The notes under the pieces are model-generated. The model made no database searches and was not told where the DNA came from. It saw only the letters and a program-made list of their open reading frames with translations. Positions 1 to 35,740 of a stretch of 35,740 bases of DNA are shown one piece after another. This DNA comes from Candidatus Kapaibacterium sp. GTDB lineage: Bacteria; Bacteroidota; Ignavibacteria; Kapaibacteriales; UBA961. The stretch covers positions 1 through 35,740 of the forward strand of contig JAFLBY010000012.1 of the NCBI GenBank assembly GCA_017302855.1, written 5' to 3'. Both the position numbers and the translations under genes were made by a program. Each line of letters begins with the position of its first letter. The first letter of the stretch is position 1.

Positions 1-84
1 TTTTGTAACGATATATACCGAAGGAATGCATTATACATTACCATTTTCTGTTATCCATTAATTATTTGTTGAGAGGAATCGTGT

Positions 85-3000
85 ATGTACCAATTATCCC
101 AAAAACTATTCGGATTATATATCTGTTGTGCGCTGCTTTGCTGCTTTCAGAATAGTGCATACTCTCAATCATTAAATATCTATTCGGTTCAAACAGATAA
201 AATACCTGTTATTTCTGCTTCTCTAAGTATAAGAAATCAGAATAATGTACAATTATCCTCTATTATCCCATCGGATATTCGTGTTGTAGAAAATGGAATT
301 AATAGAAATGTGCGCCTTATTGAATGTCCGTCCGAAAGAATTATTGAAAGAATTTCCTCTGTTCTGGTCATGGATATTTCCGGTTCAATGGCAGTCGGCG
401 ATCCCACGAATATGGCATTAGCGAAGATTGCGGGTAAGTGGTGGATACAATCTCAAGCAAATGACGGTTCGGAATGTGCTGTGACCAGCTTTGATCACAA
501 TTCCTATATTAATCAGGATTTTACGAATAATAAACAAAAGTTGGAAGATGCGATAAATAGTTTGTCACCTTCGGGGGGTACAGATTATAATAGCGGATTT
601 ATTAGTGGTATCGGTGCAGGATTGAAGATAATTAATCGTGCAAAACATAAAAGAATACTGATATTCTTAACCGACGGACAAGGTGGCGTGGACGCTGATG
701 CCGTATTACAAGAGGCACAAAAAGAACAAGTCACTGTGTTTTGTGTCGGAGTGCGTTTTTCTTTGCCTGATGCTCTAAAAAATATTGCAGAAAAAACAAA
801 TGGTCTGTGGTTTGAAAATGTTCTGTCAGAAACTCAGCTTATTGATGCCTACAAATATATTTATGATATTGCGGTCAATAATGTACCATGCCGCATTGAA
901 TGGGATTCCGATGTGTCTTGTACGAATGAACGAATAGCCATTGTCTCCTACAATGCTTTAGGAGTCAGCGATACAATTACCTATACAATACCCGATGAAT
1001 ACTTACCTACGATTACATTTTCAGATTTGATTGTAAAATTTGCAACGACATCGCCGGGTAATACTGATAGTAAAAGTGTTGAAATTACAGCAATGTCCAA
1101 TAATGTTGAGATAAATAATATTACCGTTAATAATAATGTCTTTGTTATAAAGCCATCAACACCCTTTCCTTGGAAATTACAAAAGGGCGATACAAAATCA
1201 TTTGCCATACAATTTACTCCACAGGACTCAAGTTTACTTTTTGATCAAATTATCATTCAAGGCAATATATGTAAACAAAGTATTCTCTATGCGACAGGAG
1301 GTTTTCCGGGAAAAAGAAAAAAAGATATAAAAATAATAGTAAAAAATCCTAATGGCGGTGAACGCTTTATTGCCGGAGATACGACTTTTCTTGAATGGAG
1401 CGGAGTTATGCCCGATGATACAGTACGTCTTGATTATTCTACGGATAATGGGCAAACATGGTTAACGGTTATCAATAGAACATCGGGATTTTCCTATGCG
1501 TGGAAAGTACCGCCAACACCAAGTACACAATGTTTATTGAGAGCACAATTAGTAAATATAAAATCACCCGATAGTGTTATAGTACTTATTGGGCATAGAA
1601 ATAATGTTATGGAAGGATGTTTTAGCCCTGATGGAGTGCGAGCAGCCACCGTTGGATTAGATTCCACTCTGCGTATATGGGATTCTTTTTCGGGTAAACA
1701 AATAGTATCGTCATTACCCACAAGAACGATGCGAAGGGATTTTATTCTACCGCAAACCGTAGCATGGAGTAATAGCATCACCCATATTGCCGTTGGCGGA
1801 AATCGTGGAGCAGTATTATTTGAAAGTGATACATATACGCCCATACGATATTTTGATGATTCACCTTCATCTGTAAATATTACATCAGGAGTATTTACAC
1901 CGGACGGTTTATCTTATATTTCGACAGGTATGAATAATAAAATAATTATTTCCTCTGTTCAGCAATATGGTCTTTATAATGAAATACCTACTTCGCATAC
2001 AAATACAATTCACAGACTCACAATTGCGGATTTTAAGAAAGAAACAAATGGGAAATCATTTACAGTATTAACAGCAAGTCAAGATAACTCTGCTTGTAAC
2101 AGTGCCGTAAATCTTGTCGAGAATGATTATAGTTTCAATTCAAGCCGACAATGTTATCCACTTTTTTCCGGCGGCGACAGTAAGGTCGCATATATTCAAA
2201 ATCCCCAAAATAAAGGTGAACAATTAGTTGCCTCGATAAATGGGAGAATTATTCGTTATCCCGATGGTGCTACATTTACCTTTCCGTCAAATATTAATGA
2301 TATAGAATATTCACCGGACGGGAATTATGTTGCGGTTGCTTTTAATTCAGGCGAAATCGCTATTCTTAATGCTTCAACAATGGCAATCGAACGACGATTA
2401 GATCGCATACAAGCAACAGCAAACAGTGTGCGTTGGGATATTTTCGGAAGTAGAATTATTGCTACCTATACAAATGGAAATGCTCTGATATGGACGCTGA
2501 AAGATGTCGTTCTGCAAGAGGATATGTCCGATAATGTATGGACAATTATTGTACCGCAAATTACGACCTCCTCAGCGATTGATATGGGAGCACTTTATGT
2601 CCGTAATGTAAAAGATTCTGTCTGTCTTAATGTCCTTTGCATGACTCAAATTCCACAATATATCGGTGTTCTGGATTCTGTTGAGTTACGCAATGATAAT
2701 GAAAATAATTTTCGCTTGGTGTCGGGTATAAAAGGTGATTTTTCCGAAAGTAATCCATCGTGTCGTTCAATAGAAGTGCAGTTCCGACCACAATCATCGG
2801 GAGTAAAAAATGCTTTTCTTCGATTTTATGTAGCATCACAGTTTTATGATATACCCCTTACAGGCTTAGGAATAGATCAACGAGTACAGCTTAATAATAC
2901 TGTGATTGATTTTGGTGCAATTTCCGTTGGTACATCAAAAGATTCAATTATCACCCCTTCATTAACAAATATTTCTTCAGGCCCAGTAGATATCTTTTCG

Positions 3001-3915
3001 ACAACAATACCGGATATTGGAAAAGAGTATTTTTCAATTTTAGGCGGTGACACGGTAATTACTTTATCGCCCCAAAAATTTCAGACATTGAATATTAGAT
3101 TCACACCCGAAGACATTGGGCGTGTCAGTTCAAGAGTACGTATTAATTTTATTGGAGAAGGTATAAATCCACAGCAAAATTATGTTTATCTTTTTCTGAT
3201 TGGCGAAGGTATATGTGGTCGAGCGGACAGTTCAAAACCATTATCCATTAATACGGGACAAAAAACTATGACGGTTTTGACGGGTCGCCGATTAACTATA
3301 CCTCTGATTGTATCGTATAAGGAATTACAAAAGGAAGAAATACCCCGTGAATTTTATGGCAAAGTATCATTTAATGCATCACTATTATATCCTCGTATCG
3401 GTACTCCGATGGGTAATGTTGACAAAGAGAGCAAACGGCGCAGCATTGAATTTCAAGGTGTACGAACAAATAATAGCGATACATTAATAGTGTTTTCATT
3501 TTTAACATTATTCGGTGATAATGATAGAACTGATTTTACTGTGGACACATTGTTTTTTAATGATGGATGTCCGTTTATTATTCGCAATGATTCTTTGTCA
3601 ATCGTTTTTTCTGATATATGTGAGGCAGGCGGTAAACGATTGCTTACGAATGCACGTGCCACAAAACTGGAAGTCAAAGAAAAAGATATTCACGACAATC
3701 ATATTTTGCTTTCTTTTGCATTAACAGAACAATCATCTCCCGAGCTATTGATAACAAATATGATAGGTGATATTATTGTGAGAAAAAATGTAGGACATCT
3801 TGAATCCGGTGAATATGAATATTCGATTGCGGTGCCGCCTTTGGCTTCAGGATATTATTATGCTCTTTTGCGCACAAAAAATGAAAGCGTTATCACTACT
3901 TTCCTGAAATGGTAA
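85..3915 (+). CDS. Giant secreted VWA / Ig-like / WD40 / choice-of-anchor surface protein with T9SS-like C-terminus
   Basis: A 1276-residue protein with an N-terminal signal peptide (hydrophobic run at about residues 8-26). A von Willebrand A domain follows at about 92-262 with a complete MIDAS: DISGS at 97-101, the Thr in GGTD at 166 and the Asp in LTDG at 197. After it come an abnormal-spindle-like (choice-of-anchor) segment at about 305-400, an Ig-like segment starting NPNGGERF near 420, WD40-type repeats at about 500-835 (for example FSPDGVRAATVGLDSTLRIWD), and more choice-of-anchor D-like sequence to about 1075. The last 80 residues resemble a T9SS type A sorting tail (LLITNMIGDII...LASGYYYALL). 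The start is set by GAGAGGA seven bases upstream of ATG. The next gene begins four bases after the stop, so both are probably one operon. Surface adhesion or a scaffold role is inferred; no enzyme domain is visible. Confidence 0.85.
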   Translation: MYQLSQKLFGLYICCALLCCFQNSAYSQSLNIYSVQTDKIPVISASLSIRNQNNVQLSSIIPSDIRVVENGINRNVRLIECPSERIIERISSVLVMDISGSMAVGDPTNMALAKIAGKWWIQSQANDGSECAVTSFDHNSYINQDFTNNKQKLEDAINSLSPSGGTDYNSGFISGIGAGLKIINRAKHKRILIFLTDGQGGVDADAVLQEAQKEQVTVFCVGVRFSLPDALKNIAEKTNGLWFENVLSETQLIDAYKYIYDIAVNNVPCRIEWDSDVSCTNERIAIVSYNALGVSDTITYTIPDEYLPTITFSDLIVKFATTSPGNTDSKSVEITAMSNNVEINNITVNNNVFVIKPSTPFPWKLQKGDTKSFAIQFTPQDSSLLFDQIIIQGNICKQSILYATGGFPGKRKKDIKIIVKNPNGGERFIAGDTTFLEWSGVMPDDTVRLDYSTDNGQTWLTVINRTSGFSYAWKVPPTPSTQCLLRAQLVNIKSPDSVIVLIGHRNNVMEGCFSPDGVRAATVGLDSTLRIWDSFSGKQIVSSLPTRTMRRDFILPQTVAWSNSITHIAVGGNRGAVLFESDTYTPIRYFDDSPSSVNITSGVFTPDGLSYISTGMNNKIIISSVQQYGLYNEIPTSHTNTIHRLTIADFKKETNGKSFTVLTASQDNSACNSAVNLVENDYSFNSSRQCYPLFSGGDSKVAYIQNPQNKGEQLVASINGRIIRYPDGATFTFPSNINDIEYSPDGNYVAVAFNSGEIAILNASTMAIERRLDRIQATANSVRWDIFGSRIIATYTNGNALIWTLKDVVLQEDMSDNVWTIIVPQITTSSAIDMGALYVRNVKDSVCLNVLCMTQIPQYIGVLDSVELRNDNENNFRLVSGIKGDFSESNPSCRSIEVQFRPQSSGVKNAFLRFYVASQFYDIPLTGLGIDQRVQLNNTVIDFGAISVGTSKDSIITPSLTNISSGPVDIFSTTIPDIGKEYFSILGGDTVITLSPQKFQTLNIRFTPEDIGRVSSRVRINFIGEGINPQQNYVYLFLIGEGICGRADSSKPLSINTGQKTMTVLTGRRLTIPLIVSYKELQKEEIPREFYGKVSFNASLLYPRIGTPMGNVDKESKRRSIEFQGVRTNNSDTLIVFSFLTLFGDNDRTDFTVDTLFFNDGCPFIIRNDSLSIVFSDICEAGGKRLLTNARATKLEVKEKDIHDNHILLSFALTEQSSPELLITNMIGDIIVRKNVGHLESGEYEYSIAVPPLASGYYYALLRTKNESVITTFLKW

Positions 3916-3919
3916 TACT

Positions 3920-5920
3920 ATGCTCATAAAGTATGTCTTGGTATTTTTCTTTTTTCTTAGTTATGCATGTATTGCGCAAACAATAGCGGATAATCAACGT
4001 GAACGCTTTGGTGTGTTTACTCATTTTACTATCAATATTCATAGTGCAGATTTTCAACAATTACCCAATATAGATAATTGTTGTCAGCGTTTTGAAAGTG
4101 GTTCCGGCAATCAATTTAGCATAGGCGGATTATATGAATTTCCTGTGTCGAACAGATTTGGATTATCGTTACGCGCTTCTTATACAGATATGAGCGGCGA
4201 ATTACAAACAAAAGAAAATAAACCGGTTTTTGACATAGCGGCGAATCGTCTTGTGCAGCAAGCCACTATACTCCACACAATCAATGCTTCATTAGCTTCT
4301 ATTGGTTTCGAGCCATTGGTTTCATATAATCCTGTCAGAGGAATGCGACTATTTACCGGTATGCGAATAGCATATCTTAACAAAATTTCTTTTATTCAAA
4401 ATGAAACCATAGAACAACAGGGCTTTGTGTTTGTGGAGAATAATCAAAAAGTACGTAATGAACGTCAAGGCGACCTTGCGAATATTGTGAATATACAAAA
4501 TAGTCTTATGTTCGGTGCAAGCATGGAATTTCCTCTTAATAAAGTTCGCACATTATTGTTGTCACCCGAATTATTTTATTCTCTTGGTCTTCAAAATCTC
4601 ACTACCGATTTGTCATGGAAATATAATTCTCTGCGCTTTGGTATTGCACTCAAATTTGCTACTCCTCCTATGGATACCCGTATAATTGTTCCTCCTGCGG
4701 ACAGCACCACTCAACCAAAGCCACTTCCTATTGTCACACAATCACCACAGACACCAAAAATCAATCCTGAATATAGTATTCAGACATATAGCTCTATCAA
4801 CAAAGAAACACCAACTGACACCATTATTTATGACACATATTTTTCGAGGGAAATTAAACCCTTGTTGCATTATATTTTTTTCGATAAAAACTCTTCAGAA
4901 ATAGCCCCTCGCTATACATTGTTGACAAGAGAGAATACAAAAAAATTCACATTAGAAAATCTTTCTCGGCTCAATATTCTTGATACATATTATTCTTTGC
5001 TCAATATCGTCGGGAAAAGACTGAAAGATTATCCTAAAGCAAAAATCACACTCGTCGGATGTGTGTCCGATAATAATGGTGAAAAAGGTAATATATCACT
5101 TGCAAAAAACCGTGCTCTGTCTATACAAAAATATTTAACGGAAACATGGGGGATTGACAGTAAAAGAATAACAGTCGAATCTCGATTATTACCCATGAAT
5201 TATTCACGAACAAATGACCCGAATAAAGCCGCCTCCGATGAAGAAAATCGTCGTGTGGAAATTCTCTCCGACATACCGGAAATTACCGCTCCATTTATTG
5301 CTAATGATACAGTGTATGAAACCTCGCCACCCATTGTGTATGCAATTGTCCACAATCCTTTGATGAAGGGATATACATTGCAAATTTGTGGCGACAATAC
5401 ACTAAATCCCGATAATTGTGTACGTTATGAACGATACAATTCAGCCGATACTATTGCTTGGAAAGCAACAGACGATTATCACTTGATAGAGAAAAACAAG
5501 GCAATTACGTTTGCAATAAACAATGATGATATGTCACAAAAAGTATATAAAAAAATTATTGTTCAGCAGAAAAAACAAACAATGAGTTCACGAAAAACAG
5601 TGGAAACATATCGGCTTATTTTATTTGATTTCGATAAATCCGAGCTTTCGGATAATCATCGTCGTATTGCAGATGTTATTCAAGAAAATATTACTTCCAC
5701 AACAAATGTGAGCATTGAAGGCAGTACAGATTTCCTTGGAGATGCCGCCTATAATCGTCGTCTGTCTTTGGAAAGAGCTTCCGCAACAGCGCGATATATT
5801 GGAGTGCCACAGCAATTTGTCGAAGGTAAAGGCGAGCAAGAATACTCTACCAACTCTTTACCCGAAGGACGTTTCTATAATAGAACCGTGACAGTAAAAT
5901 TAGTTAATATAATTCCGTAA
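3920..5920 (+). CDS. Outer-membrane beta-barrel protein with two OmpA-like peptidoglycan-binding domains
   Basis: A 666-residue protein with a signal peptide (MLIKYVLVFFFFLSYACIAQ). Residues about 25-240 alternate aromatic and polar residues as in a beta-barrel (SLRFGIALKFA near its end), followed by a Pro/Thr-rich linker. A first OmpA-like domain lies at about 313-450 (FFDKNSSEI ... NRALSIQKYL ... ENRRVEI), and a second, more canonical one at about 564-664 (LFDFDKSELSDNHRR ... NRRLSLERA ... NRTVTVKL). In the family the C-terminal domain binds peptidoglycan diaminopimelate and tethers the outer membrane to the wall. It starts four bases after the upstream VWA gene and is probably co-expressed with it. 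A paralogue with the same plan lies at 24037-26184. Confidence 0.85.
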   Translation: MLIKYVLVFFFFLSYACIAQTIADNQRERFGVFTHFTINIHSADFQQLPNIDNCCQRFESGSGNQFSIGGLYEFPVSNRFGLSLRASYTDMSGELQTKENKPVFDIAANRLVQQATILHTINASLASIGFEPLVSYNPVRGMRLFTGMRIAYLNKISFIQNETIEQQGFVFVENNQKVRNERQGDLANIVNIQNSLMFGASMEFPLNKVRTLLLSPELFYSLGLQNLTTDLSWKYNSLRFGIALKFATPPMDTRIIVPPADSTTQPKPLPIVTQSPQTPKINPEYSIQTYSSINKETPTDTIIYDTYFSREIKPLLHYIFFDKNSSEIAPRYTLLTRENTKKFTLENLSRLNILDTYYSLLNIVGKRLKDYPKAKITLVGCVSDNNGEKGNISLAKNRALSIQKYLTETWGIDSKRITVESRLLPMNYSRTNDPNKAASDEENRRVEILSDIPEITAPFIANDTVYETSPPIVYAIVHNPLMKGYTLQICGDNTLNPDNCVRYERYNSADTIAWKATDDYHLIEKNKAITFAINNDDMSQKVYKKIIVQQKKQTMSSRKTVETYRLILFDFDKSELSDNHRRIADVIQENITSTTNVSIEGSTDFLGDAAYNRRLSLERASATARYIGVPQQFVEGKGEQEYSTNSLPEGRFYNRTVTVKLVNIIP

Positions 5921-5931
5921 ATAGGGTAATA

Positions 5932-6939
5932 TTAAGCAATCGTCATAGTATGTTTTTTGTTGTTGAGAGATTCTTCATCAAAATTCAAATGTGCAATAAT
6001 TGAGCTAAGAAGTATATGGGGTATCCACAGCCGAGCTTCTGCTAAGATACCGCTTTTTAGCAAAACAAAAAAGTATGGTACAGAAAACAAAAAGAATAAA
6101 CGCAGTGTTTTTTTATTCTTCTCAGAAGCATGAACATATAGTAAAAATGTTAATCCGACAAAAAATAAGACACTCATATATTTAATAGTAGTAAATTCCG
6201 GCAAAGGACCTGCATAATACACCGCTTCTTCAAAACCATAATAAAGCCGCAATAGTGAATATGTCAATAATGATACACCGGCGACGGTAATGGGGGTTAC
6301 AAATTCTATTGTCCACAATTTTGAATGATTATGTACTCTGTAAAGTGCAAAAAGAAATGCCGAAAAAATAAATTGCGATTCTCTTGTCAGTATTCCTGCT
6401 ATGGTTAATAGAATTAATAAGGGCATCATTATATTGCGACGATGATGATAGCGCAATACCACATAGACCGAACTCAACAATACACTATAGGAAAGACAAT
6501 CATACGGTGTTATTGCATATTGTGTAAGGACTATAAAGGATGCGCACAGCAGCACATAAAACACTCTGTTCACTGATTGTAATTGAATAAAATGTAATTG
6601 AGTAATGCGACTAAGTATAAATGTTGAAAGACCAATACACAGTGAGTTAACAATGAACAAGGTATGATACATAGTCATTGTGTTAGTATGCAAATACTCC
6701 ATCATACGGTCGGGTCGTGTAAAAAAAGGAATATTTTGAATGATGCTATAAACAAAGATTGTTAGTTCACGCCCCAATACTCTATAGCGAAAAATTCCCT
6801 GTGTATATTTTTGTGTAAACTCTCCAAGAGTGAATGTTTCTATTGTCATATTGGTTATGAAACCATAATAGACAAAGACGGAAAGGCATAAAGAAAGCAG
6901 AACAAGTGTACCTTCTTCGAGTATTTTTTTGTAATTCAT
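5932..6939 (-). CDS. Polytopic membrane protein of unknown function
   Basis: A 335-residue protein made mostly of hydrophobic segments, with roughly eight to ten predicted transmembrane helices (for example VLLSLCLSVFVYYGFI near residue 13, LYRVHNHSKLW between helices, and MSVLFFVGLTFLLYVHAS late). A short charged loop, FRYRVLGREL, follows the first helix. The layout resembles membrane polymerases or GT-C type glycosyltransferases of cell-surface polysaccharide pathways, but I see no diagnostic catalytic motif and do not assign a function. It converges with the OmpA gene, with only 11 bases between stops and no clear bidirectional terminator there. The ATG at 6939 lacks a strong Shine-Dalgarno sequence. 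Confidence 0.7.
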   Translation of the reverse strand: MNYKKILEEGTLVLLSLCLSVFVYYGFITNMTIETFTLGEFTQKYTQGIFRYRVLGRELTIFVYSIIQNIPFFTRPDRMMEYLHTNTMTMYHTLFIVNSLCIGLSTFILSRITQLHFIQLQSVNRVFYVLLCASFIVLTQYAITPYDCLSYSVLLSSVYVVLRYHHRRNIMMPLLILLTIAGILTRESQFIFSAFLFALYRVHNHSKLWTIEFVTPITVAGVSLLTYSLLRLYYGFEEAVYYAGPLPEFTTIKYMSVLFFVGLTFLLYVHASEKNKKTLRLFFLFSVPYFFVLLKSGILAEARLWIPHILLSSIIAHLNFDEESLNNKKHTMTIA

Positions 6940-7000
6940 AGAACGGTAATAATGAGTAATGATGCGTTTTACCGTCGCAAATTACACAGAAAGTCTAAGA

Positions 7001-7033
7001 ATAAAAAAAGAGCATGCTTTTGCATGCCCTTTC
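7001..7033 (-). terminator. Rho-independent terminator of the DUF1800-DUF1501 operon
   Basis: Read on the minus strand, an AAAGGGCATGC / GCATGCTCTTT stem with a four-base loop is followed by a run of T. It lies about 25-55 bases downstream of the DUF1501 stop codon, the expected place for an operon-ending terminator. Confidence 0.8.
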
Positions 7034-7056
7034 TAAGTATCTCTGTTCATCAACAA

Positions 7057-8601
7057 TTATTTTACAACTGTCATTATTTTCGATGATTCCAATCTGCCGG
7101 ACTGTAAGACAATCATATAATTTCCTGAGGGCAATTCTTGGGTTGAAATATCCACAAAGTGCTGCCCGGGCATAATCCGATGCTTCGCTATGGTTCTGCC
7201 ATCCATTGTTGCAATGGTCAATTCTGCTTCCATGCCACTCACAACACCATACATAGGAATGGAGGTACGCGCATGAGCCGGATTAGGATAATTCTGCCCA
7301 ACGGAGAAGTATTGTTCAATACCATTGGTCTCAAACACACTTGTTGCCATTGAGGTAAATAGAGGAATTTGCTCAAAATAACGCGGTAAAGCATTCGGAG
7401 AGATACTTGATTCAGCCGCCCCATACCATTGCCCAAGCACCGAGGCATACACTTGACGAAAATCGTATTGCATTTTGATATTACCGGGACCTTCCAAATC
7501 TGTCAAATTTGGGTCGCTGCCATAGAATCCGCCTTTAACATTATTGCCGAATACCAATATCGGAGCAGCAGAGCCGTGGTCTGTGCCGGTTCCATTTGAC
7601 ACAACACGCCGCCCAAATTCGCTTATTGTCATCGTGACCACTTTATCTGCAAATCCAAATAATTCTGCGTCATTGTGAAATGCAGCCACCGCATTGGCAA
7701 AATTTTCATGGAGTGTTGCTTGTGCAGTCAATTGATTGGTATGGGTATCATAACCACCAACATTTATTATGTACATTTGTGTTTTCATCCCTGCCGCTAT
7801 AAGCCGTGCGATTGCCGCCAGACCTTGTGCCAAACCATTATTTGTGGGGTATGTCACTTTATTTTGCAGCACTTTTTTTCCTGCTTCTACAATTGCATTA
7901 GAAAACACATTCGATTGGCGAATTATCTCACGCACATACAATTCTTCATCGCCGGCATGAGTTTGTGCTACGGGATTATCATTGGGCGCATCGGGAATAA
8001 AATCAAGCGAAGAAACCGCAATACCCATATTGTTTTTTTCGCCGATTAATGTAGTGCTTAATGAAGTACCAAGCTCTATGGCAAATGGCTCTGCCGGCAT
8101 AGTTTCAGGAAATTCGGGGTGCATATCTTCCAAATATTTCGCATACCATCCGGCATTTTCAAATACATTCGCATCGGAACCGGAAAGCCATATATCAGTT
8201 GAACGAAAATGGGAAAGATTTTGATTAGGATAGCCGACATTTTGGACAATAGCCATTTGTTTTTTATCCCATAATGCTGCCAAAGGAGCTAATTTGGGAT
8301 GTAAACCCATTGTTGAAGATCCGGACAATTTTATGACTTCCTCTGCTTTAATCGCAAGCGAATCTGCTTCACGTGCTTTATAATATTCGGCATTGGTATA
8401 AGGAATTATCGTGTTTAAACCATCATTACCGCCGCTTAAACGTATCATAATCATGATGCGATCATTCGATGACAGTAAAGCACGAGCAAAAGGTGAATTT
8501 TCGGGCATTTTTCCAAAAGCACGCAAAGAAGGAAAGCCCATAGTCAATGGTAATGCAATGCCGGTTGAGGCTATATTTTTAAGGAAATTTCTGCGTTTCA
8601 T
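7057..8601 (-). CDS. DUF1501 family secreted protein with Tat-type signal and T9SS C-terminal tail
   Basis: A 514-residue DUF1501 protein (alkaline-phosphatase/sulfatase-like fold family of unknown activity). The N-terminus MKRRNFLKNIASTG is a twin-arginine-type signal followed by a hydrophobic stretch. Family-typical segments are RLSGGNDGLNTIIPY near residue 53, HFRSTDIWLSG near 130 and MTISEFGRRV...NGTGTDHGSAAP near 325. From about residue 432 (VGQNYPNPAHARTSIP) to the end it carries a T9SS type A sorting domain, ending LPSGNYMIVLQSGRLESSKIMTVVK-like, so it is predicted to be exported and anchored at the surface. AAGGAAGGA lies upstream of the ATG. It follows the DUF1800 gene by 19 bases, the usual partner order. 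Confidence 0.9.
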   Translation of the reverse strand: MKRRNFLKNIASTGIALPLTMGFPSLRAFGKMPENSPFARALLSSNDRIMIMIRLSGGNDGLNTIIPYTNAEYYKAREADSLAIKAEEVIKLSGSSTMGLHPKLAPLAALWDKKQMAIVQNVGYPNQNLSHFRSTDIWLSGSDANVFENAGWYAKYLEDMHPEFPETMPAEPFAIELGTSLSTTLIGEKNNMGIAVSSLDFIPDAPNDNPVAQTHAGDEELYVREIIRQSNVFSNAIVEAGKKVLQNKVTYPTNNGLAQGLAAIARLIAAGMKTQMYIINVGGYDTHTNQLTAQATLHENFANAVAAFHNDAELFGFADKVVTMTISEFGRRVVSNGTGTDHGSAAPILVFGNNVKGGFYGSDPNLTDLEGPGNIKMQYDFRQVYASVLGQWYGAAESSISPNALPRYFEQIPLFTSMATSVFETNGIEQYFSVGQNYPNPAHARTSIPMYGVVSGMEAELTIATMDGRTIAKHRIMPGQHFVDISTQELPSGNYMIVLQSGRLESSKIMTVVK

Positions 8602-8620
8602 TGTAGTAGTCCTTCCTTGA

Positions 8621-10264
8621 TTATGTTAATTGAAATTTTGCAAATTCAGCCGCCGCTTTTATGAATTTTCGGATTCGTGCATCCGGACGCTGCGCCACAT
8701 CGTCAATATTCCATTCATAATCTTTGCCGCCATCAAGAATTGTATCAAATAAAACAGTAAACTCAGCATCCGATGGCGGAACATTTAATAAAAATTCTGC
8801 CATTTCTTGGGATAATTTTTTGAGATCATTCGGTGTAGAGAATTGTTTGGCAAATGCTATGGCATCAAAAACAAAAACTGTTTGTTGTTGTGCACCTGCG
8901 CCGGAACGTATTTTGCCATCCATAATGTCCATTATCCATTTTTGTCTTTGCGGCAATGTCGAAGTGCTTGTCCATGTTCTGCCGCCTTCCCAACCTTTCA
9001 CATTGGGCGGATCGAAAAGTGTTTGTCCTTGGGAATCTATTATGCCGAGCAATAACTGTGTCTGTCTGCCAACACGTGAAAAATCGAAATCAACAATATT
9101 TTTAAGACCTAATCCACGAACGGCTCCGATAAAAAATTCTACAGGACTTTTATGTTTAGCTCCTATATTTTCGAGTGCAAAAAAATGCTTACTTCGGAGT
9201 AATTGTTCAATCACAGTGCGTATATTCCATTTACTGTCAATAAATGTTTGAGCCATTTGTTCCACAATAGTCTTATCCGGAATATCATAGACAAATTCTC
9301 TGTACAATTTCACACAAATATATTTAGCTATACTATTGGTGCGCTCTGAAAATACTATATCCACAATATCATTTGCTTTCCATTTGCCCGTTTTTCCCAT
9401 GAGTGTTTTATCGCCGCCATCCCATCGCAGTGCATTGAATTGTGATGACAATGAAGAATATAATGCACCTTTATCACTTGGTTTTATATCCCATCCGCTT
9501 AAACCGCGAGCGGCTTGCGCAACATCATCTTCGGAATAATTGGGTTTTCCATCCCAATCATAGACTCCACAGGTAAATAATTCCATTAACTCACGAGCAT
9601 AATTTTCATTAATTTGATTTCTTTTACCAATGACAAAATTTTTACGACCATCCAAATAAATAAGCATTGCCGGGTCAATGGTAACTTGATATGTAAAGTC
9701 ATGAAAATTACCGAGCATATAGGTACGAATAAGTAATTCCTGCGTGTACATATATTGTGCAAAATTCACCACCTGCAATTCACTGGTAAAATGATTAGAC
9801 CAAAATGTGATTAATTTTTCTTGAAGTGAAACCGGTGACAGGGCTATAGTTTTTGCTCGCCATCTTCTGAGCATATCCTTATGTTTGTTCACAAGAGTTT
9901 GCCATGCTTGCACAGTTGCTGTATCCGACGACGCAGGGCGAATTTGGGGTTCTTGTCCGGCAATTTCCTGTATATCGCTCACCGAAGGTTCAAAGGAGGT
10001 GAAGAGTTTATTGAGAGTTGTCTCTAAACCGTCTTGTACGGCTTGTCGTATTTCCGACGGAGTTGGTCCTACCATGCAGCGACGGAGCAAATGAGCAGCT
10101 TTGGCAAAATCCCACACATCATTTCCTGAAGGTGACCAAGGCTCTAAGCCGGCTTCCGTCCGCATGGCAAATTCGGGCGACACATAGTCAGTATGACCTC
10201 TCTGTGACTTGCATGTAGAGTGTGGTTGTTGGGATAGAGGAAAGAGTAATGATCTACGTTTCAT
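8621..10264 (-). CDS. DUF1800 family protein
   Basis: A 547-residue DUF1800 protein, the standard operon partner of DUF1501 proteins. Recognisable segments include AAHLLRRCMVGPTPSEI near residue 50, FWSNHFTSEL and ENYARELMELFTCGVYDWDG in the middle, and LFDPPNVKGWEGGRTW in the C-terminal third. The molecular function is not known; large secreted DUF1800/DUF1501 pairs are often proposed to act at the surface or in polymer metabolism. I placed the start at the ATG at 10264, where GGAG sits six bases upstream. Upstream in-frame ATG (10270) and TTG (10276) codons touch or overlap that ribosome site. No convincing signal peptide is visible at the N-terminus (MKRRSLLFPLSQQPHST). Confidence 0.88.
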   Translation of the reverse strand: MKRRSLLFPLSQQPHSTCKSQRGHTDYVSPEFAMRTEAGLEPWSPSGNDVWDFAKAAHLLRRCMVGPTPSEIRQAVQDGLETTLNKLFTSFEPSVSDIQEIAGQEPQIRPASSDTATVQAWQTLVNKHKDMLRRWRAKTIALSPVSLQEKLITFWSNHFTSELQVVNFAQYMYTQELLIRTYMLGNFHDFTYQVTIDPAMLIYLDGRKNFVIGKRNQINENYARELMELFTCGVYDWDGKPNYSEDDVAQAARGLSGWDIKPSDKGALYSSLSSQFNALRWDGGDKTLMGKTGKWKANDIVDIVFSERTNSIAKYICVKLYREFVYDIPDKTIVEQMAQTFIDSKWNIRTVIEQLLRSKHFFALENIGAKHKSPVEFFIGAVRGLGLKNIVDFDFSRVGRQTQLLLGIIDSQGQTLFDPPNVKGWEGGRTWTSTSTLPQRQKWIMDIMDGKIRSGAGAQQQTVFVFDAIAFAKQFSTPNDLKKLSQEMAEFLLNVPPSDAEFTVLFDTILDGGKDYEWNIDDVAQRPDARIRKFIKAAAEFAKFQLT

Positions 10265-10626
10265 AGTCATCTCCAATTATGAATGATAAATGTTCGCACT
10301 ATGACTCACAGCACTATGAATCGGTTTAACAACAATCATCACAGCAAAATGTTACAGGAAACCACTATTTCTCAATCTAAGTCACTGCTTCGGCAATAGA
10401 CCACTATTCACCCCTACGGCATAATTTCATTATTTTTGCGATTGATTAATGAGGAAACATCATAAAAGTATGAGTACATTTTTACCTATTCTGATAATGC
10501 TGTCTCCATCGCATAATCAGGCAAATGTGTAAACAGCGCCAAACACTTAACAGAAAAGTAGAAAGAAAAACAGTAAGATCATACACATGAAATAGTATTA
10601 AGCATTCACCGAGTAAGGACTATACA
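10265..10626. other. Divergent intergenic region between the DUF1800 operon and the ferritin-like gene
   Basis: No gene was found in these 362 bases. A TATTTTTG octamer at 10431-10438 (plus strand) fits the TAnnTTTG element of Bacteroidota promoters, but no TTG lies at the right distance upstream, so I do not call a promoter. AAGGA at 10615-10619 is the ribosome site of the next gene. Confidence 0.5.
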
Positions 10627-11208
10627 TTGAAATTACAGCATAAAGAATTGGTTGATTTATTACAAATGGCGTATTCCGCCGAAAAAGCCGCAGCATTTGC
10701 CTATCAAGGACATGCAGGCTCGGTAAAAAATGAGGATGAAAAAAGTGCTATTCATCAAATCGAAATTGATGAATGGAATCATCGTAAAGAAGTTCTTGAT
10801 ATTATGAATTATTATGGAATACCGATTTCAACATATTATGAGATAAAGTTCCATATAATTGGAAAAATAATCTCCTATAGTTGTTATGTCATTGGTTGGT
10901 TTATGCCATATTACTTTGCCGGAAGATTAGAAAGTGGTAATGTATGCGAATATTTTCGTATGATGCACTATTTCCATGAATTAGATATTCATGAGCACAA
11001 TGATGTACTCTATGAAATGGGGATTAAGGAAAAAGAGCATGAAGTATATTTTCTTCAGAAAATTAAAAATAAAAAATTGCTTCCTTTTTTTGAAACATTA
11101 TTTTCATGGGGCATATCAAAAAGTTATAATGATGTGGATTTAGAGAAAAAATATCCGGTGGAAGAATCTAAAGTATATTGTAAAAACAGTATAGAAAAAC
11201 ATACATAA
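10627..11208 (+). CDS. Ferritin-like di-iron domain protein (Coq7/rubrerythrin-like helical bundle)
   Basis: A 193-residue helical protein with the iron-ligand pattern of ferritin-like carboxylate-bridged di-iron proteins: Glu19 in the first helix, the E-x-x-H motif DEWNHR (Glu49, His52), a third helix around FHELDIHEHND, and a second E-x-x-H in KEKEHEVYF. Two of the helices are separated by a hydrophobic stretch (IIGKIISYSCYVIGWFMPYYFAG), reminiscent of membrane-associated demethoxyubiquinone hydroxylase (Coq7). A role in oxidation or iron handling is inferred. The start is TTG, chosen because AAGGA lies seven bases upstream and the conserved first helix begins at once; there is no alternative ATG near. 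It stands alone between opposing genes. Confidence 0.7.
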   Translation: MKLQHKELVDLLQMAYSAEKAAAFAYQGHAGSVKNEDEKSAIHQIEIDEWNHRKEVLDIMNYYGIPISTYYEIKFHIIGKIISYSCYVIGWFMPYYFAGRLESGNVCEYFRMMHYFHELDIHEHNDVLYEMGIKEKEHEVYFLQKIKNKKLLPFFETLFSWGISKSYNDVDLEKKYPVEESKVYCKNSIEKHT

Positions 11209-11488
11209 ACCATGAAATCAGCCACAATAAACTATTGTAATGCCGAGGTTCGGCAGTGTTCAATCAATATTCAGATTGGTGCTCATAATCTCGGTAAGTT
11301 GTAATTTTTGCGGTTATCCAAACATCCTTAGTACATTTCTCACGCATTGTCTAAAGCCGTCAATCTTGATCAAATAGTGGAAAGTGAATGCAACTGTTTC
11401 GGGCTTTGATTTTGAGTGGTTTTTTTGATATTCTGACCACCTAACATTGCCTGATTTGTACTAAGCTGCGATGGTGGTTGGATTCCTG

Positions 11489-12004
11489 TTAATGGAAATA
11501 ATCGTCAATATATTCATCAAGCTCGTTTTCATTTGTCAACTCTATGAGGTTGTCCATCTCTTTGTTAACAGTAACATTAATTCCTTTTTTGTACACTATC
11601 ATTATGGAAAGAAGCCCTGCTTTTGCGGCTGATAAGTTTGTTGCCGTACCTTTGTGTTCCAAAAAATATCGTGAATAGCTTGCCATGTAAAGTCCAAGTA
11701 AATGAGTATTTTTGTCGCATATTTTTATGAGTTTTTCTGTAATGAGAATATTGACTGTGGGGCTGCCTTCAACCCATCGCATCACAAAAGCATTCACTTT
11801 TTGTCTTTTGTCAATTTCTTTATTGAGATCTGTTTCCTCAAGCCATTTTGCAGCATCAATTATTGCATTTTCATACTTTGCATAATCCTCTCTTGATTTT
11901 AGTTCCACGTTTTGTGGGACTTCAAATGTAGTCTGTCCTTGCACAGTCAAAATGCTGATTAGTAGGAAAAGTATGCCTACTGCTAATGTTTTACCTTTTG
12001 TCAT
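11489..12004 (-). CDS. Small secreted protein of unknown function (island gene)
   Basis: A 171-residue protein with a clear signal peptide (MTKGKTLAVGILFLLISILTVQGQ). The mature part is helical and charged (YENAIIDAAKWLEETDLNKEIDKRQKV; FVMRWVEGSPTVNI; LGLYMASYSRYFLEHKG), with an acidic C-terminus (ENELDEYIDDYFH). I do not recognise a named family. It is the last gene, in reading direction, of a series of minus-strand orphan genes separated by dispersed repeats. Its stop codon lies inside a TAACAGG motif, as at the gene at 12620. The 280 bases downstream (11209-11488) hold no gene that I can see. Confidence 0.7.
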   Translation of the reverse strand: MTKGKTLAVGILFLLISILTVQGQTTFEVPQNVELKSREDYAKYENAIIDAAKWLEETDLNKEIDKRQKVNAFVMRWVEGSPTVNILITEKLIKICDKNTHLLGLYMASYSRYFLEHKGTATNLSAAKAGLLSIMIVYKKGINVTVNKEMDNLIELTNENELDEYIDDYFH

Positions 12005-12426
12005 AATGATATTTTTTAGAATGAATAAATAGAGTGCGCTCTTTATTTATGTACTATCGTAGTAATGACAACCGTGATATTGATTTATCTTTGGTCAAAA
12101 AAAACAGAAAATTCCAAAAACATGACTTCCGCGTTGAACTCGAATTTCATAAAATCCGTTCGTTTTCGCTATGTGCTTTAGTCCGGTACTTTTTGTAAGT
12201 CTTGACTCAATTCAAATGACCAAAGAATTTTCGCTTTTTCTTTCGTGTTTTGTATGGTAAAGAAGTCTTAAACGTCGTTCTTATAGAATTTTATCTTTCT
12301 ATAGTTTTGATTTCTGACCACACTGCAAAGTTACAAAAGTTTCCCTTCAAATAAAACATAAAACTTGAGTTATTTTGTCTGAAAATTGTAATCCGCATCC
12401 CCGAATGGCGGCACATCACTCGTATT
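12005..12426. other. Non-coding stretch of the accessory island
   Basis: No credible gene is seen between the start of the secreted protein and repeat copy 1. The only open frame here reads into the repeat and is not supported by a start site or composition. Confidence 0.5.
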
Positions 12427-12634
12427 CCCGTAATGCACCATTCATTTCTCCCAAAACTACAAAAGTTTGCGTATCTATCCAAATATGAGAAAACTAAATT
12501 ACACTGTACCGGGGTAAACACAGTGATTTAGAGATTCTTCACGGTGATCCCCCCCCGTTTTATACCATATCAAACATTTTGCTAAAAAATTATCGATGAG
12601 TTGGCAATAGTTACGCCTGTTATGCGGTCGGCTT
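12427..12634 (-). repeat. Dispersed island repeat, copy 1
   Basis: This copy shares long near-identical blocks with copies at 13163, 14789 and 18012. On the plus strand these are CGCAATGCACCATTCATTTC-like sequence, CCCAAAACTACAAAAGTTTG, TATCTATCCAAATATGAGAA, then GGAGTAAATACAGTG-like, GATGAGTTG and a GCGGTCGG end. It is the most diverged copy and carries a run of eight C at 12549-12556. It starts exactly at the 3' end of the gene ending at 12620, whose last residues (RKPTA) are encoded by repeat sequence. Confidence 0.85.
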
Positions 12635-13138
12635 TCTTGTCTTTTTCGAAATACGTTGTTCATAGTCACCAATGAGCTTGTTTAAAATTTCAATTTTCTC
12701 AATGTCCAATGGTTCTGTATGGCAAAGTTGGTCAAGCATGATGTTGATATCATTAAACTGATTGTCTGACGTGATTTTTCCTTTTTCAATTATCTTGCTT
12801 ACACGTTGGAAATAGGATTTAAAAATGTCAATGTCATACTTGGTTTTGTCTTGAAGATATTTGTTAAATTTTAAGTCACTTATTTCTATTTGCATTTCTG
12901 TCAAGTCACGAAACCATTGTTTCAGCCTTGTCAGTCGTCCTTTCAGATAATTTTCTTCTGTTTGTACTTTAAGTCCTTTGAAATGTTCTATTGGGTCAAA
13001 GTCAGCTGTCTTGATTTGCATTTCCTTGTTGTCAATGTAGTAGTCAAGTGTCGCCAAGACCAAGTCCCGATACTTTTTAAGTTCTGCCTGTTTTTCGTCT
13101 TTATTAAGTTTGTTGTCCGTCATTTGTCTTCTTGTCAT
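12620..13138 (-). CDS. Hypothetical helical protein (island gene)
   Basis: A 172-residue, highly charged, probably all-helical soluble protein (for example NKLNKDEKQAELKKYRDLVLATLDYYIDNKEMQIK and LKQWFRDLTEMQIEISDLKF). There is no signal peptide, membrane segment or motif that I recognise. A second in-frame ATG at 13123 (MTDNKLNKDEK) is an equally plausible start. The final residues RKPTA and the stop codon lie within the first bases of repeat copy 1 (CCGACCGCATAACAGG on the minus strand). It is flanked by repeat copies 1 and 2 and no neighbour suggests a role. Confidence 0.6.
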   Translation of the reverse strand: MTRRQMTDNKLNKDEKQAELKKYRDLVLATLDYYIDNKEMQIKTADFDPIEHFKGLKVQTEENYLKGRLTRLKQWFRDLTEMQIEISDLKFNKYLQDKTKYDIDIFKSYFQRVSKIIEKGKITSDNQFNDINIMLDQLCHTEPLDIEKIEILNKLIGDYEQRISKKTRKPTA

Positions 13139-13162
13139 TTAGACTGACCGCCACCACTCCAA

Positions 13163-13370
13163 TTCCCGCAATGCACCATTCATTTCTCCCAAAACTACAA
13201 AACTTTGCTTATCTATCCAAAAATGGGCAAGGGAAATTTCTCTGTGCCGGAGTAAATACAGTGTTCTAGCGATTCTTCATTGTGATTCCACCTCACGCTT
13301 TATACTATTATCATTCATTTTTCTAAACAATCACTGATGAGTTGTGCAAGAGTTGCCGATGTTAGCTGTA
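13163..13370 (-). repeat. Dispersed island repeat, copy 2
   Basis: This copy matches copy 3 over most of about 208 bases, with scattered substitutions. It sits between the gene starting at 13138 and the gene ending at 13401. Just beyond its low-coordinate end the plus strand reads GACCGCCACCA (13145-13155), an imperfect inverted match to the GTTGGCGGTC at the opposite end of copy 3. The unit may therefore have inverted ends. Confidence 0.85.
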
Positions 13371-13400
13371 GCAGTTCATTCGTTCAATGTCTTAATTGTT

Positions 13401-13763
13401 TTATTCTGTGAGCCAATTATCATTTCTAAATCCATGTGCATAAATTGCCTCTCCTGAAGAATAATCTTCAGGAAGTAGAGATACAGCAATTTGGGAGTTA
13501 TCAATAAAACGAATAGTTAAGGCTTTTCCTGGTTCAAAGGTAACGTCTTTAACAATTTTTGTTATTTGGTTACAAAGCAAGTCACGAAAACCATTATTCC
13601 CTGAAGTGATTTCAGTTTTATTGTCATTTACCGTGAGTGGATTTGTGACATTTATTGTTGGTCCATCAAATTTTAATTGTAGATAATCCTGAACAAACTC
13701 AATTGAACTTAATTGGCAATCAACTAATTCATTCCAAAATTCGGATGTAATTTCGTCACTCAT
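13401..13763 (-). CDS. Small hypothetical protein (island gene)
   Basis: A 120-residue soluble protein without signal or membrane segment. The order of segments (SIEFVQDYLQLKFDGPTINV ... FRDLLCNQITKIV ... ALTIRFIDNSQIAVSLLPEDY ... GEAIYAHGF) looks like a small alpha/beta domain of a widespread uncharacterised family; I recall the pattern but cannot name it with confidence. It has an acidic N-terminus (MSDEITSEFWNELVD). It is a single-gene unit between repeat copy 2 and the next island gene, with no ribosome site stronger than an A/T-rich leader. Confidence 0.65.
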   Translation of the reverse strand: MSDEITSEFWNELVDCQLSSIEFVQDYLQLKFDGPTINVTNPLTVNDNKTEITSGNNGFRDLLCNQITKIVKDVTFEPGKALTIRFIDNSQIAVSLLPEDYSSGEAIYAHGFRNDNWLTE

Positions 13764-14014
13764 ATTAATTTTCAGTTAGTCGGAATACATTTTTACTATT
13801 GTACATAACGCTTCTGATCTTTGTGTTGTTAGGGAATTAGGATTACGTCAGTCCATAACCGAAGCCCAATAATTGCAATATTGTTGATATTTGATTCATA
13901 AGCTAAATTCATAATTTCCTGACTGAACTGAAGTACAATGAAGAACAAATGTTGAGGTAATACTCGTGATGCTCCAATAATGCCAACCCTAATGTTAGTT
14001 CTTTCCTTATTCTG

Positions 14015-14665
14015 TCACCAAGGAATTCCTATCCAATTTTCTAATTTCCGTTTGTCTTGGTCAACAGCTAACCAAGTATTTACACTTTCAATATTTTTTT
14101 TGTCATATGCAGTCAAATACTGTAAATGAAGATTTTCGCCCTCATTTAAATTTGGTATCGAAGTCCTAAATCCATTTTCTTGCATTTTAGTAATTGAATT
14201 GTAAAAGTCAACTTTGTTTTCAAGTCTTGCAGGAAATTCATCGTCATTTTTTGCTCTGTAATTTAAAGCTTCTCCGTCTTCTGTTCCAATATGTAAACTC
14301 CAATTCTCATTATATACTTCAATTGCGTCTAAACTTTCTCCACAAGCAGTGTCAAACTTAACTTTTTCGACTGGATTTTCAAACAGGCAAAATATCTCTA
14401 ATGATTTGCTTTCGCCACTCCTTTTTTTAGTTTTCCAAATCCATCCAAAAGAATCTGCCACTGTCTCACCCTTGTAAAGTGGTTGTCTGATTTTGAATTC
14501 TATAATCTCAATTCTGTGTCCTACTGTTTCAAAAATATGTGATTTGCCATTTTCATAAGTGTTGTGTCCAACAAGATGAAGTGATGTGCAGTCTGTAACC
14601 AAACCACAAATAACATTCCCTATTGGCGTTTCAAACGTTCTTGTTATAATATTTGTCTGTGTCAA
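14015..14665 (-). CDS. Hypothetical protein (island gene)
   Basis: A 216-residue soluble protein that I do not recognise. It is rich in beta-type segments early (TPIGNVICGLVTDCTSLHLVGH, HRIEIIEFKI) and ends in aromatic/charged sequence (ENWIGIPW). The start is TTG at 14665, because a stop lies a few codons upstream and no ATG occurs before the conserved-looking body. No Shine-Dalgarno is visible, so the true start remains uncertain. It is separated from the 13401 gene by 251 bases that hold no gene, and from the ASCH remnant by repeat copy 3. Confidence 0.55.
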   Translation of the reverse strand: MTQTNIITRTFETPIGNVICGLVTDCTSLHLVGHNTYENGKSHIFETVGHRIEIIEFKIRQPLYKGETVADSFGWIWKTKKRSGESKSLEIFCLFENPVEKVKFDTACGESLDAIEVYNENWSLHIGTEDGEALNYRAKNDDEFPARLENKVDFYNSITKMQENGFRTSIPNLNEGENLHLQYLTAYDKKNIESVNTWLAVDQDKRKLENWIGIPW

Positions 14666-14707
14666 ATTTGGATCAGTAAATTGTCACAAAAAGTTTGCAC
14701 ATAACAT

Positions 14708-14990
14708 AAGCCAAGTTTGCGCTGTTACAGAATGCAAATGGAGTTTATCAATCAAGTACTTTTGCAAATATATAGATGCGCCTCCAACATTCCCGCAATG
14801 CACCATTCATTTCTCCCAAAACTACAAAAGTTTGCGTATCTATCCAAATATGAGAAAAGTAAATTTCTCTGTGCCGGAGTAAATACAGTGTTCTAGACGT
14901 TCTTAGCTGTGATTCCACCCCAAGGTTTATATCATTTGCAAACAAATTATCGATGAGTTGTGCAATAGTTGCAGCTGTTGGCGGTCGGCT
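14708..14990 (-). repeat. Dispersed island repeat, copy 3 (longest)
   Basis: The core at 14789-14990 matches copies 1 and 2. A left extension at 14708-14788 (GTTACAGAATGCAAA, GGAGTTTATCAATCAAGTAC, TTTTGCAAATATATAGATGC on the plus strand) is shared almost exactly with copy 4. Its high-coordinate end GTTGGCGGTCGG lies directly next to the stop codon of the ASCH remnant. On the minus strand a reading frame stays open through the core (LLRHREIYFSHIWIDTQ, then FVVLGEMNGALRE). Confidence 0.88.
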
Positions 14991-14993
14991 TTC

Positions 14994-15344
14994 TCATTTG
15001 TCCGTCAAGTAAACGAATGATTGTGGTGGAAATAAGTTAAAATCTGTTCTCAAGCATTTGGGTGTTTTGTATTTTTTTGCCTTTTTTATCTTAATGGCAA
15101 AACCTTGCTCTTTGTCTGCAAAATACTTGTAGTAAAAGTCTTCTGATATTCCCGAATGCTCTTGAGTTAATTCCCATAGTGTTTGGAGGTCATAGTTTAA
15201 AATATCTTCAATTTCAAACTCACCAATTACTTGTTGAACGGGAGACGAAGCATAAACTAATACCGATTTTATATTTGTATTCTTGAATATTGATTTTCTA
15301 AACTCAAATTTCTTTGAGCCATCAAATATCTTATTTGTAATAGT
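14994..15344 (-). pseudogene. 5'-truncated ASCH-domain (PUA-like) protein remnant
   Basis: An open minus-strand frame of about 116 codons with no usable start codon. It encodes KIFDGSKKFEFRKSIF, VLVYASSPVQQVIGEFEIED, LWELTQEHSGISEDFYYKYF, GFAIKIKKAKKY and FPPQSFVYL, the order expected of ASCH-domain proteins (PUA-like RNA-binding fold). About ten N-terminal residues containing the usual first strand are missing, and an in-frame TAA stands immediately upstream (15345-15347). It lies 60 bases downstream of the AlbA_2/KTSC gene and ends against repeat copy 3. A functional gene starting at a rare ATT or ATA codon cannot be fully excluded, but truncation is simpler. Confidence 0.7.
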
Positions 15345-15406
15345 TTAAATTTTCCCTCTATTTAATCTCCTTGAAGAATGCTTTTTCCAAATGCTATCCG
15401 CAAGTT

Positions 15407-17254
15407 TTATTTCTTTTGATATTCAAATTTACGCTTGATTTCATTCATAAAATATGCCCCTATTGCAGGAGAACTCATTAACTCTTCAAATACCCTTTCT
15501 GGTACATCAACATACTGATAAATGGCACCGTGATGAAATTCTATTTCTAAAATGTGTGCATTTTTGTCGTACCCAACAGACGCAATGTTTGAAGACGCCA
15601 CAGGAATTCTTTTAATTCCAAAATGATGGTCTCCTGAAACTAGGGTAAATAATTTCTTACCTAAATCAGTAGTGTAATACTTTTGATCTTTACTTGTAAG
15701 CTTGTTGGGTAACGTGAAATATAACCACCCCAAATCGATCAAAGGTTTTATATGGTTTTGATAATTTTTGGTGTTTTTGTATAGTCCGATTTTCTCAAAT
15801 AGCTCATCTCTTGATTTTGGCGTTGTACAATAGTTCAAAACCATTTTGGTTAAATCGTTAATTTTTTCCCTTATGGCTTCTCTATCTCTGTCTCCAATTT
15901 CAGAGACAGAGAGACTGAGATAGGTGTTTATCTCATTCAAGTCATTGAATTTTTTGGTGATATAATTGGCTTCATCATTGGCTCTCTTGTATTGAGCATT
16001 GGGCATTAAAGGGTGAATTGGAAGAATACACAAAAAGTAAGCATTATTTTCATCCGTCTCAAAAACAGGCGGTGGTGAACCGTTTTCTTCCATACTACTA
16101 TGAATTATAGGCAATCCTGTTCCTCTACCTTCTGTCAATTTCAATTCCTTAAAAAACCCACCAAGTTTTCGATTTCTATAATCTCTTGCTACTACTCTTT
16201 GTTTGTTTAGCATCGCTTGATTAATTGGCGGCATAGGACCAGGGAAACTCAATATTTCAATTTTGTCTTTATGTATTTGAATCTCCACCGGATTTTCTCG
16301 TTCATAGCTTTTATGATAAACCGCATTGACTATAGCTTCTTCTACAGCCTGAAAGGGATAGTTGAAGAAGCGAATGGATTCTGCTTGTATTTTAGATTTT
16401 ACCACCACTTCTTCTACGATATTGGTTTTGAAATACTGCAACACCTCTCTGATTTGCTGAATAATAGAACCTGTAAATACTTTTTCTGTGTAGTCTTTTC
16501 CAACCTCATTTTTATGAATGATCAATTCAATTCTTGCTCCCGAAAAAAAATCTTCGGGATGTTCATTAAATAAAAGTAAACCGGCATTTGTAGGTCGTAA
16601 TAATTCGTCAGAACCCTTGACTATCATCAGATGCCTACACAATTCTGCGAATGGAATTTTGGTGCTTTCATCATACAAAGTACTCATGACTTCTTTTAAA
16701 AAGGTCTGAATCAAACGTAAACTCAAATCATCAAGGGTTGCAGTTTGGTTAATTCGGTCATCAAAAGGGATACGAGCCGTAAGTTCAATAAGTCGTCTTT
16801 CATCATCAGAACCCTCTTTAACTTTTACAGTTTTTGAGCCTTGTTTGATGAACATTGTTCTTTCTGTTCTTTTTTCACTTAAACTTACAGGAGCTTTGTA
16901 AGGTCTGTTATCTCCAGCTGGGGCAAATACAACCAATATGTGCTTCCCGTTTATTAAATACGGTTGAAAAACAGGAATATAAACAGGGATTAACTTATGA
17001 GATAATTCAATCAGTTTTTTCTGAATGGCATCTAATTCTTGAACTTGTAAACCTATAGGTGGCAGCTTAGCTTTCCCATTTTCTTCTTCAACTCCAATAA
17101 TGATATAACCACCATCCCAATGGTTAATATCATTGGCGTATGCACATAAAGTATGCATGATATCCTCAGGATTCCATCCTTTTTTCAACTCAATCCGATC
17201 CCATTCAACGGTATTTCCGTTCAGTAATTCATCTATGTTTATGGGTAATGCCAT
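15407..17254 (-). CDS. AlbA_2 (Schlafen-like) / HATPase-type / KTSC fusion protein
   Basis: A 615-residue protein. The N-terminal AlbA_2 (DivAA_4) domain covers about residues 10-150 (VEWDRIELKKGWNPEDIMHT; GGYIIIGVEEENG), a putative nucleic-acid-binding fold. The middle has ATP-binding HATPase_c_4-like features: EEAIVNAVYHKSY near 306 and GRGTGLPI near 375. A probable winged-helix segment follows (SRDELFEKIGLYKN...LGWLYFTL). The last 70 residues from about 544 (RIPVASSNIASVGYD ... GAIYQYVDVPERVFEELM) are a KTSC domain, found in lysyl-tRNA-synthetase-related and nucleic-acid-associated proteins. It starts eight bases after a 59-residue gene downstream of an XRE regulator. A regulatory or defence role is inferred. 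Confidence 0.85.
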   Translation of the reverse strand: MALPINIDELLNGNTVEWDRIELKKGWNPEDIMHTLCAYANDINHWDGGYIIIGVEEENGKAKLPPIGLQVQELDAIQKKLIELSHKLIPVYIPVFQPYLINGKHILVVFAPAGDNRPYKAPVSLSEKRTERTMFIKQGSKTVKVKEGSDDERRLIELTARIPFDDRINQTATLDDLSLRLIQTFLKEVMSTLYDESTKIPFAELCRHLMIVKGSDELLRPTNAGLLLFNEHPEDFFSGARIELIIHKNEVGKDYTEKVFTGSIIQQIREVLQYFKTNIVEEVVVKSKIQAESIRFFNYPFQAVEEAIVNAVYHKSYERENPVEIQIHKDKIEILSFPGPMPPINQAMLNKQRVVARDYRNRKLGGFFKELKLTEGRGTGLPIIHSSMEENGSPPPVFETDENNAYFLCILPIHPLMPNAQYKRANDEANYITKKFNDLNEINTYLSLSVSEIGDRDREAIREKINDLTKMVLNYCTTPKSRDELFEKIGLYKNTKNYQNHIKPLIDLGWLYFTLPNKLTSKDQKYYTTDLGKKLFTLVSGDHHFGIKRIPVASSNIASVGYDKNAHILEIEFHHGAIYQYVDVPERVFEELMSSPAIGAYFMNEIKRKFEYQKK

Positions 17255-17262
17255 AGTGTTTA

Positions 17263-17442
17263 TTAAACCAAATTAAAATCCACAGCCAATCCATTTGGTA
17301 ATTTTTCATCAAACCAATGCCATATATCAAAACGACATGTTCCTTTTTCCCACCAACAAAAATCTAATTCTATTTCATCATCTGAATTAGTTGGGATGTC
17401 TCCAAATGCTTCCCACATTCTTTCAAGGTCTAAGTATGTCAT
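17263..17442 (-). CDS. 59-residue acidic, tryptophan-rich protein
   Basis: A short ORF whose ATG overlaps the TGA of the XRE gene (ATGA) and whose stop is eight bases before the AlbA_2/KTSC start. The protein reads MTYLDLERMWEAFGDIP, then DDEIELDFCWWEKGTCRFDI and WHWFDEKLPNGLAVDFNLV: 59 residues, acidic, with four Trp. The layout WEAFGDIP...DDEIE...F...WHWFDE matches, from memory, a widespread family of small uncharacterised proteins with no assigned function. Translational coupling to both neighbours makes it a genuine gene. An antitoxin, adaptor or inhibitor role is possible but unproven. Confidence 0.8.
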   Translation of the reverse strand: MTYLDLERMWEAFGDIPTNSDDEIELDFCWWEKGTCRFDIWHWFDEKLPNGLAVDFNLV

Positions 17443-17750
17443 TTCTTCTTATTCGCTTTAATATATTTTGCTCTTTCTTCTGCTACTTTTAATGCTTGTA
17501 TTCCTAAATCTTCGTCTTGAATTTCATATAAAATCTTGTCGCTAAGGAAAGAAACCAACAATTCGTCAGCGTTGTAGCCGTATATGTCGGCAAGTTTCAG
17601 AACTACTTCTTTTGTAATTCTGCGCTCTCCACGTTCCATTTTACTCAAAATAGCAACGTCAATGTCGAGCAAAGCAGCAACTTTCCGCAATGGAAGTTTC
17701 TTTTCTTCTCTAATGTGTCTTAGCTTTTCGCCTATTGTTTCTGTTGACAT
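17439..17750 (-). CDS. XRE-family helix-turn-helix regulator
   Basis: A 103-residue protein with a Cro/C1-type HTH at about residues 8-62 (GEKLRHIREEKKLPLRKVAALLDIDVAILSKMERGERRITKEVVLKLADIYG, quoted here only as the span 7-58; key residues are LRKVA, LSKMERGER and LADIY). The basic C-terminus is AEERAKYIKANKKK. Similar short regulators are common beside restriction-modification genes in Bacteroidota. It is the first gene of an operon with the 59-aa and AlbA_2/KTSC genes. A 17-bp palindrome overlaps its start codon, which suggests autoregulation. No Shine-Dalgarno is present and the mRNA may be nearly leaderless. Confidence 0.85.
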   Translation of the reverse strand: MSTETIGEKLRHIREEKKLPLRKVAALLDIDVAILSKMERGERRITKEVVLKLADIYGYNADELLVSFLSDKILYEIQDEDLGIQALKVAEERAKYIKANKKK

Positions 17751-17765
17751 AATGTGTCAAAATTA
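17744..17765 (-). promoter_or_regulatory. Overlapping promoter element and palindromic operator of the XRE operon
   Basis: TTGACA-TAATG-TGTCAA (17744-17760) is a perfect 6-bp inverted repeat with a 5-bp spacer spanning the XRE start codon. On the minus strand TAATTTTG (17765-17758) fits the TAnnTTTG promoter element and lies just 7 bases before the ATG, predicting an almost leaderless transcript. No TTG occurs at the usual upstream distance. Autorepression is inferred. Confidence 0.5.
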
Positions 17766-18242
17766 GGGAAATATTTTTGAATTGTCGCCATTTATTTCAA
17801 ATTCTTTTCAACATTCTTGTCGAGCGTAATGAAAAAATGGCTTTTTTGGTTTTTTGAGCGTTGGCTTGTGTGTCGGGAAAAACTAAATGTGCCATTGCGG
17901 GTCGGTCTTTTCATACTGACGCACATCGGAAAGCCGGATTTGCGCAGTTACAGAATGCAAACGGAGTTTATCAATCAAGTACTTTTGCAAATATATAGAT
18001 GCGCCTCCAACATTCCCGCAATGCACCGTTCATTTCTCCCAAAACTACAAAAGTTTCATAACACAGACAAATCTCAAGTCTTAAAATTTCATCATGATAG
18101 AGCATATCATTAGTTTGCTGTGAATATCCCGTCTCTTGAAGATTATATTTCACCCATGAGTTTCGTATCATCATTCCAAAGTATCACTTTGCACTGCCAT
18201 AATATCACGTTTTTTTTATACTCACCACAATCACACTTTATG
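17766..18242. other. Gene-free stretch at the island edge
   Basis: It contains repeat copy 4 and otherwise no gene. GCGGGTCGGTCTTTTCAT at about 17898 resembles the GCGGTCGGCTTTCTCAT end of copy 3. Open frames across it are repeat-derived. Confidence 0.5.
17931..18056 (-). repeat. Dispersed island repeat, copy 4 (partial)
   Basis: It shares GTTACAGAATGCAAA, GGAGTTTATCAATCAAGTAC, TTTTGCAAATATATAGATGC and CCCAAAACTACAAAAGTTT with copy 3 almost without mismatch, then stops matching at about 18056. It therefore carries the extension plus only the first third of the core, and marks the outer boundary of the accessory island next to the housekeeping block. Confidence 0.85.
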
Positions 18243-18273
18243 CAAAAAAAAAGCCCATGATATATCATGAGCT
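18243..18273 (-). terminator. Rho-independent terminator of the purS-gatA gene block
   Basis: On the minus strand AGCTCATGATA / TATCATGGGCT forms an 11-bp stem with one wobble pair, followed by nine T. It lies 30 bases after the stop codon of the 18303 gene and closes that operon. Confidence 0.88.
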
Positions 18274-18302
18274 AAGAGAATAGTTGATGTATGTACAAAG
18301 AC

Positions 18303-18827
18303 TTACTCTTTATCTTTTACTACTTCAATATAGGAATCAATAATTGTTTTGAACAATATTATCATCGCGCCTTGCGCTTCTTCGCTTATGATGTCCTCTT
18401 CGGGCATTTCCTCATCTTCGTCATAGGGTTCATTAGAAATAGAGGACAAAGCATAAGACAAAAGGTGCGGTTGCGGATATTCTTCCATCATTTTTTGCAC
18501 AACATCCGTTTCACCTTGCATGGATAATTCATCCAAACGGTGCATGAGTTCGATATTTTTTTGCTCATTATCGTCGAGCATATCTTCATTTACCATAGGC
18601 ATGGTCGGATAATGTTCTTTGAAGCAATTCCAGAGCACCACGCCCGTAAACATAAGAGTTTCGGCTTCCATTTGGCTTTCCATTTCGCCTGCATTAGCCA
18701 TCATATACGCTAAAACCGAGGGCTGTTCAGTCGCCATAGTGTCCATTAACTCTGTTATTTGTTCTTCGCCTAATTCCGCTGAGCGATTATACACATCGGT
18801 AATTGTTTGATCATTGATAAGTATCAT
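18303..18827 (-). CDS. Acidic hypothetical protein, coupled to gatA
   Basis: A 174-residue, very acidic, mostly helical soluble protein (ELGEEQITELMDTMATEQPS; NEDMLDDNEQKNIELMHRLDEL; PYDEDEEMPEEDIISEEAQ). No known motif or signal peptide was recognised. The start is fixed by AAGGA six bases upstream of ATG. That ribosome site begins within the gatA stop codon (TAAGGA), so translation is probably coupled to gatA. It is the final gene before a strong terminator. The function is unknown; its position suggests co-expression with the gatA/tat genes rather than with the island. Confidence 0.75.
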   Translation of the reverse strand: MILINDQTITDVYNRSAELGEEQITELMDTMATEQPSVLAYMMANAGEMESQMEAETLMFTGVVLWNCFKEHYPTMPMVNEDMLDDNEQKNIELMHRLDELSMQGETDVVQKMMEEYPQPHLLSYALSSISNEPYDEDEEMPEEDIISEEAQGAMIILFKTIIDSYIEVVKDKE

Positions 18828-18836
18828 AGTTATTCC

Positions 18837-20261
18837 TTATGAATGGAAAAGTTGTTGAAAACGATGTGCAATAGAAAGTAATCGCTCATCTTGAAAAAGA
18901 GAAGTCTGTAATTGCATACCTACGGGAAAACCATTGGCAGCATTGCCTGCGGGTATGCTGATAGCCGGTATGCCGGCAAGATTAGCCGACACCGTAAAAT
19001 AATCGGAAAGATACATCGCAATCGGGTCATTGAGTTTTTCGCCGAACTTAAATGCTGTTGTTGGTGTGGTTGGCAAAAACAACGCATCCGCTTGGGAAAA
19101 AATGTGTTCATAACCGTCATAAATAAGTCGTCGCGCTTGTTGTGCTTTTTTGTAATAAGCATCATAGTGTCCGGCTGAAAGAACATACGTTCCAAGCATA
19201 ATGCGCCTTTTTACTTCCATACCAAAGCCCTGTGAACGGGTTAATGTCATGATATCATCGTCATCGTTATTGATTTCTGCCCGGAAGCCATAGCGAATGC
19301 CGTCGAAGCGCGCCAAATTTGATGATGCTTCGGCTGTTGCCAGCACATAATATGTAGGAATCCACGCATCATTGGCGGGAATGTGAGCATTGACTAAGGT
19401 GATGCCATTATCTTGGAGCAAATCAAGACATTTTTTATAGACCTCCAATACTTCGGGTGAACAATCCTTGATGATTTCTTCGGGCAACACGGCTATTGTG
19501 AGTGGTTTTTGAGCATATTCATCCAATGTTGCCATTGCGCATGTGGGGGCTAAGTTTGCTGATGTTGCATCATTGGGATCATGTCCCGATAAGGCATCCA
19601 TGACGGCGGCTGTTGTCGGAATATCGGGTGCGAATATTCCCACTTGGTCAAGCGATGAAGCAAATGCCACCAATCCGTAGCGTGATAATCTGCCATAACT
19701 TGGTTTATAGCCCACAATCCCGCAAAAAGCTGCGGGTTGGCGCACCGAGCCGCCTGTGTCCGACCCGAGCGAAGCATGAGCATGACCCGCCGCTACTGCT
19801 ACCGCCGACCCTGATGATGAACCGCCGGGAACATAGTCGCCATTCAATGGATGAAGTGTTTTGCCAAAAGCGGAGTTTTCACCCGATGAACCCATAGCAA
19901 ATTCATCCATATTCGTTTTGCCAATGATAATTGCACCGTGAGCGGCTAAACGTTCCACCACCGTAGCGTCATAAACAGGACTATATCCGCTGAGTATTTT
20001 TGAGGCGCATGTCGTGGGAAAATTCCGTGTGGATAGATTATCTTTCACTGCCACAACCATACCGTCAAGAGCAAGTGCATTGCCCGCTGCGTATCGTGCA
20101 TCACTTTGTTGTGCTTGCAATGACGCATTATCGCTGTCAATGGCAAGAAAATGGTTCAATGAGCGGCGTTGGTTAATATCATTTACAATTTCTTGAGTAA
20201 TGGCTGTAAATGTTGTTGTGCCGTTTCTGACGGCATTATGTGAATCGGAAAATAGTCGCAT
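18837..20261 (-). CDS. gatA: Aspartyl/glutamyl-tRNA(Asn/Gln) amidotransferase subunit A
   Basis: A 474-residue amidase-signature enzyme. The Ser-cisSer-Lys triad is visible: Lys73 in VAVKDN, Ser148 in GGSSSGSA and nucleophile Ser172 in SDTGGSVRQPA. The Lys-to-nucleophile spacing of 99 is the same as I recall for characterised GatA. LSRYGLVAFASSLDQVG further identifies GatA rather than other amidases. In GatCAB it liberates ammonia from glutamine to amidate Glu-tRNA(Gln) or Asp-tRNA(Asn). gatB and gatC are not in the window. It follows the TatB-like gene by 12 bases and is followed by the acidic 174-aa gene, so it belongs to this operon. No truncation is seen. Confidence 0.95.
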   Translation of the reverse strand: MRLFSDSHNAVRNGTTTFTAITQEIVNDINQRRSLNHFLAIDSDNASLQAQQSDARYAAGNALALDGMVVAVKDNLSTRNFPTTCASKILSGYSPVYDATVVERLAAHGAIIIGKTNMDEFAMGSSGENSAFGKTLHPLNGDYVPGGSSSGSAVAVAAGHAHASLGSDTGGSVRQPAAFCGIVGYKPSYGRLSRYGLVAFASSLDQVGIFAPDIPTTAAVMDALSGHDPNDATSANLAPTCAMATLDEYAQKPLTIAVLPEEIIKDCSPEVLEVYKKCLDLLQDNGITLVNAHIPANDAWIPTYYVLATAEASSNLARFDGIRYGFRAEINNDDDDIMTLTRSQGFGMEVKRRIMLGTYVLSAGHYDAYYKKAQQARRLIYDGYEHIFSQADALFLPTTPTTAFKFGEKLNDPIAMYLSDYFTVSANLAGIPAISIPAGNAANGFPVGMQLQTSLFQDERLLSIAHRFQQLFHS

Positions 20262-20273
20262 GAAATTTTAATG

Positions 20274-20675
20274 TTATGACAGAGGTTCTGTTGATGGAGT
20301 ATCTGAGTTCTGTTGTGGATTCGGCGTTCGCGCAATGATTCCTTCCGGCTGACGCACAATCACAGAAGGCGATGATGGGGAATGATTCTTTTCATCATCC
20401 ATTGTGAGTGTATCAATGGCATTCGGTTGCGGGTCTTCATTGTCGTTGGATGCCACAACCGTAAATGTTTTCTTGGGTTGAGGAGTAATTTCCGTTGCCT
20501 GCTCCATCTCTGCGGACATATCGCGGAATTGTTGTTTGATCTGATCTTGTGCCTGACGAAATTGACGAATGCCCTTGCCCACAGCAGCCATCACTTCGGG
20601 TATTTTCTTGGGTCCGAACATTAAGAGTACGAATACAAGAATTAAAATAACTTCACCACCGCCAATATCAAACAT
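20274..20675 (-). CDS. TatB-like (TatA/TatB family) twin-arginine translocase protein
   Basis: A 133-residue protein opening with MFDIGGGEVILILVFVLLMFGPKKIPE: one transmembrane helix, a FGPKKIP hinge and an amphipathic helix (GKGIRQFRQAQDQIKQQF), then a long Pro/Ser-rich cytoplasmic tail. The MFDIG start with Glu at residue 8 and the long tail favour TatB, while the FGPKKIP hinge is also TatA-like, so I do not assign a symbol. With the second Tat gene at 21188 it would form part of the Tat export machine; tatC is not in this window. It is relevant because the DUF1501 protein at 7057 carries a Tat-type signal. Confidence 0.85.
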   Translation of the reverse strand: MFDIGGGEVILILVFVLLMFGPKKIPEVMAAVGKGIRQFRQAQDQIKQQFRDMSAEMEQATEITPQPKKTFTVVASNDNEDPQPNAIDTLTMDDEKNHSPSSPSVIVRQPEGIIARTPNPQQNSDTPSTEPLS

Positions 20676-20729
20676 AGAAGAACCGAATCAATGAAAACCA
20701 AAAAGATATGTTGTCAAAAAAAAACATGA

Positions 20730-21188
20730 TTAACGAACGAAAGCAATATAGTCTGTCACGGCAGGATTAAAGCCACTTTCACGCAAACGAGTTGCAATTT
20801 GTGCTCTGTGATAGGTGCCATGATTAAAGAGATGGGTCAGTATATCGGCAAGGGTGGAGGTAAATTCCATCCCCTTCAAATTTGTGTAACTGATGACCTT
20901 TTCAATATTTTCATCGGTAAGCCCATCACAATAATGTGATAATGCAGAACTTGTATGTTCAAACATAGCCCTGCATTGTTCTAATGTAGGATGAGGAAAC
21001 ACTTGTATGCCCTCGAGCGACAAACCGTCAATCCTTCGTAACCACACATCCGTTGCTGCCAGTATATGTCCCATAAGATGAATTGCCGCATGGGAAGCAT
21101 TGGGTTCAAGCTGATTCAATGCTTCCAATACACGATGATTCGCCCATTGGTCATAGCGTGCAAGTCGTCGGAAGTGATCAGAATACAT
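20730..21188 (-). CDS. DinB/YfiT-like metal-binding protein
   Basis: A 152-residue four-helix-bundle protein. The three-histidine metal site typical of the DinB/YfiT family is present: His41 in LMGHILAA, then His123 and His127 in FNHGTYHRAQI. LARYDQWANHRVLEAL at the N-terminus is also family-typical. Family members include thiol-dependent transferases (bacillithiol or mycothiol type) and many of unknown substrate; nothing here identifies the substrate. Its ATG overlaps the tatA stop (TAATG), so it is translationally coupled within the tat-gatA operon. Confidence 0.88.
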   Translation of the reverse strand: MYSDHFRRLARYDQWANHRVLEALNQLEPNASHAAIHLMGHILAATDVWLRRIDGLSLEGIQVFPHPTLEQCRAMFEHTSSALSHYCDGLTDENIEKVISYTNLKGMEFTSTLADILTHLFNHGTYHRAQIATRLRESGFNPAVTDYIAFVR

Positions 21189-21373
21189 TATGCTTCCTCG
21201 CGTTTTTTATCTTTTGTTGTATCATCGGGATTATCAACCGAAGATGCTTTTTTGAACTCACGCACACCGCTGCCGAGCCCGCGCATCAATTCGGGAATTT
21301 TTTTCCCGCCGAAAAATATAACGATGACCAATAATATTATCAGCCATTCCGAGCCGCCGGGTAAACCAAGCAT
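21188..21373 (-). CDS. tatA: Sec-independent protein translocase TatA
   Basis: A 61-residue protein with one N-terminal transmembrane helix (WLIILLVIVIFFGGKKIPEL), the Gly-Gly-Lys-Lys-hinge and an amphipathic helix (MRGLGSGVREFKKA), followed by a short charged tail: the complete TatA plan and length. TatA polymerises to form the export channel for folded proteins with twin-arginine signals. It lies 50 bases after purQ and its stop overlaps the DinB start. A second, longer TatA/B-family protein is encoded two genes downstream in the same operon. Confidence 0.92.
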   Translation of the reverse strand: MLGLPGGSEWLIILLVIVIFFGGKKIPELMRGLGSGVREFKKASSVDNPDDTTKDKKREEA

Positions 21374-21423
21374 AGTTTGCTCCTTAAAAATAATATGGAA
21401 ATATCATAAACGCATCATCACAC

Positions 21424-22128
21424 CTATAATGGCATGGCTATGCGCATTGCATTTGCTATTGATTGAAAAATTGCCATTCCGTCATCACACCCCAATGCTT
21501 TGTCGGCATATCGTTCGGGATGGGGCATCATACCCAAAACATTGCCACGTTCATTGAGAATGCCTGCAATATTATTGATGCTGCCATTCGGATTAGCTTC
21601 GTCATTGCTATCGCCGTCGGCTGTGCAATACCGAAATGCCACGCGTCCTTCATCTTCTAAGCGACGAATGGTTTCCGGTTCTGCAAAATAATTACCTTCG
21701 CCATGCGCTATCGGTATGCGTAACACTTGACCTTGTTGCAAAGAGGAAGTAAATGGCGATTGGGTATTATCGGCACGGATATAGACATCACGACAAATAA
21801 AACTTAAAGAAGTATTACGCAAAAGAACACCCGGCAATAAACCCGATTCTGTTAAAATCTGAAAACCATTGCAAATGCCTATGACTAAACCGCCTTTATT
21901 GGCAAAGGTTACAACTTCACGCATCAGGGGCGAAAAGCGGGCAATGGCGCCGCAGCGAAGATAGTCGCCAAAAGAGAAACCACCGGGGAGAATAATGCAA
22001 TCAATATCCGAAGGTATGGATGTCTCTTTGTGGAACAAATAGCGTGCATTGCCGCCGGAACGCTGCGCTGCCGTAAGTGCATCGTGATCACAATTTGACC
22101 CCGGGAACACCACTATACCATAGTTCAT
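21424..22128 (-). CDS. purQ: Phosphoribosylformylglycinamidine synthase subunit PurQ (glutaminase)
   Basis: A 234-residue class I glutamine amidotransferase. The nucleophile Cys86 is in GICNGFQIL, and the catalytic His-x-Glu is in MMPHPERYA near the C-terminus. GSNCDHDAL and [17 protein letters not shown] are PurQ-specific. It supplies ammonia to PurL for FGAM synthesis, the fourth step of purine biosynthesis. Its ATG overlaps the purS TGA (ATGA). The presence of separate PurS and PurQ implies the three-component, small-PurL type; purL is not in this window. Confidence 0.95.
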
Positions 22129-22388
22129 GCTGCCTCCATAGCATGAAGGGTAATGCTGTAATCTTCGATAATCGGATTAGCGATGAGTGCCTTACATCCG
22201 GCATCTACGTGAGCACGGGCTTCTTCTTCCGATGCTGCCGTCACAGTCATTTCCACATGTTTACCAATGCGTACATCGGTCAATGTTGAAAACGATGAGG
22301 CATGCAATGCGTGCTCAACCGTTTTGCCTTGAACATCCAAAATTCCTTTGCGCAATGTGATGGTAACAGTTGCGTGATAGGTATTCAT
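22125..22388 (-). CDS. purS: Phosphoribosylformylglycinamidine synthase subunit PurS
   Basis: An 87-residue PurS protein with the pattern [19 protein letters not shown] ... [11 protein letters not shown] ... [15 protein letters not shown]. PurS dimers bridge PurQ and small PurL. I start it at the ATG at 22388, where GGAG is eight bases upstream, rather than at a TTG one codon earlier. It overlaps purQ by four bases. Confidence 0.93.
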
Positions 22389-22431
22389 CAAACTAACTCC
22401 AATGTATAATAGATAAAATTTTTGAACTGTA

Positions 22432-23028
22432 TTATTTTGCCGCCAATGCTTTTTCTATGGCACTGACACATTCTTCTGAAAGCGGTTTGACCCTTGAACG
22501 AAAACGTTGCACAATAGAGCCGTCTTTGCCGATGAGGAATTTTTCAAAATTCCATGCAACTTCGCCGGCAAGTTCACTTTTACCTTGACCGCTCGTTAAA
22601 AATGTATAGAGGGGATGTTTGTTTTCGCCCTTGACCACGATTTTACCGAGCATAGTAAATGTGACACTGAATTTTGTACTGCAAAATTCGGCAATTTGTG
22701 CATTGCTGCCCGGCTCTTGTGCGCCAAAATCATTCGCCGGCACACCGATAATCACCAAACCCTGATCTTTGTACTTTTTGTGCAGGGCTTCCAATTCTGT
22801 GTATTGTGGCGTGTAGCCGCAAGCCGAAGCAACATTGACTATCAAGAGCACTTTACCCTTATATTTTTCAAAAGAAATTGCTTTACCGCTTATGTCTTCT
22901 ATGCTCACAGTGTAAAGCGATTGCTGTGCATAAGACTCCGCTGCCGTAATATGTGAACGCGTAACTACTGTGCCAAAAAATACCAAAGCGGCATTCACTA
23001 AAGATAGCATTGCTGTTTTCATCATCAT
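22432..23028 (-). CDS. Glutathione peroxidase family protein, probably periplasmic
   Basis: A 198-residue thioredoxin-fold peroxidase. Peroxidatic Cys70 is in NVASACGYTPQYTELE (Cys rather than selenocysteine); the conserved GVPANDFGAQEPGS and WNFEKFLIGKDG segments provide the Gln and Trp of the active site. An N-terminal hydrophobic segment (residues 6-30, ending ITAAESYAQQ) looks like a signal peptide, so it probably acts in the periplasm. Most bacterial Cys members use thioredoxin. It is 43 bases upstream of purS and may head the same operon. A run of three ATG codons makes the exact start uncertain by two codons. Confidence 0.9.
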   Translation of the reverse strand: MMMKTAMLSLVNAALVFFGTVVTRSHITAAESYAQQSLYTVSIEDISGKAISFEKYKGKVLLIVNVASACGYTPQYTELEALHKKYKDQGLVIIGVPANDFGAQEPGSNAQIAEFCSTKFSVTFTMLGKIVVKGENKHPLYTFLTSGQGKSELAGEVAWNFEKFLIGKDGSIVQRFRSRVKPLSEECVSAIEKALAAK

Positions 23029-23051
23029 TGAATGAGAATAATGGTGGAGCG

Positions 23052-23168
23052 CAAAATTACGCCTTTTTCGGAAGACGGTCAGAGATAATCCTTAGCGTTA
23101 TGGTGCAGCACTTTTCTCTATATTACCGAATGATAAAAAGATTACGCTTTGGTAAAACAGTAATTTTG
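23052..23168. promoter_or_regulatory. Possible divergent promoter region (gpx / response regulator)
   Basis: TAATTTTG occurs on the minus strand at 23059-23052 upstream of the peroxidase and on the plus strand at 23161-23168 upstream of the response regulator. Both fit TAnnTTTG. Neither has a TTG at the usual distance upstream, so support is weak. Confidence 0.3.
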
Positions 23169-23205
23169 TAAGTCTTAAACATCACAAACATAAGTTTTTT
23201 ACTGT

Positions 23206-23913
23206 ATGAAAACACTTGCACCCAAAAAGGTTTTAATCGTGGATGATGAGCATGATATTGTCGAGCTTGTCGCATATAATTTGCGCAAAGAGGGCTATAC
23301 GGTCTTCACGGCAACCGATGGTGTTATGGGGTTGGACATAGCGCGTCAGGAACAACCCGACCTTGTTGTCCTTGATGTCATGATGCCCGGCTATGATGGT
23401 TTTGAGGTATGTCGTATGATTCGCCAAACGCCCCATATTGCCAATACATCCATTGTGTTCCTTACTGCCAAGTCCTCAGAAATTGACCAGATACTCGGAT
23501 TGGAGCTGGGTGCTGACGATTATATTCAAAAGCCCGTTAGCCCGCGTGTACTTGTGGCAAGGGTAAAATCCGTGATTCGCCGTGCCAATGAACAAATACG
23601 CACCGAAACTATTGTGGCTCCCGAAATCGTTCAAATAGAGGACATAGAAATCAACAGACAGAACTATACTGTAAAAATCAGTGGAGTAGAAATATTCTTC
23701 CCCAAAAAGGAGTTTGAATTACTGGCTTTTCTTGCCACAAATCGCGGAAAGGTCTTCACCCGTGAATCATTGCTCAAAAGAATATGGGGGGAAAGTGTGT
23801 TTGTTGTGGACAGAACCGTGGATGTTCATGTTTCAAAAGTGCGCGAAAAATTAGGGAAATACGGCGGTTATATAGAAACAGTCAAAGGCATCGGATATCG
23901 TTTCCGCCCATAA
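23206..23913 (+). CDS. OmpR/PhoB-family response regulator
   Basis: A 235-residue two-domain regulator. The receiver domain spans residues 7-125 with the acidic pocket in VDDEHD, phospho-acceptor Asp57 in VVLDVMMPG, Thr87 in FLTAK and Lys109 in IQKPVSPR. The C-terminal winged helix is at about 140-235 (FELLAFLATNRGKVFTRE; VDVHVSKVREKLG; IETVKGIGYRF). It should bind direct repeats as a dimer on phosphorylation. No sensor kinase is adjacent, so it is an orphan here. It lies 123 bases upstream of the second OmpA-type gene, in the same direction, which could make that gene a target or operon partner. Confidence 0.95.
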   Translation: MKTLAPKKVLIVDDEHDIVELVAYNLRKEGYTVFTATDGVMGLDIARQEQPDLVVLDVMMPGYDGFEVCRMIRQTPHIANTSIVFLTAKSSEIDQILGLELGADDYIQKPVSPRVLVARVKSVIRRANEQIRTETIVAPEIVQIEDIEINRQNYTVKISGVEIFFPKKEFELLAFLATNRGKVFTRESLLKRIWGESVFVVDRTVDVHVSKVREKLGKYGGYIETVKGIGYRFRP

Positions 23914-24036
23914 CAGTTTCTCTATAGACTATTGTTCTGTCTTTGCTCCGATACCAAAAAAATAGAGCAAACATTCGTCAGAATTGTTTATTGTGCTAAC
24001 TTGCATTACTCAACACAGTTCCGATGGCATCATGGT

Positions 24037-26184
24037 ATGAAGCATTACAGTAAATTTTTCTTTTTATTCTTGGTCTCTCTTTCGATTTGTGCCGCACAAA
24101 AACCGGCAGCAAAGTCGCCATTTCTATGGGCAGGGATTTATGGCGATATGTCTTTATTGTTTCATAATGTTGACTTTAGAGCAATTCCCGGATGCCCCAC
24201 TTGTGGTCAAAATTTTAGTAATACCATTGGTCAAGGATATAGTGTCGGTGCATTGCTCGAATTGCCCTTGGCAATGCAATGGCGCCTGCGTTTGCGCGGA
24301 GGATATTCAGATATTGGTACCCGACTTGCAACGCAAGAACAAAATATAGGCAATACTCTTGTGCGGAGAGTTTCTGCACCCAATGAAGTGGTCAGTGTTC
24401 CCGTAGCAACAGAATATTCTTTAGAAGCGGGGCTTGCAGGTTGGACAATAGAACCCGGTGTAAGTTATGAACCCGTCTCGCGTTTATTTGTGAGTGCCGG
24501 GATTGGGGCAACATTCTTATCCACGACAACATTTGCCCAAAGGGAAAGCATTATCTCTCCGGCGGGCGTCCTATTTAACACGGGACGTTCCTTTCGTAAT
24601 GATACTTCGGGCATAATACCTAATGTTCCTTCCGCTTTGTTTAATGGTACTATCGGTGTTCATTATGGTTTCCCGCTATCTTCTACCGTAACGGCATCAC
24701 CGGAAGCTCGTCTTGTACTGCCCTTCAACAATATATCCTCAGATTTGTCATGGACAATTGCTCAATTACAGCTTGGTGTGACACTGACATATTCCTTCAT
24801 TCCACCACCGGATATTATTATCAAATACGATACGACTATTGTACGCGACACCACAAAAAAATTTGTTCTTAATTTGGCTCAACCGCAAGTGTCATTATTG
24901 ACTATCACACGCGATGTTCGTACAGAAAAAATTGATTATACCGAATATCGCCATCTTACTATTCGTGAACATTATCTTCATGAAATACCAAAAATTTCGC
25001 GTTTGGAATCAAGTGTTGTAGCTTTTGGTATAGACCCGCAAGGCAAGCGTGAAGCCACGCCCACTATTCGAATAGAAGAAATAGAAACCGAAGAGCAATT
25101 TCCGCTGTTACCGCAAGTGTTCTTTCCCGAAGGCAATGCGGATTTGGATAAAACAGCGATGGTGCAATTGTCGAAGGATGATGTCCAACAATTTTCCGAA
25201 AACACGCTTGGAAGAAATACCCTTGATATTTATGGACAATTATTAAATATCATCGGAAGTCGTTTAATCAAAAAACCGGAAGCAACTATTACAATTACCG
25301 GTGCCAATAATACCAAAAATAGCGATACGGCAGAGAATCTTTCCCGCAACAGAGCCAATGTCATAAAAGAATATTTAGTAGAACAATGGAATATCGCCCC
25401 TTCGCGTATCAATACTGCGTTCAGAAAATTACCCGAAAAGGCAGCCAATAATACCACCCTCGACGGGCAAGCAGAAAACAGTCGTGCGGACATTAATTCA
25501 AATGATATGGATATATTGCGTCCCGTGTCTTTGCGTGAAGTGATAATAAAAGCCACACCGCCCATCGTAGAAATTGTGCCCACTATTGTTTCTGATTCCG
25601 GTTTGGTGCAATGGACAGTTGATGTGGAGCAAAGTTTGCGACCGCTGCGCAATTTCAATGGAACATCCATGCCTTTGGGGATATTGCAATGGAATCTGGC
25701 AGAAAAACCAATGCCCGAATTGGAAACTCCTGTGCACATTGAATTGAAAGCCCAAGATAAAATTGGTATGACAACCACTGCTCGTCAATCCTTGAAAGTA
25801 CAACAACTCACTCTCAAAAAGAAACGCTATGAATTGCATGATGATAAAAAAATAGAACGTTTCGCGCTCATAGTCTTTGATTTTAACAGCGCTACTTTGA
25901 ACCCCGCCAATCAGCGTATTGTGGACGATATTAAGTCACGCATACAACAAGATTCTAAGGTGATAATCTCGGGTTTTGCGGACAGAAGCGGCGAGTTAAC
26001 CTACAATCAAAACCTTGCATTGCGTCGTTGTCAAGAAGTCAAAAATGCTCTGGGACTTGCAGAAGGGCAAGTGCAATTAGACCCTGTCGGCAGTAAGGAA
26101 TTACTCTACGATAATGAATCTCCGCAGGGACGTTCCTATTCACGCACCGTGCAAATTATGGTTGAAACACCGGTCAGGGAATAG
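24037..26184 (+). CDS. Outer-membrane beta-barrel protein with two OmpA-like domains (paralogue of 3920-5920)
   Basis: A 715-residue protein beginning with a signal peptide (MKHYSKFFFLFLVSLSICAAQ). I chose this ATG because the signal starts here, although the frame is open upstream. A barrel-like region covers about 22-260 (CGQNFSNTIGQGYSVGALLELPL; LSWTIAQLQLGVTLTYSF), followed by a linker. OmpA-like domain 1 is at about 361-483 (FFPEGNADLDK ... NRANVIKEYL) and domain 2 at about 611-712 (LIVFDFNSATLNPANQR ... FADRSGELTYNQNLALRR ... SRTVQIMV). Segment order, barrel pattern and a paired-cysteine site (PGCPTCGQNF here, IDNCCQRF there) match the protein at 3920. No Shine-Dalgarno is seen. Confidence 0.85.
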   Translation: MKHYSKFFFLFLVSLSICAAQKPAAKSPFLWAGIYGDMSLLFHNVDFRAIPGCPTCGQNFSNTIGQGYSVGALLELPLAMQWRLRLRGGYSDIGTRLATQEQNIGNTLVRRVSAPNEVVSVPVATEYSLEAGLAGWTIEPGVSYEPVSRLFVSAGIGATFLSTTTFAQRESIISPAGVLFNTGRSFRNDTSGIIPNVPSALFNGTIGVHYGFPLSSTVTASPEARLVLPFNNISSDLSWTIAQLQLGVTLTYSFIPPPDIIIKYDTTIVRDTTKKFVLNLAQPQVSLLTITRDVRTEKIDYTEYRHLTIREHYLHEIPKISRLESSVVAFGIDPQGKREATPTIRIEEIETEEQFPLLPQVFFPEGNADLDKTAMVQLSKDDVQQFSENTLGRNTLDIYGQLLNIIGSRLIKKPEATITITGANNTKNSDTAENLSRNRANVIKEYLVEQWNIAPSRINTAFRKLPEKAANNTTLDGQAENSRADINSNDMDILRPVSLREVIIKATPPIVEIVPTIVSDSGLVQWTVDVEQSLRPLRNFNGTSMPLGILQWNLAEKPMPELETPVHIELKAQDKIGMTTTARQSLKVQQLTLKKKRYELHDDKKIERFALIVFDFNSATLNPANQRIVDDIKSRIQQDSKVIISGFADRSGELTYNQNLALRRCQEVKNALGLAEGQVQLDPVGSKELLYDNESPQGRSYSRTVQIMVETPVRE

Positions 26185-26223
26185 CAATACCATTGAGAAC
26201 AGAGGTTTTATTCTATAAAAATC

Positions 26224-26595
26224 ATGGCATTATCAACAAAAACGCGCAGTCTTGCCGCAATAATATTCATGGGAATTGCCGTCGTGATTGTTTATGTAAT
26301 CAATCCGTCGGAAACGCCGCTTATACCATGTTATTTTTACACAATGACCGGTTTGCAATGTGCCGGCTGTGGCATGACAAGAGCCGGACATCACTTGCTG
26401 CATGGTAATTTTACCATTGCGTGGAACTTTAATCCATTGATTTTCGTAACGGTGCCGGCAATAGCATACTTTGGGCTGCGTTCGCTGCTGATAGTATGGC
26501 GCGGAAAACGGTTACCTGCCATACGTTTACCAATTTGGGCGTATATTGCACTATCTTTAGCTGTGCTTGGATTTACAATAGTACGAAATATCTAA
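26224..26595 (+). CDS. DUF2752 family membrane protein
   Basis: A 123-residue protein with three predicted transmembrane helices. It carries the DUF2752 signature CYFYTMTGLQCAGCGMTRAG, with a CxxC-like CAGCGMTR and a following HHLLHGNFTIAWNFNPLIF. The function of the family is not known. It lies 39 bases after the OmpA-type gene and 44 bases before the TM2 gene, in the same direction, so it is probably in an operon with them. DUF2752 and TM2 genes are often found together in Bacteroidota. Confidence 0.85.
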   Translation: MALSTKTRSLAAIIFMGIAVVIVYVINPSETPLIPCYFYTMTGLQCAGCGMTRAGHHLLHGNFTIAWNFNPLIFVTVPAIAYFGLRSLLIVWRGKRLPAIRLPIWAYIALSLAVLGFTIVRNI

Positions 26596-26639
26596 GACAA
26601 TCATACACAATTTTCTATACTTTTTTTAAGGAAAAGACT

Positions 26640-26996
26640 ATGCCGAATGTTCTTACGTTAATGCCTCAGCTTGAAGGCGAAGAAGCAATGTATGTGCAGC
26701 ACCTTATTTCGGGAATGACCGAAGAGCAAGCGCAACAATTTGCCATGATTTACCGTGAAAGGCGCAAAGAACCGCAATTAATTTTATTGCTGTCCGTATT
26801 GGGTATTGTCCCCGGCATTGCAGGGATTCAGCGTTTTGTGACCGACAGCATCGGATTGGGCATTGTTTATTTATTGACCGGTGGTTTTTGTTTAATCGGA
26901 ACCATTGTTGATATGATTAACTACAAGCGCATTGCCTGGGATTATAATCGTTCGAAAGCTGAAGAAATAGCACAAATGAGCGGCATACGCAGATAA
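26640..26996 (+). CDS. TM2-domain-like small membrane protein
   Basis: A 118-residue protein. An acidic soluble N-terminus (LEGEEAMYVQHLISGMTEEQAQQF) precedes two hydrophobic helices with the TM2-like pattern PGIAGIQRFVTDSIGLGIVYLLTGGFCLIGTIVDMI, in which GIQRF takes the place of the usual G-x-HRFY. The start is the ATG at 26640, with AAGGA seven bases upstream; the open frame extends earlier only through the DUF2752 gene. Function is unknown. Confidence 0.82.
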   Translation: MPNVLTLMPQLEGEEAMYVQHLISGMTEEQAQQFAMIYRERRKEPQLILLLSVLGIVPGIAGIQRFVTDSIGLGIVYLLTGGFCLIGTIVDMINYKRIAWDYNRSKAEEIAQMSGIRR

Positions 26997-27124
26997 AAGT
27001 TTATACAAATTTATGTGAAAATCTACTCAAAAACATTGAGTGTAGGGCAGAACATATTGTCGGTAAAAACAACAAGAAATCATCAGTAAAAAAAATCGTA
27101 AAAAAAATTGTAATCTTCTAAAAT

Positions 27125-27871
27125 ATGGGTGAATTATTTACAGTAGCGGCTTTAGTCAGTTTTGTAACATTGACAGTACTCGAAATTGTTCTCGGTATTG
27201 ACAATGTTATTTTTATTTCAATTCTTGCAGGAAAATTGCCCGATGCCTATCGCGATAAAGTCCGCAGCATAGGGCTGGCATTGGCACTTATTCTAAGGGT
27301 GATTTTATTATTCTTTATCACAGAAATAGCGAAACTTACTTTTCCCGTGTTTACCATTATGGATCATGGATTCAGTTGGCGTGACCTGATAATGATTGGC
27401 GGAGGTTTATTCTTGCTTGCAAAGAGCACATCGGAAATACATAATAAATTGGAGGGCGATGAACACGGCACCGCTTCAGGAAAACAATCTTCGTTCTGGG
27501 GGGCTATTGTACAAATAGCTATTCTGGATGTCGTTTTTTCTATTGATTCCGTTATCACCGCAGTTGGGCTTGCACAACATTTGGAAATAATGATTGCTGC
27601 CGTGATTATTGCTGTGGGCGTTATGTTCTTTACTGCAAAAACAGTCAGTCAATTTATTGAAAAACATCCGACGCTCAAAATGCTTGCTTTAGCATTTCTC
27701 TTGATGGTAGGATTAGTGCTGTTTGCGGAAGGTTTCGGGGCGCATATTGATAAAAGTCTTATCTATTCGGCAATGGCATTTTCAACCCTTGTCGAATTTT
27801 TAAATATGAAATTACGTTCTAAAAAATCAGCCGCACCAATCAAACTTCACAATTCCACACTTCAGGAATAA
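27125..27871 (+). CDS. TerC family integral membrane protein
   Basis: A 248-residue polytopic protein of the TerC/Alx/YkoY family. The two conserved acidic motifs in membrane helices are present: TVLEIVLGIDNVIF near residue 20-30 and ILDVVFSIDSVITAVG near 145. A charged loop (KSTSEIHNKLEGDEHG) separates the halves. Family members are linked to metal-ion (notably manganese) export and, in tellurite-resistance operons, to tellurite tolerance; the metal here is not determined. No Shine-Dalgarno is visible, and I saw no yybP-ykoY manganese riboswitch in the 128-base leader. Confidence 0.9.
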   Translation: MGELFTVAALVSFVTLTVLEIVLGIDNVIFISILAGKLPDAYRDKVRSIGLALALILRVILLFFITEIAKLTFPVFTIMDHGFSWRDLIMIGGGLFLLAKSTSEIHNKLEGDEHGTASGKQSSFWGAIVQIAILDVVFSIDSVITAVGLAQHLEIMIAAVIIAVGVMFFTAKTVSQFIEKHPTLKMLALAFLLMVGLVLFAEGFGAHIDKSLIYSAMAFSTLVEFLNMKLRSKKSAAPIKLHNSTLQE

Positions 27872-27922
27872 TTCTAAGGAATTGATGTTTATTATTCACC
27901 TATCATTTGTGGAAACAATTAC

Positions 27923-28915
27923 ATGTCACAACAAAGTTCAGATATACAATTACTCAAAAAATTAGCACAAAGCACGGACAGCATTCGTTCAGAAATAGGT
28001 AAAATCATCGTTGGTCAGCACGATGTTGTTGATCAATTACTTGTCTCATTATTTGCACGCGGTCATTGTTTACTCGTGGGTGTGCCCGGGCTGGCAAAAA
28101 CACTCTTAATACGCACCTTGGCACAGGCATTGGATTTATCGTTCAATCGCATTCAATTCACTCCCGATTTGATGCCCAGCGATATTACGGGTACGGAAGT
28201 TCTTGAGGATAATATTTCTACGGGACAAAAGCAATTTCGTTTTGTAAAAGGACCGATTTTTGCCAATATTGTCCTTGCTGATGAAATTAACCGTACACCG
28301 CCAAAAACACAGGCGGCATTATTGGAAGCCATGCAAGAACATAGCGTCACAGCCGCGGGAACAACGTACCGATTGGATGAGCCGTTTTTTGTATTGGCAA
28401 CCCAAAATCCCATCGAACAAGAAGGTACATATCCCTTGCCCGAAGCGCAACTTGACCGTTTTATGTTTAATCTGTGGTTAGATTATCCTTCCTTTGCAGA
28501 AGAAGTGCAAATTGTGAAAGCAACCACCACAGACCACACACCTACAGTCAATCCTGTGGTCAATGCTCAAGAGATAAAAGAATTTCAAGACCTTGTGCGA
28601 CGTGTGCCTGTGGCTGATAATGTCATTGAATATGCAGTAAAAGTAGTGAAAGCAACAAGACCCAAAACAAGCGAGGCAAAAATTGTAAAAGATTATCTGA
28701 GCTATGGCGCAGGTCCTCGTGCTTCACAATTTATGATCTTGGGAGCAAAAACACGAGCAGCACTTTCCGGCAGACCCACACCCGAAATAGCCGATATACG
28801 CGCCATTGCACCTTCGGTCTTACGGCACAGAATAGTAGCAAATTTCAATGCCGAAGCCGAAAATCTTTCTACAACTGATATTATAGCCGAATTAATGAAA
28901 GAAATAAAATCATAA
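27923..28915 (+). CDS. MoxR family AAA+ ATPase
   Basis: A 330-residue AAA+ ATPase of the MoxR group. Walker A is GVPGLAKT (53-60), Walker B VLADEINR (117-124) and sensor 1 LATQNP (158-163), followed by EQEGTYPLPEAQLDRFMF, typical of MoxR. These ATPases act as chaperones for VWA-domain partners, in maturing metalloenzymes or surface proteins. The usual partner genes (DUF58, VWA or BatA/B) do not follow; a terminator does. The VWA protein at 85 is far away and secreted, so a link is not supported. Confidence 0.93.
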   Translation: MSQQSSDIQLLKKLAQSTDSIRSEIGKIIVGQHDVVDQLLVSLFARGHCLLVGVPGLAKTLLIRTLAQALDLSFNRIQFTPDLMPSDITGTEVLEDNISTGQKQFRFVKGPIFANIVLADEINRTPPKTQAALLEAMQEHSVTAAGTTYRLDEPFFVLATQNPIEQEGTYPLPEAQLDRFMFNLWLDYPSFAEEVQIVKATTTDHTPTVNPVVNAQEIKEFQDLVRRVPVADNVIEYAVKVVKATRPKTSEAKIVKDYLSYGAGPRASQFMILGAKTRAALSGRPTPEIADIRAIAPSVLRHRIVANFNAEAENLSTTDIIAELMKEIKS

Positions 28916-28937
28916 AATATTGATAGACAATACTTTT

Positions 28938-28975
28938 ATCCCTTCCTTTTGACAAAGAGGAAGGGATTTTTTTTT
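28938..28975 (+). terminator. Rho-independent terminator after moxR
   Basis: ATCCCTTCC / GGAAGGGAT is a perfect 9-bp stem with a 12-base loop, followed by eight T. It starts 22 bases after the MoxR stop codon. Confidence 0.92.
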
Positions 28976-29170
28976 ATGCTCCATTGACATAATCATGGCG
29001 CGATACCGCCAAAAACACCGCATCATTGTTACCATAGAATGACCCGATGAACATAGACACAATAACGATGAGCAATACTAATCACATGAAGAGAAACAAT
29101 GCAATCATCTAGCAATCATGAGCGGTGAAGTAGCACTACGACGATGCATTTTTATGGGGTAAGTCCAGAA
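28976..29170. other. Gene-free stretch between moxR terminator and repeat cluster
   Basis: I see no gene or recognisable site here. With the adjoining repeat cluster it makes up the gap of about 550 bases between the MoxR gene and the 55-residue gene. Confidence 0.5.
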
Positions 29171-29492
29171 TTTCAAAAATTCCCTCATTGAGGGGTGTCG
29201 CAAAGCGACGGGGTGGATGGACGTATTGATTGAGATTTGCCACTCTTTTTTTCTCCCCGACGGGGAGAAGTCATTTATGCCTTCCCCGCGGGGAAGGACA
29301 GGATGGGGCAAAAACATGAGGCAGAAATATGGACGGGGTGGATGAATTTTCACGAAACATGAATTCAATAAACGTGTAATCCCGACGGGATTGAATTTCA
29401 AAAATTCCCCTCATTGAGAGGTGGCAGACGGAGTCTGACGGGGTGGATGAATTTCTTTGTATTATCATATCATCCCTGCGGGATTAAATTCC
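29171..29492. repeat. REP/BIME-like structured repeat cluster 1
   Basis: It contains several short hairpin units: CCCTC-ATT-GAGGG with GTCGC-AAA-GCGAC (29197-29209), CTCCCCGACGGGGAG (about 29253), a perfect 18-bp palindrome CCTTCCCCGCGGGGAAGG (29280-29297), ATCCCG-A-CGGGAT (29379-29391), CCCCTC-ATT-GAG with CAGAC-GGA-GTCTG (29425-29437), and ATCCCTGCGGGAT (29472-29484). Units are joined by AATTTCAAAAATTCCC and GGGGTGGATGAATTT. The part at 29340-29408 is repeated at 31146-31214 with one mismatch. Confidence 0.85.
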
Positions 29493-29637
29493 ATGAATAA
29501 AGGAACTTCGGTGATTGATGGCGTAAGAGCAAATAGTTCTGTGAAAATGTCATCGCACTCGGCGGCTGATGGCTCTCTTGAGCATCTGCCATAGTTAAAC
29601 TCATGACAAGAAAGGCACATATCAATATTGTTTTCAT
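29470..29637 (-). CDS. 55-residue secreted peptide with repeat-derived C-terminus
   Basis: ATG at 29637 is preceded by AGGAG seven bases away and lies 14 bases after the stop of the WD40 gene, so the two are probably co-transcribed. The peptide has a clear signal sequence (MKTILICAFLVMSLTMADAQ) and a short mature part (ESHQPPSAMTFSQ then NYLLLRHQSPKFLYSWNLIPQG). Its last codons and stop lie in the ATCCCTGCGGGAT repeat unit. It may be a genuine small secreted protein or the 5' remnant of a longer one cut by repeat insertion. Confidence 0.5.
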   Translation of the reverse strand: MKTILICAFLVMSLTMADAQESHQPPSAMTFSQNYLLLRHQSPKFLYSWNLIPQG

Positions 29638-29651
29638 TGTTTTGCTCCTGC

Positions 29652-30905
29652 CTACTTATTAATGATGAAGGGTACACTATAGCGTTGTGACGGTGTTTCG
29701 GCGATGATATAATATATGCCATTGGACAAACTACCACTACGGTAATGATATTCATGTGTACCCTCGCTTAGACTGCCTCGGTACACCTCACCGATTTTTT
29801 CGCCTAAAACATTATGTAGTCCTATCGAAATTGAGGGGTAGGATTGTCTGCTGCTCATACGTAGGGTAATTGTATGAGAAGTTGGCATCGCAACTATTTG
29901 TATATCTGAAATAGTTATCAATTCATCAGTGATACCTGTAATCCCCCATTGTAACTTTTCCAAGATAAATCCATCTGTGCCGACTTGCCGAGCAATATAC
30001 ATACTATCAGGACTAATACACATTGTCAATGTAAAATACTTGAGTGGATTTGTTTGGATGAGTCGTTTTTGATGTAGATTGATAAATAATGGAAAATGAG
30101 TATCTTTCTGAGTGACAACAATATGTGTTCCTGATTGCGTTAAAGCAAATGATGGTGGAGCTTGAGTTGTGTATAACTCTAATCCCTCAATTTGAACTTG
30201 AGCTTTAGTAGTGAGATCCCAAATATAATTTGATTGTTGAACCATATAGCGATTATCGGGCGTAAAGCCGATAACAGCACGATTGCCTATGGTCATTTTG
30301 CGCACAAAGGGGGTATTGGCTTTGGTCAAATCCCAAGAGCCAAATTCTTCAGCATTTTTGCCATAGAGCAATGTGCCATCACTATTGAAATTTACTCTGC
30401 CATTATTAAAAGGAATATCTTGATTATTGCTGCCTTTGTAGGAGGAAGGACGGGTGATTGTTCGCATCAAGCGACGATTGATAAAATCTATGACAGCAAT
30501 TCCACCATAATATTCCGATACTGCTATGAGGCGACCATCAGGACTTATACTTAAGCTGCCCGGACTTGGCAAACCACTAATAACGCCGATGGAATCCCAT
30601 GTAGAGGAAGAATACAATGTGATTTGTTTTTTCTCTGACACTATCAAAGTCTTTCTATCAGGACTAAATCGAAAATCGGCATATCCATTCTTCGGTAATG
30701 TAATGGTATCAACAGCGGTACCTGTTTCAACCTCTACAATATTAACAATGCCGTCTGCTTGACCTAACAGTAAGAATTTACTATCGGGTGAGAACGCCAT
30801 GACGGGGTATCCGCCCATTTTTATCCACAGCGAATCAAGCCGAATTTCCTGTGAATACAGTGGAACACTTAATGCCAATACTATGGCATACACGACATAC
30901 TTCAT
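29652..30905 (-). CDS. Secreted WD40/beta-propeller protein with T9SS C-terminal domain
   Basis: A 417-residue protein with a signal peptide (MKYVVYAIVLALSVPLYSQ). WD40-type repeats with FSPD/SPDG motifs (VMAFSPDSKFLLLGQADGIV; FRFSPDRKTLIVS; LSISPDGRLIAVS; GFTPDNRYMV; CISPDSMYIA) fill about residues 25-310 and predict a beta-propeller. The C-terminal 80 residues (ISIGLHNVLGEKIGEVY ... LSNGIYYIIAETPSQRYSVPFIINK) are a T9SS type A sorting tail. The start is the ATG at 30905, where GGAGG is five bases upstream; the frame is open 12 codons further but lacks a signal there. It shares propeller and tail architecture with the protein at 85-3915. Confidence 0.85.
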   Translation of the reverse strand: MKYVVYAIVLALSVPLYSQEIRLDSLWIKMGGYPVMAFSPDSKFLLLGQADGIVNIVEVETGTAVDTITLPKNGYADFRFSPDRKTLIVSEKKQITLYSSSTWDSIGVISGLPSPGSLSISPDGRLIAVSEYYGGIAVIDFINRRLMRTITRPSSYKGSNNQDIPFNNGRVNFNSDGTLLYGKNAEEFGSWDLTKANTPFVRKMTIGNRAVIGFTPDNRYMVQQSNYIWDLTTKAQVQIEGLELYTTQAPPSFALTQSGTHIVVTQKDTHFPLFINLHQKRLIQTNPLKYFTLTMCISPDSMYIARQVGTDGFILEKLQWGITGITDELITISDIQIVAMPTSHTITLRMSSRQSYPSISIGLHNVLGEKIGEVYRGSLSEGTHEYHYRSGSLSNGIYYIIAETPSQRYSVPFIINK

Positions 30906-31095
30906 AACAACCTCCAAGGGTTTTGTGAAAAAAATTCTCAAGACATTCTATAACATTGAGTATAAGGCAATTTACGAGTAATATTATCATGTCCATTACT
31001 ACTTTAATACTACTTTTTGAGTAAAAACTCTGTTTTCTTCAACTTTTTTACAAAAAAACTCAAGAAAAGAGAATTATTGATTATTCAAACCTATA

Positions 31096-31266
31096 ATTTC
31101 AAAAATTCCCCTCATTGAGAGGTGGCAGACGGAGTCTGACGGGGTGGATGAATTTTCACGAAACATGAATTCTATAAACGTGTAATCCCGACGGGATTGA
31201 ATTTCAAAAATTCCCGTCATTAAGGGGTGACGCAAAGCGACGGGGTGGATGAATTTTCACGAAACA
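31096..31266. repeat. REP/BIME-like structured repeat cluster 2
   Basis: Two hairpin units in tandem: one with CAGAC-GGA-GTCTG (31126-31138), one with TGACGCAAAGCGACG (31228-31242), joined by ATCCCGACGGGAT and the same linker as cluster 1. The low-coordinate side abuts the upstream region of the WD40 gene, and the high side enters the acetyltransferase coding region. The adjoining bases 30942-31095 hold no gene, only an imperfect T/A-rich inverted repeat around 31028-31071. Confidence 0.85.
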
Positions 31267-32209
31267 GTTTATGGTGAAAATGGTTTTTGATTGTTTCCCA
31301 TTCTTCACGAATAATGCTGTAGCTGATGCTGTCGCGAATATAATTATTATGCGTTATCAGATGAGAGCGAATTATGCCTTCTTTTTTTGCACCTATGCGC
31401 TCAATGGCTTTTTGCGATCGCAGATTGCGACTGTCTGTTATAATCGAAATACGATGAAATTGCAGATGCTCGAAGGCATATTCAAGCATGGCATATTTTA
31501 TTTCTGTATTAACGGAACTTTTTTGATGTGATGGTTTTATCCATGTCCACCCAATTTCTGCATTATTATTTTCTCGGTCAATGCACCCAAAGCGTGTGCT
31601 GCCTATATAATCACCTGATTTCCTGTCTTTAATAACGAATGGTATGGCAGAGCCCGAAGCATGATCGCGCAAGGCACTGCGGACATAGTTTTCCATATCC
31701 TGTCGTGTATAAAGATCCTGCAAAGTCCATTGCCATAATGAATCGTCGGTGGCATGGAGTAAACCGTCAATATCATTATAACTGAGCGGACATAATTCGA
31801 CAGTAGTACCAATTAAATGAGGTATATCCCATGCAATATTGCTTTGGGGAAAAGTATGACCAAATAACCATTGAAAAGTGCCGTCCGAATTTTTATGATA
31901 TATTCTCCGTGATTGTGATGTGGTATGATATTCTTCGCCAGCCCATATATAATGGTCATGCACCAGATATTCTGCTGTTGTTAAAGGGTAATTTTCTTCT
32001 ATATTCAACGGATAGAGTTGTTGGGCTATACATCGCATATTGTCGGACAGCACAACATTGTTGATATATTGTTGTTTTGTAAAATTATGACCTTGCGTAT
32101 TGATATAGAGAAAGGCATCATGGAGAAAGATGTCAAAAAAACGACTGTCTTTTGTGCATAAAGCCGCTATTGCATGTTCCGCTTGTTGATGTATGGTGAT
32201 AGTGTCCAT
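31220..32209 (-). CDS. NTF2-like / GNAT acetyltransferase fusion with repeat-derived C-terminus
   Basis: A 329-residue protein. Residues 1-125 resemble an NTF2/SnoaL-like domain (HAIAALCTKDSRFFDIFLHDAFLYIN ... DGTFQWLFGHTF). From about 131 to 306 is a RimJ/RimL-type GNAT domain (VELCPLSYNDIDGLLHA; IGSTRFGCIDRENNNAEIGWTWI; YAFEHLQFHRISIITDSRN; SQKAIERIGAKKEGIIRSHL), which N-acetylates protein termini or small substrates in other members. The last 15 or so residues (RENSSTPSLCVTP) are encoded by the REP-like repeat cluster, replacing the native stop. The start is ATG 32209; an upstream TTG at 32293 is rejected because it lies within the promoter element. Confidence 0.8.
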   Translation of the reverse strand: MDTITIHQQAEHAIAALCTKDSRFFDIFLHDAFLYINTQGHNFTKQQYINNVVLSDNMRCIAQQLYPLNIEENYPLTTAEYLVHDHYIWAGEEYHTTSQSRRIYHKNSDGTFQWLFGHTFPQSNIAWDIPHLIGTTVELCPLSYNDIDGLLHATDDSLWQWTLQDLYTRQDMENYVRSALRDHASGSAIPFVIKDRKSGDYIGSTRFGCIDRENNNAEIGWTWIKPSHQKSSVNTEIKYAMLEYAFEHLQFHRISIITDSRNLRSQKAIERIGAKKEGIIRSHLITHNNYIRDSISYSIIREEWETIKNHFHHKLFRENSSTPSLCVTP

Positions 32210-32290
32210 GAGATTGATAGGATATGTTTTTTTTGTGATTGATTGTATGGTTTTGCAAGACGAAACGTCGAGGTAAACACTGTATGAGTG

Positions 32291-32319
32291 CAAAGGTATA
32301 TATGCTAAAGTAAAGGCAA
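32291..32319 (-). promoter_or_regulatory. Bacteroidota-type promoter of the GNAT gene
   Basis: On the minus strand TTG (32319-32317), an 18-base spacer, then TACCTTTG (32298-32291), matching the TTG / TAnnTTTG promoter form of Bacteroidota. It predicts a leader of roughly 75-80 bases before ATG 32209 and overlaps the alternative TTG start codon. Confidence 0.6.
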
Positions 32320-32427
32320 TACATGGAAGTCACCTTATTGTATGGTATGATGTCATTGCCTTTTCGGCGGCACGAAAAAAAGCATAGTAGCGTCAAAGTT
32401 TTTTTCAATTATCAATAGGAAGCAACC

Positions 32428-34260
32428 ATGTGTGGAATAGTGGGGTATATCGGTCATCGTCAAGCAGCACCCATAGTGATGGAGGGGCTGAAACGCATGG
32501 AGTATCGAGGATATGACTCTGCGGGTTTATGTGTGTTGGAACAGGGCAATCTTCTTGTCTATAAAAGAGCGGGCAAGGTATCGCAAACGGAGTCATTACT
32601 TGATTATACGACGATGCATTCTACATTGGCAATAGGTCATACGCGATGGGCTACGCATGGCGAACCTAATGATATCAATGCCCATCCTCATACCGATAAT
32701 TCGGGTAAGATTTCCCTTATTCACAATGGTATTATTGAAAATTACAGTAGTTTAAAGAAAAAGCTGATTTCCGAAGGTTATACATTTTCTTCAGACACAG
32801 ATACCGAAGTACTTGCCGTGTTTATAGGTCATTTGTATGAAAGAACGGGCGATTTTGAGCTTGCCGTTCGTTCTGCATTATCGGAGGTTGACGGTACATT
32901 CGGTTTGGCGGTATTGTGCGCTGATCAACCGGACACTCTTATAGCGGCTCGTCGAGGCAGCCCTATTGTTATCGGTATTGGCGATGGCGAGTATATAGCA
33001 GCATCGGATGCAGCGGCAATTATCCAGCATACACGCCAAGTGATTTATCTGAATGATGATGAAATGGCAGTGATGCACCGTAGCGGTTATGTGACCAAAA
33101 CGATTGACGATCGGGAAATTGACGGCGAAATTCATGAAATAGATTTCGATATTGAACAAATGGAAAAAGGTGGCTTTGACCATTTTATGTTGAAAGAAAT
33201 TTATGAACAGCCGGCAACATTTAAGGATGCCATACGCGGACGTTTATTGGTGGAAGACGGCAATGTCAAATTGGGTGGCTTGCGTCCCATAGAGGATAAA
33301 TTGCGCAAAGCCCGACGGATTATCATTCTTGCTTGTGGCACTTCATGGCATTCCGGGCTTGTGGGCGAATATATGATTGAGCAATTGGCACGCATTCCGG
33401 TCGAGGTTGAATATGCTTCCGAGTTCCGGTATCGCTCTCCCGTGATTTATTCGGATGATGTGATTATTGCTATTTCCCAAAGTGGTGAAACTGCCGATAC
33501 TATGGCTGCAATGAAAGAGGCAAAATTAAAAGGCGCTACCGTGATGGGTATTGTCAATGTGGTGGGCAGCACCATAGCCCGTGAGTCACATGCGGGTGTT
33601 TATACTCATGCCGGTCCTGAAATTGGTGTGGCGTCAACAAAAGCGTTTACTTCACAAATTGCTGTATTGTCCTTGCTTGCTTTGCATCTTGGCAGAATGA
33701 ATCAAGTATCGCAAACGCAAGGTAAAGTTATTGCTGAAGCATTACGTGCCATCCCCGACCAAATAGAAAAAATACTCCAAACAAGTGATGCCATAAAAGA
33801 AATAGCTTTGCAATATTCCCATGCAACGAATTTTCTTTATTTAGGGCGCGGATTTAATTTTCCGGTGGCTTTGGAAGGTGCATTAAAATTAAAAGAAATA
33901 TCGTATATCCATGCCGAGGGCTATCCTGCTGCGGAAATGAAACATGGACCCATTGCACTTATTGATGAAAATATGCCTGTGGTTATTATTGCCACCAAAG
34001 ATGAGGTGTATGAAAAAGTAATTTCGGGTATTCAGGAAGTAAGGGCACGTCGCGGTAAAGTCATAGCCATTGCTACCGAAGGCGATACGAGCATAGCGGA
34101 GTATGCCGATCATGTGATTTATATTCCGGCAACGTTACCGATGCTTACTCCTGCTTTAACGGTAATTCCTTTGCAAATACTTGCGTATGCTATTGCTGCT
34201 CAACGTGGTTGTGATATTGATAAACCAAGAAATTTGGCAAAAAGTGTAACAGTAGAATAA
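32428..34260 (+). CDS. glmS: Glutamine-fructose-6-phosphate aminotransferase (isomerising)
   Basis: A 610-residue full-length GlmS. The glutaminase domain begins with the nucleophile in MCGIVGYIG (Cys2 before Met removal, Cys1 in the mature enzyme), with RMEYRGYDSAG, GHTRWATHG and IHNGIIENY following. Two SIS domains follow (ACGTSWHSGLVGEY; SQSGETADTMAAM; GVASTKAFTSQIAVL; LGRGFNFPVALEGALKLKE), and the C-terminus is DKPRNLAKSVTVE, the conserved terminal motif. It makes glucosamine-6-phosphate for peptidoglycan and lipopolysaccharide. AGGAAG precedes the ATG. No glmS ribozyme is seen in the 134-base leader. Confidence 0.97.
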   Translation: MCGIVGYIGHRQAAPIVMEGLKRMEYRGYDSAGLCVLEQGNLLVYKRAGKVSQTESLLDYTTMHSTLAIGHTRWATHGEPNDINAHPHTDNSGKISLIHNGIIENYSSLKKKLISEGYTFSSDTDTEVLAVFIGHLYERTGDFELAVRSALSEVDGTFGLAVLCADQPDTLIAARRGSPIVIGIGDGEYIAASDAAAIIQHTRQVIYLNDDEMAVMHRSGYVTKTIDDREIDGEIHEIDFDIEQMEKGGFDHFMLKEIYEQPATFKDAIRGRLLVEDGNVKLGGLRPIEDKLRKARRIIILACGTSWHSGLVGEYMIEQLARIPVEVEYASEFRYRSPVIYSDDVIIAISQSGETADTMAAMKEAKLKGATVMGIVNVVGSTIARESHAGVYTHAGPEIGVASTKAFTSQIAVLSLLALHLGRMNQVSQTQGKVIAEALRAIPDQIEKILQTSDAIKEIALQYSHATNFLYLGRGFNFPVALEGALKLKEISYIHAEGYPAAEMKHGPIALIDENMPVVIIATKDEVYEKVISGIQEVRARRGKVIAIATEGDTSIAEYADHVIYIPATLPMLTPALTVIPLQILAYAIAAQRGCDIDKPRNLAKSVTVE

Positions 34261-34294
34261 TAAGTGTGTATTTTTTGATTTTAAGATAATTTTC

Positions 34295-35740
34295 ATGAAT
34301 TATTCCGAACATATTCAGATGCTTCGCTCTGTGGCGGAGAAATTTTCTGCACAATCCATACGCTCCTTGATGGATAATGATGCGCAACGTATTGAAAAAA
34401 TGACTGTTGATTTTGCAGATATTCGGGTGGATTTTTCCAAACAAAGGCTGAATGATGAGATTATAGACGCATTAGAACATTTTGCCGATACATGCCGCTT
34501 TATCGAAAAAAGGCAAGCAATGTTTGAAGGCGAACGCATAAATAGTACGGAAAACAGGGCTGTATTGCATACCGCGCTCCGTAGTGTTCATCGTCAGGAA
34601 TTATTGGTGGATTCTGTAAATATTATGGATGAAATTCGTGATGTTTTGCAACAAATGGAACAATTTTGTGCACGATTTCATCAAGGTGATATTTGTGGTT
34701 ATACACATAAGCCATTAACGACTATTGTGAATATTGGTATCGGAGGTTCCGATTTAGGTCCTAAAATGGTATGTGCGGCATTAAAACCGTATCATAAGAA
34801 AGGAATTGAAGTCCATTTTGTGTCAAATGTGGACGGAACACATATTGCAGAAACATTGCGCCTTTGTAATCCCGAAACCACTTTATTTATTATTGCTTCC
34901 AAAACATTTACCACCGAAGAAACAATGACCAATGTACGCAGTGCTCGTCAATGGTTTTTGGAACATTGCAATAATGAAGAAATGATTGCACGACATTTTA
35001 TCGCTGTTTCCACGAATATTGCACTTACTGATGCTTTCGGTATTCGCGAAGAAAATGTTTTTCGTTTTTGGGATTGGGTTGGCGGCAGATTTTCTTTATG
35101 GAGTGCGATTGGATTACCGATTGCTTTGACATGCGGTTTTGAAATATTCAGTGAATTACTTTCGGGCGCAGAAGCAATGGATGCACATTTTAGGAGTGCG
35201 CCATTACGAAAAAATATTCCCGTGATGATGGCATTATGCGCTTTTTGGAATACGACACTATGTGGTGAAAAAAATCATGCTGTTTTACCGTATGATGAAT
35301 ATTTACGATTATTTCCGGCTTTTCTGCAACAATTGGAAATGGAAAGTAATGGTAAATCGGTGCAAATTGACGGTGAAAGTATAGATTATCAGACATCTCC
35401 TTCTTTATGGGGACAGCCGGGTACGGACAGTCAACATTCATTTTTTCAATTATTGCATCAAGGCACTCACACTATTCCCGCCGATTTTATTGTGGCTGTG
35501 CAGTCCCATAATCCGCTTGGTGATCATCAGTATCGCTTATTGGCAAATGTGCTTGCACAAACCGAAGCATTAATGAATGGTAAAACTGCCGATACCGTCC
35601 GACAAGAGTTAATGACTATGCCCGGAACTATGGAAGAAAAAGAGCAATTAGTAGCCCATAAAGTTTTTGAGGGCAATCGTCCCACCACGATGATTATGTG
35701 TAAAAAGATTGATGCTCGCACACTTGGCTCACTTATTGCC
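34295..35740 (+). CDS. pgi: Glucose-6-phosphate isomerase (3' end beyond window)
   Basis: An incomplete gene: 482 codons from ATG 34295 to the window edge with no stop. PGI signatures are present: TTIVNIGIGGSDLGPKMVC, FVSNVDGTHIAETL, IIASKTFTTEETMTN, FRFWDWVGGRFSLWSAIG, PVMMALCAFWNTTL, GQPGTDSQHSFFQLLHQGTH. The typical family length is near 550 residues, so about 60-70 remain outside. It interconverts glucose-6-phosphate and fructose-6-phosphate, the substrate of the upstream GlmS; the 34-base gap suggests an operon linking glycolysis and amino-sugar synthesis. Confidence 0.96.
   Translation, partial: MNYSEHIQMLRSVAEKFSAQSIRSLMDNDAQRIEKMTVDFADIRVDFSKQRLNDEIIDALEHFADTCRFIEKRQAMFEGERINSTENRAVLHTALRSVHRQELLVDSVNIMDEIRDVLQQMEQFCARFHQGDICGYTHKPLTTIVNIGIGGSDLGPKMVCAALKPYHKKGIEVHFVSNVDGTHIAETLRLCNPETTLFIIASKTFTTEETMTNVRSARQWFLEHCNNEEMIARHFIAVSTNIALTDAFGIREENVFRFWDWVGGRFSLWSAIGLPIALTCGFEIFSELLSGAEAMDAHFRSAPLRKNIPVMMALCAFWNTTLCGEKNHAVLPYDEYLRLFPAFLQQLEMESNGKSVQIDGESIDYQTSPSLWGQPGTDSQHSFFQLLHQGTHTIPADFIVAVQSHNPLGDHQYRLLANVLAQTEALMNGKTADTVRQELMTMPGTMEEKEQLVAHKVFEGNRPTTMIMCKKIDARTLGSLIA

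Follow-up and report, generated by a model that had tools for sequence, protein, structure and literature searches.

In integrons, the first bases of a cassette match the R'' core of that cassette's own attC site. The I2 helix of the integrases has been described as an adaptation to single-stranded attC (PMC7790495), and I2 is regarded as a defining domain of IntI (PMC9668308, PMC2426708). For the Bacteroidetes, IntegronFinder 2.0 newly reported a complete integron in Salinibacter, only In0 having been reported earlier (PMC9024848). Searches of the openly licensed literature, preprints excluded, yielded no prior account of Bacteroidota cassette arrays of a non-IntI kind. Here we describe a gene island in Candidatus Kapaibacterium sp. 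(GCA_017302855.1; 3.58 Mb in 298 contigs, assembly 94% complete; hereafter G000), lying in a window that comprises the first 35,740 nucleotides of contig JAFLBY010000012.1. It is quite probably a satellite cassette array of an integron-like system, with a tyrosine recombinase encoded on another contig, C201, and belonging to a Bacteroidota clade distinct from IntI, as its presumed driver; the array is assigned to the system of that recombinase by the identity of its repeats. We have high confidence in the integron-like architecture of the system. The sequence itself shows the repeats, their match to the integrase-linked attI, the attI, attC and cassette logic of the recombinase family, the lack of I2, and the turnover of units at the locus.

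The system shares several features with the chromosomal (super)integrons run by IntI, such as that of Vibrio cholerae: a recombinase beside attI, cassettes in one orientation with integron-like cargo, cassette starts complementary to their own R'' core and, at the level of the family, foldable attC. It differs from them in that the recombinases lack I2, form their own clade and have an extra N-terminal domain; in that attI often lies downstream of the recombinase gene and co-oriented with it; and in that, in this genus, an attI-like segment with a predicted promoter is dispersed and separates satellite units, with repeats that form no attC fold. The window array resembles CALIN in consisting of orphan units without an adjoining integrase, but in its repeats an attI-like copy is joined to an attC-type core, in place of a foldable attC, and the CALIN combination of at least two attC sites with no nearby integrase was not found in window positions 10501-19500. 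Recombinases of the Xer/XerA type (NF040815, described by NCBI as 'site-specific tyrosine recombinase/integron integrase') also lack I2, supply the best NCBIfam model and are among the closest solved structures; the family differs from them in its link to attI and cassettes, in its extra N-terminal domain and in forming a clade apart from the Xer proteins that these genomes encode. The Delta-attI-type cassettes of mobile integrons likewise hold attI sequence within gene cassettes; these belong to IntI systems with resistance cassettes (PMC12901181), whereas here tens of copies are dispersed in a chromosome.

Layout and gene content of the island

The island occupies window positions 11489-18056. 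A first-pass annotation of this DNA had described it as a series of single-strand orphan genes, and in the list of open reading frames every gene it named indeed lies on the minus strand. In array order the genes are as follows:

17439-17750, minus strand: unit 1, XRE-family HTH protein, 103 aa (open reading frame list, Pfam)
17263-17442, minus strand: unit 1, 59-aa open reading frame, no family (open reading frame list, Pfam)
15407-17254, minus strand: unit 1, SLFN_AlbA_2/KTSC protein, 615 aa (open reading frame list, Pfam)
14015-14665, minus strand: unit 2, 216-aa orphan (open reading frame list, Pfam)
13401-13763, minus strand: unit 2, 120-aa orphan (open reading frame list, Pfam)
12620-13138, minus strand: unit 3, 172-aa helical orphan (open reading frame list, Pfam)
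11489-12004, minus strand: unit 4, protein of 171 aa whose start resembles a signal peptide, its position retained in the sister genome (open reading frame list, genome comparison)

Pfam matches above cut-off are limited to two proteins, the XRE protein and the SLFN_AlbA_2/KTSC protein. The annotation had pictured a series of genes punctuated by repeats. The repeat copies themselves are confirmed, but none is found on the far side of the 171-aa gene, and the genes for the 216-aa and 120-aa proteins belong to a single unit, with neither a repeat nor a foldable attC between them. A possible attC in the interval between these two genes (13795-13995) was ruled out on folding (z +1.28). An Rfam search of the island returned chance matches only, far below gathering scores, and no integrase is found near the array.

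The composite repeat

A repeat search recovered a 148-nt repeat in three window copies (12424-12571, 13162-13309 and 14789-14936; 79-88% identical) and a 126-nt repeat in two (14708-14833 and 17931-18056; 95% alike). The two overlap and are modules of a single composite repeat, which in the direction of the genes, on the minus strand, runs A, X, B, with C added in two window copies. Module A starts with an RYYYAAC-like motif, an attC-like core (consensus start CGCTAACAGCGGTAACTCTTGCACAACTCATC), and the consensus of module B is TATTTGGATGGATAAGCAAAGTTTTGTAGTTTTGAGGAAATGAATGACGTTTTGCGTCAATATGAGAG. The copies are:

17931-18072, minus strand: copy that opens the array, B (attI-like, bearing the promoter pattern) and C, without A; B profile match at 18019-18072
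14708-14986, minus strand: composite repeat A-X-B-C (A 14935-14983, B 14796-14850; repeat search, B profile)
13157-13369, minus strand: composite repeat A-X-B (A 13300-13366, B 13169-13223), no fold as attC (repeat search, folding)
12424-12637, minus strand: composite repeat A-X-B (A 12560-12624, B 12432-12485), holding the right-hand breakpoint of the exchange with the sister genome (repeat search, genome comparison)

The first copy of an array can be B without A and the last A without B; thus, the unit is B-gene-A. Within B lies TTTGG-N(19-20)-TAGTTTTG, which we take to be the Bacteroidetes promoter pattern. This would fit B serving as a predicted promoter, comparable to Pc, for the first cassette. 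A hairpin, GATGTGCCGCCATTCGGCGGCACATC, directly after B opens some units (window 12424-12440 and several B copies in loci L109, L106 and L115), and in other repeat copies it stands before X.

The first-pass annotation had offered two possibilities for the repeats, namely attC-like sites or another kind of gene-capture repeat. The former was not borne out structurally: the window repeat does not fold as a single-strand attC (z = +1.27), and an arm-complementarity scan combined with folding found no hairpin attC in window 10501-19500. In the two window units tested, complementarity between a unit's own start and end was absent. Gene capture is better supported, by the units, by the repeat copy linked to a recombinase and by the turnover described below.

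A sequence search of G000 with one window copy gave 43 matches, and a profile of B found about 45 copies on 15 of the 16 contigs examined (as contig stretches), always on one strand per contig. Between consecutive copies in G000 and its sister genome, the longest open reading frame runs in the direction of the repeat in 48 of 49 units. The clustering of the copies, their single strand per contig and this shared direction argue that their placement is not due to chance. The dispersed repeat is thus real, and the finding that the annotation had named as damaging, copies scattered at random without gene units between them, is not what the genome presents, as copies elsewhere also separate one-direction units. 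For instance, the stretch at 8.6-14.8 kb of contig C277 consists of one-strand orphan genes flanked by housekeeping genes. In the satellite arrays, start-to-end complementarity is modestly enriched (8 of 22 units with at most 2 mismatches, against 13%), and some satellite units do end in their own matching core. Because the window repeats do not fold and the complementarity is modest, we read the island as a satellite array on attI-like sites, whose units may at present move by way of the recombinase or by homologous recombination.

A linked recombinase and its attI-like site

Three tyrosine recombinases were found in G000. The end of the gene for one of them (C201:3860-4927(-), 355 aa) is directly followed by an X-B copy at C201:3608-3742, 77-81% identical to the window copies in alignment, and then by type I methylase and specificity genes. 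The annotation's proposal to search the genome for further copies and a tyrosine integrase therefore yielded both. The protein has a catalytic domain, with the conserved catalytic residues present, a SAM-like domain, and an N-terminus of about 80 residues without a Pfam family. Its best NCBIfam model, NF040815, scores 205.6 against a cut-off of 220. A structure model (mean pLDDT 79.8, pTM 0.49) has XerA and IntI4 as its best matches and is too uncertain to add more. A viral origin of the recombinase was rejected, with a single close IMG/VR fragment and other matches at no more than 45% identity. The cassette site adjoining the recombinase folds better than shuffles (z -2.7). The first cassette here (L047:351-3516(-)), with the methylase and specificity genes, is defence-type cargo.

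No IntI scores above cut-off in G000; TIGR02249 falls below its cut-off, with the insert region skipped. Similarly, IntI4 aligns to the C201 recombinase in two pieces, IntI4 residues 203-249 being skipped. The distance from the K-box to the H-box is 58 aa in this protein and 58-61 residues in 80 of 80 members of its family, against 62-67 in measurable Xer proteins and 100 in the two IntI measured; by this measure, all 80 members are read as lacking the I2 insertion of IntI. A quick tree, which carries a long-branch warning, sets the family (support 86; 99 for the subgroup of the G000 recombinase) apart from IntI (100) and from Xer (99). The family thus has no I2, the additional domain of the integrase in IntI-defined integrons, and as integrons are now defined the system falls outside them on its integrase domain.

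We compared three genomes of the genus, G000, its sister G001 and G002. The G001 recombinase is 100% identical to that of G000, and about 40 B copies are seen on the G001 contigs examined. In both genomes X-B beside the recombinase is identical up to GA|GTTAGC, after which the cassettes differ: the 100 nt before GTT are 100% identical and the 100 nt after it 46%, about the level of two unrelated sequences in that alignment. X-B thus looks like an attI-like site with differing first cassettes in the two genomes. In G002, both the C201-type recombinase and the repeat are absent, and the presence of the repeat therefore tracks that of the recombinase in the genus (n=3 genomes).

The recombinase family in Bacteroidota

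A scan of genome contigs shows that the recombinase clade is spread across Bacteroidota: of 296 genomes sampled from the phylum, 98 have the family (E up to 1e-50) and 84 have IntI above cut-off. An attI profile seeded with 17 downstream sites chosen by eye locates the motif at fixed places beside the recombinase in 49 of 82 family loci. In 26 of these it lies downstream, in the orientation of the gene; in the other 23 it is upstream and divergent, the placement of classical integrons, and these 23 did not contribute to the seeds. The profile gives 54 real hits against 1-8 per shuffled set, recognizes the family's sister subgroup as well and has no match in the Xer and IntI control loci. The motif is absent in the other 33 loci, including that of Maribacter litopenaei (L177), in which neither an array nor the motif was found; an array is thus not a feature of every family member.

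As in the two sister genomes, congeneric pairs are conserved up to GTT and unrelated beyond it, so that the conserved crossover core and varying first cassettes of attI in IntI-defined integrons are seen in the family too. Further downstream, the ten bases that open the first cassette reappear as their reverse complement with a mean of 1.05 mismatches, as against 2.41 in shuffled tails, and the match between this start and the core is perfect in 17 of the 40 loci with enough sequence. In 28 of 40 loci, parsing by this start/core rule closed one cassette or more, versus 14% of pseudo-starts. In Flavobacterium difficile (L125) 13 consecutive cassettes were closed, their sites mostly 135-136 nt long, and as single strands, family cassette sites of this type form better folds than shuffled sequence does (z -3.1 to -6.1). 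Thus, attC hairpins and complementarity between cassette start and R'' are present at the level of the family and beside the recombinases of G000 and G001, and are missing from the window repeats.

The clade appears to run integrons in Bacteroidota without a part thought essential for integron enzymes. We lean toward seeing in it a second integron class in this phylum, in which a clade that never had I2, or lost it, would recombine attI with folded attC, would be about as common as IntI and, in this genus, would also have seeded the chromosome with attI-like sites that bear the predicted promoter and act as dispersed satellite arrays. If this is true, the role of the I2 helix in single-stranded attC recombination becomes directly testable, a family with attI, attC and arrays and no I2 would be a candidate for an ancestral or convergent state, and surveys of integrons based on IntI may have overlooked many cassette arrays of Bacteroidota.

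Unit turnover and alternative readings

The annotation had predicted variation of the locus among relatives, and G001 does differ by whole units. It retains window 5969-12630 at 96.5% and 18012-18232 at 95%, and in place of the intervening 5.4 kb it has a single unit of about 0.65 kb, which comprises A-X-B and two small genes, both interrupted. On the left, the exchange breaks where B ends; on the right, it breaks within A-X-B, with about 70% likeness across A, about 96% across B and a gradual rise of identity. An exchange of 5.4 kb for 0.65 kb with both breaks in repeats indicates that whole units turn over at this locus. G002 provides no clean empty site for comparison, since it is missing genes that flank the island. 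The two small genes of the G001 unit (L102:1936-2561) have in-frame stops, and it looks like a decaying unit; a phosphoribosyltransferase-like open reading frame and a DprA-like gene (L102:34-1469) adjoin the G001 island. Synteny with G001 breaks at window 18232-18242, one side lying on contig C23 and the other on C87; the island of C277 is likewise split over two G001 contigs. The islands may be points of rearrangement, or contig ends produced by the repeats.

In the mechanism that we propose, cassettes in circular form would be inserted by the recombinase at G|TTRRR, in attI itself or in an attI-like site, every cassette carrying its own attC, whose R'' core would match the first bases of that cassette. 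The attI-like X-B beside the recombinase bears the promoter pattern, facing outward. Copies of X-B, mostly fused in the window to an attC-type left core (A), are found on about 15 contigs, where they set apart units with their own promoter pattern, and relatives differ by the gain, loss or exchange of such units. We infer that the C201 recombinase, and not homologous recombination between the repeats, built the window array; catalysis by this protein and promoter activity of B are presumed from sequence.

Alternatively, the repeats might now be passive, units changing, once the repeats were seeded, only by homologous recombination or deletion between copies. The 79-95% likeness of the copies, the lack of a foldable attC in the window copies and the position of islands at synteny breaks would agree with this, and the gradual rise of identity across the right breakpoint fits homologous recombination equally well. 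It leaves unexplained, however, how units of one gene, all oriented alike, arose, why B matches the attI linked to the integrase, and why some satellite units end in their own matching core, and we regard this account as rather unlikely. Far less probable still is that B is a mobile promoter or a non-autonomous transposon-like repeat, unrelated to the recombinase, that inserts near orphan genes. Its promoter pattern, its position upstream of genes and its presence on about 15 contigs would suit such an element, yet in two genomes the site downstream of the recombinase is itself B, B resembles the attI motif of the family, G002 is without both the repeat and the recombinase, and no transposon-like ends or target duplications were noticed on unsystematic inspection.

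The reading of the first-pass annotation is partly supported, the repeat being of the gene-capture kind; its classical form, a chromosomal integron or CALIN under IntI, has next to no credibility here. One-direction single-gene units with intervening repeats, and the frequency of IntI genes in the sampled genomes of the phylum (84/296), would speak for it. However, G000 has no IntI above cut-off, the window repeats do not fold, the part that they share with the integrase locus is attI-like, and the linked recombinase is not an IntI, having a K-to-H distance of 58 aa instead of 100 and falling outside IntI in the tree. The satellite array of an integron-like system with its own recombinase clade remains the reading that we prefer.

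The array beside the recombinase in G001 has hairpin sites within its first 8 kb, and its predicted cargo, comprising an SMR exporter, a pterin-binding enzyme, a GmrSD-type restriction system, a Gp49/HTH pair and a glyoxalase, is integron-like. Defence-type cargo is represented by GmrSD/HEC-06 (L106:14331-16028(-)) and the toxin-antitoxin-like Gp49/HTH pair (L106:16452-17124(-)). The SMR-family exporter (PF00893; L106:18490-18819(-)) lies near the pterin-binding, DHPS-like protein (PF00809; L106:19250-19981(-)), both on contig C56 of this environmental relative and within about 8 kb of the recombinase. The pair recalls qacE/sul of class 1 integrons, the DHPS-like protein being a candidate Sul-like protein or an ordinary FolP.
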